Positions 1-64,000 of a stretch of DNA of 64,000 nucleotides are shown in pieces. Below the pieces are notes generated by a model. That model was not told where the DNA came from and did not search any database. It worked only from the letters and a program-made list of their open reading frames with translations. The DNA comes from Salmonirosea aquatica (GTDB lineage: Bacteria; Bacteroidota; Bacteroidia; Cytophagales; Spirosomataceae): assembly GCF_009296315.1 (NCBI RefSeq), contig NZ_WHLY01000002.1:4128501-4192500 (forward strand), given 5' to 3'. Made by a program: the position numbers and the translations under genes. Position 1 is the stretch's first letter, and each line of letters opens with the position of its first letter.

Positions 1-233
1 CGTTGTCGGCGGGGAGTATCAATAGCCAGAAACTAATTGCCAAAGTCGCAAAAAAACATGATGCTACGGCTTTTCAAGTAGCCCTGGCGTGGCTGTTGCA
101 GCATTCGAACGTCATGTTGCCGATTCCGGGTACCTCTTCGTTAGCGCACCTCGAGGAAAATGTAGGGGCTGCCTCCTTGAATCTGAACGAGGAGGATATA
201 CAGCAGTTGGATGCACTCGAAAAATCAGAATAA
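1..233 (+). CDS. aldo/keto reductase, C-terminal fragment (cut by window edge)
   Basis: This is the end of a gene that starts before the window; the frame is open from base 3 and stops at 231-233. The visible 76 residues resemble the C-terminal part of aldo/keto reductases: an ALAWLLQ helix, then the PIPGTSSLAHLEENVGA stretch that in this family binds the adenosine phosphate end of NADPH, then the closing LNLNEEDIQQLDAL helix. The family reduces aldehydes and ketones with NADPH in the cytoplasm. The first readable codon is TTG inside the protein, not a true start. The substrate cannot be judged from this part. It converges on the next gene, with a strong hairpin between them. Confidence 0.85.
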   Translation, partial: LSAGSINSQKLIAKVAKKHDATAFQVALAWLLQHSNVMLPIPGTSSLAHLEENVGAASLNLNEEDIQQLDALEKSE

Positions 234-262
234 ACCAGTGTGATCATATCAATTGGCCTACC

Positions 263-299
263 AAAAAGCCCGCTTTCTCGACGAGAAAGCGGGCTTTTT
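263..299. terminator. bidirectional rho-independent terminator
   Basis: An 18-base perfect inverted repeat (263-280 against 282-299) has a GC-rich core and is flanked by five A on the left and five T on the right, so it gives a stem followed by a U run on either strand. It lies between two convergent genes and can end both transcripts. Confidence 0.85.
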
Positions 300-332
300 G
301 ATTGTGGGGGGTACCTTCCAGAAGAAGGGTAC

Positions 333-776
333 CTATTTAACGATCACACCATCAGCTACGAAGGCAAGTTCGTTTTTCGGATCGGTGATTTTGGCAATTT
401 CTTCTTTGCTTTTCCCGGCGTCCTCAGCGTAATGACGCAATTCGGCCACGGGGGTAGTTTTCTTTTCCGCTACCCCTTCTACGACAACCGTTTTGCCGGT
501 AATATCCTTGGGCACGAAAAATCCATAGTCCTTAAAGGTCACACGCATGGTTTCGCCATTATCCAGTTTTACTTTCATCCAGCAGCCTTTGGCCTGGCAC
601 ACCGACTCTACGGTACCCGTCACCTTGGCGTTCATGGTTTCCTTAGCGCCCATCCTGTCGGGAAGCTGAGAAGCGGCGATGGCTGATTTTTCATTGATTT
701 TCTTACCGAAATTTTCCTGCGCTTTTGCCTGAAAAGTGAAAGCGAGACAGAGAAGCAATGCGATTAGATTTTTCAT
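333..776 (-). CDS. DUF4920 family exported protein
   Basis: A 147-residue protein. I chose the ATG at 774-776 because it starts a clear signal peptide (MKNLIALLLCLAFTFQAKAQ) with an AQ-type cleavage end; the longer open frame to 896 would overlap the next gene and add residues unlike the family. The mature part carries the VCQAKGCWMKVKL segment with two cysteines and GETMRVTFKDYGFF, which I recognise as the DUF4920 family of Bacteroidota. Its biochemical role is not established; the CxxxxC-W motif suggests a metal or redox role, which is only inference. It follows the large secreted protein gene on the same strand after 89 bases. Confidence 0.8.
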   Translation of the reverse strand: MKNLIALLLCLAFTFQAKAQENFGKKINEKSAIAASQLPDRMGAKETMNAKVTGTVESVCQAKGCWMKVKLDNGETMRVTFKDYGFFVPKDITGKTVVVEGVAEKKTTPVAELRHYAEDAGKSKEEIAKITDPKNELAFVADGVIVK

Positions 777-865
777 TTTGGAAATATTGGTTGAAGGTAA
801 TAATATGAAATAGCTTCCGAATGTATTCAAAATGTTGTTATAGGATATAAAGTTCAAAATAAATT

Positions 866-3800
866 CTACTCCAGAACCTGCACCCAACCCTTGCACCGGC
901 TACCCTGCGGCGTGACGATTTCATAGAAATAGGTACCATTCGTGATGCTCTTCCCCCAGTTGTTCTGGTAGTCGCTGGCCTGAAAAACTTGCTTGCCCCA
1001 GCGGTTATACACCTGCAGTGAAGAATTGCTCACCGGCACCACGAATGTATCGTTTTTGCCATCGCCATTGGGCGTGATCACATTGGGCAGTACCAGGGGT
1101 GGCGCGGCGTTGAGCGTTTTGGCTACCGTTAAAGCGCAGCCCGCCTTGTTGTAGGCAGTCAGCGTGACCACATATTCCCCGGGGCGGTCGAAGGTGCGGT
1201 CTTTCACATCGTTGGTCGTCAGCATCGGTCCCGTGCCCATGTTCCATTCGTATCGGTCGGCATTTTGGGTGCGGTTGATGAATTGGTACTTTGTGGGTTC
1301 ATTGCAGGCTTCCCCGGCTGTAGCAATGTCGAAAAGTGGTTCATAATTCCGTTCCACTGTTACCACTACCTGTTTCTCGGGTTTACAGCCATCGGCGTAC
1401 TGCGCCTGTACGGTGTAGGTGGTGGTGTAGGCGGGCGAAACGCTGACCACCGGACCTAGGGTAGGATTGAGCGTGGAGTCGCCTTTCCACACAAATTGGG
1501 TAGCCGCGCCCGAGGCCCGAAGCTCTGTAGGTACCCCCGCACACACCAGCAGCGCGGGACTTACATTGAAGTCGGGTTTGTTGTCTTCTACGGTGATGGT
1601 GACGGTTTTTTTCGGTTTGCAACCGTCTCCATATTCTGCTTCTACGGTATAAGTGGTTGTAATGATGGGAGTGGCTGTTATTTTGTTTCCTACGCTATCG
1701 CTCAAAGTGGGGTCGGCCAGCCAGCGGTAGCGTGTGGCTCCACCCGAAGCCGTGAGTGGGGCCGATTGGCCGGGGCAGATCGTGGCGTCGGTACCCGCCA
1801 GAAAATCGGGCTTGCTGTCGTCGATCGTTACCTTCACTTTTTTGTTCACCACGCAGCCGAACGCGGCGTCTTTTATCTCGACATTGAACTCCGTCGTTTC
1901 TTTCACCTGAGCGGTAGGAGTGGCGCTCTTGGGGTTGTCCAGGCCCAGGGCGGGCGTCCAAGTGTACTCCGTGCCGCCTGATACTGACAAGGGTACGGGT
2001 ACATCGTGGCAAACGGTTGTATCGCCTTTGGTGACCGTGTCGAGGCTTTTCACCACAATCTTGCGCGTAGCGACGTCCACTTTTTTACAGGTCAGGCGAT
2101 TGAAGGCACGCAGGGTTACGGTATATTCCCCAGCATTTTCAAACGTGTATTCCGACTGGATTTCGTCCCGCGAAAAACCGCTGCCATTCACTTCCCAGAT
2201 ATAGTCTACCCCACCCAGACTGGTATTCAGGAAGTTGAGTTTGAGCGGAGCGCAGCCCTGTACTACATCTTTTTTGGTACCTTCATACACATCGAAATCG
2301 GCCTTCAGGCGGTCGATGTCGATCTTAAAGGCTGCATTGTTACAGTTGTCGCTCCGGTTGACCCGCGACCAGGCCTTGGGGGTAGTCGGAAAGCGGGTAC
2401 CTCCGCAGGCGCAGATGGCGTGGTAAATCACACCATTTTTGTCGAAACGGCTCGTTCCGCCGTCTACATGGTCGCCTCGATCTTCAGCCGGGTTGGGCGG
2501 ACTCACGCTACCGAAGAACGTCGAGTAGAGCAGTGTCTTGGCGCCGGCTTCCAGAATGGCAATGTAAAAATTGTTGCCATTGGTGGTACGTTGCAGGGCG
2601 TCTTCCGTGACGGCCATACCGTTGGTGCTGCTTTGGGTATTGTAGGCGGTGCGTACGTTCACGCTACCGCCCCAGCCGGCGATGTAGATATTGCCGCACT
2701 CGTTGACCAGAAAAGCCGTGGGTGAAATATCAGGGGTACCTTTCCTGGAACCGATCACCGTGGAAAAGAGCGATTTGGAAAGGGTAGGGTCGAGGGCATG
2801 CACAAACTGCCCGCTGTTGGCATTGCTGTACACGCCGTTGGTAATGGGGTAGTTGCCGCGGGTAAGGCCGAGGACATGGACATTTCCGCTCGGATCAAGA
2901 TCGAGCAGGTAGGCCCCGTCGGCGGCATCGGTACCCAGGTAGCTAACCTGCTGGAACTGCTGGTTTTTGAAGCGCGCCACGTAGGCATCTTCGGAGCCTT
3001 TCAGCTGGTTCTGATAGGCTCCCGTCTGCACAGGTAGGTTGTTGCTTTGGGTGATACCCGTAATGTACACATCACCATCGGGCGTGGGCTTGATCGAAAA
3101 AGCGGCGTCGTAGGCCCCACCCCCGAAATAGGTACTCCATTGTAAGGTGGAAAGGTCGGGTGATAGCTGCGAGATGGTCGCATCCTGCCGCCCCTGCAAG
3201 GTAGATTGATAGGCGTTTTTCAGGGGGAAATTGGTGGAGTTGGTCGAGGAAACCACCAGCACGTTTTCATCTTTATCCAGTACGATCTCGCCCCGGAAGG
3301 TATCCCCGTAATTCCTGATTTGGACATTCTGCACGGTACTCAGCGCATCGTTACCACTGCCGCCCAGGTAGGTAGCGGCCAACAGTTGCTTGCCATCGGC
3401 ACTAAGCCGGGCAATGTACATATCGCTGCCATTGGGCAGGTCGAGCCCGTCGATGGGCGTGATGCCCGCGCCTTTACCAAACGATCTTTGAAAAGCCGAA
3501 CCCGTGGTGGCAAAATTGGGCGAAGAGGTAGTTCCATAAATGAAAAGCTCTCCCTTGGAATTAGTGATCAGACTATTGGGAATATCGGTACTGTTGCCGC
3601 CCAGAAAAGTCGAGTACATGAGCAGAGTACCATCATGACTGAACTTCATGATACCCGTATCGACCTGGCCGCCAAACTGCACCTGAAAGGCACCAATCGT
3701 TACGGGAAAATTAACTCCGAACACAGTACCACCCGAATACAAATCCCCCTGTGCGTCGTAGGTGGCCGTATGGCCCCAGTTGTCGGAGAGCGAGCCTGAA

Positions 3801-4573
3801 TAGGTGGAAAAAATCAGTTCGGGATCAATCGTCAAATCGTGGGTACGGTCGTAACCGTTGGGCAAGGCAACCTGCACCTGCTTGCCCATGAGGGTGAAGC
3901 GGGCGTTGACTTCCCGGGTACGGCTATTGATTTCCTGAAAGGTATAGGGTTTGGCTTCCTTGAAAGAGCCGACGCTCGTTTTCACTTCAAGCTGTCCGGC
4001 CGAGTTTAGCAACAGTTCGTCTGAGCCATCGTAATCGAGCCCAATGCGGGAAGCATCCGCGCCGGGGTGGACGATAAACTCATACTTGATGGTGTACTCA
4101 TGGGCATAGATCCGAAAATCAATTCCCGGATATAGATTCTTGTAGTATACCTCCCCGAAACCTTCGGCCTGACTGGCCCAGCGGCTGGGATCATTGCCAA
4201 TGAAATAATTGTAGGAACTGCCATCGGGCCGGAGCCGCAAAAGCTGAGCATTGGGACTACTGCCCGCAAAATGTACCTCCACACCATGCGCCTTGATGAA
4301 AGTGGGAGAAGAAGCCAACCGGGCGCGGTCGTCGGTATCGGTCAGAGGCTGCGCCGCGTGGCGGGCCGAAAGTTCGCGCCCATCGTACAGCACATACACC
4401 AAAGACTGTTTTTTGAGAAAAAGAAAGCCGCCGGGGATCTCGGCGCGGAAAAGTACCTCCTGCTCCCATTGTCCCTTGTTTTGAATAAAACGCAACCCTT
4501 CGGCTGCCGCCATTCCCCCAAACCAAAGCCACACGATCCCGAGCAGACAAAGACGTTGTAAAAAATTGTTCAT
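866..4573 (-). CDS. large secreted SBBP-repeat/PKD protein with T9SS type B C-terminal domain
   Basis: A 1235-residue secreted protein. Order: signal peptide (about 1-24); an N-terminal domain with NKGQWEQEVLF typical of proteins that carry SBBP repeats; about six SBBP beta-propeller-like repeats (roughly 255-700, with recurring YSTFLGG or STYFGG followed by GDVYITG-type strands); a PKD domain (about 755-840, ending GEYTVTLRAFN); three similar Ig-like repeats (about 845-1090, each with an ASGG or SGG start and a TTYTVEA-type end); another PKD-like domain; and a gliding-motility-associated C-terminal domain (VITPNGDGKNDTF, YNRWGKQVF, NGTYFYEI). That last domain is the type B sorting signal of the type IX secretion system, so the protein is probably exported to the surface or medium. 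It is probably adhesive or structural; there is no enzyme motif. Confidence 0.88.
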   Translation of the reverse strand: MNNFLQRLCLLGIVWLWFGGMAAAEGLRFIQNKGQWEQEVLFRAEIPGGFLFLKKQSLVYVLYDGRELSARHAAQPLTDTDDRARLASSPTFIKAHGVEVHFAGSSPNAQLLRLRPDGSSYNYFIGNDPSRWASQAEGFGEVYYKNLYPGIDFRIYAHEYTIKYEFIVHPGADASRIGLDYDGSDELLLNSAGQLEVKTSVGSFKEAKPYTFQEINSRTREVNARFTLMGKQVQVALPNGYDRTHDLTIDPELIFSTYSGSLSDNWGHTATYDAQGDLYSGGTVFGVNFPVTIGAFQVQFGGQVDTGIMKFSHDGTLLMYSTFLGGNSTDIPNSLITNSKGELFIYGTTSSPNFATTGSAFQRSFGKGAGITPIDGLDLPNGSDMYIARLSADGKQLLAATYLGGSGNDALSTVQNVQIRNYGDTFRGEIVLDKDENVLVVSSTNSTNFPLKNAYQSTLQGRQDATISQLSPDLSTLQWSTYFGGGAYDAAFSIKPTPDGDVYITGITQSNNLPVQTGAYQNQLKGSEDAYVARFKNQQFQQVSYLGTDAADGAYLLDLDPSGNVHVLGLTRGNYPITNGVYSNANSGQFVHALDPTLSKSLFSTVIGSRKGTPDISPTAFLVNECGNIYIAGWGGSVNVRTAYNTQSSTNGMAVTEDALQRTTNGNNFYIAILEAGAKTLLYSTFFGSVSPPNPAEDRGDHVDGGTSRFDKNGVIYHAICACGGTRFPTTPKAWSRVNRSDNCNNAAFKIDIDRLKADFDVYEGTKKDVVQGCAPLKLNFLNTSLGGVDYIWEVNGSGFSRDEIQSEYTFENAGEYTVTLRAFNRLTCKKVDVATRKIVVKSLDTVTKGDTTVCHDVPVPLSVSGGTEYTWTPALGLDNPKSATPTAQVKETTEFNVEIKDAAFGCVVNKKVKVTIDDSKPDFLAGTDATICPGQSAPLTASGGATRYRWLADPTLSDSVGNKITATPIITTTYTVEAEYGDGCKPKKTVTITVEDNKPDFNVSPALLVCAGVPTELRASGAATQFVWKGDSTLNPTLGPVVSVSPAYTTTYTVQAQYADGCKPEKQVVVTVERNYEPLFDIATAGEACNEPTKYQFINRTQNADRYEWNMGTGPMLTTNDVKDRTFDRPGEYVVTLTAYNKAGCALTVAKTLNAAPPLVLPNVITPNGDGKNDTFVVPVSNSSLQVYNRWGKQVFQASDYQNNWGKSITNGTYFYEIVTPQGSRCKGWVQVLE

Positions 4574-4624
4574 GCCAACGCAGTAAAAATATATCTCAAA
4601 TCGTAAATTTTTTTGTAAAAGGTC

Positions 4625-5245
4625 CTACCTCTTGAACGCCGAAACGGAAATGATATTTTTGCAAAATTCATATTCCTGGGGTTGGTTGGAACCTAGCAAC
4701 ACCAGTTGATTATCGGTGAGCTTCACCACATTATCGAGGTACCATTTGGAGCCCGCCGCATCCAGATTCGAGGTGGGTTCGTCCAGTAGCACCACCGGAA
4801 CATCCGACAAAAAAGCCAGTCCCAGCTTCACACGCTGCTTCATACCCGACGAATAGTGGCGCAATGCTTTGTTTCGGGCGTGGGAGAGCTGCACAAAATC
4901 CTCGAAATCGGCCGCCGAAAGTCCGTTTTTCAGAGGTTTGAATTTTTGGTGAAACACGACGGTTTCGCGCAGCGTGAATTCCTCGATCAGCTCCAGATAA
5001 GGCGCGGCCAGCACGATTTGCCGGTACCAGTCGTCGATATCCAGCTCTTTGCCAGCCATCTCGTAGTGAATTGTTCCTTCCGAAGGCGGCATGTTACCCA
5101 TCAGCAGTTGGAGCAAGGTGGATTTGCCACTCCCGTTGGGACCCACCAGCGTGTAGCTTTCACCCGTCTCTAACAGCAGATTGACGCCTCGCACGATCCA
5201 TTCCGATACAAACTTCTTACCTACCTCTTTTGCGGAAATTTTCAC
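4625..5245 (-). CDS. ABC transporter ATP-binding protein
   Basis: A single ATPase domain of about 206 residues. Walker A is GPNGSGKST, the signature is YSSGMKQRVKLG, and Walker B is VVLLDEPTSNLD, so it should bind and hydrolyse ATP and drive a membrane partner. No permease gene is adjacent, so the substrate is unknown; the short domain resembles CcmA or Bacteroidota YadG-like ATPases. The frame is open up to an ATG at 5303-5305, but the extra 20 residues (MARASISIPTNLQLFESNLL) are unlike an ABC domain, and the GTG at 5243-5245 begins exactly where the family usually begins (VKISAKEVGKKF). I prefer the GTG; the ATG start is possible. Confidence 0.85.
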   Translation of the reverse strand: MKISAKEVGKKFVSEWIVRGVNLLLETGESYTLVGPNGSGKSTLLQLLMGNMPPSEGTIHYEMAGKELDIDDWYRQIVLAAPYLELIEEFTLRETVVFHQKFKPLKNGLSAADFEDFVQLSHARNKALRHYSSGMKQRVKLGLAFLSDVPVVLLDEPTSNLDAAGSKWYLDNVVKLTDNQLVLLGSNQPQEYEFCKNIISVSAFKR

Positions 5246-5355
5246 TAACAGATTGGATTCAAATAGTTGGAGATTGGTTGGAATTGAAATACTGGCCCTA
5301 GCCATTTCACATTTGCAAATCGAAGGTAATTTGCTGTTTTACAGAGTTCTAATAA

Positions 5356-5385
5356 TTTTCAACTTTCAACTTTCCATTTTCAACT
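5356..5385. repeat. short tandem TTTTCAACTT-type repeat in spacer
   Basis: The spacer upstream of the amidohydrolase contains three spaced near-copies of a TTTTCAACTT/TTTCCATTTTCAACT unit. It lies in the divergent region between the ABC ATPase and the amidohydrolase. Its role is unknown; it may be replication slippage or part of a leader. Confidence 0.5.
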
Positions 5386-5442
5386 GAACAAATCTACACA
5401 GATTCCTTATTTTGGACGAGAAAACCTAAACGAACATCAAGA

Positions 5443-6891
5443 ATGAATACGCAAAAACGAAACGGATTGTTGCTGGCAGCAGCGCTGTTGCTGAGTGGCG
5501 GCCTATGGGCTCAGAGTGCGCACGAGCGCATAGGCAAAGAATTGAATCAAAAGGAGGAGGCATACGGCGAAGCCGCCAAAACAATCTGGGACTACGCCGA
5601 GGTAGGCTACCAGGAAGATAAAAGCTCGGCGCTGTTGCAGGATATGCTCAGTAAGGAAGGCTTCAAAATCCAGAAAGGTGTCGCCGGGATTCCTACGGCT
5701 TTTGTGGCCAGTTTTGGCGAGGGCCAGCCCGTGATTGGTATCTTGGGCGAATACGATGCCTTGCCCGGTCTGTCGCAGGATGCCTGGCCCAGCCGCAAGG
5801 TACTTAAGGAGGGCGCGGCGGGCCATGCCTGTGGCCACCACCTGTTCGGGGTAGGGTCTGCCGCGGCGGCTATCGCGGTCAAGAACTGGATGGTAGCTAC
5901 CAAGCAGAAAGGTACCGTCAAAGTATTCGGTACCCCCGCCGAAGAAGGGGGATCGGGCAAAGTATACATGGTACGCGCTGGCCTGTTCGACGATGTAGAT
6001 GCCGTATTGCACTGGCATCCTTCGGATTCCAACAGCGCCAGTGCAGGTTCTTCTTTGGCCAATATTTCGGCCAAATTCCGCTTCTCAGGTATAGCTGCCC
6101 ATGCTGCCGCCGCACCCGACCGTGGCCGCTCGGCACTGGATGGCGTGGAGGCGATGGATTACATGGTGAACATGATGCGCGAGCACGTACCTTCCGACGC
6201 ACGGATTCACTACGTGATTACGCAGGGTGGCAAGGCGCCCAACGTGGTACCTGATTTTGCCGAAGTATACTACTACGTGCGGCATCCGAGCCGCGACGTG
6301 GTGCAGGATATGTGGGAGCGGATTGTAAAAGCCTCCGAGGGTGCCGCCCTGGGTACGGGTACCACCGTGAAGCACGAGATTATAGGCGGAGTGCACGAAC
6401 TGCTGCCGCTGGAAACACTGGCCAAAGTGATGTACAAAAACCTTACCGAGGTAGGTGGGGTGAAGTACGACAACGCCGAAATGGATTTTGCCAAAAAAAT
6501 GCAAACCTCTTTTGATGTGCCCGAAGACAAAAAGCCCGATCCGGCCAGCGCGGCCAAAATCCTTCCCTACGAATACGAGCGCGCGGGCATGGGTTCTACT
6601 GACGTCGGCGATGTGAGTTGGACAGTACCAACGGTAGGCCTGCGCACGGCCACCTGGGTACCCGGCACGGCGGCGCACAGCTGGCAGGCCGTGGCGGCCG
6701 GAGGTACCAGCATCGGCCGCAAGGGCATGATGGTAGCTGCCAAAACCATCGCGTACACAGCGGCGGATCTTTTCCAAAATCCCAAAGCCCTCAGCGAAGC
6801 CAAGGCTGAGCTCGACGAAAAACGCGGGAAGAAATTCAAATATGAGGCCTTGCTGGGTGATCGTCCACCGGCGCTGGATTACCGGAAATAG
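5443..6891 (+). CDS. exported M20-family amidohydrolase (AbgB-like)
   Basis: A 482-residue metal-dependent amidohydrolase or peptidase of the M20D type. A signal peptide (about 1-23, ending GLWAQ) sends it to the periplasm, which is unusual compared with cytoplasmic AbgB or IAA-amino acid hydrolases. Metal-binding motifs are HACGHHLFG near residue 128, AEEGGSGK and LHWHPSD; the dimerisation domain follows (FRFSGIAAHAAAAPDRGRSALD), and a final AAHSWQAVAAG supplies the last histidine. Expected substrates are N-acyl amino acids or p-aminobenzoyl-glutamate-like amides; the exact one cannot be told. The gene stands upstream of a lipoprotein gene on the same strand, 45 bases away, so they may be cotranscribed. 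Confidence 0.9.
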   Translation: MNTQKRNGLLLAAALLLSGGLWAQSAHERIGKELNQKEEAYGEAAKTIWDYAEVGYQEDKSSALLQDMLSKEGFKIQKGVAGIPTAFVASFGEGQPVIGILGEYDALPGLSQDAWPSRKVLKEGAAGHACGHHLFGVGSAAAAIAVKNWMVATKQKGTVKVFGTPAEEGGSGKVYMVRAGLFDDVDAVLHWHPSDSNSASAGSSLANISAKFRFSGIAAHAAAAPDRGRSALDGVEAMDYMVNMMREHVPSDARIHYVITQGGKAPNVVPDFAEVYYYVRHPSRDVVQDMWERIVKASEGAALGTGTTVKHEIIGGVHELLPLETLAKVMYKNLTEVGGVKYDNAEMDFAKKMQTSFDVPEDKKPDPASAAKILPYEYERAGMGSTDVGDVSWTVPTVGLRTATWVPGTAAHSWQAVAAGGTSIGRKGMMVAAKTIAYTAADLFQNPKALSEAKAELDEKRGKKFKYEALLGDRPPALDYRK

Positions 6892-6936
6892 GAAAGGTCA
6901 ACGGCACAGATGCTTCACATTTTTGAGTATTGTTGA

Positions 6937-7896
6937 ATGAAAAATTGCTGCTTCGCGCTTCTTTTTCTTATGGCCTTTGGGCTGAGCGGTTGTAAACCGT
7001 CCCGGCCGAGTGGAGGAGAACAGTCAGGTACCCCACCGAAACAGCTGCTGTTGCGCGACGAAGGCTTGTCGCAACTCAGTTACGTAGATTTGGCTCATCC
7101 CGAAAAAAACTGGTACGTCCCCATCCCGAATGGTCGCGACCTGCAGCTGGTCGGTCGGGGGCGGGTACTGGTCGGTACCGGGGATGGCTACGAGGAACAC
7201 GATATAAAAACGGGAAATAAGGTATCCGAATTGAACATATTCAAGGGTACCATCGCCGCCCGACGCTTGCGCAACGGCAACACTTTATTGACAGGATTGA
7301 ACTGGCAGGGCAAGGAAGGCATTGTGCTGGTCGAGGTAGGTGAGGGCGGATCAGTCATAAAAACTATCAACTATCCGGGTTTCAGCTACGTCCGTCTGGT
7401 GCGAGAAACGGCTACGGATACCTTTCTGATCACTTCCGACGATACAGTCTTTGAGGGAAAATCCGATGGTACCATCATCTGGCGGGCCAAGTTGAATTAC
7501 CCTAAAAAGGGACAACATGCCTGGCAGGCCGTGCGATTGGCTGATGGTCGTACTCTCGTAAGTGGGGGTTTCTCTGCCAATTTGCAGATTCTCGCCCCGG
7601 ATGGTACCCTGAAAGATACCCTCGGTGGCCCGTCCGAGGTACATCCGTACTTCTACGCGGGTTTCCAAATCCTGAAAAGTGGCAACATCGTCGTGACCAA
7701 CTGGCAAGGCCACGGCGAGGAAATGGGCGCGAAAGGTACCCAACTCCTCGAATATAGTCCTATGGGGCAGCTGGTTTGGTCGTGGCAGCAGGACCCGGCC
7801 AGATTCTCATCGATTCAGGGCGTCATCATACTGGATGGCCTGGACCTGGATCGTCCCCACGGAGAAGATAAGGATGGAAAACTGACTCCTTTTTAA
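6937..7896 (+). CDS. lipoprotein with beta-propeller-like repeats, function unknown
   Basis: A 319-residue lipoprotein. The N-terminus MKNCCFALLFLMAFGLSGC has a lipobox (LSGC) and the following lysine and proline residues fit a membrane-anchored protein. The body has recurring short blades ending in an aromatic or GT/GG turn (for example GRGRVLVGTGDGYEEHDI, RLRNGNTLLTGLNWQG, LADGRTLVSGGFSANLQILA, SGNIVVTNWQGHG), a pattern of PQQ- or WD40-like propellers. No catalytic motif is clear. It follows the M20 amidohydrolase on the same strand, so a role in binding or sensing its substrate is possible but unproven. Confidence 0.8.
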   Translation: MKNCCFALLFLMAFGLSGCKPSRPSGGEQSGTPPKQLLLRDEGLSQLSYVDLAHPEKNWYVPIPNGRDLQLVGRGRVLVGTGDGYEEHDIKTGNKVSELNIFKGTIAARRLRNGNTLLTGLNWQGKEGIVLVEVGEGGSVIKTINYPGFSYVRLVRETATDTFLITSDDTVFEGKSDGTIIWRAKLNYPKKGQHAWQAVRLADGRTLVSGGFSANLQILAPDGTLKDTLGGPSEVHPYFYAGFQILKSGNIVVTNWQGHGEEMGAKGTQLLEYSPMGQLVWSWQQDPARFSSIQGVIILDGLDLDRPHGEDKDGKLTPF

Positions 7897-7993
7897 GAAC
7901 ACTTCCAATAAAATGGAAGAATAGGTACCTTGCGACCGGGTCGCCGCCCGGAACCAATACCTATATTCCTAACCCATTTTCCTATAAACCAAA

Positions 7994-8866
7994 ATGAGTG
8001 ATAAGAACGACGTAAATACGGAGCAAAACATTTTCTTTGAGAGTCGTTACGCCAGTTCTCCCCATGAAGTCAAGGGCATGAACACCGAGCAGCTTCGGCA
8101 GAATTTTTTGATCGAAAACCTGTTCGTGGCCGATCAGTTCTGCTGGACGCTCTCCTTTTTTGATCGCTACCTCACCGGCGGCGTAATGCCTACCACCGGG
8201 TCGTTGGCTCTGGAAGCCCCCGAAGCCCTCAAAGCAGCCTATTTTCTGGAACGCCGCGAGTTGGGCATCATCAACGTGGGTGGTTCAGGCCTAGTCATAG
8301 CCGATGGGGTGGAGTATGAGCTGGCATACAAAGAAGCGCTTTACTTAGGGAAAGGTACCCGCGATATTCAGTTCTTGTCGCACGACAAAGGTACCCCCGC
8401 CAAATTTTACCTCAATTCAACTCCTGCCGGCCAGGCTTACCCGAGCCGGAAGATCGCGCGCACCGATGCTGAGGTGGTAGAAATGGGAAGCATGGAAACG
8501 GCCAACCACCGGATTATCAACAAGTTGATTGTGAATAGTATTCTGCCCACTAATCAACTGCAAATGGGCATGACCGAACTGAAAGCGGGCAGTGTCTGGA
8601 ACACGATGCCGGCCCATACCCACGACCGTCGCATGGAAGTGTACTTTTATTTTGAGGTACCCGAAGGCCAGGCGGTGAGTCATTTCATGGGCCAGCCGCA
8701 GGAAACCCGACATCTATGGGTACAGAACGAACAGGCCGTGATTTCGCCCAACTGGTCCATCCATGCCGGGGCGGGTACCTCCAGCTATACGTTTATCTGG
8801 GGCATGGCGGGCGAAAATCTCGATTACGGCGATATGGATTTCTGCGCCATCAAGGATTTACGTTGA
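7994..8866 (+). CDS. kduI: 5-dehydro-4-deoxy-D-glucuronate isomerase KduI
   Basis: Isomerises 5-keto-4-deoxyuronate, the product of pectate and other uronate lyases, to 2,5-diketo-3-deoxygluconate in the cytoplasm. At 290 residues it is slightly longer than the usual 276-280. The family hallmarks MPTTGSLALE and YFLERRELGIINVGG are present. The zinc ligands of the Escherichia coli enzyme (two histidines, a glutamate and a later histidine) are matched here by H208, H210, E215 and H257 with identical spacing. The partner KduD is not next to it; instead a GntR regulator and rhamnose enzymes follow, which points to breakdown of rhamnogalacturonan-like pectin. Function by family, substrate by context. 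Confidence 0.95.
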   Translation: MSDKNDVNTEQNIFFESRYASSPHEVKGMNTEQLRQNFLIENLFVADQFCWTLSFFDRYLTGGVMPTTGSLALEAPEALKAAYFLERRELGIINVGGSGLVIADGVEYELAYKEALYLGKGTRDIQFLSHDKGTPAKFYLNSTPAGQAYPSRKIARTDAEVVEMGSMETANHRIINKLIVNSILPTNQLQMGMTELKAGSVWNTMPAHTHDRRMEVYFYFEVPEGQAVSHFMGQPQETRHLWVQNEQAVISPNWSIHAGAGTSSYTFIWGMAGENLDYGDMDFCAIKDLR

Positions 8867-8896
8867 CAGGAAGCCTGGATATTTCTTTCGCAAGCC

Positions 8897-9931
8897 ATGT
8901 CTCTTTCCCAAAAAATACTCAGCACCATCCGGATCGACGAGTACTCGGCAACGCCCAAGTACCTCCAACTCAGCAACGCGATTCTGAAGGGAATCCAGAC
9001 GGGTGTGATCGACAAGGGCGATGTGATGCCCTCGATCAATGAAATCAGCTTCGAGTTCGACATTTCCCGCGTGACGGCCGAGAAGGGATACAATCACCTC
9101 AAAAGCTTGGGGGTACTTAGCTCGGTACCCGGCAAAGGGTACTTCATCAAACAGACCGACCACAGCCAGCATTTGAAAGTGTTCCTGCTATTCAATAAGC
9201 TGAGTACCCACAAAAAAATCATTTATGATGCCTTCGTCGAGACCATCGGCGATAAGGCTGCCATCGATTTTTACATTTATAACAATGACTTCGGCCTCTT
9301 CAAGCGCCTGATTGAGCAGCGCAAGGATGAGTACACGCACTACGTGATCATTCCTCATTTTATAGAAGGCGAGGAAAAAGCCTACGAAGTGATCAACACG
9401 CTGCCCAAGGAGCAACTGATTATTTTGGACAAAATCATTCCGGGAATTAGTGGCGAGTTTGGGGCCGTATACCAGAATTTTGAGCGTGACATCTATACCT
9501 CCCTGGAAAAAGCCGCCGACGCGCTGGCCAAGTACCACACGCTAAACCTGATTTTCCCGGAAAATAGCTACGCACCCCGTGAAATCACCGAAGGTTTCAT
9601 CAATTTTTGCCGCGACTACGCCTTCGATCACCGCATTATCGCGGATATTAGCCAGGAATTCATCCAGGAAAAACAGGCCTACATCAACATTATGGAGGAT
9701 GATCTGGTGATTCTGATTGAGAAAATTATCCAGGAATCGCTGGTGATGGGGAAGGAAGTCGGAGTGGTTTCTTATAATGAAACACCCCTGAAAAGACTGC
9801 TGCTGAATGGCATCACGACCATGTCTACCGATTTCAAAGCGATGGGGCGTACGGCCGCTGAACTCATCTTGTCCAATTCAAAAGAGCACTACGAGAATCC
9901 TTTTTACCTCACAGTACGGGCATCGTTATAG
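8897..9931 (+). CDS. GntR-family transcriptional regulator with sugar-binding-like C-terminal domain
   Basis: A 344-residue cytoplasmic regulator. The N-terminal 75 residues are a GntR winged helix (KYLQLSNAILKGIQTGVIDKGDVMPSINEISFEF-type pattern, then SRVTAEKGYNHLKSLGVLSSVPGKGYFI). The rest resembles the periplasmic-binding fold seen in LacI-type effector domains (IDFYIYNNDF, VIIPHF, LIILDK, LVILIEKI). It lies 30 bases after kduI and 117 bases before the rhamnulose aldolase fusion on the same strand, so it probably controls the rhamnose/uronate block; the ligand would then be a sugar or sugar phosphate. This is inference from location. Confidence 0.88.
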   Translation: MSLSQKILSTIRIDEYSATPKYLQLSNAILKGIQTGVIDKGDVMPSINEISFEFDISRVTAEKGYNHLKSLGVLSSVPGKGYFIKQTDHSQHLKVFLLFNKLSTHKKIIYDAFVETIGDKAAIDFYIYNNDFGLFKRLIEQRKDEYTHYVIIPHFIEGEEKAYEVINTLPKEQLIILDKIIPGISGEFGAVYQNFERDIYTSLEKAADALAKYHTLNLIFPENSYAPREITEGFINFCRDYAFDHRIIADISQEFIQEKQAYINIMEDDLVILIEKIIQESLVMGKEVGVVSYNETPLKRLLLNGITTMSTDFKAMGRTAAELILSNSKEHYENPFYLTVRASL

Positions 9932-10006
9932 GTACTTTTGAATTTGTGATTCTTAAGGCTTTAGCCTGGTGGGACAGCATAGGATGGTTAGGTTTAGGAG
10001 GCGAGG

Positions 10007-10014
10007 TACTTTTG
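10007..10014 (+). promoter_or_regulatory. possible -7 element upstream of rhaD
   Basis: TACTTTTG matches the Bacteroidota -7 consensus TAnnTTTG and lies 34 bases before the aldolase start. The -33 position has only a weak TGG, so this is a modest candidate. The following bases hold repeated AGAACTC units. Confidence 0.3.
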
Positions 10015-10048
10015 TAAAAAGAACTCAGAACTCAGAACCAAGAACTCC

Positions 10049-12151
10049 ATGAATCCTACCAAAACATTCAAGCACGTCAGTTATCTCTGGGACGAAGCCA
10101 AAGCCGCCGAACTGGCGGGCGACGAAGTGGCTTTGTTTCTGTACCGTTCCAATATATTAGGAGCCGACCTCCGTATCACGAATTATGGAGGAGGTAACAC
10201 TAGTTGTAAAACCATCGAAAAAGACGTATTGACCGGCGAGCCCGCCGAGGTTATGTGGATCAAAGGCTCTGGCGGGGACATAGGTACCCTGACGCGCAAG
10301 GGAATCGCCGGACTCTATACCGAGCGGCTGCGTTCGTTGAAATCAATCTACCGCGGGCTCGAACATGAGGACGAAATGGTGGCCTTGTTTTACCATACAC
10401 TTTATGATCTGGAAAGCGCGGCCCCATCCATCGACACGCCGCTGCACGGGATGTTGCCCTTCAAACATATCGACCACCTGCATCCCGACGCCCTCATCGC
10501 CATTGCCGCCGCCAAAGACAGCGAGGCGATTACCAAAGAGATCTGGGGCGATACCATGGGCTGGGTACCCTGGCAGCGGCCGGGCTTCGACCTGGGGTTG
10601 CAGCTGGAACGTTGCCTGAACGAAAATCCCGGCATCCGGGGCATTATCCTGGGTAGCCACGGACTGTTTACGTGGGGCGATACTTCGTACGAATGCTACG
10701 TGAATAGCCTGGAAGTTATCGAGCAGGCTTCGCAATATATCGAAGATCATCTGGGCAAAAAAGGACCGGTGTTCGGAGGCAAAAAAGTAATGGCCCTACC
10801 TGAGGCGGATCGTAAGAAAAAAGCCGCCCAACTAGCTCCGATTCTGCGCGGACTGTGTTCCAGCGAAAAGCGCATGATCGGACACTTTACCGACGACGAG
10901 CGGGTGCTCGAATTTGTGGGTAGCCACGATCTGGCCAAACTCGCGCCCTTAGGTACCTCCTGCCCCGACCACTTTCTGCGCACCAAGATTCAGCCCCTCG
11001 TGCTATCGCTGGAACCCAACGCCGACCTGAGCGATACCCAAAAAGTAAAGGAACAACTTACGGATGCATTTGAGGAATACCGCTTGCAATACAGGGGCTA
11101 CTACCAGGCGCACAAACGCGACAACAGCCCGGCGGTGCGCGACCCCAATCCGGTCGTGATTCTGTATCCGGGGGTAGGTATGTTCACGTTTGCCAAAAAC
11201 AAACAAACCGCCCGGGTAGCTGCTGAATTTTATATCAACGCCATCAATGTCATGCGCGGTGCCGAGGCGATTTCGGAATACACCGCCCTGCCGCGTCAGG
11301 AGGCTTTTGACATCGAGTATTGGCTGTTGGAAGAAGCCAAGTTGCAGCGGATGCCGAAAGAGCAGCCCTTGTCGCGCCGCGTGGCGATCGTGACGGGCGG
11401 TGGTGGTGGCATTGGCAAAGCAATTGCCGACAAACTGGCCGCCGAAGGTGCCAACGTGGTACTGACCGACATCGCCGAAGATCGCCTCATGGAAGCCAAT
11501 GCTACCTACAAGCGCGACGTATCGATCTACGCCGCGGGCGACGTTACAAATCCGGATGCCGTAGAGGGTACCTTTGAGAAGGCTTGTCTGGAATTCGGCG
11601 GGGTCGATATCGTGGTACATTGCGCCGGACTAGCCATCTCGAAACCGCTGGAAGAAACCACGCAGAAAGATTGGGATATTTTGCAGGATGTGTTGGTCAA
11701 AGGCCAATTCCACATGGCGCAGTCGGGCGTAGCCGTCATGCGTAAGCAGGGCTTCGGTGGCGACATTATTAGTATTGCTTCCAAAAACGGTCTGGTCGCT
11801 GGCCCCAACAACGTGGCCTACGGGACCGCCAAAGCCGCCCAGCAACATATGGCCCGCCTGTTGGCCGCCGAGCTGGGACCGGAGAAAATCCGCGTCAACA
11901 CCGTCAATCCTGATGGCGTGATTGTGGGTAGCAAAATCTGGGAAGGTGCCTGGGCCGAAGGCCGCGCCAAGGCGTACGGTATCAAGGTAGAAGACCTGCC
12001 TGCCCACTACGCCAAGCGCAACCTGATGAATGAGATCATCTATCCCGACGATATCGCCAACGGCGTATTTGCGCTGGTCGCCATATTGGATAAGAGCACC
12101 GGCAATATCATCAATGTAGACGGCGGAATGGCCAATGCCTTTGTGCGGTAG
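10049..12151 (+). CDS. rhaD: bifunctional rhamnulose-1-phosphate aldolase / L-lactaldehyde dehydrogenase
   Basis: A 700-residue fusion. The N-terminal half (about 1-400) is a class II aldolase that splits L-rhamnulose 1-phosphate into dihydroxyacetone phosphate and L-lactaldehyde; histidine-rich metal-site stretches are HGMLPFKHIDHLH near residue 133 and GSHGLFTWG near 200. The C-terminal half (about 440-700) is a short-chain dehydrogenase with the nucleotide motif TGGGGGIG near 450 and the catalytic YGTAK near 590, expected to oxidise lactaldehyde to lactate with NAD. The same architecture is known in several bacterial rhamnose pathways. The next gene 19 bases on is the matching isomerase. 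Lactate made here can feed the Lut proteins downstream. Confidence 0.93.
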   Translation: MNPTKTFKHVSYLWDEAKAAELAGDEVALFLYRSNILGADLRITNYGGGNTSCKTIEKDVLTGEPAEVMWIKGSGGDIGTLTRKGIAGLYTERLRSLKSIYRGLEHEDEMVALFYHTLYDLESAAPSIDTPLHGMLPFKHIDHLHPDALIAIAAAKDSEAITKEIWGDTMGWVPWQRPGFDLGLQLERCLNENPGIRGIILGSHGLFTWGDTSYECYVNSLEVIEQASQYIEDHLGKKGPVFGGKKVMALPEADRKKKAAQLAPILRGLCSSEKRMIGHFTDDERVLEFVGSHDLAKLAPLGTSCPDHFLRTKIQPLVLSLEPNADLSDTQKVKEQLTDAFEEYRLQYRGYYQAHKRDNSPAVRDPNPVVILYPGVGMFTFAKNKQTARVAAEFYINAINVMRGAEAISEYTALPRQEAFDIEYWLLEEAKLQRMPKEQPLSRRVAIVTGGGGGIGKAIADKLAAEGANVVLTDIAEDRLMEANATYKRDVSIYAAGDVTNPDAVEGTFEKACLEFGGVDIVVHCAGLAISKPLEETTQKDWDILQDVLVKGQFHMAQSGVAVMRKQGFGGDIISIASKNGLVAGPNNVAYGTAKAAQQHMARLLAAELGPEKIRVNTVNPDGVIVGSKIWEGAWAEGRAKAYGIKVEDLPAHYAKRNLMNEIIYPDDIANGVFALVAILDKSTGNIINVDGGMANAFVR

Positions 12152-12170
12152 AATTAATCATTTTTGACGA

Positions 12171-13454
12171 ATGAAATTAGAATTAAATCAAATTCAGGAT
12201 TTAAACAAACAAAAGGCCGCTGAACAGGCCGAGCATTTCGGCTTCCTGAAACTGGCGCTGGACAAAAAAGGCATCGATGCGGAGGCCATTGTTCAGAAAC
12301 TGGCTGACTTTCAGGTAGCCATACCGAGCTGGGCGCTGGGATCGGGAGGTACCCGCTTCGGGCGGTTTTCGACCGGGGGGCAACCCGTCAACCTGGAACA
12401 GAAAATAGAGGATATCGGTCTGCTCCACGCCCTGACGCAGACCGCCGGCGCGGTGTCGCTGCACATCCCGTGGGATATTCCTACCGACCCGGCAGCCACC
12501 AAACAATTGGCCGACAGCCACGGTATTGTGTTCGACGCGGTGAACTCCAATACCTTTCAGGACCAGGAGGGGCAAGTCGAAACCTATAAGTATGGTTCAT
12601 TGGCCGACCGCCAGACCGCCGTGCGCGAACAGGCCGTGGCGCACAACACGGAGGTAATCCGGTACGGCAAGCTGCTGGGTTCGAAATCGCTGACGGTTTG
12701 GCTGGCCGACGGGGCGAGCTTTCCGGGGCAGAATAATTTCCGGAAATCGTTACAGAATACGCAACGTTCGCTGCAGGAAATTTACGCCGAATTGCCCGCT
12801 GACTGGCGGATGTTCATCGAGTACAAACCCTACGAGCCGAGTTTCTATTCTACGGTGATTCAGGACTGGGGTACCTCCCTGATGCTGGCCGAAGGTTGTG
12901 GCGAAAAAGCGTTTTGTCTGGTCGATTTAGGACACCATTTGCCAAACACCAACATTGAACAGATTGTAGCTACCCTGATGATGAAAGGAAAACTCGGTGG
13001 CTTCCACTTCAACGACAGCAAGTACGGCGACGACGACCTGACCGTAGGTAGTATTAAGCCCTACCAATTGTTTTTGATCTTCAATGAGTTGGTCTACGGT
13101 ATGAACCATAACGAAGCCAATAACCCGCCGCTTGCCTGGATGATCGACGCCAGCCACAACATCAAAGATCCGCTGGAAGATTTGATCCAGTCGCTGGAAG
13201 CCATTCAACTGGCGTACGCGCAGGCTTTGCTGGTCGATACGCCCGCGCTGGAAGCCGCGCAGGCTGACAATGATGTAGTACTGGGGCAGGAATTGTTGCA
13301 GGATGCCTATCGTACCGATGTCCGTCCGCTGATCCGCGAAGCACGGCTGCGCCGCAACGGTGCTCTGAATCCGATCACGACCTACCGTAGTTTGCAGGTA
13401 CGGGATCATTTAATCAAAGAACGCGGTTTGAAAACGGTGGCCACTGGCCTATAA
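12171..13454 (+). CDS. rhaI: L-rhamnose isomerase (RhaI type)
   Basis: A 427-residue sugar isomerase that converts L-rhamnose to L-rhamnulose in the cytoplasm, the step before phosphorylation and aldol cleavage. It has a TIM-barrel pattern with metal-site residues in DLGHHLPNTN near residue 250 and FHFNDSKYGDDDL near 277, and the N-terminal PSWALGSGGTRFGRF motif of the RhaI/xylose-isomerase-like family, which differs from the Escherichia coli RhaA type. It starts 19 bases after the aldolase fusion, so the two are almost certainly an operon. A broader sugar specificity is possible. No rhamnulokinase gene is seen in the window. Confidence 0.9.
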   Translation: MKLELNQIQDLNKQKAAEQAEHFGFLKLALDKKGIDAEAIVQKLADFQVAIPSWALGSGGTRFGRFSTGGQPVNLEQKIEDIGLLHALTQTAGAVSLHIPWDIPTDPAATKQLADSHGIVFDAVNSNTFQDQEGQVETYKYGSLADRQTAVREQAVAHNTEVIRYGKLLGSKSLTVWLADGASFPGQNNFRKSLQNTQRSLQEIYAELPADWRMFIEYKPYEPSFYSTVIQDWGTSLMLAEGCGEKAFCLVDLGHHLPNTNIEQIVATLMMKGKLGGFHFNDSKYGDDDLTVGSIKPYQLFLIFNELVYGMNHNEANNPPLAWMIDASHNIKDPLEDLIQSLEAIQLAYAQALLVDTPALEAAQADNDVVLGQELLQDAYRTDVRPLIREARLRRNGALNPITTYRSLQVRDHLIKERGLKTVATGL

Positions 13455-13457
13455 ATC

Positions 13458-13490
13458 AACGCTGACAGCGTTACAAACGCTGTCAGCGTT
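13458..13490. repeat. perfect 15-bp inverted repeat with 3-nt loop
   Basis: The arm AACGCTGACAGCGTT is followed by ACA and then its exact reverse complement. Each arm is itself almost palindromic, so four near-copies of AACGCTG lie in 33 bases. It sits in the 48-base gap between rhaI and the lutA-like gene. There is no T run, so it is not a classic terminator; it may be a REP-like element or may tune expression between the two genes. Confidence 0.75.
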
Positions 13491-13502
13491 TAACGACTGA
13501 CA

Positions 13503-14243
13503 ATGAAAGTAGGTCTGTTTATTCCCTGTTACGTCGATCAGTTTTATCCACAGGTAGCCATCGCTACGCTGGAACTGCTGGAAAAGCACGGTTGCGAAGT
13601 GCATTTTCCCAAAAATCAAACCTGCTGCGGCCAGCCCATGGCCAACTCGGGCTTTGAGCATCTGACGCACGGATGCAACGATTTGTTTGTAAAAAACTTC
13701 ACCGGCTACGACTACATCGTCTGTCCGTCGGGTAGCTGCACGATGCACATCAAAGAGCACCTGGGGGTACCTCAGTTAGCCGCGCAGTGCTACGAGTTGA
13801 CGGAATTCATGACGGATGTGCTGCATGTGAACGACTTGAAGGTACGTTTCCCGTATCGGGTAGGTCTGCACCAAAGTTGTCACGGACAGCGCGGTCTTAA
13901 AATAGCGCAGATGAGCGAATTGAACGCGCCCCCTTTTTCCAAAGTCGAGCAGCTTTTAAGTCAGGTCGAAGGCCTGGAATTGGTCACGCTGGACCGGAAG
14001 GACGAATGCTGTGGCTTTGGGGGTACCTTCTGCGTGTCCGAAGAAGCCTTGTCGGTGCGCATGGGTCAGGATCGCGTCTATGATCATGTTAGGAACGGTA
14101 CGCAGGTACTGACGGCCGGTGATATGTCGTGCCTGATGCACATGGAAGGGATCATTCGCCGCGAGAAGTTGCCGATTAAGGTGATGCACCTGGCCGAAAT
14201 ATTGAACGGAGCGAAGGTAGGAGTGACCGAACCCGTTGCATAG
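13503..14243 (+). CDS. lutA: lactate utilisation protein LutA-like ((Fe-S)-binding, CCG domain)
   Basis: A 246-residue protein with two cysteine-rich CCG domains: TCCGQP near residue 39, HQSCHGQRG near 121 and ECCGFGG near 168. In Bacillus and many other bacteria this subunit works with LutB and LutC to oxidise L-lactate to pyruvate through bound iron-sulfur clusters. Here it lies 48 bases after rhaI, and LutB and LutC follow, separated by one unrelated gene. Because the rhamnose pathway upstream produces lactaldehyde and then lactate, lactate oxidation is the likely job. LldE or YkgE are names for the same family. Confidence 0.9.
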   Translation: MKVGLFIPCYVDQFYPQVAIATLELLEKHGCEVHFPKNQTCCGQPMANSGFEHLTHGCNDLFVKNFTGYDYIVCPSGSCTMHIKEHLGVPQLAAQCYELTEFMTDVLHVNDLKVRFPYRVGLHQSCHGQRGLKIAQMSELNAPPFSKVEQLLSQVEGLELVTLDRKDECCGFGGTFCVSEEALSVRMGQDRVYDHVRNGTQVLTAGDMSCLMHMEGIIRREKLPIKVMHLAEILNGAKVGVTEPVA

Positions 14244-14267
14244 GCGAGTCAGTCTGAAAGCAAGGCC

Positions 14268-15107
14268 ATGAGTACAATGGACATTATTCCAACGGTCGAT
14301 CTTTTTCCGCGTCTTGATGCAAAACTGATTGAGGTACTTCGCACGTTGACGCCGGAGGACTGGCAGAAACCTACCCTGGCTTCCGCCTGGTGTGTCAAAG
14401 ATGTGGCGGTTCATTTGTTGGACGGAAATCTGCGCACGCTGTCTATGTTACGGGATGGCTATTTTGGTAGCGCGGCCCCGGAAATCAATTCTTACCGGGA
14501 CTTGGTCGAGTACCTTAATCGATTGAATGCTGAATGGGTTCTGGCCATGAAGCGCCTCAGTCCGGCGATTATTATTGAATTACTGGAGCAGACCGGGAAT
14601 CAGTACAGTACGTTTCTGAAAACGCTGGATCCCACGGACAAAGCGGCTTTTGCCGTGGCCTGGGCGGGCGAAGAAGAATCCCAAAACTGGTTTCATATCG
14701 CCCGGGACTATACCGAAAAGTGGCACCACCAGCAGCAGATCCGCGCGGCGGTGGGGCAGGAGCAGGAGCTGTATGTGGGGGAGCTGTTTTATCCCTATTT
14801 GGAAACCTCGATGCGTGCGCTCCCCTATCACTACCGGAACGTCAAAGCGCCCGCGGGAACGGTCATTAAATTCGTAGTTAGAGCAGCAACGGACTATATA
14901 TGGTTTCTGCATTCGGATGGAGGTACCTGGGAGTTACGGAAGGAAACAAATCTAGCGCCGGCGGGTGAAATCATCCTGAGTCAGGAAATAAGTTGGCGGA
15001 TTTTTTCAAAAGCAGTAACCCCCGAAGAAGCAAGAAAGCAGATTACGAGTAGTGGAAATACGCAACTAGCCGAAAAAATAGTCGATATGGTCGCTGTCAT
15101 GGCCTGA
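14268..15107 (+). CDS. maleylpyruvate isomerase N-terminal / DinB-like domain protein
   Basis: A 279-residue protein whose first half has the four-helix MDMPI_N/DinB-like pattern: WQKPTLASAWCVKDVAVHLLDGNLRTLS with a metal-site histidine, and later HIARDYTEKWHHQQQIR with two more. Members bind a divalent metal and often use a small thiol; a few are mycothiol-dependent isomerases, but Bacteroidota do not make mycothiol, so the role here is open. It sits between lutA and lutB on the same strand with short gaps (24 and 16 bases), so it is probably cotranscribed with them. An ATG nine bases inside (14277) is an alternative start. Confidence 0.75.
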   Translation: MSTMDIIPTVDLFPRLDAKLIEVLRTLTPEDWQKPTLASAWCVKDVAVHLLDGNLRTLSMLRDGYFGSAAPEINSYRDLVEYLNRLNAEWVLAMKRLSPAIIIELLEQTGNQYSTFLKTLDPTDKAAFAVAWAGEEESQNWFHIARDYTEKWHHQQQIRAAVGQEQELYVGELFYPYLETSMRALPYHYRNVKAPAGTVIKFVVRAATDYIWFLHSDGGTWELRKETNLAPAGEIILSQEISWRIFSKAVTPEEARKQITSSGNTQLAEKIVDMVAVMA

Positions 15108-15123
15108 TAAAAATATTCTTGAA

Positions 15124-16506
15124 TTGAAAGAGCAACAGAACCACGCAGAATTAGCGGAGAATTTCATAAAAGACGCCGAACGTACCACCTGGCACGACGA
15201 AACGCTGTGGTGGGTACGGCAAAAGCGCGACAAGGCGGCTTTTCAGTTGCCCGAATGGGAAAATCTACGCGAAGCTGCCTCCCAAATCAAGCATAACGTG
15301 CTATCCCATATGCACGATTACCTGATGGCTTTCGAAGAAAAAGCAAAAGAGAATGGCATCAGGGTACATTGGGCGATGGACGCCCTGGAACACAACCAGA
15401 TCGTGCTCGGAATTCTGAAAGATAACGGTGTGGAGGCCATAATAAAAAGTAAATCCATGCTCACCGAGGAATGCCACCTGAATGAATACCTGATTGAAAA
15501 TGGGGTAGAGGTGGTAGATACCGACCTGGGTGAGCGCATCGTACAACTACGCGAGGAGAAACCGAGCCATATCGTATTGCCCGCGATTCACCTCAAAAAA
15601 GAGGATGTTGGCGAAACTTTCCACCAACACCTGGGTACCGAGAAAGGCAATAAAGATCCCCAGTACCTGACCGAAGCCGCCCGGCAGCATTTGCGCGAAA
15701 AATTTGTATCGCGCCGGGCGGCGCTTACCGGCGTCAACTTTGCCATTGCCGAAACCGGCGAATTTGTGGTGTGTACCAACGAGGGTAACGCCGACATGGG
15801 CGCCCACCTGGCCGACGTACACATTGCCTGCATGGGGTTCGAGAAAATCATCCCGCAGCGTAAGCACCTGGGGGTTTTTCTGCGCCTACTGGCGCGTTCG
15901 GCCACGGGCCAACCGATCACGACCTATTCGAGCCATTTCAAGAAACCGCGCGCGGGTCAGCAGATGCACATCGTGATTGTGGATAATGGTCGTTCGCAGC
16001 AGCTGGGCCGCGAGGATTTCCGTAATTCGTTGAAGTGCATCCGGTGCGGGGCCTGCATGAACACCTGTCCGGTATACCGGCGCAGCGGGGGCCACAGCTA
16101 TCACTCGGCCGTAGCCGGGCCCATCGGTTCCATTCTTGCCCCGAACCTGGACATGCGCAAAAATGCCGACCTACCCTTTGCCTCCACGCTATGCGGTTCG
16201 TGCAGCAATGTGTGTCCGGTCAAAATTGATATTCATGATCAGCTGTACAAATGGCGGCAGGTACTGGTAAAAGAAGGATACGTGCCCTTCGGCAAGAAAG
16301 TCGCCATGCAGGCCATGACCTTCACGTTATCGCATCCGGGTGTGTTTGGCCTGGCCGGCAAGGTAGGTCGTAAGGTGATGGGGGTAGCTCCTTTTGTGGT
16401 CAGCAATGGCCTCAATCCATGGTACAAACAGCGCGAGATGCCCGAACCGCCCAAGGAAAGTTTTCGGGAATGGTATTCAAAAAATAGAAATGGACAGTCG
16501 AGCTAA
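15124..16506 (+). CDS. lutB: lactate utilisation iron-sulfur protein LutB
   Basis: A 460-residue subunit of the LutABC lactate oxidation system. An N-terminal LUD domain (about 60-290) is followed by a two-cluster ferredoxin domain: CIRCGACMNTCPVYR near residue 305 and CGSCSNVCPVKIDIH near 357, each able to bind a 4Fe-4S cluster. A C-terminal LutB-type tail follows. The start is TTG at 15124; no ATG lies near the expected N-terminus (the first is about 60 residues in), and the length fits the family with the TTG. The stop overlaps the next gene, lutC, by 17 bases, showing tight cotranscription. Confidence 0.93.
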   Translation: MKEQQNHAELAENFIKDAERTTWHDETLWWVRQKRDKAAFQLPEWENLREAASQIKHNVLSHMHDYLMAFEEKAKENGIRVHWAMDALEHNQIVLGILKDNGVEAIIKSKSMLTEECHLNEYLIENGVEVVDTDLGERIVQLREEKPSHIVLPAIHLKKEDVGETFHQHLGTEKGNKDPQYLTEAARQHLREKFVSRRAALTGVNFAIAETGEFVVCTNEGNADMGAHLADVHIACMGFEKIIPQRKHLGVFLRLLARSATGQPITTYSSHFKKPRAGQQMHIVIVDNGRSQQLGREDFRNSLKCIRCGACMNTCPVYRRSGGHSYHSAVAGPIGSILAPNLDMRKNADLPFASTLCGSCSNVCPVKIDIHDQLYKWRQVLVKEGYVPFGKKVAMQAMTFTLSHPGVFGLAGKVGRKVMGVAPFVVSNGLNPWYKQREMPEPPKESFREWYSKNRNGQSS

Positions 16507-17074
16507 TATTCTGCAGGCCATCGCCCGAAATCAGCCCGTGGCTACGCCGCTACCGGATATTTCCACCCTAGCCGTAGTGGATTACGATTCCGTGGAAAAG
16601 TTCACGACTACGCTGGAAGGGATTGGCGGTCAGGTCATCGAGATTGAGACAATACAGGAAATTACTTCCTATGTAAATAAATATTTTACAGAAAATCAGC
16701 GTATTATATCCACTTTGTCTGAACTTTCATCGGTTGCTGAAACCGACTGGCAGCAGGACGACCCCCACTCGCTGGAAAATGTGGAGCTGTGCATTCTGGA
16801 AGCGCAGTTCGGCGTGGCAGAGAACGGAGCATTGTGGCTCACCGAAGCGCAGATGGGGCAGCGTGTGGCGCCGTTCATTACCCAAAATTTGGCGGTGGTC
16901 GTGAAGAAAACCGATTTGCTACCTACCATGCACCACGCCTACGACCGCATCGCGCAGGCCGAATATCCGTTCGGGCTGTTTTTGGCTGGACCTTCCAAAA
17001 CCGCCGACATTGAACAGTCGCTGGTACTGGGTGCCCACGGTTCGCGCAGTATGACGGTTTTTCTTATGAGCTAA
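16490..17074 (+). CDS. lutC: lactate utilisation protein LutC (LUD domain)
   Basis: A 194-residue LUD-domain protein, the third part of the lactate-to-pyruvate system. Family stretches include LEAQFGVAENGALWLTEAQ, a middle HHAYDRIAQAEYPFGLFLAGPSKTADIEQ and the closing VLGAHGSRSMTVFL. The frame is open upstream to 16394, but that part overlaps lutB and is unlike the family; the ATG at 16490 gives the usual N-terminus (MDSRANILQAI). The gene overlaps the end of lutB by 17 bases, as is common for coupled translation. Confidence 0.92.
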   Translation: MDSRANILQAIARNQPVATPLPDISTLAVVDYDSVEKFTTTLEGIGGQVIEIETIQEITSYVNKYFTENQRIISTLSELSSVAETDWQQDDPHSLENVELCILEAQFGVAENGALWLTEAQMGQRVAPFITQNLAVVVKKTDLLPTMHHAYDRIAQAEYPFGLFLAGPSKTADIEQSLVLGAHGSRSMTVFLMS

Positions 17075-17204
17075 TTTCAGGATAAAAAGGTTAATGGTCA
17101 ACGGGTAAAGAGGTTTTGACTTTAAACAATAGCCTATTGACGATTAATCATTCACCTTTTGACCATTCACCTTTTTCTTTCTCCTCCCTTTATCCTTAAA
17201 AAAA

Positions 17205-18611
17205 ATGACCCCCGACACTACCCTTGCACCTACCCCGCCCGTAGTACAGGAATACGAGCGTGAACCCGTTCCAGCCAGCCAGCTGAAAGGCTGGAAAAGC
17301 TTTCTGGGCATGTATGCCGGCGAGCACGCCGCCGGTACCGAATTTGTCATCGGGCCGCTATTCCTGACGGCGGGTGTCAGTGCGTTCGATTTGCTGGTGG
17401 GGTTATTTTTAGGTAATCTGTTGGCCGTACTATGCTGGAGGTACCTTACAGCCGCTATCGCTACCGACGTCCGGCTGACACTCTATTACCAGCTGGAAAA
17501 AATCTGCGGACGCCGCCTGGTCACGGTTTACAATCTGGCCAATGGGGTACTTTTCTGCTTTCTGGCGGGGGCCATGATTACCGTTTCGGCCACGGCGGTG
17601 GGGATTCCTTTCGATATGGAGATGCCCAAACTGACTGATACTACGCCCAATGGTATTACTTGGATCGTGGTGGTAGTAGCCATCGGTGCGGTGATTTCGA
17701 TCATCGCGGCACGAGGCTACGATATGGTCTCAAAATTTGCCAACATCGCTTCACCGTGGATGGTACTGGTTTTTCTGGCTTGTGGAGTAGTGGCACTGAA
17801 GGGGCTGGGGGTAGCTTCCTTTGGTGATTTCTGGGATATTTTCGGTGAAGGTCGGGAACCCTTTCCCGGGCAAATCAAATACACCTTCTGGCACGTCGTG
17901 TTGTGGTCATGGTTTTGCAATGCGGCCATGCACATTGGTATGTCCGATTTGTCCGTTTTCCGTTATGCCCGGCATCCACGTTCCGGCTGGACTACTGCGG
18001 CGGGCATGTACGTAGGCCACTACCTGGCCTGGATTTGCGCTTGTCTGATGTATGCGCTCTACATTCGTTCGGCCGAAGCGCAAGCTATGTTGGCGGCGGG
18101 ACAGGCACCTACCGTCGCGCCCGGCCCCCTGGCTAATAATGCGGTGGGCATTGCCGGACTCATCTGCGTACTGGTAGCGGGCTGGACCACTGCCAATCCG
18201 ACCATCTATCGGGCCGGGCTGGCCTTTCAGGCCATTGCGCCGCGCTTTTCAACGGTAAAAGTGACGTTGATTGCCGGGACCGTAGCTACCATCGCCGGAC
18301 TTTTCCCAGCTTTCGCCATGCAATTATTGGACTTCGTGGCGGTGTATGGCTTTATTCTGGCTCCCATCGGTGCCATCATTGTATTCGATCATTATTTTGC
18401 CGGGAAAGCGGGAATCATTCAAAATTACGCAGAGAAAGCAGGAATTAATTTCAATAGCTCCGTGCTGCTGGCCTGGCTTATCAGCATGGCCGTATTTTAC
18501 TCGATCTCTGCGTTTGGTGGTGTTTTTCTCTCCTTCCTGACCCTACCTGCCTGGCTTAGCTGCGGGGCATTATACCTGATATTCAGCAAATATTCCCAGA
18601 AGAAACTATGA
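17205..18611 (+). CDS. NCS1-like cation symporter / cytosine-permease family transporter
   Basis: A 468-residue inner-membrane protein with about twelve hydrophobic segments. The N-terminal WKSFLGMYAGEHAAGTEFVIGPLFL region and later WFCNAAMHIGMSDLSVFRYAR and AGWTTANPTIYRAG fit the NCS1 superfamily (nucleobase and related cation symporters). The usual substrates are cytosine, purines, allantoin or hydantoins, but this gene follows the rhamnose/lactate genes, so a sugar, uronate or lactate substrate is possible. It is separated from lutC by 130 bases with no clear terminator. Its stop overlaps the start of the next small gene by four bases (ATGA). Confidence 0.82.
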   Translation: MTPDTTLAPTPPVVQEYEREPVPASQLKGWKSFLGMYAGEHAAGTEFVIGPLFLTAGVSAFDLLVGLFLGNLLAVLCWRYLTAAIATDVRLTLYYQLEKICGRRLVTVYNLANGVLFCFLAGAMITVSATAVGIPFDMEMPKLTDTTPNGITWIVVVVAIGAVISIIAARGYDMVSKFANIASPWMVLVFLACGVVALKGLGVASFGDFWDIFGEGREPFPGQIKYTFWHVVLWSWFCNAAMHIGMSDLSVFRYARHPRSGWTTAAGMYVGHYLAWICACLMYALYIRSAEAQAMLAAGQAPTVAPGPLANNAVGIAGLICVLVAGWTTANPTIYRAGLAFQAIAPRFSTVKVTLIAGTVATIAGLFPAFAMQLLDFVAVYGFILAPIGAIIVFDHYFAGKAGIIQNYAEKAGINFNSSVLLAWLISMAVFYSISAFGGVFLSFLTLPAWLSCGALYLIFSKYSQKKL

Positions 18612-18814
18612 CGGTCGTAAAAATTCTCTCCTACCTCTGCCTGCTGGCTGTGGTACTGGCTCCCATTCTTTTCTATGCCGACACTCTGACCGAAAGCCAA
18701 ATGAAAACAACGCTATTGGTAGCCACGGTCGTTTGGTTTGCCACGGCGGCTACCTGGATCAACAAGGAAGAACCGGAAACAGAACCCGAATTGGAAGCCA
18801 AGTCGCCGATTTGA
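18608..18814 (+). CDS. small two-helix membrane protein
   Basis: A 68-residue protein with two hydrophobic segments (about 5-22 and 33-50) and an acidic tail rich in glutamate and proline. Its ATG overlaps the stop of the NCS1-like transporter by four bases, so the two are translationally coupled. I do not recognise a family. The coupling suggests a small accessory subunit of the transporter, which is inference only. Confidence 0.7.
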   Translation: MTVVKILSYLCLLAVVLAPILFYADTLTESQMKTTLLVATVVWFATAATWINKEEPETEPELEAKSPI

Positions 18815-18834
18815 TTTCTAGCTAAAAACCAAAA

Positions 18835-18858
18835 AGGGCGAACACGTAAGTTCGCCCT
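18835..18858 (-). terminator. terminator of the lpx operon
   Basis: A nine-base stem (AGGGCGAAC against GTTCGCCCT, six-base loop). Read on the minus strand it is followed by a T-rich run, and it lies 44 bases after the lpxA stop. The plus-strand side is only AATAAG, so it mainly serves the minus-strand genes, though it may also stop the permease transcript. Confidence 0.7.
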
Positions 18859-18902
18859 AATAAGTCCATTATTCAATCCTGCCCCGTTATCGGTTCCCCG
18901 TC

Positions 18903-19706
18903 TCATTCATGGTCGTGATGCTCACCGAATTGCAGCGGGCTTTTCATGATACCTCGCTCGGAGGTACGTATGAAATTCACAATCTCGTCGCGCTCGTCGG
19001 AAGGAGGTAGCTCCAGTTCGATCTGGTTGAGGGCGTCGGAATTATTTAGGCCTTTCATGTAGATGTAGCGATACACGGTCTGAATCTCGGCAATTTGCTG
19101 GTTGGTGTAGCCACGCCGCCGCAAGCCTACCGAATTGATCCCCGCATAGGAAATCGGTTCGCGGGCTGCCTTGGTAAAGGGTGGTACGTCCTTGCGTACC
19201 AGCGATCCGCCCGACACGAAGGCATGAGCACCGATCTTGACAAATTGATGCACCGCACTGATGGCGCTCACAATGGCCCAGTTATCCACGTGGACATGTC
19301 CTGCCATCTGCACATTATTGCCAATAATGCAGTGATCGCCAATGACGCAGTCGTGGGCGATGTGGGCGTAGGCCATCAGTAGGCAGTCGCTGCCGACTTC
19401 AGTTTTCCAGTGTTCCTCGGTACCCCGGCTAATGGTAGCATACTCGCGGATTGTGGTATTGTCCCCTACAAAAGTGAGCGTGTACTCGTTGTTGTATTTG
19501 AGATCCTGGGGGATGGCCGAAATGACCGCACCCGGATAGATCCGGCAGTTCTTGCCAATGCGCGCCCCTTCGTTAATTACAGCGTGAGAGGCCACCCAGG
19601 TACCCTCGCCAATTTCCACGTCCTTGTGAATCATGGCAAACGGTTCGACGACAACATTACGAGCAATTTTTGCTTCGGGATGAATATAAGCTAGGGGTTG
19701 TATCAT
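18903..19706 (-). CDS. lpxA: acyl-ACP:UDP-N-acetylglucosamine O-acyltransferase LpxA
   Basis: A 267-residue enzyme for the first step of lipid A synthesis: transfer of a 3-hydroxyacyl chain from ACP to UDP-GlcNAc in the cytoplasm. The hexapeptide repeats of a left-handed beta helix are plain (IHPEAKIARNVVVEPFAMIH, VEIGEGTWVASHAVI), followed by the AHIAHDCVIGD stretch with the catalytic-type histidine and the C-terminal GLRRRGYTNQQIAEI helix. The ATG at 19704-19706 gives MIQPLAYIHP as in the family; the longer open frame is rejected. The start overlaps the lpxC-fabZ stop by four bases. Confidence 0.95.
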   Translation of the reverse strand: MIQPLAYIHPEAKIARNVVVEPFAMIHKDVEIGEGTWVASHAVINEGARIGKNCRIYPGAVISAIPQDLKYNNEYTLTFVGDNTTIREYATISRGTEEHWKTEVGSDCLLMAYAHIAHDCVIGDHCIIGNNVQMAGHVHVDNWAIVSAISAVHQFVKIGAHAFVSGGSLVRKDVPPFTKAAREPISYAGINSVGLRRRGYTNQQIAEIQTVYRYIYMKGLNNSDALNQIELELPPSDERDEIVNFIRTSERGIMKSPLQFGEHHDHE

Positions 19707-21094
19707 TTTTTCTTGACCAGGCTGGCGATCATGTCGGCTTCGCACACGAGTTGTCCGCTCACGTAGCCACGTCCGCTCATTTTTACAATGCCCCGTTTCA
19801 TGGGCGATGTGAACACACATTTGAATATGACGGTATCGCCCGGCACAACATTGCGCCGGAAGCGACAATTATCGATTCCGATTAGGTAGGGCCAGTAGTT
19901 TTCGGGATCGGGTACCGTACTAAGCACCAGAATACCGCCGGTCTGGGCCATGGCCTCCAGTTGCATCACACCGGGCATAACCGGGTTGCCAGGAAAGTGA
20001 CCGAGGAAAAACTGCTCGTTCATAGTCACATTCTTGGTGCCTACCACGCTCATTTCGTCCAGAGCGATGATTTTATCGATCATCTGGAACGGGTAGCGGT
20101 GTGGCAGCAGGTTGGCGATCTGATTGATATCCAGAATGGGTGCCTTGTTGGGATTATACTGTGGTACCCCGTCCTTGGCGGCTTTCATCAGCTTTTTGAT
20201 TTTCTTGGCCAAAGCCACGTTGGCCGCGTGACCGGGACGAGCCGCCAGAATCTGCGCTTTGAGCGGACGACCCACGAGCGCCAGGTCACCTACCAGGTCC
20301 AGCAGCTTGTGCCGGGCCATTTCGTTGGGAAAGTGCAGATCTACATTGTTCAAGATTCCTTTCGACTCGTCTACACTTACCTTGGGCTTATCGAGCAGTT
20401 TGGCCAGATGATCTAGTTCGCCTTCCTGTACCTGGCGATCCACGATCACGATGGCGTTGGTGAGGTCACCGCCCTTGATCAGATTCTGCTTATACAAGGC
20501 TTCTAATTCATGAAGAAAGCAGAAGGTACGGCAGGAGGCAATTTCTTCTTTGAAAAGAGTTATGTCGTTCAGCGAGGCGTGCTGGCTATTGATAACCTTG
20601 GAGTTGTAGTCCACCATCACCGTCAGGCGGTAGTCAGACAAGGGTAGGGCAGCCATTTCGATGTCCTTGTCGGCATTGACATAGTGGACATACTCGGGTA
20701 CTTCAAAGTAGTTACGGTAGGCGTTTTGTTCTTCAATGCCTGCATCTTCCAGCGCCTCGATGAACTTCATCGAGCTTCCGTCCAGGATTGGGGGTTCAGG
20801 ACCATTGAGCTGAATCAGGACATTGTCAATTTGCAGGCCCACCAGGGCGGCCAGGGTATGCTCTACAGTATTGATACGGGCACCATTCTGTTCAATGGTT
20901 GTGCCCCGCGAAAGGTCAACTACATTATCCACATCCGCATCCACGATGGGCTGGTCGGGCAGGTCTACTCTCTGAAACTTATAGCCGTGGTTAGCGGGAG
21001 CAGGCAGAAAAGTCATCGTGGCCGACACACCCGTGTGTAGTCCTACGCCCGACACCGACGCCGCTTTCTTTATGGTCTGTTGTTTTTCGTTCAT
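19703..21094 (-). CDS. lpxC: bifunctional LpxC deacetylase / FabZ dehydratase
   Basis: A 463-residue fusion typical of Bacteroidota. The N-terminal part (about 1-305) is LpxC, the zinc deacetylase and committed step of lipid A synthesis: NTVEHTLAAL, MARHKLLDLVGD and a GHAANVALA histidine supply the zinc and catalytic residues. The C-terminal part (about 320-463) is FabZ, the 3-hydroxyacyl-ACP dehydratase: LLPHRYPFQMID with the active histidine and HFPGNPVMPGVMQLEAMAQ with the active glutamate. Joining them may balance the supply of hydroxyacyl chains between lipid A and fatty acids. It sits between lpxD and lpxA in one minus-strand operon. Confidence 0.96.
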   Translation of the reverse strand: MNEKQQTIKKAASVSGVGLHTGVSATMTFLPAPANHGYKFQRVDLPDQPIVDADVDNVVDLSRGTTIEQNGARINTVEHTLAALVGLQIDNVLIQLNGPEPPILDGSSMKFIEALEDAGIEEQNAYRNYFEVPEYVHYVNADKDIEMAALPLSDYRLTVMVDYNSKVINSQHASLNDITLFKEEIASCRTFCFLHELEALYKQNLIKGGDLTNAIVIVDRQVQEGELDHLAKLLDKPKVSVDESKGILNNVDLHFPNEMARHKLLDLVGDLALVGRPLKAQILAARPGHAANVALAKKIKKLMKAAKDGVPQYNPNKAPILDINQIANLLPHRYPFQMIDKIIALDEMSVVGTKNVTMNEQFFLGHFPGNPVMPGVMQLEAMAQTGGILVLSTVPDPENYWPYLIGIDNCRFRRNVVPGDTVIFKCVFTSPMKRGIVKMSGRGYVSGQLVCEADMIASLVKKK

Positions 21095-21147
21095 TGCTTA
21101 CTGGTAATACTGCTATGACAGGAGAGATTTCGAGGGAATAGAAAGAG

Positions 21148-22197
21148 TCAGGAAGGGGCGTTGTTGGCGGTGTCAATGCGCTCGTTTTCCACTGCCTGGA
21201 GGCGTTTTTCCAGTTCGGGTAGATTCCGCAGCACGGCCAGGGCACGCAGGTGGGCGGTCAGGTCGTAGGCGGGTGAGCCGCTCAGCGAGAGTCCTTCTTT
21301 CCGGATAGTCTTACCTACCCCCGACTGTGCCCCTACTTTGGTTCGGTTGGCCAGGGAAAGGTGTCCGGCAATACCCACCTGTCCGGCTATCACGCATTGC
21401 TCTCCGAGCTTGCTGGAACCCGAAATGCCGGTTTGGGCGGCGATAACGGTGTTTTTCCCAATTTCAACGTTATGGGCGATCTGGACCAGGTTGTCGATTT
21501 TGACCCCGGCGCGGATGATCGTCGAACCAATGGTAGCGCAGTCGATGGTGGTGTTTGACCCGATACTGACGTGGTCCTCGATTACGACATTGCCGAGTTG
21601 GGGGATGGTCTTGTAGCTGCCATCGGGCTGGGGGGCGAAGCCAAACCCGTCGCTACCGATGACACTGTTGGCAAAAATGATGCAGTGGGCTCCAATGATG
21701 GTGTTGTCATAAATCCGGACACCCGGATGAATGACCGTATCGTGGCCAATCTGCACGTTGTCGCCAATGTAGGCATGTGGGTAAATCCTGACCCGCTCGC
21801 CGATCTGACACTGACGGCCGATGTAAGAAAAAGCACCCCGGTAGCCATCCTGACCTACCTGCGTGTTTTCACCCAGAAAACTAGGCTGCTCAACGCCCCG
21901 TCGTGCGCTTTTGGTTACTTTCTGATATTCCTCCAGCAGTTGCGTAAAGGCCAGATAAGCGTTTTCTACATAAATGAGCGTGGTCGAAGGCGCCTTGCGG
22001 GGTTTAAAATCGTGATCCACCAATACCGCCGTAGATTGCGTCGTGTAGAGATAGTTCTCGTATTTAAGATTGGAAAGGAACGAAATACATCCGGGTTTTC
22101 CCTCTTCAATCTTGGCGGCGGAATGGATGATACCGGCGGTGTCGCCTACCACCGTACCCTTTAATAACTGAGCGATCTGCCCGATAGTAAATTCCAT
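21148..22197 (-). CDS. lpxD: UDP-3-O-(3-hydroxyacyl)glucosamine N-acyltransferase LpxD
   Basis: A 349-residue enzyme adding the second hydroxyacyl chain in lipid A synthesis. The N-terminal uridine-binding domain (about 1-100, with GCISFLSNLKYENYLY) precedes many hexapeptide repeats (VRIYPHAYIGDNVQIGHDTVI) and an active-site histidine in the LVQIAHNVEIGKNTV stretch. The C-terminal helix ends in LRNLPELEKRLQAVE, as usual. It is the first of three lpx genes on the minus strand, 53 bases before lpxC-fabZ. Confidence 0.95.
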   Translation of the reverse strand: MEFTIGQIAQLLKGTVVGDTAGIIHSAAKIEEGKPGCISFLSNLKYENYLYTTQSTAVLVDHDFKPRKAPSTTLIYVENAYLAFTQLLEEYQKVTKSARRGVEQPSFLGENTQVGQDGYRGAFSYIGRQCQIGERVRIYPHAYIGDNVQIGHDTVIHPGVRIYDNTIIGAHCIIFANSVIGSDGFGFAPQPDGSYKTIPQLGNVVIEDHVSIGSNTTIDCATIGSTIIRAGVKIDNLVQIAHNVEIGKNTVIAAQTGISGSSKLGEQCVIAGQVGIAGHLSLANRTKVGAQSGVGKTIRKEGLSLSGSPAYDLTAHLRALAVLRNLPELEKRLQAVENERIDTANNAPS

Positions 22198-22297
22198 AGT
22201 TAGATCAAAACGACTTGGACAAATACCGCTTTACGAGGGTGTGGTTCAGTTTTTATGTTCACTAAGCTTCATTGTCCCATAAATCTTTGCGGCACGA

Positions 22298-23617
22298 CTA
22301 CGCCGGCAAAGATACGGTTTTAGCCCAACATACGTAATACTTACGGACAATCTTGCTAAGCGCTTGAATGGTGGGTAGCTCAGAGGCCTCCACGATGTCC
22401 ACTATGGTATTATTCTTCATTTTTACCTTGATCTGGTCCTCACCGGTCACATAAGCCGAATTGGTGGTTTGTCCTTCTACCAGAAAATAAGAGATCAGGT
22501 CTTGAGGTACCCCCTGTGCTGCAAGTTGACGGTGCAGGACTTCCAGCAGCTCGGAGCTGGGGGGAGAATCCAGGAATTGGATTTTGAAGAGATGGCGGTT
22601 GAGTAGGCCCTGACAGAGCGTCGATAGCACCGGATCGGGGTATCGGGCCCAGGCTTTCAGCGCACTCCATATATCGTAGTCGTCCAGCCGGGCAAACGTC
22701 TGCAGCAGGTCGGCATCTTTCTTAAAGTCATCGAGGGCCGATCGGTTTCTCAGAAAAAAGCCCAAATCTGAAGAAGCGTACAGGTCGGCTCCGGCTTCGC
22801 TCAGGTCGCGTGCGCGGCGAATGATCTGCGTCAGCATGGCTTCGGCGCAGAGCGAAGTCTTATGCAGGTACACCTGCCAGTACATCAGGCGGCGGGCATT
22901 CAGGAAGTTCTCGATGCTAAGTAGCCCTTTCTCCTCTACGACCAGCTCATCCTTATGTATATCCAGCATTTTAATGATACGGTTGGCCCCAATGGTACCC
23001 TCGGCCACCCCTGTATAAAAGCAGTCGCGATTAAGATAATCCATGCGATCCATATCCAGCTGGCTGGAAACCAGCTGATGGAAAAAATGGCGGGGGTAGG
23101 TACCCTGAAACATCTGAATGGCCATGTCCAGTCGCCCATTCATTGCCCGATTCATATCTTTCATGAAAAGAAGCGACAATTGCTCGTGGGGTACCCCCGA
23201 AAGTAGAGTGTTTTCGAGTACGTGCGAAAACGGTCCGTGTCCAATGTCGTGCAGCAGAATGGCGATCTGTGCGGCCTCACATTCGGGCTCCCAAATCAGA
23301 TGCCCCTTTTCCTGCAGCGACTTTAAGGCCTGTCCCATCAAATGCATGGCTCCCAGCGCGTGATGAAAGCGCGTGTGTAACGCTCCGGGATATACCAGAT
23401 CGGCCATTCCCAACTGCCGGATACGCCGTAGCCGCTGAAAGTACGGGTGTTCCACCAGATCGAACAGCAGTTCCGACGGGATGGTGATGAACCCGTAGAC
23501 CGGATCATTGAGGATTTTTCGTTTGTTCAAAGGGGTATCGATTGGTTGAATCGTATAATTGTCAGACTGTTGCAAGAGTAGGCTATTGGGTTCACTTACA
23601 AATGATCCACCGTGCAT
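22298..23617 (-). CDS. HD-domain phosphohydrolase (dNTPase-like)
   Basis: A 439-residue protein with an N-terminal HD domain: FQRLRRIRQLGMADLVYPGALHTRFHHALG, then ILLHDIGHGPFSH with the metal-binding HD pair, and later RDCFYTGVAEG. The pattern is that of the deoxyguanosinetriphosphate triphosphohydrolase-like family common in Bacteroidota. It probably hydrolyses a nucleotide; the substrate is not fixed by sequence. It lies 100 bases upstream of lpxD on the same strand and may share its transcript. The N-terminal 30 residues before LNKRKILNDPVYGF are longer than usual, so the real start could be later. Confidence 0.88.
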   Translation of the reverse strand: MHGGSFVSEPNSLLLQQSDNYTIQPIDTPLNKRKILNDPVYGFITIPSELLFDLVEHPYFQRLRRIRQLGMADLVYPGALHTRFHHALGAMHLMGQALKSLQEKGHLIWEPECEAAQIAILLHDIGHGPFSHVLENTLLSGVPHEQLSLLFMKDMNRAMNGRLDMAIQMFQGTYPRHFFHQLVSSQLDMDRMDYLNRDCFYTGVAEGTIGANRIIKMLDIHKDELVVEEKGLLSIENFLNARRLMYWQVYLHKTSLCAEAMLTQIIRRARDLSEAGADLYASSDLGFFLRNRSALDDFKKDADLLQTFARLDDYDIWSALKAWARYPDPVLSTLCQGLLNRHLFKIQFLDSPPSSELLEVLHRQLAAQGVPQDLISYFLVEGQTTNSAYVTGEDQIKVKMKNNTIVDIVEASELPTIQALSKIVRKYYVCWAKTVSLPA

Positions 23618-23627
23618 GTGTCTCCGT

Positions 23628-23635
23628 CAAAGATA
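23628..23635 (-). promoter_or_regulatory. possible -7 element for the HD-domain gene
   Basis: On the minus strand the bases read TATCTTTG, matching the TAnnTTTG consensus, just upstream of the HD gene start at 23617. The -33 position is weak. If used, the leader would be only a few bases long. Confidence 0.3.
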
Positions 23636-23675
23636 CAATTACACGATTACACAGTTAAACATTTACACAACATAC

Positions 23676-23706
23676 TTGGTGATAAGAATTGGAACGCCTA
23701 TTTTTG
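23676..23706 (+). promoter_or_regulatory. Bacteroidota-type promoter of the interrupted tRNA gene
   Basis: A TTG at 23676-23678 lies 20 bases before TATTTTTG at 23699-23706, which is an exact match to the -7 consensus TAnnTTTG with the usual spacing. Transcription would start near 23713, about 16 bases before the tRNA 5' end. Confidence 0.6.
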
Positions 23707-23765
23707 CAATCCAAACTCGTCAAGAGTGGGGCCTATAGCTCAGTCGGTTAGAGCACCTGACTCAT

Positions 23766-24428
23766 CGGGCCAAGTTCTTTGAACAAATGGAAAGAAAGTG
23801 CATCGTTTGCCAAACTGCGATTAGTGGACAGAAAGTAAAGTATTGTTCCAATGCTTGTAAACAGAGAGGCCACTATTACAGAATAAAAGAGCAAGCCAAC
23901 ACCTATTTTTCTCAGACGCTAAGGTCTTTGAAAAGAAAGACGGAGTTGATTGCTTTAATGGGCGGAGGATGTGCCAATTGCGGATACGATCGCAATCTGT
24001 CGGCTTTGCACTTTCATCATGTAGATGCTGATTTGAAGCAATTCAAGTTGGATATGAGAGTCCTTTCTAACAAGAGATGGAACCTGATACTGGAGGAAGC
24101 CAAAAAATGCATTTTGCTTTGTTCTAACTGCCACGCAGAAGAACATAACCCCGAACTTTTCATTCCAAGTGTTCAACGAATTTTGCGCGGTGCCTCCGCT
24201 GAGGAATCAGCGGATGTGTAGGGGTTAATTCAGGGAAACCTTCCGGGTAGTGCCGATGGCAATCCTGAGCCAAGCCAGATAAAGGTCGATTTTGTAATCT
24301 GGAAGGTGCAGAGACTAAGGGGTGAGGAGACCACCAATACGCCCCTAACAACGCCCCCCACCCCATCCTCACCAAGGTGAGACGGGTGATGAGATAGTCC
24401 TACTACTCCGGGAAATCGGAGGAAAGTG
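23766..24428 (+). ncRNA. group I intron (self-splicing ribozyme, tRNA type close to IC3)
   Basis: A 663-nt intron. The 5' exon ends in U (CAU) and the intron ends in G, as group I introns require. P1: 23763-23777 pairs with 24178-24192 at 13 of 15 positions, including the splice-site U-G pair (23765 with 24190). P2: 24196-24202 with 24207-24213, GGAA loop. P3 candidate: 24217-24225 with 24341-24350. P4: 24230-24234 with 24264-24268. P6: 24275-24280 with 24297-24302. P7: 24313-24316 with 24396-24399. P8: 24359-24373 with 24376-24388. P9: 24406-24410 with 24417-24421. Core words CAGGGAAACC, GGCAATCCTGAGCCAAGCC, GGAAGGTGCAGAGACT and ATAGTCC closely match tRNA-Leu introns of cyanobacteria and plastids. 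Confidence 0.93.
23787..24221 (+). CDS. HNH homing endonuclease encoded in the intron P1 loop
   Basis: A 144-residue protein. An N-terminal zinc finger (C5, C8, C20, C24) is followed by an HNH nuclease fold: C62 and C65 in CANCGYD, HFHHVD with H77/H78, and CILLCSNCHAEEH with C112, C115, H116 and H120. Such enzymes cut intron-less copies of the target gene so that repair copies the intron in. The ORF starts 21 bases inside the intron, between the two strands of P1; its last 14 codons contain the P1 3' strand with the internal guide sequence, P2 and part of P3. All key residues are present, so it looks intact; activity is not proven. Confidence 0.9.
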   Translation: MERKCIVCQTAISGQKVKYCSNACKQRGHYYRIKEQANTYFSQTLRSLKRKTELIALMGGGCANCGYDRNLSALHFHHVDADLKQFKLDMRVLSNKRWNLILEEAKKCILLCSNCHAEEHNPELFIPSVQRILRGASAEESADV

Positions 24429-24470
24429 AATCAGGTGGTCCCAGGTTCGAGCCCTGGTGGGCCCACATCA

Positions 24471-24506
24471 AAAAAGCACCTAGCGTTGAGTCGCTAGGTG
24501 CTTTTT
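24471..24506 (+). terminator. terminator of the tRNA transcript
   Basis: A perfect 15-base stem (AAAAAGCACCTAGCG and its complement) with a six-base loop ends in five T, six bases after the tRNA discriminator base. Confidence 0.88.
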
Positions 24507-24579
24507 GTTTGATTTAAGCGGCATTTTCTTTGCATTTAACTACCCTATTTCTTCCTTCAAAAACTGAAAGACTGACGTT

Positions 24580-25350
24580 CTACTTCAGGTACCCCCTCAA
24601 CCCGCATTTCTTCAATGACTTTATCCCCTTGGCTACCATTTTGGCGTTAAGTTCAGCGCCGGCAAGGGCCGTATGGGTATCATCCAGCGATGTGAAATAC
24701 TGCTGCTTGACCTGCGCGGGAGTACTGCGGTCATACTCGGTGGCTATCAGCTCGTAAAGGTCGATGAAGTAGGCCCCCTGCGCGTCGGAAACGGCCTCTG
24801 CCCACTGCGGATAGCTGTCGTCGGGGCGCACGATATGGTCCTTGTTCCAGCTGTTGCGTGGTATCGGTGAACAGACAATCGGGATGGCACCTTTGGACTT
24901 AGCTTCGGCGATAAATTTGCGCAGGTACCAGCCATAGCTATGAACTATTTCGTGTTTTTTGGTAATTAGATTATCAATTTCTTCGGTTTTTTCCCCGATG
25001 CCCCGGATGGTACCCCGGGCGCGAAGCGTATCATTTACCGGACTCGAATCATTATGTCCGAATTGGATGAGCAGATAGTCTCCCGGCTTGAGTTGGGAAA
25101 GGACCTTGTCCCATCGTCCTTCGCTCACAAAAGTACGACTCGACCGGCCCCCGATTGCATGGTTGTGAATCTTGATCCGGGTGGTGTCGAAATGTTGTGA
25201 CAGCACGCTTCCCCAGCCCCATTGGCCGTTTTGTCCCACGCCCGAGCCGGTTTTTACAGTGGAATCTCCAATAAGATACAGATTGACGGGATCGGGGCGG
25301 AGCAGAGTCGTCAGGGCAAAACCAAAGAACAGAGCTATTTTAAAAGGCAT
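24580..25350 (-). CDS. rhamnogalacturonan acetylesterase-like SGNH hydrolase
   Basis: A 256-residue SGNH/GDSL esterase. Block I is GDSTVKTGSG with the catalytic serine, block II has AIGGRSSR, block III is FGHNDSS, and the D-x-x-H pair lies in SLDDTHTALAGA, so the catalytic set is complete. Such enzymes remove acetyl groups from galacturonate or other sugars in rhamnogalacturonan. A signal peptide (about 1-17) points to the periplasm. It fits the rhamnose and KduI genes earlier in the window, although it stands alone on the minus strand. The last residues run close to the tRNA terminator. Confidence 0.88.
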   Translation of the reverse strand: MPFKIALFFGFALTTLLRPDPVNLYLIGDSTVKTGSGVGQNGQWGWGSVLSQHFDTTRIKIHNHAIGGRSSRTFVSEGRWDKVLSQLKPGDYLLIQFGHNDSSPVNDTLRARGTIRGIGEKTEEIDNLITKKHEIVHSYGWYLRKFIAEAKSKGAIPIVCSPIPRNSWNKDHIVRPDDSYPQWAEAVSDAQGAYFIDLYELIATEYDRSTPAQVKQQYFTSLDDTHTALAGAELNAKMVAKGIKSLKKCGLRGYLK

Positions 25351-25665
25351 GGGAAAAAGATGGTTGATAAAAAAATAGACTTGAAAACCGGGTTTCTACT
25401 CAAATATAGCCCACTGAAATCCAATCTTACTTTCAAATGGTCCATTTTCTGAATGAGTACCCTAGGGTACCCGTTGATCGTTCCAAGAATACCTACGCGG
25501 GTGACAAACGTAGTGGAATAATTTGGTCTGGCTCAGAGCATCCTAATCGGATAAGGTACCCTACCTGCGCTTTATCAATGGACTAATACTTAGCCAACTC
25601 AAAGTTATAAAATGCCCCAGATGCAACAAGTTTTAAAGCAACGGACGGCGATTTCTGGCCAATCA

Positions 25666-25691
25666 TCCCGAAAAAACATCCTTTTTCGGGA
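25666..25691. terminator. 10-bp hairpin, possible terminator or attenuator
   Basis: TCCCGAAAAA pairs perfectly with TTTTTCGGGA over a six-base loop. There is no T run after the stem on the plus strand and no gene ends just before it, so it may act in the leader region or be a relic. Confidence 0.45.
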
Positions 25692-25722
25692 GAAGAAAAC
25701 TGGGTTTATTTCCCAAGCCTGC

Positions 25723-25730
25723 TAACTTTG
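25723..25730 (+). promoter_or_regulatory. possible -7 element of the next gene
   Basis: TAACTTTG matches TAnnTTTG. A CTG lies 20 bases before it as a weak -33 element. The start codon is 60 bases further on. Confidence 0.35.
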
Positions 25731-25789
25731 GGCATAGGGGTAGGACAGCCCGGTTGCGATATTTTTCATCGGCCCGTATAAATCCACAT

Positions 25790-27166
25790 ATGACGAAAAA
25801 ACTATTCTTGTTCTGTTGGCTGTTGATGGCCTGGCAAGCCCAGGCGCAGTCGGTTATTATTGTTCCCTTTAACGACATCAAAGACCGCATTTACCGATGG
25901 CCCACCAGTTTAGTACACGGAGAGGTATACAGCATCGAGGTGACCGACGTAAATCGGAGCCTGTTCGGGGTGGAAGGCTCGGCGAACCAACAGAACTTCA
26001 ACGTGGACTCGCCGGGTGTGCTTACGGGTTTCAGATTGCCGGGTTTTGCCACACTGACCCTTCCCGAAACCAAAGATGCCGGGCCGGATATTCTGGAAAT
26101 GCCTGACTCAGGCCAGGAAGCCCTGCGCGAAATTGACCACCAGCTAGAAACGATCAACGACTGCTACGCCTATATGGAAGAAGTGGAACGCTTGGGTAAC
26201 GTCATTACCAACCTGCTCCGCGACTGCGAACGTCCGTACGGGACTTTGGAAGAGGAGCTTTGCCGGATTACGAACGCAGTGCTGCTGGTAGATAAAGAGG
26301 GGCGGGCCGAGCAGGCAGCCCAGCTGCGGGATGAGTGCCTGGAATGTATCGCCGCGGTCCGCTACGCCCGCAATGTCATTGCGGCTCAGGTACTGAGGAT
26401 TCCGGCTACGAATGTTAGCCCGAATGCCGCGGAGGTGGCGCCCATTGTGGCAATGGCTTTCCAGAAGGTAGATGAAATGGATAAACTGGCCAAGGAAAAC
26501 AAAATACAGGCCCTGCTCGATAATTACAATCGTATCAACCGGGCCAACTTTACCTACGTATCGGATCCTTTTAAAGCCAGTAAGGATGAGGTGAACCTGC
26601 GCCTGACTTTCCAGGCTGATACGCTTCTGACCTGTAACTATCCCAATCGACTGACGGCGCGAACCAGCATACCCGTTGTGGGGGGCTGGAAGGTGGATTT
26701 CAGTACGGGGGTGTTATTTAGCGGACAACTAAAAAATAACCATTTCTTCGGCCAGGAACTCTATTACGCAGGGTCTTCCGAGGATTCGAGCCAATCCTTC
26801 ATCTACGAGAAAGAGGCCGGCACCCGGCTTTTACTTTCGATTGGGGCATTTGCGCACCTGTATAAGCGTACGGCCCGTAAAACCAGCTGGGCGCTTAGCC
26901 CCGGTGTAAGTACCACCACCGCCTTCGACGGATTTCTATTCCATCTAGGCGGGTCGGTACTGATGGGCCGCGAGACCCGGCTGGTACTGACTCTTGGTGC
27001 AACCTTCAAAGGAAGTACCCTCCTAGATGGGCGGTATAGGACGGATAGGTCTTACCCGACCGAAACACTTCCCAGGGAGGTACCCACCGTCCAGGTGTTT
27101 CCCCGGACGGGCTGGTTTGTAGCGCTGACTTACAATCTATCGTCGTTCAGAAAATCGAAGGAATGA
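25790..27166 (+). CDS. exported protein of unknown function, possible C-terminal beta barrel
   Basis: A 458-residue protein I do not recognise. I chose the ATG at 25790 because it starts a good signal peptide (MTKKLFLFCWLLMAWQAQAQ); the frame is open 12 codons upstream. The middle (about 115-270) is helical, acidic and has several cysteines (NDCYAYMEEVE, RDCERPYGTLEEELC, RDECLECIAAVRYARN). The last 170 residues show alternating short strands with aromatic ends (WKVDFSTGVLFSGQL, RLLLSIGAFAHLY, LFHLGGSVLMG, GWFVALTYNL), as in outer-membrane barrels. A cell-envelope protein is likely; nothing more can be said. Confidence 0.75.
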   Translation: MTKKLFLFCWLLMAWQAQAQSVIIVPFNDIKDRIYRWPTSLVHGEVYSIEVTDVNRSLFGVEGSANQQNFNVDSPGVLTGFRLPGFATLTLPETKDAGPDILEMPDSGQEALREIDHQLETINDCYAYMEEVERLGNVITNLLRDCERPYGTLEEELCRITNAVLLVDKEGRAEQAAQLRDECLECIAAVRYARNVIAAQVLRIPATNVSPNAAEVAPIVAMAFQKVDEMDKLAKENKIQALLDNYNRINRANFTYVSDPFKASKDEVNLRLTFQADTLLTCNYPNRLTARTSIPVVGGWKVDFSTGVLFSGQLKNNHFFGQELYYAGSSEDSSQSFIYEKEAGTRLLLSIGAFAHLYKRTARKTSWALSPGVSTTTAFDGFLFHLGGSVLMGRETRLVLTLGATFKGSTLLDGRYRTDRSYPTETLPREVPTVQVFPRTGWFVALTYNLSSFRKSKE

Positions 27167-27192
27167 AAAAGGTAGCGTAAACGGCTGAACAA

Positions 27193-27360
27193 TCAACTCA
27201 ACATTTTGACGTAGCAGTACTTCCGGATGAGTTCTTCAAAAGGTTCGGCCGTGCTGATTTTTACTTTTTGATCCAGGGGCGTTTTCTGTACGCTGTATTG
27301 GGCGGTTGTGCGGCTCGGTTCCATGGCTGATTCGGTGTTGTTGTACGGGTTAGATGCCAT
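27193..27360 (-). CDS. small hypothetical protein (55 residues)
   Basis: An ATG at 27358-27360 opens 55 codons ending in TGA at 27193-27195. The product starts MASNPYNNTESAMEPSRTTA, is polar and charged, has no membrane segment, and ends in an amphipathic FEELIRKYCYVKMLS. Codon choice resembles the neighbours. It lies 66 bases upstream of the stop-side of nothing else on its strand except the acetolactate decarboxylase, which ends at 27426 and reads into it. No family recognised; it could be spurious. Confidence 0.45.
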   Translation of the reverse strand: MASNPYNNTESAMEPSRTTAQYSVQKTPLDQKVKISTAEPFEELIRKYCYVKMLS

Positions 27361-27425
27361 TACTTAGTCATGGTTTAAGCCAGGCAGGTTAAGTGATTAT
27401 TGAGAAATAAGCCTGCTACGACCAC

Positions 27426-28220
27426 TTATTTTTCTACTTTTTCCAGTTCGGCCTGTTTGTCCTGAGTAAGATCTATGCGGTGGAAACTGCCCGAGTTCGG
27501 CAGTGTCATGTGAAAGCCCGAAGTGAAATCAATCGACAGGGTACCTTTGGCCACAGAGCAAGCCAGCACATGCCCGCCGCGCGTTCGGTCGTGGGTGATA
27601 AAGTGCAGGTGGTAGCCGGGTACATTGAGGCCTTTCATGAACGGCGGCGTACGGAAGCCCATCAAGGTACCCTGCACCCGCTCGTAGGCAAACGTAGGCT
27701 GGGTTTTTACGATTTCCACCATCGGAATGTAGGGCCTGACCTGCCGGGGCACACTTCGGGCGTTTATGGATTCGAATTCGCCCTCTATCCTGATGGCGTA
27801 GAAATTGTTTTCAGAAGGAATCAGACTGTCTATCAGTGCACAAAGTTGTTCAAAGCTAACGGGACCTGTAAGGGGTACCACGGTATCGGCTTCAAAATAG
27901 GTTACGGCCGCAAAGGGTGTCTTCGTTGAATCCGCCACGGGATAAGCCTTGCCATCGGACTTTATCTGGAACACATCCCCGTCAAGCTCCAGCATTTCCC
28001 CATCCAAAGCGTTAAAAGTACCTATGCCAAAATCACCGTGCTGGCGTACCTGCCCGTAGGTGACTTCCCCGTCGTACTCGCCCGCAAGCAGGGCATCGAT
28101 GGTAGACACCTGGTACACTACCTCGCGATCAGTGGGCTGTTCCTGCGAAGGTATGCAGGCCGCCAGCCAGAAACCCATGCCGGCCAGCCCGAGGAAGATG
28201 CGAAGTTGTTGTAGGGTCAT
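27426..28220 (-). CDS. budA: acetolactate decarboxylase, lipoprotein form
   Basis: A 264-residue enzyme converting acetolactate to acetoin and carbon dioxide. Family stretches are YQVSTIDALLAGEYDGEVTYGQ, HGDFGIGTFNALDGEMLELDG and GYHLHFITHDRTRGGHVL, which holds the zinc-binding histidines near residues 200-217; a conserved glutamate lies in the IRIEGEFESI stretch. Unlike the cytoplasmic enzymes of Bacillus or Klebsiella it begins with a lipoprotein signal (WLAAC, Cys 22), so it should sit on the periplasmic side of a membrane. No acetolactate synthase or butanediol dehydrogenase is nearby. The enzyme call is sure; its role outside the cytoplasm is open. Confidence 0.92.
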   Translation of the reverse strand: MTLQQLRIFLGLAGMGFWLAACIPSQEQPTDREVVYQVSTIDALLAGEYDGEVTYGQVRQHGDFGIGTFNALDGEMLELDGDVFQIKSDGKAYPVADSTKTPFAAVTYFEADTVVPLTGPVSFEQLCALIDSLIPSENNFYAIRIEGEFESINARSVPRQVRPYIPMVEIVKTQPTFAYERVQGTLMGFRTPPFMKGLNVPGYHLHFITHDRTRGGHVLACSVAKGTLSIDFTSGFHMTLPNSGSFHRIDLTQDKQAELEKVEK

Positions 28221-28315
28221 GTGTTCGGAGGGAAATTGCGCAGGTACTTGTAAGAAATAGGCAGCGGATGCTATATTCTACTTGCCCGACCTCCACTTGG
28301 TCACTATTGAGCACT

Positions 28316-28352
28316 GCGTTTGAACCGTTCATAAACAGAACGGTTCAAACGC
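28316..28352. repeat. perfect 15-bp inverted repeat with 7-nt loop
   Basis: GCGTTTGAACCGTTC is followed by ATAAACA and its exact reverse complement. It lies between the acetolactate decarboxylase start and the end of the sulfatase operon on the minus strand. No T run follows on either strand, so it is either a weak terminator or a REP-like element similar in build to that at 13458. Confidence 0.7.
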
Positions 28353-28433
28353 ACACGAGACCTATCCGAAGTATTTCCCTGTAAATCAAAGATTACTCTG
28401 GCCAGGTCTGCTACCAGTTACTCATCCACAACG

Positions 28434-29993
28434 TCATTTATCTACACCTACGCGGCTCGCCCAGGCGGTATACTTGGCAAGTAATTCCTGCATTTTTTCA
28501 GGTTTGGAACCGGCCAAGTCATGCTGTTCAGCGCGATCTTTGGACAAATCGTAGAGCTCCCATTTTTTCAGTTCCTTAGCCCACACCAGTTTCCAGTCGC
28601 CCTGGCGGATGGCCCGGCTGTCAAAGTGTTCCCAGGCGATAAAATCATGGGGTACCCTCACTTGCCCGCGCAGAATCGGCAGCAAGCTTTTCCCTTCCAC
28701 GGGCTTGATCTTGTGGTCTTTATAGGTGGTGGGGTAGGTCGCTCCGGCCAGTTCCAGGCAGGTAGGCATGATATCCATGATGTGGCCTACCTGATCGGTT
28801 TGGAAAGATTTCTTGATCAGTTTGGGATAATGTACAATCAACGGGCTAGAGGTACCCCCCTCATGCGTATAGCTTTTGTACAAGCGGAAGGGTACATTGC
28901 CCAGGTTAGCCCATTCTTTGCCGTAGGCCACATAAGATCCTTTCTTACCCGGCGGCGTGACCAGCGACCGTTCGTAGGCTTCCTCACCCAGGTCACGTTT
29001 AGCCCGACCGTCGAGCTCTTCGGCGCAGGCACCATTGTCTGAGAGGAACATAATCAACGTATTATCCAACTGGCCAGTGGCTTTGAGCTTGGCTACGATT
29101 TGCCCGATGCCCTTGTCCATGCGCGTGACCATAGCTGCATAGGCGGTCATTTTCTGATCCCACTCGTCCTTGTCGGGCGCATCCTCCCAGGCGGGCAGAG
29201 TCGGGTCACGGTCAGATAGTACCTGAGAAGCTGGAAGCAGGCCCATTTTCTGTTGCCGGGCGTGGCGTTCCTCCCGCAGCTTATCCCAGCCTTTCAGGTA
29301 CTTGCCCTGGTACTTTACCATCTCCTCCTCGGGTGCGTGCAGCGGCCAGTGCGGCGCGGTGTAAGCCACGTACATGAAGAAGGGTTTTCCTGACGAAGCA
29401 TCGATGTAGTCCACGGCTTTTTTAGAAATGGCATCGGTCATATAAAAGCCCTCGGGAATCTGGTAGGGTTCGTTACCTTCCAGAATCAACCGACCGGGTA
29501 GCAGTCGGTAGTAGCTGTTGGCCCCGCTGATCAGGCCAAAGTACTTATCAAATCCCCGTTGCAATGGCCAGTCCGGGCGTTCTTCGCCCACGTGCCATTT
29601 GCCCGACATGTAAGTTTGGTAGCCGGCATTTTTAAGTACCTCGGCAATCGTGACGGTATTGCGGCTCAGCCAGCCCTGGTAGGGAGTTTCGGGGTCCCGG
29701 TTCTTGATGGCCGAGGTCACCACCATCCGACCCATACCCGCCTGATGGGGGTACACACCCGTGAGCAGTGACGCCCGGCTCGGACAGCACCGGGCAGCGT
29801 TATAAAATTGAGTGAATTTTGCGCCCCCCGCGGCCAGGGCGTCTAGGTTCGGAGTCTGGATTTCAGAGCCGTAGCAGCCGATGTCGCTATACCCCAGGTC
29901 ATCCGCCATGATGACGATGATGTTGGGTTTCTGGGCGTAAAGAATCCCCGAAAGGGCGAGCAGGAATAGGGTAAGAAGTGATCTGATTTTCAT
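28434..29993 (-). CDS. arylsulfatase-type sulfatase, exported
   Basis: A 519-residue S1-family sulfatase that hydrolyses sulfate esters on glycans. The signal peptide (MKIRSLLTLFLLALSGILYA) fixes the start at 29993; the open frame runs 17 codons further but overlaps the next gene. The metal site MADDLGYSD and the modification site C69-C70-P-S-R (CCPSRASLLTG) are present; Cys69 must become formylglycine through a maturase, which is not in the window. It is the last gene of the SusC-SusD-sulfatase operon, 17 bases after the other sulfatase. Substrate unknown; sulfated algal or host polysaccharide is likely. Confidence 0.92.
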   Translation of the reverse strand: MKIRSLLTLFLLALSGILYAQKPNIIVIMADDLGYSDIGCYGSEIQTPNLDALAAGGAKFTQFYNAARCCPSRASLLTGVYPHQAGMGRMVVTSAIKNRDPETPYQGWLSRNTVTIAEVLKNAGYQTYMSGKWHVGEERPDWPLQRGFDKYFGLISGANSYYRLLPGRLILEGNEPYQIPEGFYMTDAISKKAVDYIDASSGKPFFMYVAYTAPHWPLHAPEEEMVKYQGKYLKGWDKLREERHARQQKMGLLPASQVLSDRDPTLPAWEDAPDKDEWDQKMTAYAAMVTRMDKGIGQIVAKLKATGQLDNTLIMFLSDNGACAEELDGRAKRDLGEEAYERSLVTPPGKKGSYVAYGKEWANLGNVPFRLYKSYTHEGGTSSPLIVHYPKLIKKSFQTDQVGHIMDIMPTCLELAGATYPTTYKDHKIKPVEGKSLLPILRGQVRVPHDFIAWEHFDSRAIRQGDWKLVWAKELKKWELYDLSKDRAEQHDLAGSKPEKMQELLAKYTAWASRVGVDK

Positions 29994-30010
29994 AAAATTT
30001 GAAATTAAGT

Positions 30011-31486
30011 TTATTGGTAAACTCCGGTGTTTCCTTTTGCCCATAGGGGCGTTAGTTTTTCCACGACCTCAGGGCGCTCTTTGGCTACGTTGTGATTTTC
30101 GTTAGGGTCAACCTGATGATCGTATAATTCAACGATAGGCTCCTGCTTTCGGAAGTATTTAGTAAAGCGATAGCGGTCGGTACGAAGGCTGACACCCCGG
30201 TTGAAATAGCTGTAAGCCACATTCTCCCAGGCAGGTGCCTTCTTCTTTTTTAGCAAACGGACGAAGCTTTGTCCGTCCAGATTCCCGACGGGTTTGAGGC
30301 TACACAGCTCGAGTAAGGTAGGATATATGTCGATACTACTCACAATCTCGTCGCGTTGCTGCCCGCCGGCTGTTTGGGGTACCTTCACCATCAAAACAGA
30401 CCGGACTGCGCGCTCGAAGATGGTATGCTTGCCCCACACCCGGTAGTCGCCCAGGTGCCAGCCGTGATCGCTCCACACCACCACAATCGTGTTTTTATCC
30501 AGTTTCAGTCTTTTCAATTCATCCAATACCTTACCTACCTGCGCATCCGTGTAGCTCACACCGGCGTAGTAGGCGTGGCGCAACTTGCGCGCATACGCAT
30601 CCGAAACGGGCTTAGTCAGTGAGGCATTCTCATCCCCAGCCTTGTAGGAGTTAAACTCGCCACTGTTGTGCAGGCTGGCCGGGTTTACGTCGGTGGGTAG
30701 GTCGGGCGAGGGCGTCAACGAAAGTTTCGATTCGTCGTACAAATCCCAGTATTTCTGCGGGGCATTGAACGGGAGGTGGGGTTTGAAGAAGCCAACACTC
30801 AGAAAAAACGGTTGACTTTTCTTCGCCAGTTCGTTCAGCTTGGTCACGGCCAGTTGGGCGCTCAGTCCGTCAGGGTACCCCTCGTCGGGTACCTTGGCGC
30901 TTTCGTAGGGTTTTACCTCTCCTTTATGGGTTTGGCGGTTGGTGCCATCGGCGTAGGCAAAGAAGGCATTCCAGCCCGTTATCCATTTTCCGGCATCCAG
31001 CAGCATTTCGTCCCAGCTGTGGGGTAGCTCCAGTTGGTTGCTTCGGGGTTCTTCGTAGCCGTACACGTAGCCGTCCGGCGAATGGCTGATCTTGCCAATC
31101 CCTACGGTATAGTAGCCGCTCTGCCGGAAATGATCCACGAAGGTTTCGGGTATTTCGGAGCGGGGCTTCCCGCTGATTTCCCGCTCAATGGCTTCATTGG
31201 TAAGGTGGATCGGCGTCCGCGGACGCCTGCCCGTCAAGAGACTGAAGCGCGAGGCTCCGCAGGTAGGCTGGGTGACGTAGTGTCTCGTAAAAAGGCTCGA
31301 CTCCGCCGCCAGTGCATCAAGATTAGGAGAACGTACTTCGGTATTTCCGTAGCATTTCAAATCGGGCCGGAGGTCATCAATGCAAATGAAAAGCACATTG
31401 GGCGGTTGCTTTTGCACAAACAAACCGCTGAGCACGAAAAACAGAATAACGAGCGCCCCACTTATATAAAATCCCTTCTTTACCAT
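30011..31486 (-). CDS. iduronate-2-sulfatase-like sulfatase, exported
   Basis: A 491-residue sulfatase. The N-terminal hydrophobic stretch (about 6-24) is a signal or anchor. The metal site is FICIDDLRPDLKCYG, and the modification site C76-G-A-S-R is of the C-x-A-x-R form used by S1_7-like iduronate sulfatases, here followed by FSLLTGRRP. Later WSDHGWHLGD carries metal and substrate residues. It lies 20 bases after susD and before the second sulfatase on the minus strand. The two enzymes probably remove different sulfate groups of the same glycan. Confidence 0.9.
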   Translation of the reverse strand: MVKKGFYISGALVILFFVLSGLFVQKQPPNVLFICIDDLRPDLKCYGNTEVRSPNLDALAAESSLFTRHYVTQPTCGASRFSLLTGRRPRTPIHLTNEAIEREISGKPRSEIPETFVDHFRQSGYYTVGIGKISHSPDGYVYGYEEPRSNQLELPHSWDEMLLDAGKWITGWNAFFAYADGTNRQTHKGEVKPYESAKVPDEGYPDGLSAQLAVTKLNELAKKSQPFFLSVGFFKPHLPFNAPQKYWDLYDESKLSLTPSPDLPTDVNPASLHNSGEFNSYKAGDENASLTKPVSDAYARKLRHAYYAGVSYTDAQVGKVLDELKRLKLDKNTIVVVWSDHGWHLGDYRVWGKHTIFERAVRSVLMVKVPQTAGGQQRDEIVSSIDIYPTLLELCSLKPVGNLDGQSFVRLLKKKKAPAWENVAYSYFNRGVSLRTDRYRFTKYFRKQEPIVELYDHQVDPNENHNVAKERPEVVEKLTPLWAKGNTGVYQ

Positions 31487-31506
31487 GAATTTCTTGCCTT
31501 TTACTA

Positions 31507-33171
31507 TTATAAATAGCCGGGATTTTGAGGAAAATCACCGGGGTTGGTCACGCGGTCGATCTGGGTTTGGGGAATGGGTCGCACCAGATGCATCTCTTTT
31601 ACATTGACGGCCGCATCCAGGTTGTATTTCTTGATCCGTTCCAGAAATTTTCCCGACCTTTTCAGGTCGTACCAGCGGTGCATTTCACCAGCCAACTCGC
31701 GGCCACGTTCGTCGAGGAAAAAATCTTCACTCAGATCGGCGGCTGTAATCTGCATCTCGGCTACCTTGCCAGGCAGCGCCGCCCGCGTACGTACCACATT
31801 GACATACTCAGCGGCTTTGGTCAGGTTACCCTGCCGGAATGCCGCCTCACCGGCAATCAGGTACATTTCGGCCAGACGAAGCACCATGAAATCACGCCTT
31901 CCGTCTTCTGCATTCACACTGGTACGCAGGGGATCCAGGTATTTTTTCAGTGTCGGAAACTGGCGCCGGCTCGATCCGCCTATTTCCAGCGGGTCCGTTA
32001 CGCTGGCTACCCACTTGTTGTTATAGTCAATGAGCCAGTAAGGCGCGGCTTTTTGTACGGCATCGGGTACGGGGTGCAGCACGATTTTGATGGCCGTATC
32101 GCCGGGTACGACAGTCTTTCCGTTGATAGTGGCCTTCGTATTGGCAATCCAGACGGTTTTAAAGGAGCCATCGAAGCGGCTGTCTTTACTCAGATCAAAA
32201 AGATTGAGCGTGTAGTTGGTGGGCATGAACCGCTGGAAAGGACGCCCGTTTACGATGTCGCGGGTCAGGGCCGGGTTGAGGGTGTAGTCAAACTGGAAAT
32301 ACAAATGCCCCCAGTTTCCTGAACCATCATCCGGATTTCCTGTACCATTGGTGAGTGGATTGTCGGTATACTGTACCGACCAGATCACCTCCGTGTTTAG
32401 CTCTTTGTTGATATCCCACAAATCGGCGTAATTTTTCACCAGCGAAAAATCATTGCTATTGATCACAGCGGCGGCCATTTTTTCGGCTTCGGCCCAGTTG
32501 CCCAGCGTGAGCTGTACGCGTGCCAGAAGTCCCTCCGCGGCATGTTTGGTAGCCCGTCCGTAGTTCTGCGCTTTGGCGGGCAGATTGGCTACGGCGAATT
32601 GCAAATCCGGTAGGATACCCTGTTGGTACACCGTAGCTACGGGTGTGCGTTTTGCCTCCGTTTCAACGCCCTGGGTTTCTTCCAGCGTAAAATGGATATC
32701 ACCAAACTGCTGTACCAGGTGGAAATAATAGAGGGCCCGCAAAAAGCGCGCTTCTCCCATGATTCGGTTGCGTTCGGACTCGCTGATACCAGCCACTTTG
32801 GGCGCGCGCCCGATTACGGCGTTAGCCTGGTTGATCCCGACGTAAAAAGTATCCCAAATGGTTTTTACATAGGCACTGGACCCTAAAAAGTTAGGCGAAT
32901 AGTTGTTGTAGTCCGGATTATTGGTGGCACCGCCAAATCCATTGGTGTACATGTCGGTGCCGGTTACGGTGAGGAAAAAAGCAGGCTCGCGACCATAAAA
33001 TTTACGAAGGGACGTGTAGGTAGCTTTCAGACCATCCTCAATGCCCTTGGGGGTAGCGTAGTAGCTTTCGGCGGTGGCCAGTCCAACCGGATTTTCCTGT
33101 AAAATATCATTGCAGGAAGTAAAGAGGGTACATACAGACAGCAGGCTGAATACAATATATTTCTTTTTCAT
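31507..33171 (-). CDS. SusD/RagB family glycan-binding lipoprotein
   Basis: A 554-residue surface lipoprotein: lipobox FTSC near residue 20, followed by NDILQENPVGLAT. The TPR-like SusD fold is shown by EARFLRALYYFHLVQQFGD, AKHAAEGLLARVQLTLGNW and the C-terminal FFLDERGRELAGEMHRWYDLKRSGKF. It binds an oligosaccharide and acts as a lid on its SusC partner, encoded 13 bases upstream on the same strand. Two sulfatases follow, so the ligand is probably a sulfated glycan. Confidence 0.95.
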   Translation of the reverse strand: MKKKYIVFSLLSVCTLFTSCNDILQENPVGLATAESYYATPKGIEDGLKATYTSLRKFYGREPAFFLTVTGTDMYTNGFGGATNNPDYNNYSPNFLGSSAYVKTIWDTFYVGINQANAVIGRAPKVAGISESERNRIMGEARFLRALYYFHLVQQFGDIHFTLEETQGVETEAKRTPVATVYQQGILPDLQFAVANLPAKAQNYGRATKHAAEGLLARVQLTLGNWAEAEKMAAAVINSNDFSLVKNYADLWDINKELNTEVIWSVQYTDNPLTNGTGNPDDGSGNWGHLYFQFDYTLNPALTRDIVNGRPFQRFMPTNYTLNLFDLSKDSRFDGSFKTVWIANTKATINGKTVVPGDTAIKIVLHPVPDAVQKAAPYWLIDYNNKWVASVTDPLEIGGSSRRQFPTLKKYLDPLRTSVNAEDGRRDFMVLRLAEMYLIAGEAAFRQGNLTKAAEYVNVVRTRAALPGKVAEMQITAADLSEDFFLDERGRELAGEMHRWYDLKRSGKFLERIKKYNLDAAVNVKEMHLVRPIPQTQIDRVTNPGDFPQNPGYL

Positions 33172-33184
33172 GTTAGTAAGGGTT

Positions 33185-36100
33185 TCAGAATTTAAGGTTC
33201 AAACCAAACACGTAGGTGGCCGAGGTCATCGGTGAACTACCCCCTACGATACCGTTGGCGGTCTCGGGATCTACTAGCTTGTAGGGAGAGAAAATCAGAG
33301 CGTTGTCGGCCGTTGCGTACAGGCGTAGGCTATTGATTCTGATTTTGGAAGTAATCGCTTTGGGGATGGTATAACCCAGGGTGATGTTCCGAATTTTTAC
33401 GAAAGAGCCATCGAAAAACCGGACCGCATCGGAGTACAGGGGAGCCGCGGCGGAGTTGGGTCGGGGAATTTTATTGACCGGATTGTCAACCGTCCAGTAA
33501 TCAAAATTGATGGCATTGTAGCGTCCCTGCCAGTTGTTTCCGCCCAGATTGTGGAAGTCGCTCCGGATGTACTGTCCCTGCCGGGCGTATACCAGAAAAG
33601 AGAAATCAATTCCCTTGTAGCTCAACCGGTTGGTTAGTCCGCCGCTCCACTTGGGTACCGTAGAACCGAGTACCGTCCGGTCGTCGGCGTTGATAACCCC
33701 ATCGGGTTGATTGGTCAGGTTGCCTTCGGCGTCGCGGCCATTGACGTCCGCAATCTTGATGTCACCAGGCTTCTGCTTCACCTTGGCGGCTTCGTCGGCT
33801 TCGCTGGTCTGCCAGATACCTTCTTGTTTGAAATTATAGAAAACGCTGATGGGTTGTCCGATGAACCATTGGTTTCCCACGTCGTCCTTCCCGTTGAATA
33901 ACTCGACGATTTTTTCCTTATTGCTAAATATATTCAGATTCGCTTCCCACTTGAATCCATTGGGTGAGCGGAGGATATTGCCGTTCAGCGATAGCTCCCA
34001 GCCCTGATTGCTGGTGGCGCCAATATTTTGCAAAATAGACTCGTAGCCTGAAGTAATGGGAATCAGACGATTCAGCAGAAGATCGGTCGTGTTGGTCTTG
34101 TACACTTCCAGCGAACCCGTCAGGCGGTCATTCAGTAAGCCAAAATCCATACCCAGGTTCAACGTACTCGAAATCTCCCAGCGAAGGTCAGGGTTCGGGA
34201 TCACGTTCAGCGCGTAGCCGAAGGCTGGGTCATTGCCAAAAGCATACACGGAGCGTTCGAGCCCACCCAGCGTTTGATAGGGAGCAATGGAAGTATTGCC
34301 CACCGCTCCGTACCCAGCCCGGAGTTTCAGGAAGGATAAAACCTTCGCGTTGCTCATAAACGCCTCATCGGAGATCACCCAACCCGCCGATACCGATGGA
34401 AAAAAGGCCCACCTGTTTTTCTGGGAAAGGCGGGAGGAACCGTCCGCCCGGCCCGTCAGGGTAAGCAGGTACCTATCTTTGAAGCTGTAATTGACTCTGC
34501 CCATGTAGGAGAGTAGTCCCCATTTAGTGAGCGAGCTATTGATGCCCGTGACGGTTTCGGCACTGCCCAGATTGTAAAACAAGCTCGATTCGATGGGGAT
34601 GTTCCGGGCGGTAGCTCCCGACGATTCGAAACGATTGGTTTGAGTACTGAACAGTCCTACTACATTGAGTGAGTGATCACCAAACTTGCGGTTGAATGAA
34701 AGAATATTTTCCAGCGTATAGGCGAAGTTCTGCTGGTTGGAAACTCCGGCGGTATTGGCACTTCCGGCTAGCGTACCGCTGTATTGTCCCTGGCGTGAGA
34801 TACTAAAATCCGGACCATAATTCAGGCGGTAGGTAAGCCCTTCGGTGAAAGTGTACTCCCCAAAAATATTGGCAAATACCCGGTACTTTCTGCGCTCATC
34901 GGTGTACTGCCCGGACTGGTATTGCAGCAAGGGGCTGGTGAGCAGTCCTTCGCGGGGGTTGGGGTAGGCAATGAAATTCCCATCGGCATCGTAGGGTTGT
35001 ACCAGGGGTGAAAACTGCAAGGCATTTGTATAGGGAGCATTGGACATCACATTCTGCAAATCACTGGATACCGTCGAACTGACGCCCACGCGAAGCCGCT
35101 CGGTGAGCTTGGTTTCGATGTTGGCCCGGAACGAGTAACGCTGGTAGTCGCTCTGTTGCATAATCCCTTTTTCGTCGTAAAAGGCTCCGGAGAGGTAGTA
35201 GGTCGTATTTTGGTTGCCGCCACTGGCCGAAATCTGGTGCTGCTGCTGCTGTCCGTCCCGTAGGATGAGGTCGAGCCAGTCGGTTTCCACGCCATTTTTG
35301 AGATTATCGATTTCCAGGGTACTGAAGAACGTATTGTCCTTGCTGGCGTCATTGGCGTCGATCCCCCTGGAAACCCGGGAATACTGGGCAAACTGCTCAC
35401 CATTCATCAGGTTCAGGTTCTTCTTGGCTTTCTTGATTCCGTAGTAGCCATCATAACTGATGACCGCCTTGCCCTCTTTGCCTTTCTTGGTGGTGATCAG
35501 GATAACCCCGTTGGCCCCGCGTGAACCGTAAATGGCCACGGCGCTGGCATCCTTAAGTACCTCCATGGACTCGATATCGTTGGGATTGAAATCGTTGATG
35601 CTCACATCCGTCGGGATGCCGTCAATGACATAGAGCGGATTGTTGCTGGCGTTGATCGAGCGGTTTCCCCGGATACGGATGGTAGGAGCGGAGCCTGGAT
35701 TCCCATTGGTACGTACGATATCAACCCCGGCCAGACGACCCTGTGCGTTCTGTAGAAAGTTGGAGGAAGGTGTTTCGGCAATATCCCGGCTGGAAATGCT
35801 GGAAATGGCTCCCGTCAGATCCCGCTTTTTCTGGGTACCATAGCCCACCACAATCACTTCGTTCAGCGCCTTGGTGTCTACACTGAGGCTCAGATTGATC
35901 TGGGCGCGGTTGTTGATGGCTACTTCCTGAGACAAATACCCCACAAAGGAAAAAACCAGGGTACCCTGGCCATCGGGTGCCGCCACGGTGTACAGACCCT
36001 CCTGGTTTGTGGTGGTACCCCGTTGGGTCCCCTTCACCACCACGCTCACTCCGGGCAATCCCTCTCCGCTCTCATCGGTCACCTTGCCGCTCACATTGAA

Positions 36101-36529
36101 GTCCAGAGGAATATTGACAGGAATCGAAAGCGCAGGTACCCTGGTAAGGATCTTCAGATTTTCGGCAACTTCATTCCGCAGGACGATCCGATTACTGACT
36201 TGGAGGAAATTTATTTTCAAAGGCGTCAAAATCCGGTTCAAAACGTCGGCTAATGGTTCGTTACTAGCTTTGATCGTGACCGGCCGTCTAAGATCCACCG
36301 TACGGGAATTGTACGAGAATTTTACCTTGGCCGACTTTTCCAGCGAGGCCAACACCTGGCTGAGCGACTGTCCCGTCGCCTGCACAGAAACCTTTCGATC
36401 AAGCAGTCCCTGGCCCTTTACCGAGGTAGCTAGGGTAATCCCTGAGCACAGCAAGGCTATCGTTATTTGTAGTAGAGATATTTGCACGATTCGATAGAGC
36501 AATCGTTTAGGAGTCAAAGATATTTTCAT
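33185..36529 (-). CDS. SusC/RagA TonB-linked outer-membrane transporter with STN domain
   Basis: A 1114-residue TonB-dependent transporter. Order: signal peptide; secretin/TonB short N-terminal (STN) domain (about 50-110, ASLEKSAKVKFSYNSR); carboxypeptidase-like domain (about 130-215, VSGKVTDESGEGLPGVSVVVKG); plug (about 225-340, ALNEVIVVGYGTQKKRDLTGA and NNPLYVIDGIPTD, with SVEVLKDASAVAIYGSRGANG-like end); then a 22-strand type barrel. The STN domain fits signalling to the FecR anti-sigma factor and ECF sigma factor encoded just upstream. It imports oligosaccharides across the outer membrane with energy from TonB. Confidence 0.96.
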   Translation of the reverse strand: MKISLTPKRLLYRIVQISLLQITIALLCSGITLATSVKGQGLLDRKVSVQATGQSLSQVLASLEKSAKVKFSYNSRTVDLRRPVTIKASNEPLADVLNRILTPLKINFLQVSNRIVLRNEVAENLKILTRVPALSIPVNIPLDFNVSGKVTDESGEGLPGVSVVVKGTQRGTTTNQEGLYTVAAPDGQGTLVFSFVGYLSQEVAINNRAQINLSLSVDTKALNEVIVVGYGTQKKRDLTGAISSISSRDIAETPSSNFLQNAQGRLAGVDIVRTNGNPGSAPTIRIRGNRSINASNNPLYVIDGIPTDVSINDFNPNDIESMEVLKDASAVAIYGSRGANGVILITTKKGKEGKAVISYDGYYGIKKAKKNLNLMNGEQFAQYSRVSRGIDANDASKDNTFFSTLEIDNLKNGVETDWLDLILRDGQQQQHQISASGGNQNTTYYLSGAFYDEKGIMQQSDYQRYSFRANIETKLTERLRVGVSSTVSSDLQNVMSNAPYTNALQFSPLVQPYDADGNFIAYPNPREGLLTSPLLQYQSGQYTDERRKYRVFANIFGEYTFTEGLTYRLNYGPDFSISRQGQYSGTLAGSANTAGVSNQQNFAYTLENILSFNRKFGDHSLNVVGLFSTQTNRFESSGATARNIPIESSLFYNLGSAETVTGINSSLTKWGLLSYMGRVNYSFKDRYLLTLTGRADGSSRLSQKNRWAFFPSVSAGWVISDEAFMSNAKVLSFLKLRAGYGAVGNTSIAPYQTLGGLERSVYAFGNDPAFGYALNVIPNPDLRWEISSTLNLGMDFGLLNDRLTGSLEVYKTNTTDLLLNRLIPITSGYESILQNIGATSNQGWELSLNGNILRSPNGFKWEANLNIFSNKEKIVELFNGKDDVGNQWFIGQPISVFYNFKQEGIWQTSEADEAAKVKQKPGDIKIADVNGRDAEGNLTNQPDGVINADDRTVLGSTVPKWSGGLTNRLSYKGIDFSFLVYARQGQYIRSDFHNLGGNNWQGRYNAINFDYWTVDNPVNKIPRPNSAAAPLYSDAVRFFDGSFVKIRNITLGYTIPKAITSKIRINSLRLYATADNALIFSPYKLVDPETANGIVGGSSPMTSATYVFGLNLKF

Positions 36530-36632
36530 ACTTTTGATTGGTTTGGTTGATACTTTTTACAGGAGTGTTGGCAAAATCATTTCCCCTTTTTTCTCGTTGG
36601 GAACATGTTTTACAGAACATGCCGGGGTACCC

Positions 36633-36667
36633 TGAGCGTCGAGTATGTTACAGCATTTCGACGCTCA
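36633..36667. repeat. 10-bp inverted repeat between fecR and susC
   Basis: TGAGCGTCGA pairs with TCGACGCTCA over a 15-base loop. It lies in the 181-base gap before susC, in the region where the ECF sigma factor might act. No T run follows on the minus strand. It could be a leader hairpin or a regulatory site. Confidence 0.5.
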
Positions 36668-36710
36668 TTTTGTTTAGGGATTTTTCTAATCATGGGCATT
36701 CGGGTTTAGG

Positions 36711-37832
36711 TTAGTTGCATCCATCGGACTGGATCGTGATCTGATTTTCATTGATATAGTAGCGTGTGCGTCGTCCCAGGCTTTCGCAAATTATCTTCAG
36801 CTTTTCCGAAAGTGGCTGATCGTTCAGTGAGGTAGTCAGGTAGCAGTTCGTCAGCTTTTCCGCGGGAAAATCAATCTTCACCAAATACGCCTGCTCGAGG
36901 GTTTTGAATATCTGGGCCACGGGGACATCCGCAAATTCAAAACTCAGTTTCTCAATGTTACTCAGATCCCGGGTGAGGTTTTTCTCCTGCGTCAGGTCCT
37001 CAATTTTCTCAAAAATGCCGCTTTGGCGCGCGAAACGTAAGCCCTGATTCGGTAGAAGAAGTACCTTCTCACTTTCTGGATTTCCAGCTGATTGCGTGGA
37101 GGTGACGTTGACTTTACCCGTCCGAACCACTATCTCCACGTTCTCTTGATCTGTGAAAGCTTTAACCCTGAAACTGGTACCTACCACTTTGGTAACGAGC
37201 TCGTTGGCGTACACATAGAATGGTTTTTCAGGATTCTTGCTTATCTCAAAAAAACCATCCCCGGTTAGGTAAACCGTACGACTGCGTTCATCGAATCTCA
37301 CCGGATAGCGCAACGTACTTCGGGGTTGCAGCAGCACCGAACTGCCATCGGGTAGCATAATGAGCAGCGGATGGTCTGCCGTATTGGTTTTCTGGATCAG
37401 GGTAGCGATCTGATTTTCAGGTGCAGGCGAACTCTGTAATAGTTCAGGAAGGGTACCTGGCCATGCCCTGTATAAACCCATAAGTAATGTACCCGTGATC
37501 AGTACCGAAACGGCAATTTTCCACCAATTCTGTTTCATGAACGGAACTCTGACTGTATTCTGGTAGGGGGTATCGGATGCTTTGATTTTAGCCCAGGTGT
37601 TTTGCAGGGCTTCCTGAATTTCCGGCCGGGAAACCTTTTCCTCCGGTACCCTCATGGCCAACAGCCCAACGCGGGCATCCTTCACGAGTTTGGCCCGCTG
37701 CGGAGTGTCTACGGTCCACTCTTCCCATCCCTGGGTGTCCTCCCCCCTAAGGACCCACCTCTTGAAAGATTCATCGTCCAGGAAGTGCTCCACGGATGTA
37801 TATTGATCTCGCTGCTGCATCTGAAAGTACAT
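36711..37832 (-). CDS. FecR-family anti-sigma factor
   Basis: A 373-residue inner-membrane regulator. The first 105 residues are cytoplasmic and bind the sigma factor; one membrane helix follows (about 105-127, WWKIAVSVLITGTLLMGLY); the periplasmic part has the FecR domain (LPDGSSVLLQPRSTLRYPVRF, ERSRTVYLTGDGFFEI) and a C-terminal DUF4974 domain (LSFEFADVPVAQIFKTLEQAY). It should release its sigma factor when the SusC STN domain senses glycan. It is 65 bases after the sigma factor gene and upstream of susC. Confidence 0.94.
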   Translation of the reverse strand: MYFQMQQRDQYTSVEHFLDDESFKRWVLRGEDTQGWEEWTVDTPQRAKLVKDARVGLLAMRVPEEKVSRPEIQEALQNTWAKIKASDTPYQNTVRVPFMKQNWWKIAVSVLITGTLLMGLYRAWPGTLPELLQSSPAPENQIATLIQKTNTADHPLLIMLPDGSSVLLQPRSTLRYPVRFDERSRTVYLTGDGFFEISKNPEKPFYVYANELVTKVVGTSFRVKAFTDQENVEIVVRTGKVNVTSTQSAGNPESEKVLLLPNQGLRFARQSGIFEKIEDLTQEKNLTRDLSNIEKLSFEFADVPVAQIFKTLEQAYLVKIDFPAEKLTNCYLTTSLNDQPLSEKLKIICESLGRRTRYYINENQITIQSDGCN

Positions 37833-37897
37833 TTCAACAGCAGAGAGGACAGCTTTTCGGGCCGATACTCAGTAAATGGTGATTTTTTTTGAAAAAC

Positions 37898-38491
37898 TTA
37901 AATTATTTCAAAAAGCACCAGCCCCAGTGAAAGCAGGGTACCTTTCAAGTCCCGTCTGAGGCATACTAGGGCTCGGTGAATCAAATTACTGGCAGACTGA
38001 TAGTTGACGTTAAGAATACGGGCGATCTGTTCGGTTTTCAGCCCATGGTGGTACCTCAGGAACAAAGCCTCTTTTTGGCGTGGAGGTAGGGAGTTGAGAT
38101 GCTGATTGAGTTGATAGACCCGGCGGGCTGTTTCTTCATTGGCAATCAGGTGGTCCTCCACCGTGAAAGAAATGGAAAACTCAGCGTCATCCAGGATAGT
38201 GGTTTCCCTGAATATACGGTCACGAGCCTGAAAACGGGCAATGCGCTTGCGGACACAAGCCAGCAGATAGGCTTTCACCACAGCGGATTCGTCCAATGTA
38301 GAACGATACAGCCAAATGCCCGCAAATACATCCTGAACAAAATCCTGAACCCGGTCTGAATCAGGGATAAACGACCTTCCGTAGCGTACTAGGGTAGGGT
38401 AGTATCGCTCGAATAATGCGGTAAACGCCGCCTCATTACCATCGATGAGGCGGTGCCATAGTATTTCGTCGGTAGGAGAAATCACGTGCAC
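37898..38491 (-). CDS. ECF RNA polymerase sigma-70 factor
   Basis: A 197-residue sigma factor. Region 2 is the AAFTALFERYYPTLVRYGRSF to DFVQDVFAGIWLYRS part; region 4 is LNSLPPRQKEALFLRYHHGLKTEQIARILNVNYQSASNLIHRAL. It pairs with the FecR protein encoded next and with SusC to form a trans-envelope signalling set, and probably turns on the susC-susD-sulfatase genes. The gene is divergent from the NtrC-type regulator. Confidence 0.94.
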   Translation of the reverse strand: MHVISPTDEILWHRLIDGNEAAFTALFERYYPTLVRYGRSFIPDSDRVQDFVQDVFAGIWLYRSTLDESAVVKAYLLACVRKRIARFQARDRIFRETTILDDAEFSISFTVEDHLIANEETARRVYQLNQHLNSLPPRQKEALFLRYHHGLKTEQIARILNVNYQSASNLIHRALVCLRRDLKGTLLSLGLVLFEII

Positions 38492-38708
38492 TGGAAGAAG
38501 GTTTACTTTCCCTTTCGAAAAAGCATTAGTAAGAAAATTTACTGATGAGCGGGCTTCAACCTTCGGGCCGTATAAGACTGTGAAGCCTTAGCCAGTGATT
38601 CGGAGGGAGAGGTACCCTGGGCTCGGCACATCCTTGCCAATCCTATTTCTCAAGACGCGTTTTCCTTATAAAGAACCTTCCTATATTCGGGACTAAAATC
38701 AATCGCTT

Positions 38709-40042
38709 GTGCATAAAATCCTGATCATCGACGACGAAGACAAGCTGCGTTCCCTGCTGGCACGTATTATCCGGGCCGAGGGCTTCGAAGTACAGGAAGC
38801 TGCCGATGCAAAAACGGGCCTGCAGTTTTTGGAAAGGCAAACTTTTGAGGTCATTCTGTGCGACGTTAAGCTGCCCGATGCCAATGGCGTAGAGCTGGTC
38901 AAAAAACTGAAAGAAACCGCTCCGGCCACGGAAGTGATCTTGCTGACCGCCTACGGCAACATTCCCGACGGGGTACGGGCCATCCAGCACGGAGCCTTCG
39001 ACTACATCACCAAAGGCAATGACAACGACAAGATCATTCCCCTGATTCACCGGGCCATTGAGAAAACCCAACTGCGCCAACGGGTGGAAAATCTGGAAAA
39101 ACGGGTCGGGGAAAAGTACTCTTTCGATGCCATTCTGGGCCATTCGGTGGCGCTGCGGCGGGTAGTTGAGCTGGCGCAGAAAGTAGCCGCTACCGACGCC
39201 ACGGTGCTGCTGACGGGCGAAACCGGGACCGGCAAAGAGGTTTTTGCCCAGGCCATCCACCAGGCGAGCGGTCGGGCAAGCCGCAGTTTCGTGGCTTTGA
39301 ACTGCAGTACTTTCAGCCGTGACCTGCTGGAAAGTGAGCTGTTCGGTCACGTCAAGGGGGCGTTTACAGGTGCTTTAAATGATAAAAGAGGCTTTATCGA
39401 AGAAGCCGATGGAGGTACCCTGTTTCTGGATGAGATTGGCGAAATGCCGCTGGATTTGCAGGCCAAGCTGTTGCGGGTACTGGAAACCAGTGAATTCATC
39501 CGGGTAGGCGAGCAGAAGCCCCGAAAGTCCGACTTCCGGCTGATTGCGGCAACCAACCGCGATCTGAAAACCGAAAGCGAACAGCAGCGTTTCCGGCCGG
39601 ACCTTTACTTCCGGCTCAATGTGTTCGCGCTGCACCTGCCCCCCTCCGCGAGCGCGTGGCCGACATCGAACCCATGGTCAGGCACTTCATTGCGGAATTC
39701 TGCGCCAAGCTGAAAAAAGTACCCCTGAGCTACGAGGCTGATTTTCTGGCCGCCCTGAAAGCATATTCCTGGCCTGGCAATATCCGCGAACTTCGCAACT
39801 GTTTGGAACGGTCTGTGATCCTGGCCGGAACCGAACCGCTGTCGGCCGCTTTGCTGCCTTTTGAGTTTAGCGTACCTGCCGCTCCCAGTCCGAGTTTGTC
39901 CGCTTTTTCGCTGAACAGCGCCGAGAAATTACAGATTCAGAAAGTCCTCAATCATACCAAAGGAAACAAGGCCGAAGCCGCTCGCCTGCTTGAGATCGGA
40001 ATCGCTACGCTATACCGAAAAATCGAGGAGTATTCCCTCTAA
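38709..40042 (+). pseudogene. NtrC-type sigma-54 response regulator, frameshifted
   Basis: Receiver domain (about 1-118, phosphoacceptor D52 in CDVKLPD), AAA ATPase with Walker A GETGTGKE and the sigma-54 contact loop GAFTGA, then a Fis-type helix-turn-helix (KGNKAEAARLLEIGIATLYRKIEEY). The frame breaks at the six-C run 39639-39644: with one more C the text reads LPPLRERVADIEPMV as in the family; as given it runs into 23 odd residues and stops at 39713, while the C-terminal part continues in another frame to 40042. This may be a sequencing error, a real lesion or a slippery switch. It lies before kdpFABC and may regulate it together with the kinase downstream; start codon is GTG. Confidence 0.85.
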
Positions 40043-40064
40043 AGTACCCTATCAATTTGAGAAG

Positions 40065-40091
40065 AGCCTATCATTTTGATAGGCTTTTTTT
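40065..40091 (+). terminator. terminator after the NtrC-type regulator
   Basis: A nine-base perfect stem (AGCCTATCA and its complement) with a three-base loop is followed by a run of six or more T. It separates the regulator from kdpF, so the kdp genes need their own promoter. Confidence 0.9.
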
Positions 40092-40207
40092 ATGCCTGAA
40101 TTTCTCGAGTCCGCTTCAAGGTTTTGACTTATAGGTAGTTAACCAGACACTGGCTTTTAGCGCACGCTTTTGGCATATCCACTTTCACAAACCAACGAAA
40201 GCTCCGT

Positions 40208-40285
40208 ATGCTCATCTTATTCATCATTTCCATCGCCGTATTTGCCTACATGGCCTACGTGCTGATCAAACCCGAAAAATTCTAA
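40208..40285 (+). CDS. kdpF: KdpF small subunit of the potassium ATPase
   Basis: A 25-residue single-helix protein (MLILFIISIAVFAYMAYVLI, then KPEKF), too short for most gene finders. KdpF stabilises the KdpFABC complex in the inner membrane. It lies three bases before kdpA on the same strand, exactly where kdpF is found in other genomes, and its PEKF end is typical. Confidence 0.9.
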   Translation: MLILFIISIAVFAYMAYVLIKPEKF

Positions 40286-40288
40286 ACT

Positions 40289-41989
40289 ATGAACACACAA
40301 ATCTTCGGTATAGTCCTGATGTACCTTTTGGTCGTATTGCTGGCCGTTCCGCTGGGACGGTACATCGGCAAGGTATTCGACGACGAAAGTACCTGGCTCG
40401 ACAAAATCTTCGATCCGCTGGATCGGCTGATCTTCCAGCTTAGCGGTATCGACTCCCGTGCTTCCCTGACCTGGCAACAAAACCTGGTGGCCCTGCTGGT
40501 CATCAATGGCTGGTGGCTGGTAGTTGCCTTGCTCGTGCTGACCAACATGAGCTGGCTGCCGCTTAATCCTGACGGCAACCCGTCCATGTCGCTCGACCTG
40601 GCGTTCAATACGGCGATCAGTTTCGTGACCAATACCAATCTGCAGCACTACTCCGGCGAATCGTCGCTTTCCTACCTGGGTCAAATGACGCTGATGCTGT
40701 GGCAATTTATCAGCGCGGGAACGGGTCTGGCGATCGTGGCGGTCGTTTTCAAGTCTATGCGGGAAAGTTTGAACCCTTCGCTGGGCAACTTTTACAGGCT
40801 GCTCGTGCGCAGCTGCACACGTATTCTTTTACCACTGGCCATCGTTTCTTCCATCATTTTGGTGTTTGAGGGGGTACCTATGACGTTTGAGGGCCAGGGT
40901 ACCATGACTACCCTGGAAGGCGAAACCGTGGCCGTGAGTCGGGGACCGGTCGCGGCGTTTATTTCCATCAAACAGCTGGGTACCAACGGCGGCGGATTCT
41001 TCGGCGTCAACAGCAGCCATCCGCTCGAAAACCCGACCTACCTCACCAATATCGTCGAGAATGTCAGCATCTTCCTCATTCCCATTGCCTTGCTTTTCGC
41101 GCTGGGCTTCATGCTCAAACGCCGCAAACTGGCTCTGACCATCTTCGGCGTGATGACGCTCGGTTTCTTACTACTGGTCATTCCGGCGGTGACGAGTGAA
41201 CTGGGGGGAAATCCTGCCCTCACAGCGCTGGGAGTAGCGCAAAACGCGGGAAGCATGGAGGGGAAAGAGGTACGCTTCGGGCCGGCGGCTTCGGCCTACT
41301 GGGCCATCAATACCACCGTCACCAGCAATGGCTCGGTCAACGCCATGCACGACAGCATGACCCCGCTCACGGTACTAACTACCCTGCTGGGCATGATGAT
41401 CAACTGCTTCTACGGCGGCGTCGGGGTTGGGTTTCTTAATTTCTACGTATTCATCATTCTGGCCGTCTTTATCAGTGGTCTGATGGTAGGCCGCACGCCC
41501 GAATTGCTGGGCCGTAAAATTGAGGCCAGCGAAATGAAAATCGCCATGGGGATAGCCCTGTTGCATCCCTTTCTGATTCTGGCGGGAACGGCGCTGTCTA
41601 GCTACCTGTATATGCAGAATCCGACTCAACTGGCGGGCTGGCTGAACAACCCGGCCTACCACGGTTTCAGCGAAATGCTGTACGAGTTTACCTCCGCCTC
41701 GGCCAACAACGGCAGCGGTCTGGAAGGATTAGGCGATAATACGCCGTTCTGGAACTACGCCACAGGATTGGTGATGCTGCTGGCGAGGTACCTGCCCATC
41801 ATCGGGCCCGTGGCCATCGCCGGGCAACTCGCCGCCAAGCGCTACACACCCGAAAGCCAGGGTACCCTGCGGGTGGATACAGGTACTTTCGGGGTGCTGA
41901 TTTTCGCGGTCATTTTCATCATTGCTTCCCTGTCCTTTTTCCCCGCCCTGACCCTCGGACCGCTGGCCGAATACTTCTCTCTTTACTGA
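40289..41989 (+). CDS. kdpA: potassium-transporting ATPase subunit KdpA
   Basis: A 566-residue inner-membrane channel-like subunit that selects and passes potassium in the KdpFABC pump. About ten membrane helices; the selectivity-filter-like repeats are seen at SFVTNTNLQHYSGE, KQLGTNGGGFFGVNSSHPLENPT, TTTVTSNGSVNAMHD-like and SASANNGSGLEGLG. Length and features are normal. It follows kdpF and precedes kdpB by 17 bases. Confidence 0.97.
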   Translation: MNTQIFGIVLMYLLVVLLAVPLGRYIGKVFDDESTWLDKIFDPLDRLIFQLSGIDSRASLTWQQNLVALLVINGWWLVVALLVLTNMSWLPLNPDGNPSMSLDLAFNTAISFVTNTNLQHYSGESSLSYLGQMTLMLWQFISAGTGLAIVAVVFKSMRESLNPSLGNFYRLLVRSCTRILLPLAIVSSIILVFEGVPMTFEGQGTMTTLEGETVAVSRGPVAAFISIKQLGTNGGGFFGVNSSHPLENPTYLTNIVENVSIFLIPIALLFALGFMLKRRKLALTIFGVMTLGFLLLVIPAVTSELGGNPALTALGVAQNAGSMEGKEVRFGPAASAYWAINTTVTSNGSVNAMHDSMTPLTVLTTLLGMMINCFYGGVGVGFLNFYVFIILAVFISGLMVGRTPELLGRKIEASEMKIAMGIALLHPFLILAGTALSSYLYMQNPTQLAGWLNNPAYHGFSEMLYEFTSASANNGSGLEGLGDNTPFWNYATGLVMLLARYLPIIGPVAIAGQLAAKRYTPESQGTLRVDTGTFGVLIFAVIFIIASLSFFPALTLGPLAEYFSLY

Positions 41990-42006
41990 CCTAAAATCAT
42001 ATTCTC

Positions 42007-44100
42007 ATGGCAACTGAAAATACGTCCCTTTTCCAACGGGACCTCGTGCTGGAAGCCGGAAAACAGGCTATTATTAAATTGAATCCCGCCCGAATGTACC
42101 GCAATCCGGTCATGTTCACGGTGGAGATAGGTACTTTTATCATGCTGGGCGTCTGCCTGTGGATTCTGGCCGGGGAGCAGTCGCAGGGTACTTTGGGCTA
42201 CAACCTGGCGATCTTTACGATTCTTCTGCTCACGCTGTTGTTTGCCAATTTTGCCGAGGGCATCGCCGAAGCGCGCGGCAAGGCACAGGCCGATAGTTTG
42301 CGCAAAACGCGGGAAGAAACGCCCGCCCGGCGAGTGGCAGCGGGCGATACTTTGCTGGCCAATAACCCTGTGAACATCTCTTCCTCGCAGCTACGCAAAG
42401 GCGATCGTTTCCTCTGCGAGGCGGGCGACATTATCGCGACCGACGGGGAGATTGTGGAAGGCTTGGCGACTATCGACGAAAGCGCGATTACGGGCGAGAG
42501 CGCCCCGGTAATCCGGGAAGCCGATGGTGACAAAAGCAGCGTGACGGGCGGTACCAAGGTACTTTCCGACCGTATAATCGTGGAAGTGACCACGCAGCCC
42601 GGCGAGAGTTTCCTGGATAAGATGATTGCCCTGGTAGAAGGGGCCGCACGGCAGAAAACTCCCAATGAAATCGCGCTGACGATCCTGCTGGCCGGTTTTA
42701 CGCTGGTGTTCATTCTGGTAACGGTGACGCTGAAACCCTTCGCGGATTTTGCCAACACGCCCATTACCATCGCCGCTTTCATCTCGCTGTTCGTGTGCCT
42801 GATTCCCACTACCATTGGTGGCCTGCTGGCGGCCATCGGCATCGCGGGCATGGACCGCGCCCTGCGGGCCAACGTGATCACCAAGTCGGGCCGAGCCGTG
42901 GAAACGGCGGGCGACATCGACGTGCTGTTGTTGGATAAAACAGGTACCATCACGATCGGTAACCGCAAAGCCACCCACTTCTATCCCGCTCCCGGTGTTT
43001 CAGACGATTATTTTCGGGAAATCCTGGTACTTAGTTCGTTGGCCGACAATACCCCGGAGGGTAAGTCGATCGTGGAATTGGCGCGTGAGCAGACGTTGGC
43101 TCAGCCGGGCTATTCTGCCGGACGGGAAATCAGCGACGATACTTCCGGGATGACCTTCATAAAATTCACCGCCCAAACCCGCAGTAGTGGGGTCAATTTG
43201 CCCGCCGGACCGCGTGGCGAAGGACCGACCCGCATCCGTAAGGGGGCTTCGGACGCTATGCGCGACATGGTGGAAAAGAGCGGCAATAGTTTCCCCCAGG
43301 AAATAACCGAGCGCGTCAACGACATCTCGGGCAATGGGGGTACCCCGCTGGTGGTTGCGGTCAACGAAGCCGTGATCGGTGTCATCGAGTTGCAGGATAT
43401 CATTAAGCTGGGGATACGCGAGCGTTTCGATCGTCTGCGAAAAATGGGCGTCAAGACGGTCATGGTCACCGGCGACAATCCCCTGACCGCCCGCTACATC
43501 GCTGAGAAAGCCGGGATTGACGACTACATCGCCGAAGCCAAGCCAGAAGATAAATTGGAGTATATCCGCCGCGAACAGCAAAGCGGTAAGCTGGTAGCCA
43601 TGATGGGCGACGGTACCAACGACGCCCCCGCCCTGGCGCAGGCCGATGTGGGCGTGGCCATGAATAGCGGTACCCAGGCTGCCAAGGAGGCGGGCAACAT
43701 GGTGGACCTCGACAACGACCCCACCAAACTCATTGAGATTGTCGAAATCGGAAAGCAACTACTCATGACGCGGGGTACCCTCACGACGTTCAGCATCGCC
43801 AACGACGTCGCCAAGTACTTCGCCATCGTGCCCGCCCTCTTTATTTTGGCTATTCCCTCGTTGCAGGGGCTGAACATTATGCGGCTACACAGCCCGGAAT
43901 CGGCCATTCTGTCGGCGGTCATTTTCAACGCCATCATCATCCCGATTCTGATTCCGCTGGCCTTGAAAGGTGTGTCTTATAAACCCATCGGAGCCAGTGC
44001 GTTGCTGCGCCAAAACCTCTTGAAGTACGGTTTGGGTGGTATTGCGCTGCCTTTTATTGGAATCAAGCTTATTGATTTGTTGGTGGCGACAATTTTATAA
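42007..44100 (+). CDS. kdpB: potassium-transporting P-type ATPase subunit KdpB
   Basis: A 697-residue P-type ATPase, the energy-using part of the Kdp high-affinity potassium pump. The phosphorylation site is [12 protein letters not shown]; the actuator loop has TGESAPV; the hinge is [10 protein letters not shown] and [31 protein letters not shown]. All catalytic motifs are intact. It lies between kdpA and kdpC. Confidence 0.97.
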
Positions 44101-44141
44101 GTAGCCGCTCATTTTTTCAAAAAATTGTAATGAAATAAACT

Positions 44142-44699
44142 ATGAAAACGAACCTGATTCCCGCGCTGCGCCTGACTTTGGTGTGCGTGGTACTTTTTAT
44201 GGGTCTTTACCCCGCCCTCATCTGGGGTATCGCCCAGCTTGCCCCCAATAAGGGGAAAGGCGAGGTAGTAGCGCATAACGGCGCGACCTACTTTACCCAA
44301 ATCGGCCAGAACTTCACCACCGACCGGTACTTCAACAGCCGTCCCTCGGCGGTAAACTACAACGCCGCCGGGTCGGGCGGCAGCAACAAGGGGCCTTCCA
44401 ATCCCGAGTACCTGGCCACCGTGGCGGCTCGCGTCGATACCTTTCGGGCGCATAATCCCGGGATGGAGAAAGTACCCGCCGAACTGGTGACGGCCAGCGG
44501 CAGTGGCCTCGACCCCGACTTGTCGGTAGAAGCCGTGCTGGTGCAGATTCCGCGAATCGCCCGGGCAAGGAGCGTTTCAGAGGAATCGCTGCGCCAGTTG
44601 GCCGCGGCGCACACCGAACAACCTCTCCTGGGGTTATTTGGCCCCGAAAAAGTCAATGTATTAGCGTTGAACCTGGCTTTGGATAATTTGGCCCAATAA
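44142..44699 (+). CDS. kdpC: potassium-transporting ATPase subunit KdpC
   Basis: A 185-residue subunit with one N-terminal membrane helix (about 7-28) and a periplasmic domain. Family stretches are GQNFTTDRYFNSRPSAVNYNA, GSGGSNKGPSNPEYLA, VTASGSGLDPDLSVEAVLVQIPRIARARS. It increases the apparent ATP affinity of KdpB and completes the pump. It is 41 bases after kdpB. Confidence 0.96.
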   Translation: MKTNLIPALRLTLVCVVLFMGLYPALIWGIAQLAPNKGKGEVVAHNGATYFTQIGQNFTTDRYFNSRPSAVNYNAAGSGGSNKGPSNPEYLATVAARVDTFRAHNPGMEKVPAELVTASGSGLDPDLSVEAVLVQIPRIARARSVSEESLRQLAAAHTEQPLLGLFGPEKVNVLALNLALDNLAQ

Positions 44700-44748
44700 C
44701 TTTCGAAAAAAAACTGGCTGACCACCGCGAGTGCCAAACCTTTCTGTT

Positions 44749-45873
44749 ATGGGTGAAAAGGAACAAAATGTGCAGCGTTTCCTGGATTTGATCCAAAAAG
44801 CAAGACGGGGAAAGTTTAAAATCTACATTGGCATGAGCGCCGGCGTAGGTAAGACGTACCGGATGTTACAGGAGGCACGAATGCTGGTCAGAAGCGGCAT
44901 CGATGTGAAAATTGGCTATATCGAAACCCATAACCGCGCCGAAACGCACGACTTGCTGGACGGCCTGCCCCTAGTACCCCGGCGGCGGCTGTTCTACAAA
45001 GGGAAAGAGCTGGAAGAAATGGACGTGCAGGCTATTATCAATCTGCGACCGGAAGTCGTGATCGTCGATGAACTGGCCCACTCCAACATTGAGGGAAGTA
45101 AAAATGAGAAGCGCTGGCAGGACGTCGTCGAGATTCTGGAGGCGGGTATCAACGTGATCAGTGCGGTCAATATCCAGCACATCGAAAGCCTTAACGAAGA
45201 AGTGAAATGGATCACCGGCATCGAAGTGGCCGAGCGCATCCCCGACCGGATGCTGCATTTGGCCGACGAAGTCGTCAACATCGACCTGACCGCCGATGAG
45301 CTGATTGCGCGCCTGAGAGAAGGAAAAATCTATCCACAGGATAAAATTCAGCGCGCGCTCACCCATTTCTTTCAGCCCGATCGTATCTTACAGCTCCGCG
45401 AACTGGCTCTCAAAGAAGTGGCACGACAGGTCGAACGAAAAGTGGAAAAGGAGGTACCCCGTGGAGAAATGGGACGCCACGAACGGTTTATGGCCTGCAT
45501 CAGCAGCAATGATAAAACGGCCCGGGCCGTGATCCGGAAAACTGCGCGGCTGGCAAGCTATTACACCAGTCATTGGCTGGTACTGTATGTGCGCACGCCC
45601 CGCGAAAGCAATGACCGCATTCCGCTCGACCGGCAGCGGCATCTGATCAACAATTTCAAGCTGGCTACCAGCCTGGGCGCTGAGGTAGTTGTGGTAGAAA
45701 AGCGCGACATATCCACCGCGATCATTGAAGAAGCCGAACACCGCCAAATTACCACCATCTGCTTGGGAAAGCCTCACCTGAGCCTGCTGCGGGTGATTGC
45801 GATGACCAGTCTTTTCAATGATTTACTCAAAAAACTCAATACTACGGACATTGACGTAGGCATTCTTTCCTGA
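44749..45873 (+). CDS. kdpD: stand-alone KdpD sensor module (KdpD N-terminal and USP domains)
   Basis: A 374-residue cytoplasmic protein equal to the N-terminal part of KdpD: the KdpD domain with Walker A GMSAGVGKTYRM and Walker-B-like VIVDELAHSN (about 20-230) and a universal-stress-protein-like domain (about 250-370, RFMACISSNDKTARAVIRKTARLAS). The four membrane helices and the kinase of Escherichia coli KdpD (about 895 residues) are missing; a separate kinase gene follows with a one-base overlap (TGATG). The frame is open six codons upstream to a GTG at 44731, which may be the start; I prefer the ATG. Confidence 0.9.
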   Translation: MGEKEQNVQRFLDLIQKARRGKFKIYIGMSAGVGKTYRMLQEARMLVRSGIDVKIGYIETHNRAETHDLLDGLPLVPRRRLFYKGKELEEMDVQAIINLRPEVVIVDELAHSNIEGSKNEKRWQDVVEILEAGINVISAVNIQHIESLNEEVKWITGIEVAERIPDRMLHLADEVVNIDLTADELIARLREGKIYPQDKIQRALTHFFQPDRILQLRELALKEVARQVERKVEKEVPRGEMGRHERFMACISSNDKTARAVIRKTARLASYYTSHWLVLYVRTPRESNDRIPLDRQRHLINNFKLATSLGAEVVVVEKRDISTAIIEEAEHRQITTICLGKPHLSLLRVIAMTSLFNDLLKKLNTTDIDVGILS

Positions 45874-47609
45874 TGAAAATAAAAACCAAACTTTCGCTCG
45901 GTGTCGGATTGCTGCTTTTGCTGATCGTGACCGTCACTTTTGTCAGCGGAAAGTACATTCGCGACCTGCGGAACGACACCGAAAACATCCTCCGCGCCAA
46001 TTACAAGACGCTGGACTATGCCCGGAACATGATGATCGCCCTGGACGAACCAGATCTGGAGCACTTTTCGTCCCGGGACTTTGAGGAGAACCTCGCCCGG
46101 CAGGCAGGCAATATCACCGAACCCGGCGAGGCCGAAGCGACTCGCCAGCTGGTCGCACATTTTCAAGCTTTGAAGGAAAGTCTGTCCAGCGACTCGCTCC
46201 GGCGGCTGGTGCGGCGTGATTTGTCAGACATTATGGGGCTGAACATGCGGGCGATCGTAGCCAAAAGTGATCAGGCCAGAGCTACTGCCGAAACGGCCAC
46301 ATCGGCCATTGCCTTCACCGGTACCATCTGTTTGCTGATAGCCCTGGTGCTTTTGGTCAATTTGCCCGGCAACATTGCCAATCCCATTCGTGAGCTTACC
46401 GGAAGCATTCAGCAAATCGCGGCTAAAAACTACGACGAGCGCGTCCATTTCGAAAGCCACGGAGAATTCGGCGATCTGGCGCGGTCGTTCAACACCATGG
46501 CTGAGAAGTTGCAGGAGTTTGACAGCAGTAGCCTGGCCGATTTGCTCTATGCCAAAAAGCGGAGTGAAGCTCTCATCGAGCACATGGAGGAGCCCGTGAT
46601 TGGGCTAGATGAAAATCAGGTGATTCTGTTTGCCAACCGCAATGCCCTGCAGGTACTGGGCATGGCCAAAGAACAGGTGGTAGGTCGCTCGTCGAAGGAT
46701 ATTGCCAAAGTCAACGACCTGATGCGGGCGCTGACTGACGACCTGTCGGCTGAAACGCGTTCGGAACCGAAGGAAGCGCCTGCCCCGCTAAAAATTTTCA
46801 AGGATAACCGGGAAAGCTATTTCGAAAAGGAAATCGTGGGGATCCAGGTGGTTCCTACGGGCGAAAGGAAGGAGCAATCCAGGGGGCACGTGATTCTATT
46901 GAAAAATGTGACGCTTTTCAAAGAGCTGGATTACGCCAAAACCCATTTTCTGGCGACCATTTCCCACGAATTGAAAACGCCGATTTCTTCCATCAAATTG
47001 AGCCTGCAGCTCCTGCAGAACCCGGTGACGGGTACCATCAACGACGAGCAGGCCCAGCTCCTCGAGAGTGTTCGTGACGACAGCGACCGGCTGCTCAGGA
47101 TTACGGGGGAGCTCCTGAACATGACTCAGATTGAAACGGGCAAAATCGAGTTGTTCATCGAACCCACCGACCCGATCAGGATTCTGGACTACGCCCTGGA
47201 AACGATCAGGGTACCTGCCGAACAAAAGCGCATGAGTCTCGTCACTCGTTTGGGCGAGTCGTTGCCACGCATTCAGGCCGATCACGATAAAACCACCTGG
47301 GTACTTACTAATTTGCTGACCAACGCCATCCGGCACTCCCCCGAGCAGAGCCGGGTAGAAATCAGCCTCGAACAAAAAGAAAACCAGCTCTTTTTTTATG
47401 TAAAAGATCAGGGTAAAGGCATCGAGGAGAGGTACTTGAGCCGCATTTTCGACCGCTATTTTCAGGTACCCGGCCATTTGAAGGAAGGGACCGGGCTGGG
47501 GCTGGCCATTTGCAAAGAGTTCATCGAAGCCCAGCGCGGACAAATCGGTGTTGAAAGTACCGTGGGCATGGGCAGCACCTTTTATTTCTGGCTGCCTGTA
47601 GGTAGGTGA
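45873..47609 (+). CDS. HAMP-PAS sensor histidine kinase of the Kdp block
   Basis: A 578-residue inner-membrane kinase. Two helices (about 6-28 and 145-169) enclose a periplasmic sensor region of about 115 residues; then HAMP (about 165-220), PAS (about 235-340, IEHMEEPVIGLDENQVILFANRNALQVLG), HisKA with the phosphorylated histidine in SHELKTPISSIK, and HATPase with TNLLTNAIRHSP, DQGKGIEERY and GTGLGLAICKEF. It overlaps the KdpD module gene by one base, so the two act together. There is no DUF4118 membrane domain as in KdpD. The likely partner is the NtrC-type regulator upstream of kdpF; no KdpE is seen. Confidence 0.93.
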   Translation: MKIKTKLSLGVGLLLLLIVTVTFVSGKYIRDLRNDTENILRANYKTLDYARNMMIALDEPDLEHFSSRDFEENLARQAGNITEPGEAEATRQLVAHFQALKESLSSDSLRRLVRRDLSDIMGLNMRAIVAKSDQARATAETATSAIAFTGTICLLIALVLLVNLPGNIANPIRELTGSIQQIAAKNYDERVHFESHGEFGDLARSFNTMAEKLQEFDSSSLADLLYAKKRSEALIEHMEEPVIGLDENQVILFANRNALQVLGMAKEQVVGRSSKDIAKVNDLMRALTDDLSAETRSEPKEAPAPLKIFKDNRESYFEKEIVGIQVVPTGERKEQSRGHVILLKNVTLFKELDYAKTHFLATISHELKTPISSIKLSLQLLQNPVTGTINDEQAQLLESVRDDSDRLLRITGELLNMTQIETGKIELFIEPTDPIRILDYALETIRVPAEQKRMSLVTRLGESLPRIQADHDKTTWVLTNLLTNAIRHSPEQSRVEISLEQKENQLFFYVKDQGKGIEERYLSRIFDRYFQVPGHLKEGTGLGLAICKEFIEAQRGQIGVESTVGMGSTFYFWLPVGR

Positions 47610-47709
47610 TGTTAACCCAACTGGATCGAGAGCTAACATGAAGTGTGGATGTAAGGTACCTTTGGCTAGGTTTGGACTATCACCCTGTCGAGTACCTCTT
47701 GTCGCTTAT

Positions 47710-50697
47710 TTAGTTCAGGCTTTCCAGATAGGACACAAGGTCAATCAATTCCTGCTGGGAGAGAACTTCACCAAACGGAGGCATCATAGATTGAGGTACC
47801 TTGGTTTGGGAAATAATGCTGGTTTTCGGTATAGTTTGGGTTAGGCCGCCGGGGAGTTTCAGAACAACCTCCTGATTCGATTCACTGTTGATCAGGCCCA
47901 TCAACTGACCCTCGCTTCGAGTTTGGATCAGGTAAGTTTCGTATCCTTGATTGATGCCCTCATCGGGATACAGAATGGCCCGGAACAGGCTTTCCTTCGG
48001 TAGCTTGGCGCCGATTTTGGAGAGTTCTGGTCCGAACAGGACACCCGATCCGCGCACCCGATGGCAGGCCTGGCAATTCTGAGCAAAAATTGTTTTCCCC
48101 CGATCAGGTACCCCCTTCGCACTGACCAGCAAATAGATGGGATCGAGCGGCTCGCCGTTTCGGGCGGCCGGTTTGGGTAAGTAGTTGGCGGCTTCGCGCT
48201 TGATCTCATTGCGGTAAGCACTGAATAATACACTAGCCGCGCTGGGTTTCAAGACTTCGGGGAAGGTCTTTTTCTTAACCTCATCCAGCAAATAACGTTC
48301 GCCCACCCAGGTACTGCCCAGCACCCGGGTAGCTTTTTTTCGGAGTTCCACCGGTCGGACTTCGTTCAGCATCGTCTCCCGCAGCAACGCCAGGGCGTCG
48401 GGACTGCCATTTCCCTGCAAGGCAGTCATGATAGCCCGAGCCGTTGAATCATCCTGCATTTGTTTTTGGATGTATTCTTTCCCGCCAAACCGCCACAGCA
48501 GCTGCAAAGCCTCGACCCCTACCTGACGTTCTGCACAACACCGGACCAGATTCAGGAGCTGGCTCTTCTGATCGGAACGATTGAATTTATCGACCAGATG
48601 CACGTAACTTTCCGTTTGACCCGCCGTAGCCAAAGCCGTTTCAATCGCCCGATCGAGCATCGGAGTCCGGACCAAGGACTTGCTGTCCATGTGCTCAAGA
48701 GCCAGTCGTTGAACATCAGGGCGGGGATCGGCCAGCAGCGATAACAGTACCTTATTTTTGGTCGGGGAATTATGGAAGTCGAAAGCCCGGAAATAACGCA
48801 GCGTTTCGGCTACATCGGGTGTCTCCCGAATCAGTTGGGCCAGCATCGGCAACGCCTTCGCCGAGCGGATCCGCCAGACAATATCGCGCCCCGCCGGGGT
48901 ATCCCACTTGTTATCGACTTTCCGTAGCCAAGCCTCGAAACAGGCGTCGGCATTAAGATCGGAGCCGATTCCCAGGGCCTCAAGGTACCAGCGGTCGCTA
49001 CCCGTGTGCTGAATGGCCAGCGTCGCCCACGACTCGGCCGCTTCGGTGGTTTTGAGAGGCCGCAGGGCAATGGCCCACTCACGCCGTACCTCCGGGGCAG
49101 GATCTTTTGCCAGTTTGGCGAAAAGTAAAAATGGAAAAACAGGTAGCTGCCGCGCGGCTCTCAGGGCAGTAATGCGAATATCAGGATTCGACTCCCCAAG
49201 GGCGAGGGTCAGGTGCGAGGTACCTTTGTCTTCCAGCTGCGCCAGTAACCACAACGCCCTGGCCTGCCAGATTGGATTGCCCGAATGATACAGTTTCTCC
49301 AGTACGGTTTCTGCCGAGGTACCTGCTTTCTTCAAACTACTCCAGGCTTTTCGGCGCGCCGCCCAGTTGGGGCTTTTCAGGGCTTCGGCTGCCGCTTCAT
49401 AGGTGTCGAAACGTAGCTTGGGTACCCGATATGCCCGGTTATTCCCGTAGCTGATGCGGTAAATCCGGCCTTTGTCGGCATCGGCTGCTGTGCCTCCCCC
49501 AATGCCGGGATCGTACCAGTCGGCCACCAGCACCGATCCATCGGGTGCTACACTCACATCGATCGGACGGAACCACCGATCACTACTTTTTAATACCTCT
49601 TGAATAGTGGCGCGGTACCCTGCGCCCTCTTTTTGAAGGTGGTAAGTCCGCACCACATTGTGCAGGGCTTCAGCGTGGATCAGTTGCCCCCGGTAGGACG
49701 ATGGCCACTGCTCTCCTTCGTAAAAGCAAAGACCGGCCGGGGAGCCAGACCCGGTGATCAACACATTGGGGACCACACCAGGGTCGTTCTGATGCCAGTG
49801 GCGTTCGGGGATAGTCTTTTCAAGATTCGTCCGGAAAGTAGTCCAGGCGGCACCGGTCATTTCGTCGGCAAACCCATAGTTTCCGTATTCCAGCACGTAG
49901 TTGATACGGACCGACTCATTACCATCGTCGTCATTGTCGGACACCCAGAGATTACCGTACGAATCGAGCGCAGGCTCGTAGTGGTTCCGGAAGTTATGAG
50001 CGATGGTTTCCAATTGGCTGCCATCGGGATTGCAGCGCAGAATCAGGCCATTCCAATACGGTTTTCCTTTTCCGTTGACCGGATTTCCGGCCTTATCCAG
50101 CACGGGGGTACCCTGCTTGTCGAGTACTTCACCGCCGTGGTTGCCCATCGAGAAATATAGCTTGCCGTCGGGTCCCCAGAAGGGCGCGTGGATACCGTGG
50201 TCACGCGCGCCAAAACCCGAAAACAGGGTATCGATGCGGTCGGCCCGGTCGTCGTGATCAGTATCGAAAAGCATCAGGAGGTAGGGGGCCTGGGCCAGAT
50301 ACACCCGGTCTTCACCCAGCAACAATCCCATGGGTGATTTCAGACCGGGATGTTCAAAAAAAACGGTTCGCTTATCCGCTTTTCCATCGCCGTCGACATC
50401 TTCCAGAATGACGACTTTATCGCCTTTTTTATCGAACTCAGCGGGTGCTACGTCATAGTTGTGCGACTCGGTCACCCAGACCCGCCCGCGCTCATCGACT
50501 TCCAGGTTGGTCGGGTTGGTTACCAGGGGTTCCGCGGCGAACTGCTGCACGATGAATCCGGCAGGTACCTGCATCGTGTCCGCATCGGATTTTGCGTGGT
50601 GCGGCGCAGGTACCTCAACGACAAAGCCACTGAGGCAAACCAGCAGGCAAATGATGCAGAACCCCACTATTTGATAGTTAACCCTCATGAAGTTCAT
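47710..50697 (-). CDS. PVC-type heme-binding CxxCH protein (membrane-bound dehydrogenase domain)
   Basis: A 995-residue exported protein. After a signal or anchor (about 8-27) comes a propeller dehydrogenase-like domain (about 35-400, GFIVQQFAAEPLVTNPTNLEVDERGRVWVTE, then SMGNHGGEVLD), a HEAT-like helical region with repeated AALRAARQL-type units (about 420-800) and a C-terminal cytochrome c domain with CQACH near residue 874. This build is known from Planctomycetes and Verrucomicrobia and also from Bacteroidota glycan loci. It probably oxidises a sugar or polyol and passes electrons to heme. Its start overlaps the stop of the next upstream gene by four bases. Confidence 0.9.
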   Translation of the reverse strand: MNFMRVNYQIVGFCIICLLVCLSGFVVEVPAPHHAKSDADTMQVPAGFIVQQFAAEPLVTNPTNLEVDERGRVWVTESHNYDVAPAEFDKKGDKVVILEDVDGDGKADKRTVFFEHPGLKSPMGLLLGEDRVYLAQAPYLLMLFDTDHDDRADRIDTLFSGFGARDHGIHAPFWGPDGKLYFSMGNHGGEVLDKQGTPVLDKAGNPVNGKGKPYWNGLILRCNPDGSQLETIAHNFRNHYEPALDSYGNLWVSDNDDDGNESVRINYVLEYGNYGFADEMTGAAWTTFRTNLEKTIPERHWHQNDPGVVPNVLITGSGSPAGLCFYEGEQWPSSYRGQLIHAEALHNVVRTYHLQKEGAGYRATIQEVLKSSDRWFRPIDVSVAPDGSVLVADWYDPGIGGGTAADADKGRIYRISYGNNRAYRVPKLRFDTYEAAAEALKSPNWAARRKAWSSLKKAGTSAETVLEKLYHSGNPIWQARALWLLAQLEDKGTSHLTLALGESNPDIRITALRAARQLPVFPFLLFAKLAKDPAPEVRREWAIALRPLKTTEAAESWATLAIQHTGSDRWYLEALGIGSDLNADACFEAWLRKVDNKWDTPAGRDIVWRIRSAKALPMLAQLIRETPDVAETLRYFRAFDFHNSPTKNKVLLSLLADPRPDVQRLALEHMDSKSLVRTPMLDRAIETALATAGQTESYVHLVDKFNRSDQKSQLLNLVRCCAERQVGVEALQLLWRFGGKEYIQKQMQDDSTARAIMTALQGNGSPDALALLRETMLNEVRPVELRKKATRVLGSTWVGERYLLDEVKKKTFPEVLKPSAASVLFSAYRNEIKREAANYLPKPAARNGEPLDPIYLLVSAKGVPDRGKTIFAQNCQACHRVRGSGVLFGPELSKIGAKLPKESLFRAILYPDEGINQGYETYLIQTRSEGQLMGLINSESNQEVVLKLPGGLTQTIPKTSIISQTKVPQSMMPPFGEVLSQQELIDLVSYLESLN

Positions 50698-52886
50698 TGT
50701 AGTACGATTTCACCCGTTTGGGCATCCAGAAGCAGGGTGGTACCTTGCTTCAAAGGAACAGAGATGGACTTCCCGTTTTTGAGTCGGATGGTCCGGGTAC
50801 CTCCCGCTTTGGTATGCAGCAACAGCAAACCCGAATTGGCATAGGTAAAATCGTTCTGTTCGTTGTAGATATGACAACCCGCCTGTCGGAAAATTTCGCG
50901 AAAGCCATCCGTTCCATTCAGGGGCAGTCCGCAGAAAACCGAGGTGAATTCCTTTTCTTGTTTCCGGGCAATGATAACCTGGTCGGTACCTGCAAGCCGG
51001 GCCAGAGGCTGGGCGCTTTTATCCTGCACCACCACGAGGGGTTCGACCGGTCCGCTGAATGTATAGGTGTAGCCGGGTGTCAGAAAGTTAACCGATGGGG
51101 CCGGGCCAGTGGGTACGCGTTCGAGATTCATGCCCGTAAGCGTCTTGACAAAATCCAGATCCAGCCGGGTACCATTGGTATAGCCGGTCAGGTAATTCCA
51201 GATAATCGTCCGGTTGTTTTTGGCCACTTTCTTTTGAATGAAATCGCGTTGCGCATCGGTCAGGGCATACACATTCATGAATACCACCGCCTTGTACTGG
51301 TCCAGGTTCACGCGATCGAGATCGAAATCGTAAATCTGATCGCCCACCGTGCCCGACCGCAGCGCCTGTTCGATGGAATGATCGAGTACATTGACCGTGA
51401 TGGGCAGCGGGGCGGATTTCAGGTAGTAAAATACATCCTGACTCCAGACATAAAGCACGTCGGCTTCAGAATGGTAAGGTACCGTCAGCCGCTTTTCAAA
51501 GAGCTGTTTCTCAGCTTGCATGCTGGCCAGGTACCTCGGATTGTCCCACCAGCCAAAGCCTTTCTGCGGACCAAAATCGTAAAACCAGAAACCGATGCCC
51601 CGCATGAGCGGCAGCAGCGCCGACCGACGGATGATATTGGCATAGGTCGAGTCATACCGCTCGGTGTACCGGATATTTTCAAAATCATTTTTGGCGTGAA
51701 GGTACCCGTTGTCGATCTCGTCAAACCACAATTTATCATGCAGAAGCGTCGACTCGATGATGCCCCGCGAATTGCCCGAGCCACCCGCCTTGCGGCTATC
51801 GGGCCAGTAGGTTTGGGGAGCAGCGAGGTAGTCGATGTAGGGGCTGTCCAATACCTGCCGAATGAACAAATGCCCGCCTACCGTCTGCCGATTGAAAGTC
51901 ATGTGCAGGTACCCATAGAAAATACCGGTAACGATGGGCCGGGGCCAGGTATCTTTTACCAGCTTACAGAAGTAGATGGCATCGTCGGCAACCACCTGCT
52001 GCTGGGCGGTGAAATAGTCGATGGTACGCTGTTCCTGGTTGGGGTCCTTGAAAAAACCATCCTGCGTTTTGAGCCGCTCGGCGGTATTGGGTACCGTAGC
52101 ATCAGCGAGCGTGTAGGTGGTCGATTGCCAAGCTTTTTGCAACGCTTCCTTGGTTTTATATTTGGTTTTGAGCCAGTTGCGGAAGTAGGCAGTCATAGCC
52201 GGGCCCGTGTCGGGATCGTGGTCGATAAAGCCCCAGTAATGCCATTCGCCGTAGATACCCCCGGCCACGTGCATGCCGATGACGGCGTTTCCTTCGGGTG
52301 TTTTTGCCAGTTTTTGGCAAAGTTCCACCAGCTTCTCACCCGACTCCTGCTTCCAGCGGGCCGAGGCCAGGCTGGCCCGTAGCGCCGCGTGAATGTCGTG
52401 TTCTTCGTTGTGGTAGGGTGGTCCGGCCTTGAGAGTGGTATCCACGGGCGTATCGGCAAACTGCGTGCACTCCTCGGGATGGGCTTTGTTCCACCAGAAC
52501 GGCGCATTGACATGAATGCGAATGACGACGCTGGCGTCCTGACACTGGTCCAGCACCCCGCGCACCTGGTGTTGCGCCTTACGGATGTCGAGCGTGTCGG
52601 TATTGGGGTACCAGAGGTCTTCGAGCCACAAATCGACCTGAAAAAGCCGGAAGCCGATCTGGCAAAAATTATTGAGATTACGGGCAGGTACCTCTTCCCA
52701 CGACCACCGCCCTCCGTAGGCATGCGTAAGGGCATAAAAGGCGGGTACCTGCGGGGTGTCGTTCACGAACAAGGTAGGTCGCCCATTATAAGATTTCACG
52801 ACGGCCGATCTGGGTTCCTGGGCGCACAGGTCCGAAAATATCAGCAGGAGTAGAATTGGCAAAAAAAACCTCATCAATAGAATCAA
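50694..52886 (-). CDS. putative glycoside hydrolase (clan A, GH42-like), exported
   Basis: A 730-residue exported protein (signal peptide about 1-22, ending DLCAQ; an ATG four codons in is an alternative start). The middle resembles beta-galactosidase-type barrels: RIHVNAPFWWNKAHPEEC, GMHVAGGIYGEWHYWGF with a possible acid/base glutamate, and KLWFDEIDNGYLHAKND with a possible nucleophile. A later ThuA- or trimer-like domain follows (EADVLYVWSQDVFYYLK, VVFMNVYALTDAQRDFI). The family is not sure. It is translationally coupled by ATGA to the PVC-type cytochrome protein, so the two probably act on the same substrate. Confidence 0.75.
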   Translation of the reverse strand: MILLMRFFLPILLLLIFSDLCAQEPRSAVVKSYNGRPTLFVNDTPQVPAFYALTHAYGGRWSWEEVPARNLNNFCQIGFRLFQVDLWLEDLWYPNTDTLDIRKAQHQVRGVLDQCQDASVVIRIHVNAPFWWNKAHPEECTQFADTPVDTTLKAGPPYHNEEHDIHAALRASLASARWKQESGEKLVELCQKLAKTPEGNAVIGMHVAGGIYGEWHYWGFIDHDPDTGPAMTAYFRNWLKTKYKTKEALQKAWQSTTYTLADATVPNTAERLKTQDGFFKDPNQEQRTIDYFTAQQQVVADDAIYFCKLVKDTWPRPIVTGIFYGYLHMTFNRQTVGGHLFIRQVLDSPYIDYLAAPQTYWPDSRKAGGSGNSRGIIESTLLHDKLWFDEIDNGYLHAKNDFENIRYTERYDSTYANIIRRSALLPLMRGIGFWFYDFGPQKGFGWWDNPRYLASMQAEKQLFEKRLTVPYHSEADVLYVWSQDVFYYLKSAPLPITVNVLDHSIEQALRSGTVGDQIYDFDLDRVNLDQYKAVVFMNVYALTDAQRDFIQKKVAKNNRTIIWNYLTGYTNGTRLDLDFVKTLTGMNLERVPTGPAPSVNFLTPGYTYTFSGPVEPLVVVQDKSAQPLARLAGTDQVIIARKQEKEFTSVFCGLPLNGTDGFREIFRQAGCHIYNEQNDFTYANSGLLLLHTKAGGTRTIRLKNGKSISVPLKQGTTLLLDAQTGEIVLQ

Positions 52887-53107
52887 GTATAAAGCGGCTT
52901 GTAGGGCGGCATTTTTTTGGTTTTGGATGCTAGTTACGACAAACGGGCGGCCGCCCTGTCCTGTTCTGTATGGATTGGGAAGGTACCCTGGCTAGAAATT
53001 CCGGGCCAGTGTTTCCAGGCCACCGAGGATAAAGCAGGATAAACCTTCCATTTGCAGCTATTTACTTGCTGACTTATTTGTGCCCTTTATGCAAAATCAT
53101 AATACCT

Positions 53108-54787
53108 ATGCGAACCGTTGGTAAACTTCTCTTTCTTTTCAGTGTGGCGCTTGGTAATACCTGTCTGGGGCAGGCGCAGACCGAATTTGGTCAGGGTGCC
53201 GGCGAATATCAGACTTTCTTCGACAGTATGAAGAAGCAGCTAATCCAAACTGAGTACCGCAAAACCGTGCATTTCAGTGGCAAGGAGCAGAAACAGTTTG
53301 TGCAATGGATTCGCGATCATGTGCATGTCATGAAAGCCATGAAGTACTTCGAGCCGGATATTAGTAGTTTCTGGCAGTTTTTCGTGGAGAATCAAACCCG
53401 GGAAGGTCTGTACTACGACTATTATTACCCTATGAATGCGCGCGAGAACCACCGTATGAATCTGTTCGACAAGCGCTACTGGCACATTTTTGCCCGCGAC
53501 ACGATTCAGATGCACCGGCTGCCGGTGGAGGCCGATCTGGAATACCTGATGGTGGAAGGCGGCCATTATATATGGCAGGCCACCGGCGATACGGCCTACA
53601 TTCGTCAATGGATCGATCGATTGGAAAAAGGCCTTCACTATTCCATGACCGACCCATTGCGATGGTCGGACAAATACCAGCTGGTAAAGCGCGGCTATAC
53701 GCTCGATACCTGGGACTTCATGCAACTCCCGACGACCCGGGCCGAGTACGTGCAGCAGGGCCACGATGTCCAGACCGGTATTTTTGACATCGATGAAAAT
53801 ACGCCGATGGGCATCATGCACGGAGACAACAGCGGCATGTACGCCGCCAGCCGGCAACTGGCCCAATTGTATACGGCCTTAGGAAATTCGCAGAAAGCTA
53901 CCTACTGGACCGAACAGGCCGAAGGTTTCAGAAAACGGACAAACGACCTCTGCTGGAACGGCCGCTATTACGCCCATTTTGTTCCTGACGATCCGATGCC
54001 GACCTACCTCAAGATGGATCAGAAAAATACGCTGAGCCTGTCCAATCCCTACGACATCAACCGGGGCTTGCCTACCGATTCGATGGCTCAGTCAATCATC
54101 GAAACCTACCGGGGCCTCCGGGATAGTAACGTGGAAAATGCTTTTGCGGAATGGTTTGGCGTGTACCCGCCCGTGGAGCCGAGTTTTGCCGGGTACCTGC
54201 CCGGTTCGTATATGAACGGAGGCGTCAATACTATCGTGGGCGGAGAGCTGGCCAAAGCGGCTTTTCAGCACGGATACGAATCGTACGCCCTCGATATTCT
54301 GAACCGGATGATGGCCCTCAATGCCAAACACGGAGGTACCCTTCCAGTTTCCTATAAGCCCGATGGTACCGTGGATGCCGGTATTCCGGACAACTGGGGG
54401 CAGGCCGCCGTCATGAGTGCATTGGTAGAAGGACTGGCGGGCGTGGTGGATCTGGATCAATCGTTCAAGCAGGTCGAACTGTCGCCCCGCTGGTTGGCGG
54501 CCAACAAAAACGATGTGTCCATTACCATTGCCTACGGTCCCTCGGGCAAATCGGTCAGCTATACGTATCAGCATGATTCAAAAGGCAAAACCATTTCGCT
54601 AGCCGTCAAGGGCGATCCGGAGCAATACACGATCCGGCAACTTCTGCCACCGGGCAAGCAACTTAGGCAGGTAAGTATTGACGGTAAAAAGAGCATTGCC
54701 AGCCTGGAAAAAGTTAAAGACAGCCAGTATGTGGTGATTAGGGAGGTACCCGCCGGGACGCATCAGGTTACCGTGAGCTACCGCTGA
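53108..54787 (+). CDS. six-hairpin glycosidase-like enzyme (alpha-L-rhamnosidase-related), exported
   Basis: A 559-residue protein with a signal peptide (MRTVGKLLFLFSVALGNTCLGQA); I chose the ATG at 53108, not the upstream one at 53066, for that reason. The body has the (alpha/alpha)6 pattern of GH78-type and related enzymes: WQATGDTAYIRQWIDRLEKGLHY, MHGDNSGMYAASRQLAQLYTALG, LCWNGRYYAHF, GVYPPVEPSFAGYLPGSYMNGG, then a C-terminal beta domain (VELSPRWLAAN). The substrate is not certain; an alpha-rhamnoside is suggested by family. It is followed 58 bases later by a GH5-like gene. Confidence 0.75.
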   Translation: MRTVGKLLFLFSVALGNTCLGQAQTEFGQGAGEYQTFFDSMKKQLIQTEYRKTVHFSGKEQKQFVQWIRDHVHVMKAMKYFEPDISSFWQFFVENQTREGLYYDYYYPMNARENHRMNLFDKRYWHIFARDTIQMHRLPVEADLEYLMVEGGHYIWQATGDTAYIRQWIDRLEKGLHYSMTDPLRWSDKYQLVKRGYTLDTWDFMQLPTTRAEYVQQGHDVQTGIFDIDENTPMGIMHGDNSGMYAASRQLAQLYTALGNSQKATYWTEQAEGFRKRTNDLCWNGRYYAHFVPDDPMPTYLKMDQKNTLSLSNPYDINRGLPTDSMAQSIIETYRGLRDSNVENAFAEWFGVYPPVEPSFAGYLPGSYMNGGVNTIVGGELAKAAFQHGYESYALDILNRMMALNAKHGGTLPVSYKPDGTVDAGIPDNWGQAAVMSALVEGLAGVVDLDQSFKQVELSPRWLAANKNDVSITIAYGPSGKSVSYTYQHDSKGKTISLAVKGDPEQYTIRQLLPPGKQLRQVSIDGKKSIASLEKVKDSQYVVIREVPAGTHQVTVSYR

Positions 54788-54845
54788 ACGAACTCCTGCT
54801 CTTCTCAAAATCGAAAATTTTGCTTTATTGTTATTCTACGCGCGT

Positions 54846-56384
54846 ATGAAAACCCTTCAAGTGTATTTTGTACTTCTGCTCCTGGCTACCTGCGGGTTAT
54901 TAGCCTGTAAAAATACGGACTCCGGCACTTCGCCTGCGCCAGTAATACCCGGCGTACCTCCGGTTACGGAATCTGCTGATTTCTCCGTAAACGGGTCGAC
55001 AATAGTAGATAAAACCGGCGCGGAATTTATCGCGAAAGGCATCAATGTCAACGGTCCGGGTTGGCCTTGGACCCGACAGACAATTCCTGATATAAACCTG
55101 ATCGTCGATACCTGGAAATTTAACACCATACGGCTAAACTGCTGGGTACAGAATCCCCCATACAACAATCCCAACAATTCCGATCTAGATGCGATCGTGA
55201 AGTCATTTACTGATAAGAAGGTGGTCGTAATACTGGAAGACCATAGTTTTACCGGTACGTATCCAAACACTGACCAGTTGAATACCGCCGTTTCGTGGTG
55301 GACCGCGCAAGCACTTAAGTACAAAACGAACGCGTACGTCTGGTTTAATCTGATTAACGAACCCGGTAGCTCAGGCTCAGGATCCGTACCGGCTTCGTGG
55401 CTAACAGTCCACGAAACAATCATCAAGGCCATCCGCAATGCCGGAGCCGACAATATAATCGTGTGCGATGAGCATGGATATGGGCAGGCCAATGGGTTTG
55501 CCGCAACCGAAAATAGTGCAGCACTCACTTACGGCGAAATGCTTACCAGCAAGTACCGGAATCTTGTGTTTTCCCTGCATCTTTATGATTTGTGGGTTTA
55601 TGGAAAATCAAGGCTGGACAACTATGTAAATTCAGTAAAGGCCAAAAAACTGGCCCTTCTCATCGGCGAATATGGCGTTGGGTCAACCGATGTGACGGCC
55701 GAAGTTGCCTCGTCTGTCATGCAGGTGGGTATTCCGCAAAAGATAGGGCGGATTGGTTGGCACTGGGCCGGAATCGATACCTACAAATTGGCCAATACAG
55801 GCGATGGCGGTGGGTTTGCCATCGACAATACGACGGGGGCAAAACCCACCAATCTTGGCTTTGGCGGAAACCTGATCTGGCTGGATAACCATACTCAATT
55901 ACAGGGTACCGATGTGGCTTTGACGCCGCCCGCCGTTTTGCTTAGCAATGCTAATTTTGACGGAGGAACCCTCGTCAATAACTCCGCAAACATTGCCGGT
56001 TGGGTTAATTTCGGCACGGCTCAACTGGACAATACCCCGACCAACGTCAAAGAAGGTAACTATTCGGTGAAGGTAAAACAGGGAGCAGCGGGGGGATTGG
56101 GTCAGGTCATTTATCTGCAACCCGGCGCGACCTACAAAATAACCGCCTGGGGAAAAAACAGCCAGACTGTTTCGGTGGCGACGATAGTAGCTCTGAAGTA
56201 CACTACCACCGCGGGTGGTACCGAAACCCAAGTTGGTTCGCTCAATTTTACCGAAGTGGGTTTTCAGGAAAAGTCAGCCATTTTTACCTTACCGGCATCT
56301 ATTACCAGTATGTTTCTGGTTATCTACAAAAGCGATACGGCTTCGGATTTCTGGTGCGATGACATCCGAATAACAAAACAGTAG
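54846..56384 (+). CDS. GH5-like glycoside hydrolase lipoprotein with C-terminal carbohydrate-binding module
   Basis: A 512-residue lipoprotein (lipobox LLAC, Cys 21; ATG at 54846 chosen for it). The catalytic domain (about 50-340) is a GH5-type barrel: FIAKGINVNGPGWPW, TIRLNCWV, acid/base glutamate in FNLINEPG near residue 172 and nucleophile glutamate in LLIGEYGVG near 276. The last 150 residues (NANFDGGTLVNNSANIAGWVNFG to DDIRITKQ) form a CBM4/9-like jelly roll. It probably cuts a mannan- or glucan-type chain at the cell surface. It converges on the hybrid sensor gene with only five bases between. Confidence 0.85.
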   Translation: MKTLQVYFVLLLLATCGLLACKNTDSGTSPAPVIPGVPPVTESADFSVNGSTIVDKTGAEFIAKGINVNGPGWPWTRQTIPDINLIVDTWKFNTIRLNCWVQNPPYNNPNNSDLDAIVKSFTDKKVVVILEDHSFTGTYPNTDQLNTAVSWWTAQALKYKTNAYVWFNLINEPGSSGSGSVPASWLTVHETIIKAIRNAGADNIIVCDEHGYGQANGFAATENSAALTYGEMLTSKYRNLVFSLHLYDLWVYGKSRLDNYVNSVKAKKLALLIGEYGVGSTDVTAEVASSVMQVGIPQKIGRIGWHWAGIDTYKLANTGDGGGFAIDNTTGAKPTNLGFGGNLIWLDNHTQLQGTDVALTPPAVLLSNANFDGGTLVNNSANIAGWVNFGTAQLDNTPTNVKEGNYSVKVKQGAAGGLGQVIYLQPGATYKITAWGKNSQTVSVATIVALKYTTTAGGTETQVGSLNFTEVGFQEKSAIFTLPASITSMFLVIYKSDTASDFWCDDIRITKQ

Positions 56385-56389
56385 CTAAT

Positions 56390-59300
56390 CTAAGTCTTTG
56401 CCTGAAACTCCTGAGGACTTTTGCCAAATTCTTTTTTGAAACAGCGGGTGAAATAGGCAGGATCGTTGAAACCTACCTGCCAGGCCACTTCCGAGACATT
56501 GAAGTGGCCGCTTTCCAAAAGCTGCACCGCGCGTTTCAGCCGTACCTGTCGGATAAACTCGATACCTGACATATTGACGATGCTTTTCAGTTTGCGGTAG
56601 AGCTGCATCCGGCTCATGTTCATCGCCTGCTCCAGCTGCTCCACGTCAAAATGGGCATCGTCGATGTGCGTTTCGACAATGGCCACCGCTTTTTGAATAA
56701 ACTGCTCCTCCATGGGTGGGAGTTGAATTTCGGTGGGAGCAACCAGTAGTTTTTTGCTCCATTTCTCGCGCAAGAGTTGGCGGTTCTGGATCAAGCTTTT
56801 CACCTTGGTTTCCAGTACGGCCAGATTGAACGGCTTGGTCATATAATCGTCGATGCCAGTATTGAGGGCCAGGATCTGACTCTGGTTGGCTGATCGGGAC
56901 GTAAGCAGCAGGAAAGGGATATGGCTGGTTTTTTCATTGCTTCGGATCGCCTGGCAAAGCTCCGTACCGTCCATTTCGGGCATGAGCCAATCCGATAGAA
57001 TAAGGTCGGGAATATGTTTCTGGGCCAGCGAAATCGCCTGTCGGCCATGGGCCGCCGTCAGAACCTGGTAACTGGTGGCGAAACTCTCGCTCAGGTACTG
57101 TCTGAGCTCTTCGTTGTCTTCCACAACCAGCAGAATGGGTTGGGCTTTGTCCGTAGGGATGGATACGGCGGGCCGTTCCGGATCAAACGTGGGCAGAATC
57201 GCCTGTGGCATTGCGGCCGACGAATCGGCGGGTTGGGCCAGCCACTCGGCTGGGAAGGCCGTTTCAGCCAGCGGCAGGTACACCGAAAACGTGGTACCTA
57301 CGGATTGGGTACTTTCTACAGTAATGCGCCCCCGGTGGAGTTCGACCAGCTCACGGGTCAGGGCCAGGCCAATTCCGCTACCCGATTTCTTCTGCGCAGG
57401 CAGCCCGTCGGCCTGGTAGAAACGCTCAAAAATGTGGGCCTGGGCTTCTTCCGACACGCCAATTCCGGAATCCTTTACCGTTAACTTTATGCTTTTTTCG
57501 GATGGATCAATGCTTACAACTACCCTGATCTCCCCACCCTGGCGTGTGAATTTTAGCGCGTTGGATAAGAGATTGTAAACTACCTTTTCAACAATATCCG
57601 GATCGAAGCACCCATCGAAGGAATCGAAATTAGACAGAAAAATGAGGTTGATCTGTTTATTTTCGGCCAATTCGTCAAAGTAATGGACGATACGTTCTAC
57701 GAACGGCACGATGTCGTTGCGGCTGATGTCCGGACGCAGACTTTGACTCTCTAACTTCGATAAATCCAGGAGTTGGTTGATGAGCCTGAGCAGGCGCTGG
57801 CCATTGCGCTGGATGGTCAGGAACTGGTGCTGGAACCGTTGACCCAAGGTAGGGTCGCCGATCAACTTATCCATTGGAGCCAGAATCAGCGAAAGCGGAG
57901 TCCTGAATTCATGAGAAATATTTGTAAAAAAGCTGGTTTTGGCATCATCGAGGGCTTTGATGGCATCCGCTTCCAATTGCTTCATGCGAATATCGGCTTT
58001 AAGCCTTTCTCTAATCAGAATAACCCGTCGGAGGACGAACAAGGTACCTAGCAAGAGTAACGTATACAACGAATAGGCCCACCAGGTACGGTACCAGGGA
58101 GGCAGCACGGTGATCTGCACCGATCTGATCGGGCTCCAGTCCCCATTCCCGATGGCGGCTTTTACCAGAAAAGTATAATCGCCCTCGTGCAGATTGGTAT
58201 ACGGTGCCGATCGCTGCGAACCTACGTAGTTCCAGTCGTCGTCAAAGCCGGTCAGTTGGTAAGCGTACCGGATGTTGCGGTGGGGCAGGAACGATAACGC
58301 CGTAAAGTCAATCGTGAAAACCGATTGCGACGGACGGAAAACAAGGCGCGTGGCATCGGTTAGATCCACGGATGTTGGTGCATCGGCGTCGGTGGGGCTA
58401 ACGGGGCGGTTAAATAATTTGAGGCTGGATAAATACACCTTGGGCGGCGCTGTTTTTTCGCGCACCCGCTCGGGCCGGAATACGACGAGGCCGAGCATAT
58501 TCCCAAAAGCTAACTCACCCGTAGGAAGTCGGGCGCAGGCATCCGGTAAAAACTCCCGGCCAATGAGTCCGTCGCTCGGATCATAATTTTCGATACCCAA
58601 AGTGCGGGGATTGAAGCACGAAATGCCCCCATTGGTCGAGAGCCAGAGGTTATGCGCTTCGTCCTCGACGATAGCGGCAATGAAGTTGTTGGCCAGCCCT
58701 TGCTGGCTGGTCAGGGATTGAAATTTTTCGGTTCGGGCCTCGAATCGCTGTAAACCGTTTCCGTTTGTCCCGATCCAGAGTCGTTTTTGAGAATCCTCAT
58801 ATAGCGTGGTAATACTGTTGCTACCCAGGCTGCCCGGCGTAGGACTGCTGGTAAAATGACGGATACGGCCCGTTCGGGGATTCCAGCGGAGTAGCCCGGA
58901 ATTGTAGGTACCAATCCATAAATTACCGTACGAGTCCTCACAGAGCGTATTGAGATCCAGTTTTTGAAAAAAACTGCTCAGCGGTCGGGTATCGACCCGG
59001 CGAAGTTGCCGGGTACGCTCATCAAACTGGTACAACTCCCGCTCGTGGGTTCCGATCCACACGTGGCCGGATGCCGACAGGGCAAAGGCCTTCACCGATT
59101 TGCTTTTTCCGCCCAATAGGTAGGGCGTAAATTGCTGTTGATCGGCGTCGTAAAAAGCAAAACCTGCGGTCCAGGTACTGATCAGCAGATTGCCTTGCGG
59201 GGTAGTACAAATCGTATTGATATCATTGGCCGCCAAAGCCGAATTGTCGGACGTAAAACGCCGAAACCCATTTCGGTCGGCCGAAATCCGGGTCAAGCCC

Positions 59301-60430
59301 TTCGTCGAACTCGTCCATAAATTCCCGATCCGGTCGTAGGCGACGGCCGTTACCCGGTCGTCCAGCAGGCTTTGCGGATTGTGGGGCTGGTGCCGGAAAG
59401 AACTGAATCGTTCGGGCTGGGCATACCGGATATTGACGCCCCCTTGCCAGGAACCGATCCAGACATTGCCGGCGGCATCGCAAAACGCTTTTTTTAGGGC
59501 GTGGGTACTCAGGCTACGTTCATCCTCACTATCGGGGAGGAGGTAGATCCGTTTCTCGCGGTCGCCCTGTGGGTATAGCCAGGCACCATAATCGGTCAGT
59601 ATCCAAAGGTTTCCTGTCCGGTCATCCACCACATCCGTAATGACATTAACTTTTTCATACACACCCGGCTTGATCAGCTCCTGCCGGAACGTTTTGGCCA
59701 GAGGATCGAACTGAAACAAGCCTCGGCCGTTTGTACCGACCCATAAGCCGCCCCAGCGGCCTTTTTTGATGACGTTGATCGTCTGATGATGCGGAGCCGC
59801 TTCGGCGATAAACGGAATAGGGTAGGCGGCCAGTTCGCCCGTAGACGCCGTCAGCGCGAGTAGGGTACCCTGCTCGGTTCCGAGCCAAAGTACCCCCTGC
59901 TCATCCCGGTACATAGCCGTAATGGAATTGTCCACGCGCGGATCTTGCCAGTGCGCTATTTTCTTTTGGGCAAAATCATAATAAAATAGTCCCCCTTCCA
60001 CGGTACCTATCCACAGGCGGCTTTCATCTTCGGCAAAACAGGAAATACTGATCTGTTTGGTGGGATTATCCGGTGAGTAGAGCGAATAATGCTCAAAAGT
60101 TTCGCCGTCTTCACGAAGTCGACTCAAGCCGTTTTTACGGGGCCCGACCCAGAGGGTACCGTGCCGGTCGGCATAAATAGCCCCAAGGTTGCTGGTGGGG
60201 AGGCTCGTCGGTTGGCCGGGCTGGTTGCGATAGACTTTGAATGTATAGCCGTCGTAGCGATTCAGTCCGTCGGCGGTAGCCATCCAGATGAAGCCTTTTT
60301 TATCCTGCACCATTTCCCATACGGTGCTCTGCGACAGACCATCAGCCGTTGTCAGATGCGCGAACGAGATTTGGCCATAGGCCGGAAATCCCAGGATAAG
60401 TACTAGCAGGTAAGGTTTCAGAATACGCAT
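56390..60430 (-). CDS. hybrid two-component system sensor-regulator (HTCS)
   Basis: A 1346-residue one-protein signalling system typical of Bacteroidota glycan loci. Order: signal peptide (start at 60430 chosen for it, the open frame is seven codons longer); two-component propeller repeats in the periplasm (about 25-690, many GLSRLRED or NLWIGT blades); Y_Y_Y domain (about 700-770); membrane helix (about 785-805); HisKA (SHEFRTPLSLILAP); HATPase (DSGIGVSEEAQAHIFERF, GSGIGLALTRELVELH); receiver domain (LLVVEDNEELRQYL, LSDWLMPEMDG); and AraC-type DNA-binding domain (MSRMQLYRKLKSIV, VAWQVGFNDPAYFTRCFKKEFG). It probably activates the divergent susC-susD pair. Confidence 0.95.
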   Translation of the reverse strand: MRILKPYLLVLILGFPAYGQISFAHLTTADGLSQSTVWEMVQDKKGFIWMATADGLNRYDGYTFKVYRNQPGQPTSLPTSNLGAIYADRHGTLWVGPRKNGLSRLREDGETFEHYSLYSPDNPTKQISISCFAEDESRLWIGTVEGGLFYYDFAQKKIAHWQDPRVDNSITAMYRDEQGVLWLGTEQGTLLALTASTGELAAYPIPFIAEAAPHHQTINVIKKGRWGGLWVGTNGRGLFQFDPLAKTFRQELIKPGVYEKVNVITDVVDDRTGNLWILTDYGAWLYPQGDREKRIYLLPDSEDERSLSTHALKKAFCDAAGNVWIGSWQGGVNIRYAQPERFSSFRHQPHNPQSLLDDRVTAVAYDRIGNLWTSSTKGLTRISADRNGFRRFTSDNSALAANDINTICTTPQGNLLISTWTAGFAFYDADQQQFTPYLLGGKSKSVKAFALSASGHVWIGTHERELYQFDERTRQLRRVDTRPLSSFFQKLDLNTLCEDSYGNLWIGTYNSGLLRWNPRTGRIRHFTSSPTPGSLGSNSITTLYEDSQKRLWIGTNGNGLQRFEARTEKFQSLTSQQGLANNFIAAIVEDEAHNLWLSTNGGISCFNPRTLGIENYDPSDGLIGREFLPDACARLPTGELAFGNMLGLVVFRPERVREKTAPPKVYLSSLKLFNRPVSPTDADAPTSVDLTDATRLVFRPSQSVFTIDFTALSFLPHRNIRYAYQLTGFDDDWNYVGSQRSAPYTNLHEGDYTFLVKAAIGNGDWSPIRSVQITVLPPWYRTWWAYSLYTLLLLGTLFVLRRVILIRERLKADIRMKQLEADAIKALDDAKTSFFTNISHEFRTPLSLILAPMDKLIGDPTLGQRFQHQFLTIQRNGQRLLRLINQLLDLSKLESQSLRPDISRNDIVPFVERIVHYFDELAENKQINLIFLSNFDSFDGCFDPDIVEKVVYNLLSNALKFTRQGGEIRVVVSIDPSEKSIKLTVKDSGIGVSEEAQAHIFERFYQADGLPAQKKSGSGIGLALTRELVELHRGRITVESTQSVGTTFSVYLPLAETAFPAEWLAQPADSSAAMPQAILPTFDPERPAVSIPTDKAQPILLVVEDNEELRQYLSESFATSYQVLTAAHGRQAISLAQKHIPDLILSDWLMPEMDGTELCQAIRSNEKTSHIPFLLLTSRSANQSQILALNTGIDDYMTKPFNLAVLETKVKSLIQNRQLLREKWSKKLLVAPTEIQLPPMEEQFIQKAVAIVETHIDDAHFDVEQLEQAMNMSRMQLYRKLKSIVNMSGIEFIRQVRLKRAVQLLESGHFNVSEVAWQVGFNDPAYFTRCFKKEFGKSPQEFQAKT

Positions 60431-60448
60431 TACTATGACAGAACAGGA

Positions 60449-60456
60449 CAAAGTTA
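60449..60456 (-). promoter_or_regulatory. possible -7 element of the HTCS gene
   Basis: On the minus strand the bases read TAACTTTG, an exact match to TAnnTTTG, 18 bases before the ATG. The -33 position is poor. It sits in the 82-base divergent region shared with susC. Confidence 0.35.
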
Positions 60457-60512
60457 TCTTCTAAAGATTTCAATTTTCACCCTTAAAATACAAATCTTTT
60501 ACTGACTCTTAC

Positions 60513-63500
60513 ATGATGAACCTACTTTACCGGTGTCTAGGTACACTACTAATCGGGGTGGGGCTACTGCTGCTTTCAGGCAGTACCTATGCCCAGAACC
60601 GAATATTACGAGGAAAAGTACTCGAGGCGGGCCCCAATACCCCATTGCCCGGAGCGAGCGTGATTGTGGCCGGCTCGAATCAGGGTACCACGACGGATGC
60701 TAATGGTACCTTCAGCCTGTCCGTTCCCGAATCGGCGCAGCAGCTTGTCGTTTCGTTTGTGGGCTACACCCGCCAGGAAGTTCCAATTACCAACGCGGGC
60801 GAGTACACGGTTTCGCTGGTATCCGAAGAAAGCTCCCTGAGCGAAGTCGTGGTGATCGGCTATGGCTCCCGCGAGAAGAAAGATCTGACGGGGGCCATTT
60901 CGACGGTTTCCTCCAAAGAAATCAGCAAAAGCATCGCTCAGGCTCCCGAACTGGCCATGCAGGGCCGCATGGCCGGAGTGTACGTGTCGACCCCCGGCGG
61001 TAGTCCGCTGGCCCGGCCTCAGGTGCGGATCAGGGGCGTGGGTACCTTCGGTAACGCCGAGCCCCTGTATGTGGTCGACGGGATTCCCCTTACGGAATTC
61101 GGTTCGGGTACCGACAACGCCTCAGGATCCATTACGCGCGACATCCGGGGCAATGTAAACGTACTGTCGATGATCAACCCGAATGACATCGAGTCTATTT
61201 CTGTGCTTAAAGACGCGTCGGCGGCGGCCATTTATGGCGTGCGGGCCGCCAACGGCGTGGTGCTGATTACGACCAAAAAAGGTGCGAAAGGCGCCCCGAA
61301 AGTGGATTTTTCCCTGTCGCACAGTATTCAGAACGTAACCAAAAAGCTGAATATGCTGGATGTACCCCAATTTACGGCCCTGTACCGCGAAGCCTACGCG
61401 AACAATCCCAATGAGGCCGTCAACCTGCCCGCACAATTCAATCCGGATAGCCCCAACTATCTCGGCAATCTACCTACTACCGACTGGCAGACGCCCCTGC
61501 TGAACCGGAACGCGCCCAACACCGATTACAGCCTGCGCGTATCGGGAGGCAATGAGTCGACCCGTTACTATGTGTCGGCGGGGTATACGGATACGGAAGG
61601 TCCGCTGATTCAGAATAATCTGAAACGCTACACGCTGGCGACCAATGTCGATACCAAAATTTCGAAGTACCTCTCGACCGGGCTCACCTACCGGTTGGCG
61701 TACTCGGAAGCGCTGGATAATACGCCCAGCGCCCTGCAGTACGCGGCCGATACTTCACCCTGGCAACCGATTTACGATGCTGACGGACCGCTGGGCTACG
61801 CGCCTTCGGTGAACGTGACCTTTGCGCCCAACCCCGAGCTGGGCGCGCCCCTTAGCGCGCGTCCCCAGTACCTGCCTTCCATTCCACCCTTTGTCATCGA
61901 CCAGTCGACACTGCTGTGGGGGCCTGAAACCAATAATAACAGCTTTGGCTCAGCGGCAACCACCGATAACCGCTATACGCTGCTGCGCAACATCGGAACG
62001 GCGTTTATTCAGCTGGAGCCTTTACCCGGCCTGCGCTTCAAAGGTACTCTGAGCGCCGACTTTTACTACAATCGCCGCAACAGCTGGACGGATGTCCGCA
62101 ACTACCTGTTCCTGCAGAATCCTGGCAATCCCTATTCGGTGGGCGATGGTACCTCGAAGGGTACCTACGGCGAACGCCATACCCGCAACACCAACATCGT
62201 CAAGGAGTTTAGTATCAACTACACCAAAGCCTTTGGCGACCACCATCTCGATCTGCTGGCCAACGCCATGGACCAGCGCTATGTGTATGAGTTCTTGCAG
62301 GGCGGTGCCTCCCAGATCCAGTTTTCACAACCTCAATTTCGCAGTCTCACCAACATCCAGCCTTACACCAATGTCAGTTCCCTGCGCGATATCAACGCGC
62401 TGCAGGGGTACCTGGGGCGCGTCAGCTATCACTACGCCAGCCGATACTATCTGGACGCTACACTGCGCCGGGACGGAGCATCGCGGTTTGCCCCCGGGTA
62501 CAAATGGGGTACTTTCCCGGCCATTTCGGCGGCCTGGCGCATCAGCGCGGAGCCCTTCATGAAATCGGCTACCTTTATCGACGACCTGAAAATCCGGGGG
62601 GGATGGGGTAAGCTGGGAAATCAGGAAACACGCTCATTTGCCTACCTGTCGCTCGTTTCCGATGCTCCGGATTATGCCTTGGGGTCGGGCAATGGCAATG
62701 CCATAGGTACCCTGCTCAATGGGGTGTCGCTACCCGATTTCCCGGTGCAGAACCTGACGTGGGAGGTAAGCACCACCAGTAGCCTGGGAGTGGACGCTTC
62801 GTTCTTTAACGGGAAGCTGACCGCCACTGTAGAGTATTACAACCGCCTCACGTCCGGCATTCTACAGTCAGCCAACCTGGCGGCCAGCGTGGGAAATCAG
62901 AATCAGCCCATTCTGAACATTGCCTCGGTCCGCAACAGTGGGGTGGAGTTTCAACTGGGCTACAATGGTTCGATCGGGGACGATTTCCAGTACAACCTAT
63001 CCGGCAATCTGACCACGACTAAAAACGCGGTGGTATCGACGTTTCAAAATCAGCCCTTTGGTGGTGAATTCGGACGCATCGAAGTCGGTAAGCCCATCGG
63101 TTACCTGTGGGGGTACAAGGTGGGGGGTATTTTCCAGAATCAGTCCGAAATAGATACCTGGAAATCCCAATACTCCGACGCGACCAACAACAATAATTTT
63201 GCTCCGGGCGATATGTACTTTCAGGATGTGAAGGGCAACCCCACCGAGGCCGGACAATTGCCTTCGGATACGCCGGATGGCGTGGTCAACTCCAACGACC
63301 GAACCTTTCTGGGCAGTACGATTCCGGGTTATTACTACGGAGTAAATCTGGGTGGAAGCTACAAGGGGTTCGATCTGTCTATCTTTTTTCAGGGGGTGGG
63401 AGATGTGTACCGCTACAATTCCTGGCGGGCCGCGGGCGAGAGCATGAGCAGTACCGGCACGAATCAGTGGACCACGACCCTCGATCGCTGGACGCCCGAG

Positions 63501-63806
63501 AATCCGTCGACCACGATGCCGCGCGCGGTACGTTCCGACCCCGCCAACAACAACCGATTCTCGGACCGCTTTGTGGAAAGTGCGGCTTTCCTGCGCCTGA
63601 AAAACGTACAACTGGGCTATTCGATCCCTGCCTCGCTTACCAAATCACTGGGTTTTATCAATGGTCTGCGGGCTTACGTGGGGGCTACGAATCTGTTTGT
63701 CATTACACCTTGGACCGGCCCCGATCCCGAGGATATCGACCGGGGAGGCTCCGAACTTATTCCCCCCGTACGTTCTGTAACACTGGGTATCACCGCTTCT
63801 TTCTAA
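60513..63806 (+). CDS. SusC/RagA TonB-linked outer-membrane transporter
   Basis: A 1097-residue transporter without the STN domain, unlike the first SusC in the window, as fits control by an HTCS rather than an ECF sigma factor. Signal peptide (about 1-27, ending STYAQ); carboxypeptidase-like domain (about 30-110, LRGKVLEAGPNTPLPGASVIV); plug (EVVVIGYGSREKKDLTGAI, GNAEPLYVVDGIPLT, SVLKDASAAAIYGVRAANG); barrel ending RSVTLGITASF with a final aromatic residue. It imports oligosaccharides with its SusD partner, which starts nine bases later. Confidence 0.96.
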   Translation: MMNLLYRCLGTLLIGVGLLLLSGSTYAQNRILRGKVLEAGPNTPLPGASVIVAGSNQGTTTDANGTFSLSVPESAQQLVVSFVGYTRQEVPITNAGEYTVSLVSEESSLSEVVVIGYGSREKKDLTGAISTVSSKEISKSIAQAPELAMQGRMAGVYVSTPGGSPLARPQVRIRGVGTFGNAEPLYVVDGIPLTEFGSGTDNASGSITRDIRGNVNVLSMINPNDIESISVLKDASAAAIYGVRAANGVVLITTKKGAKGAPKVDFSLSHSIQNVTKKLNMLDVPQFTALYREAYANNPNEAVNLPAQFNPDSPNYLGNLPTTDWQTPLLNRNAPNTDYSLRVSGGNESTRYYVSAGYTDTEGPLIQNNLKRYTLATNVDTKISKYLSTGLTYRLAYSEALDNTPSALQYAADTSPWQPIYDADGPLGYAPSVNVTFAPNPELGAPLSARPQYLPSIPPFVIDQSTLLWGPETNNNSFGSAATTDNRYTLLRNIGTAFIQLEPLPGLRFKGTLSADFYYNRRNSWTDVRNYLFLQNPGNPYSVGDGTSKGTYGERHTRNTNIVKEFSINYTKAFGDHHLDLLANAMDQRYVYEFLQGGASQIQFSQPQFRSLTNIQPYTNVSSLRDINALQGYLGRVSYHYASRYYLDATLRRDGASRFAPGYKWGTFPAISAAWRISAEPFMKSATFIDDLKIRGGWGKLGNQETRSFAYLSLVSDAPDYALGSGNGNAIGTLLNGVSLPDFPVQNLTWEVSTTSSLGVDASFFNGKLTATVEYYNRLTSGILQSANLAASVGNQNQPILNIASVRNSGVEFQLGYNGSIGDDFQYNLSGNLTTTKNAVVSTFQNQPFGGEFGRIEVGKPIGYLWGYKVGGIFQNQSEIDTWKSQYSDATNNNNFAPGDMYFQDVKGNPTEAGQLPSDTPDGVVNSNDRTFLGSTIPGYYYGVNLGGSYKGFDLSIFFQGVGDVYRYNSWRAAGESMSSTGTNQWTTTLDRWTPENPSTTMPRAVRSDPANNNRFSDRFVESAAFLRLKNVQLGYSIPASLTKSLGFINGLRAYVGATNLFVITPWTGPDPEDIDRGGSELIPPVRSVTLGITASF

Positions 63807-63815
63807 CTCGCTATC

Positions 63816-64000
63816 ATGAAAAAATATTCTGTAATTTCTCTGTTTGCCTTCGCTTTTACTATACTGATCTACGCCAGTTGTAACGAAAAGCGGTTGGATC
63901 TGCAACCGCTCTCACCCACCGAAGCCTCCTACTTCACCGAAGAATCGGACTTTAATAAAAGTGTGTTGGGGATTTACGCCAAATTGACGGATTTCTACTG
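63816..64000 (+). CDS. SusD-family lipoprotein, N-terminal part (cut by window edge)
   Basis: The first 61 codons of a SusD-like gene that runs off the right edge. A lipoprotein signal (MKKYSVISLFAFAFTILIYA, then SC) leads into NEKRLDLQPLSPTEASYFTEE, the usual SusD N-terminus. It lies nine bases after susC on the same strand, the standard order. The ligand is unknown. Confidence 0.9.
   Translation, partial: MKKYSVISLFAFAFTILIYASCNEKRLDLQPLSPTEASYFTEESDFNKSVLGIYAKLTDFY

Follow-up and report, generated by a model that had tools for sequence, protein, structure and literature searches.

A mobile group I intron very probably interrupts what is apparently the sole tRNA-Ile2(CAU) gene of Salmonirosea aquatica, where it would splice itself out of the transcript and home by means of an HNH nuclease that it encodes. 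The window, meaning the whole stretch of 64,000 nucleotides analysed here (G000:C2:4128501-4192500), belongs to a 7.07-Mb host genome that is 99.99% complete, and the host family is apparently the one that also includes Runella. A tRNA gene at 23729-24465 is split by a 663-nt insert (23766-24428), which lies between U36 (23765) and A37 of a tRNA(CAU). When the exons at 23729-23765 and 24429-24465 are joined, ARAGORN folds them into a complete cloverleaf with anticodon CAT, as a reading made earlier from the sequence alone (the sequence-only reading) had expected of the two halves. The unspliced locus yields no tRNA call by ARAGORN, and a tRNA-Gln returned by its intron mode is spurious. The gene and its flanks contain the following features.

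23699-23706, forward strand: putative Bacteroidota -7 element, TATTTTTG (TAnnTTTG), 22 nt 5' of the tRNA, read from the sequence
23729-23765, forward strand: 5' exon of the tRNA, most likely tRNA-Ile2(CAU), ending in C34 A35 U36 (ARAGORN spliced cloverleaf; unsplit at loci L129 and L130)
23766-24428, forward strand: group I intron of 663 nt with G (24428) as its last base (RF00028; 15 further introns at the same site)
24429-24465, forward strand: 3' exon of the same tRNA, ending at the discriminator A, with CCA not encoded (sequence; ARAGORN)
24470-24508, forward strand: likely intrinsic terminator, an inverted repeat AGCACCTAGCG...CGCTAGGTGCT followed by a T run, read from the sequence

The label given to TATTTTTG is based on TAnnTTTG, which we take to be the Bacteroidota -7 consensus.

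To characterize the insert, the window was searched for RNA families with cmscan. RF00028 matches at 24149-24422 over the full model length (62.6 bits, E 1.7e-13, above the gathering score of 50), and this is the single RNA family match in the whole 64-kb window. Together with a 144-residue HNH reading frame, the match upholds the sequence-only reading of a group I intron with an HNH ORF in a Bacteroidota tRNA(CAU) gene. An archaeal-type (bulge-helix-bulge) tRNA intron is ruled out by the 663-nt length and the full group I core.

The same insert was also found in relatives, as 15 further introns at exactly the same CAU^A position, giving an alignment of 16. The set comprises the ORF-bearing introns of the window, Emticicia agri (L060), Runella zeae (L061) and R. 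limosa (L062), together with those of Hymenobacter frigidus (L063), Flaviaesturariibacter flavus (L064) and a Bacteroidia MAG (L065, the same as L032); the remainder are an ORF-less intron in a Runella-like genome (L035) and eight proteobacterial loci, mostly Gammaproteobacteria. Across the 16 introns, 96.3% of pair cells are paired (P1-P8, the P7 pseudoknot and the anticodon stem). Pairs changed on both sides number 27, versus 17.1 ± 1.7 in shuffles and 8-13 in slid versions, the slid control being biased because the structure was derived on the same alignment. Cells with double-sided changes number 120, versus 40.5 in shuffles that ignore relatedness, with 0 of 500 shuffles as high and with most relatives collected via the ORF and not via structure. 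The 15 same-position introns and this covariation exclude a chance fold. The insert has a conserved, P3/P7-pseudoknotted group I core, with these elements, and is predicted to be self-splicing.

23763-23766, forward strand: P1 5' strand, exon CAU plus the first intron base, invariant in the 16
24189-24192, forward strand: P1 3' strand, the internal guide sequence GGTG, invariant in the 16
24196-24213, forward strand: P2 hairpin, with 7 of 7 pairs changed on both sides
24220-24225, forward strand: P3 5' strand, partner 24353-24358, with double-sided changes in 2 of 6 pairs and 97.9% of cells paired
24313-24317, forward strand: P7 5' strand GACTA, partner TAGTC at 24395-24399, invariant in the 16 (Rfam alignment)
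24318-24349, forward strand: extra hairpin between P7 and P3', P7.1/P7.2-like, an insertion in the Rfam alignment

P1 pairs CAU-C with GGUG in every intron of the set, and in P4-P6 and P8, 98.8-100% of cells are paired. The U before the insert and the G at its end, singled out at first inspection (U 23765, G 24428), recur in all 16 as a U36.G pair at the 5' splice site and a terminal intron G. The extra hairpin is likewise present in 16 of 16 and absent from the Rfam consensus; its stem reads AGGGG/CCCCT in the window and AGAAG/CTTCT, GGAAG/CTTCC or CCTG/CAGG in relatives. A likeness to cyanobacterial tRNA-Leu introns had also been put forward. It holds as a general resemblance of the core, but the closest relatives found are introns at the same tRNA-Ile(CAU) site in other Bacteroidota and in Gammaproteobacteria.

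Loop L1 of the intron holds the nuclease gene.

23787-24221, forward strand: HNH endonuclease ORF of 144 aa in loop L1, from an ATG at 23787 to a stop at 24221 (PHROG, AlphaFold, purifying selection)

The ORF matches a profile of HNH endonucleases (PHROG 2255, E 6.8e-20). Matches to Pfam HNH models are weak and below cut-offs, a PDB sequence search gave marginal matches only, NCBIfam has no family matching the ORF, and plasmid records contain no relative of it. In the protein, an N-terminal motif of four cysteines (C5, C8, C20 and C24) and a long helix precede the HNH domain, which is C-terminal and contains two CxxC pairs; H77, H78, N95, H116, H120 and both CxxC pairs are invariant among 18 aligned members. 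The AlphaFold model (mean pLDDT 88.5) is confident over the HNH motif, and its residues 43-127 align with Cap5 (Z 5.1) and a Geobacter HNH nicking enzyme (Z 4.8). Structural matches of the model are mostly HNH nucleases with modest scores, which supports the predicted HNH fold and no more. With pN well below pS and dN/dS of 0.05-0.16 where unsaturated (0.10 between R. zeae and R. limosa), the nuclease ORF is under purifying selection.

The position of the ORF is accompanied by a change in P1. P1 of the proteobacterial introns is closed by a loop of only 4-6 nt; in the Bacteroidota introns this loop accommodates the nuclease ORF, and P1 itself is extended, reaching about 14-16 pairs.

23767-23781, forward strand: P1 extension 5' strand, ending GTTCTTTG just 5' of the ATG and pairing with 24174-24188, several pairs being changed on both sides
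24174-24188, forward strand: P1 extension 3' strand, which also encodes the nuclease C-terminal (V/I)QRIL (pairing and coding)

The Runella extension pairs (A)AAGTTCTTTG with CAAAGAATTT(T) and ends directly before the ATG. The lengthened P1 probably holds the nuclease ORF away from the catalytic core. At its 3' end the ORF runs into P2 and P3, such that translation and folding would compete.

In the mechanism we envisage, the pre-tRNA would be transcribed as one unit, and the ribozyme would fold and set U36 against the guide GGUG in P1. The intron would then excise itself by cleavage behind U36 and behind its own final G, and TilS could convert the resulting normal tRNA so that it reads AUA. 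The HNH protein encoded in L1 would cleave one or both strands of intron-less tRNA-Ile(CAU) genes close to the anticodon, and repair from the interrupted copy would insert intron and nuclease gene together, with the split site immune.

As an observation apart, the leader GTTCTTTGAA 5' of the ORF (window 23774-23783) is common to the viral tRNA arrays L092, L093 and L094/L095 (about 3931-3948). These arrays repeat the boxA-like leader just behind TAnnTTTG promoter-like words, and a boxA-type antitermination role was considered for the GTTCTTTGA leader because of this repetition. Around those of the host's own tRNA genes that were examined, the GTTCTTTGA leader is absent (0 occurrences in 193 kb of strand), and TTTG-spaced matches in the host lie within coding genes.

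Relatives of the nuclease also occur outside introns. Gammaproteobacteria carry the same intron lineage with no internal ORF, and a divergently oriented gene of the same HNH family lies outside it, its start some 66-75 nt ahead of the interrupted tRNA. Among 147 genomes of one gammaproteobacterial family, 28 have the intron; the HNH gene is found in six, all beside the intron-bearing tRNA-Ile, and in 0 of the 119 others. The probability of this co-occurrence (6/28 versus 0/119) is about 3e-5 when genomes are taken as independent and kinship is ignored. In viruses, the nearest relatives (L092-L095, 56% identity) and that of a 636-kb uncultured phage (L096, 45% identity) are free-standing HNH genes no more than about 110 nt from a CAU tRNA, suggestive of a nuclease target that may coincide with the intron site.

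Collaborative homing, described in phages for F-CphI with the S-PM2 psbA intron and for mobE with the nrdB intron, offers a precedent in which a free-standing nuclease and an intron without a working one are proposed to move together and yield composite introns (PMC6083498, PMC2988022, PMC3984707). The gammaproteobacterial loci have the same layout, with a free-standing nuclease adjacent to an ORF-less intron. Whereas the phage systems involve protein genes and assayed cleavage, the present loci are cellular tRNA genes, and the presumed merged product, the embedded form, sits in another phylum. Our data fit the merger of a free-standing nuclease and an ORF-less intron into one mobile intron. 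Capture by the ORF-less intron seems likelier than escape, given how much more widely the nuclease is distributed as a free-standing gene next to tRNAs. We tentatively propose, with somewhat less than even confidence, a natural assembly series whose stages would be the CAU-tRNA-associated HNH family as it is seen free in viral tRNA arrays, beside the ORF-less gammaproteobacterial intron, and within L1 in Bacteroidota, where the matching P1 extension serves for pairing as well as for coding.

The opposite direction, in which the nuclease left the intron to give rise to the free-standing genes of Gammaproteobacteria, is given some room by an HNH tree whose deep branches are weak and whose root is uncertain. 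It is nevertheless unlikely, as relatives that stand free beside tRNA genes have a far wider distribution (viruses, candidate phyla, Acidobacteriota and Clostridia) and the copies within L1 form one clade (95/82) confined to Bacteroidota. If correct, the assembly series by capture would extend to cellular organisms the collaborative-homing route hitherto described in phages; the picture of how ORF-less group I introns come by nucleases has rested on a few phage cases. The intron at this one tRNA position is seen without a nuclease, beside one, with one embedded, with a broken one and after its loss, and empty alleles are seen as well. These states occur in culturable soil and water bacteria, namely Runella, Emticicia, Hymenobacter and Rhodanobacter, and a nuclease family found beside, inside or apart from the intron provides a route into how mobile introns are assembled.

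Distribution among relatives bears on mobility. ORF matches occur in 12 of 390 genomes of the order; eight are long, one of these being frameshifted and one bearing a stop. A phylum-wide sample gave only two distant ORF matches besides the window. An intact tRNA occupies the same locus, adjoining an HD-domain gene, in 23 of the 30 family genomes examined, and at L129 and L130 the unsplit tRNA is identical to the spliced exons of the window over the 72 nt compared. Sporadic presence (long matches in 8 of 390), with a tRNA that is mostly unsplit at the same locus, fits arrival by homing, as the sequence-only reading had proposed. Decayed forms are also present: the nuclease ORF has an in-frame TAG in L116 and a frameshift in L117, a 25-residue remnant lies beside an intron-bearing tRNA in L085, and L035 has lost the ORF completely, its remaining intron being 86% identical to the ORF-bearing intron of R. 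zeae. Broken and ORF-less copies would be expected from a homing decay cycle. One locus from a different family, L114 (family f5, an incomplete assembly), groups with Runella (97/93) inside a clade with the window and Emticicia, a placement in a moderately supported tree that suggests transfer across families. From this pattern we infer horizontal transfer of the intron between species.

An intron that splices but is immobile, passed on by vertical inheritance and with an HNH ORF that is inert or domesticated, for instance to help its own splicing, might also persist at the site. The ORF-less and broken-ORF copies in L035, L116 and L117 speak for such an intron, as they indicate that no ORF is needed for persistence. 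Strong purifying selection, intact catalytic residues in most copies, patchy occurrence across families and empty sites at the same locus tell against it, making immobility distinctly improbable. Rather, the embedded element behaves as a standard mobile group I intron.

The interrupted tRNA is most likely tRNA-Ile2(CAU). The other CAT tRNAs of the genome are two initiators (CGCGGGATGG... and CGTGGGATGG...) and one elongator (GGCGGGGTAG...). The acceptor stem of the interrupted tRNA has C4-G69 and C5-G68, which we take to be determinants for TilS; TilS is present in the genome (175 bits), and 12 AUA codons occur across four neighbouring genes. No second intact tRNA-Ile(CAU) was seen in the tRNA list of the genome or in a pattern search for an intact Ile(CAU) arm allowing ≤2 mismatches. 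The two own-genome matches to this pattern agree in number and strand with tRNA-Asn and tRNA-Thr genes. The list also contains no tRNA-Ile(UAU), and is incomplete, as judged by its lack of Ile-GAU and Ala-UGC, which are normally in rRNA operons. In 13 other host genomes there is again no intact second tRNA-Ile(CAU), and the one-mismatch matches there have anticodon CTT. The interrupted gene is thus apparently the sole tRNA-Ile2(CAU) copy, for which splicing is presumably essential, and it is very likely the only reader of AUA. That the locus, missed by tRNA gene finders, is instead a decaying pseudogene split by a dead insert, with AUA read by another tRNA, is scarcely credible given exons identical to intact genes of other genera in the family, a conserved ribozyme core, no other tRNA-Ile(CAU) or tRNA-Ile(UAU) found, the presence of TilS and the use of AUA codons.

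Among the closest known systems is the Azoarcus pre-tRNA-Ile intron, which also follows the CAU anticodon and has a GUG guide; introns of its subgroup, IC3, have a short P7-to-P3' junction without extra hairpins. The tRNA-Ile introns of Azoarcus, Acidovorax and Burkholderia interrupt the same tRNA as that of the window and are, to our knowledge, short and without an ORF. Unlike these proteobacterial introns, that of the window has an HNH ORF in L1 and a Bacteroidota host, and its extra P7-P3' hairpin may be a further difference. The cyanobacterial tRNA-fMet intron with I-Ssp6803I lies in a different tRNA, and its nuclease is of the PD-(D/E)XK family and hence not HNH. The tRNA-Ile2 introns of Acidovorax and Burkholderia were reported by the authors of tRNAscan-SE 2.0, who also list 36 genomes without fMet or Ile2 calls owing to such introns (PMC8450103). 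In genomes like the present one, probably the only tRNA that reads AUA thus escapes standard tRNA annotation. Bacteroidetes go unmentioned in a 2014 review of group I introns in bacteria, and in the literature searched, with subscription papers mostly outside it, no tRNA intron with an HNH gene is described from Bacteroidota, in line with the initial impression that such introns are little described. Phage T4 SegB is a free-standing homing nuclease encoded in a tRNA cluster, with its target in the tRNA region (PMC2988022). In contrast to the HNH nuclease of the window, which lies in an intron, SegB is a GIY-YIG enzyme with no intron.

Group I introns in tRNA-fMet, tRNA-Leu(UAA) and tRNA-Arg(UCU) are common in the family, with any match in 19 of 99 related genomes, so that finding a tRNA intron here is in itself unremarkable. 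Several related arrangements were noted. The tRNA-Arg(UCU) introns at L048, L049, L120 and L121 have an HNH ORF on the strand opposite to the tRNA, and at L118 an HNH relative is near an intact tRNA-Arg(UCU). Two tRNA-Leu(UAA) introns (L040:806-1348 and L046:1053-1580) contain a different HNH protein, with another N-terminal part and reading into the core, and at L123:1486-2026, in the same phylum, another tRNA (exon TCCGCGATAGCTCAATGGTAGAGCATGCGGC...) has a group I intron accompanied by a sense HNH ORF.

Beyond the family, a two-zinc-finger HNH relative is located immediately upstream of an intact tRNA-Ser(UGA) at 14 loci (L077-L084 and L086-L091), nearly all from candidate-phylum (CPR) bacteria and one binned as Burkholderiales. 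In the phage tRNA arrays of ALITA (L097) and SPLA5a (L098), distant HNH relatives directly precede tRNA-Pro and tRNA-Ile. In a Peregrinibacteria tRNA(CAU) (L067:324-977), the group I intron sits elsewhere, following U33, and comes with an antisense gene that belongs to the HNH family of the window. Finally, 5' of the interrupted tRNA-Ile of R. zeae (L061:2534-2911), a GIY-YIG-like ORF is found between two 93%-identical repeats, in each of which a broken 5' half of tRNA-Ile comes with a stretch resembling the start of an intron.
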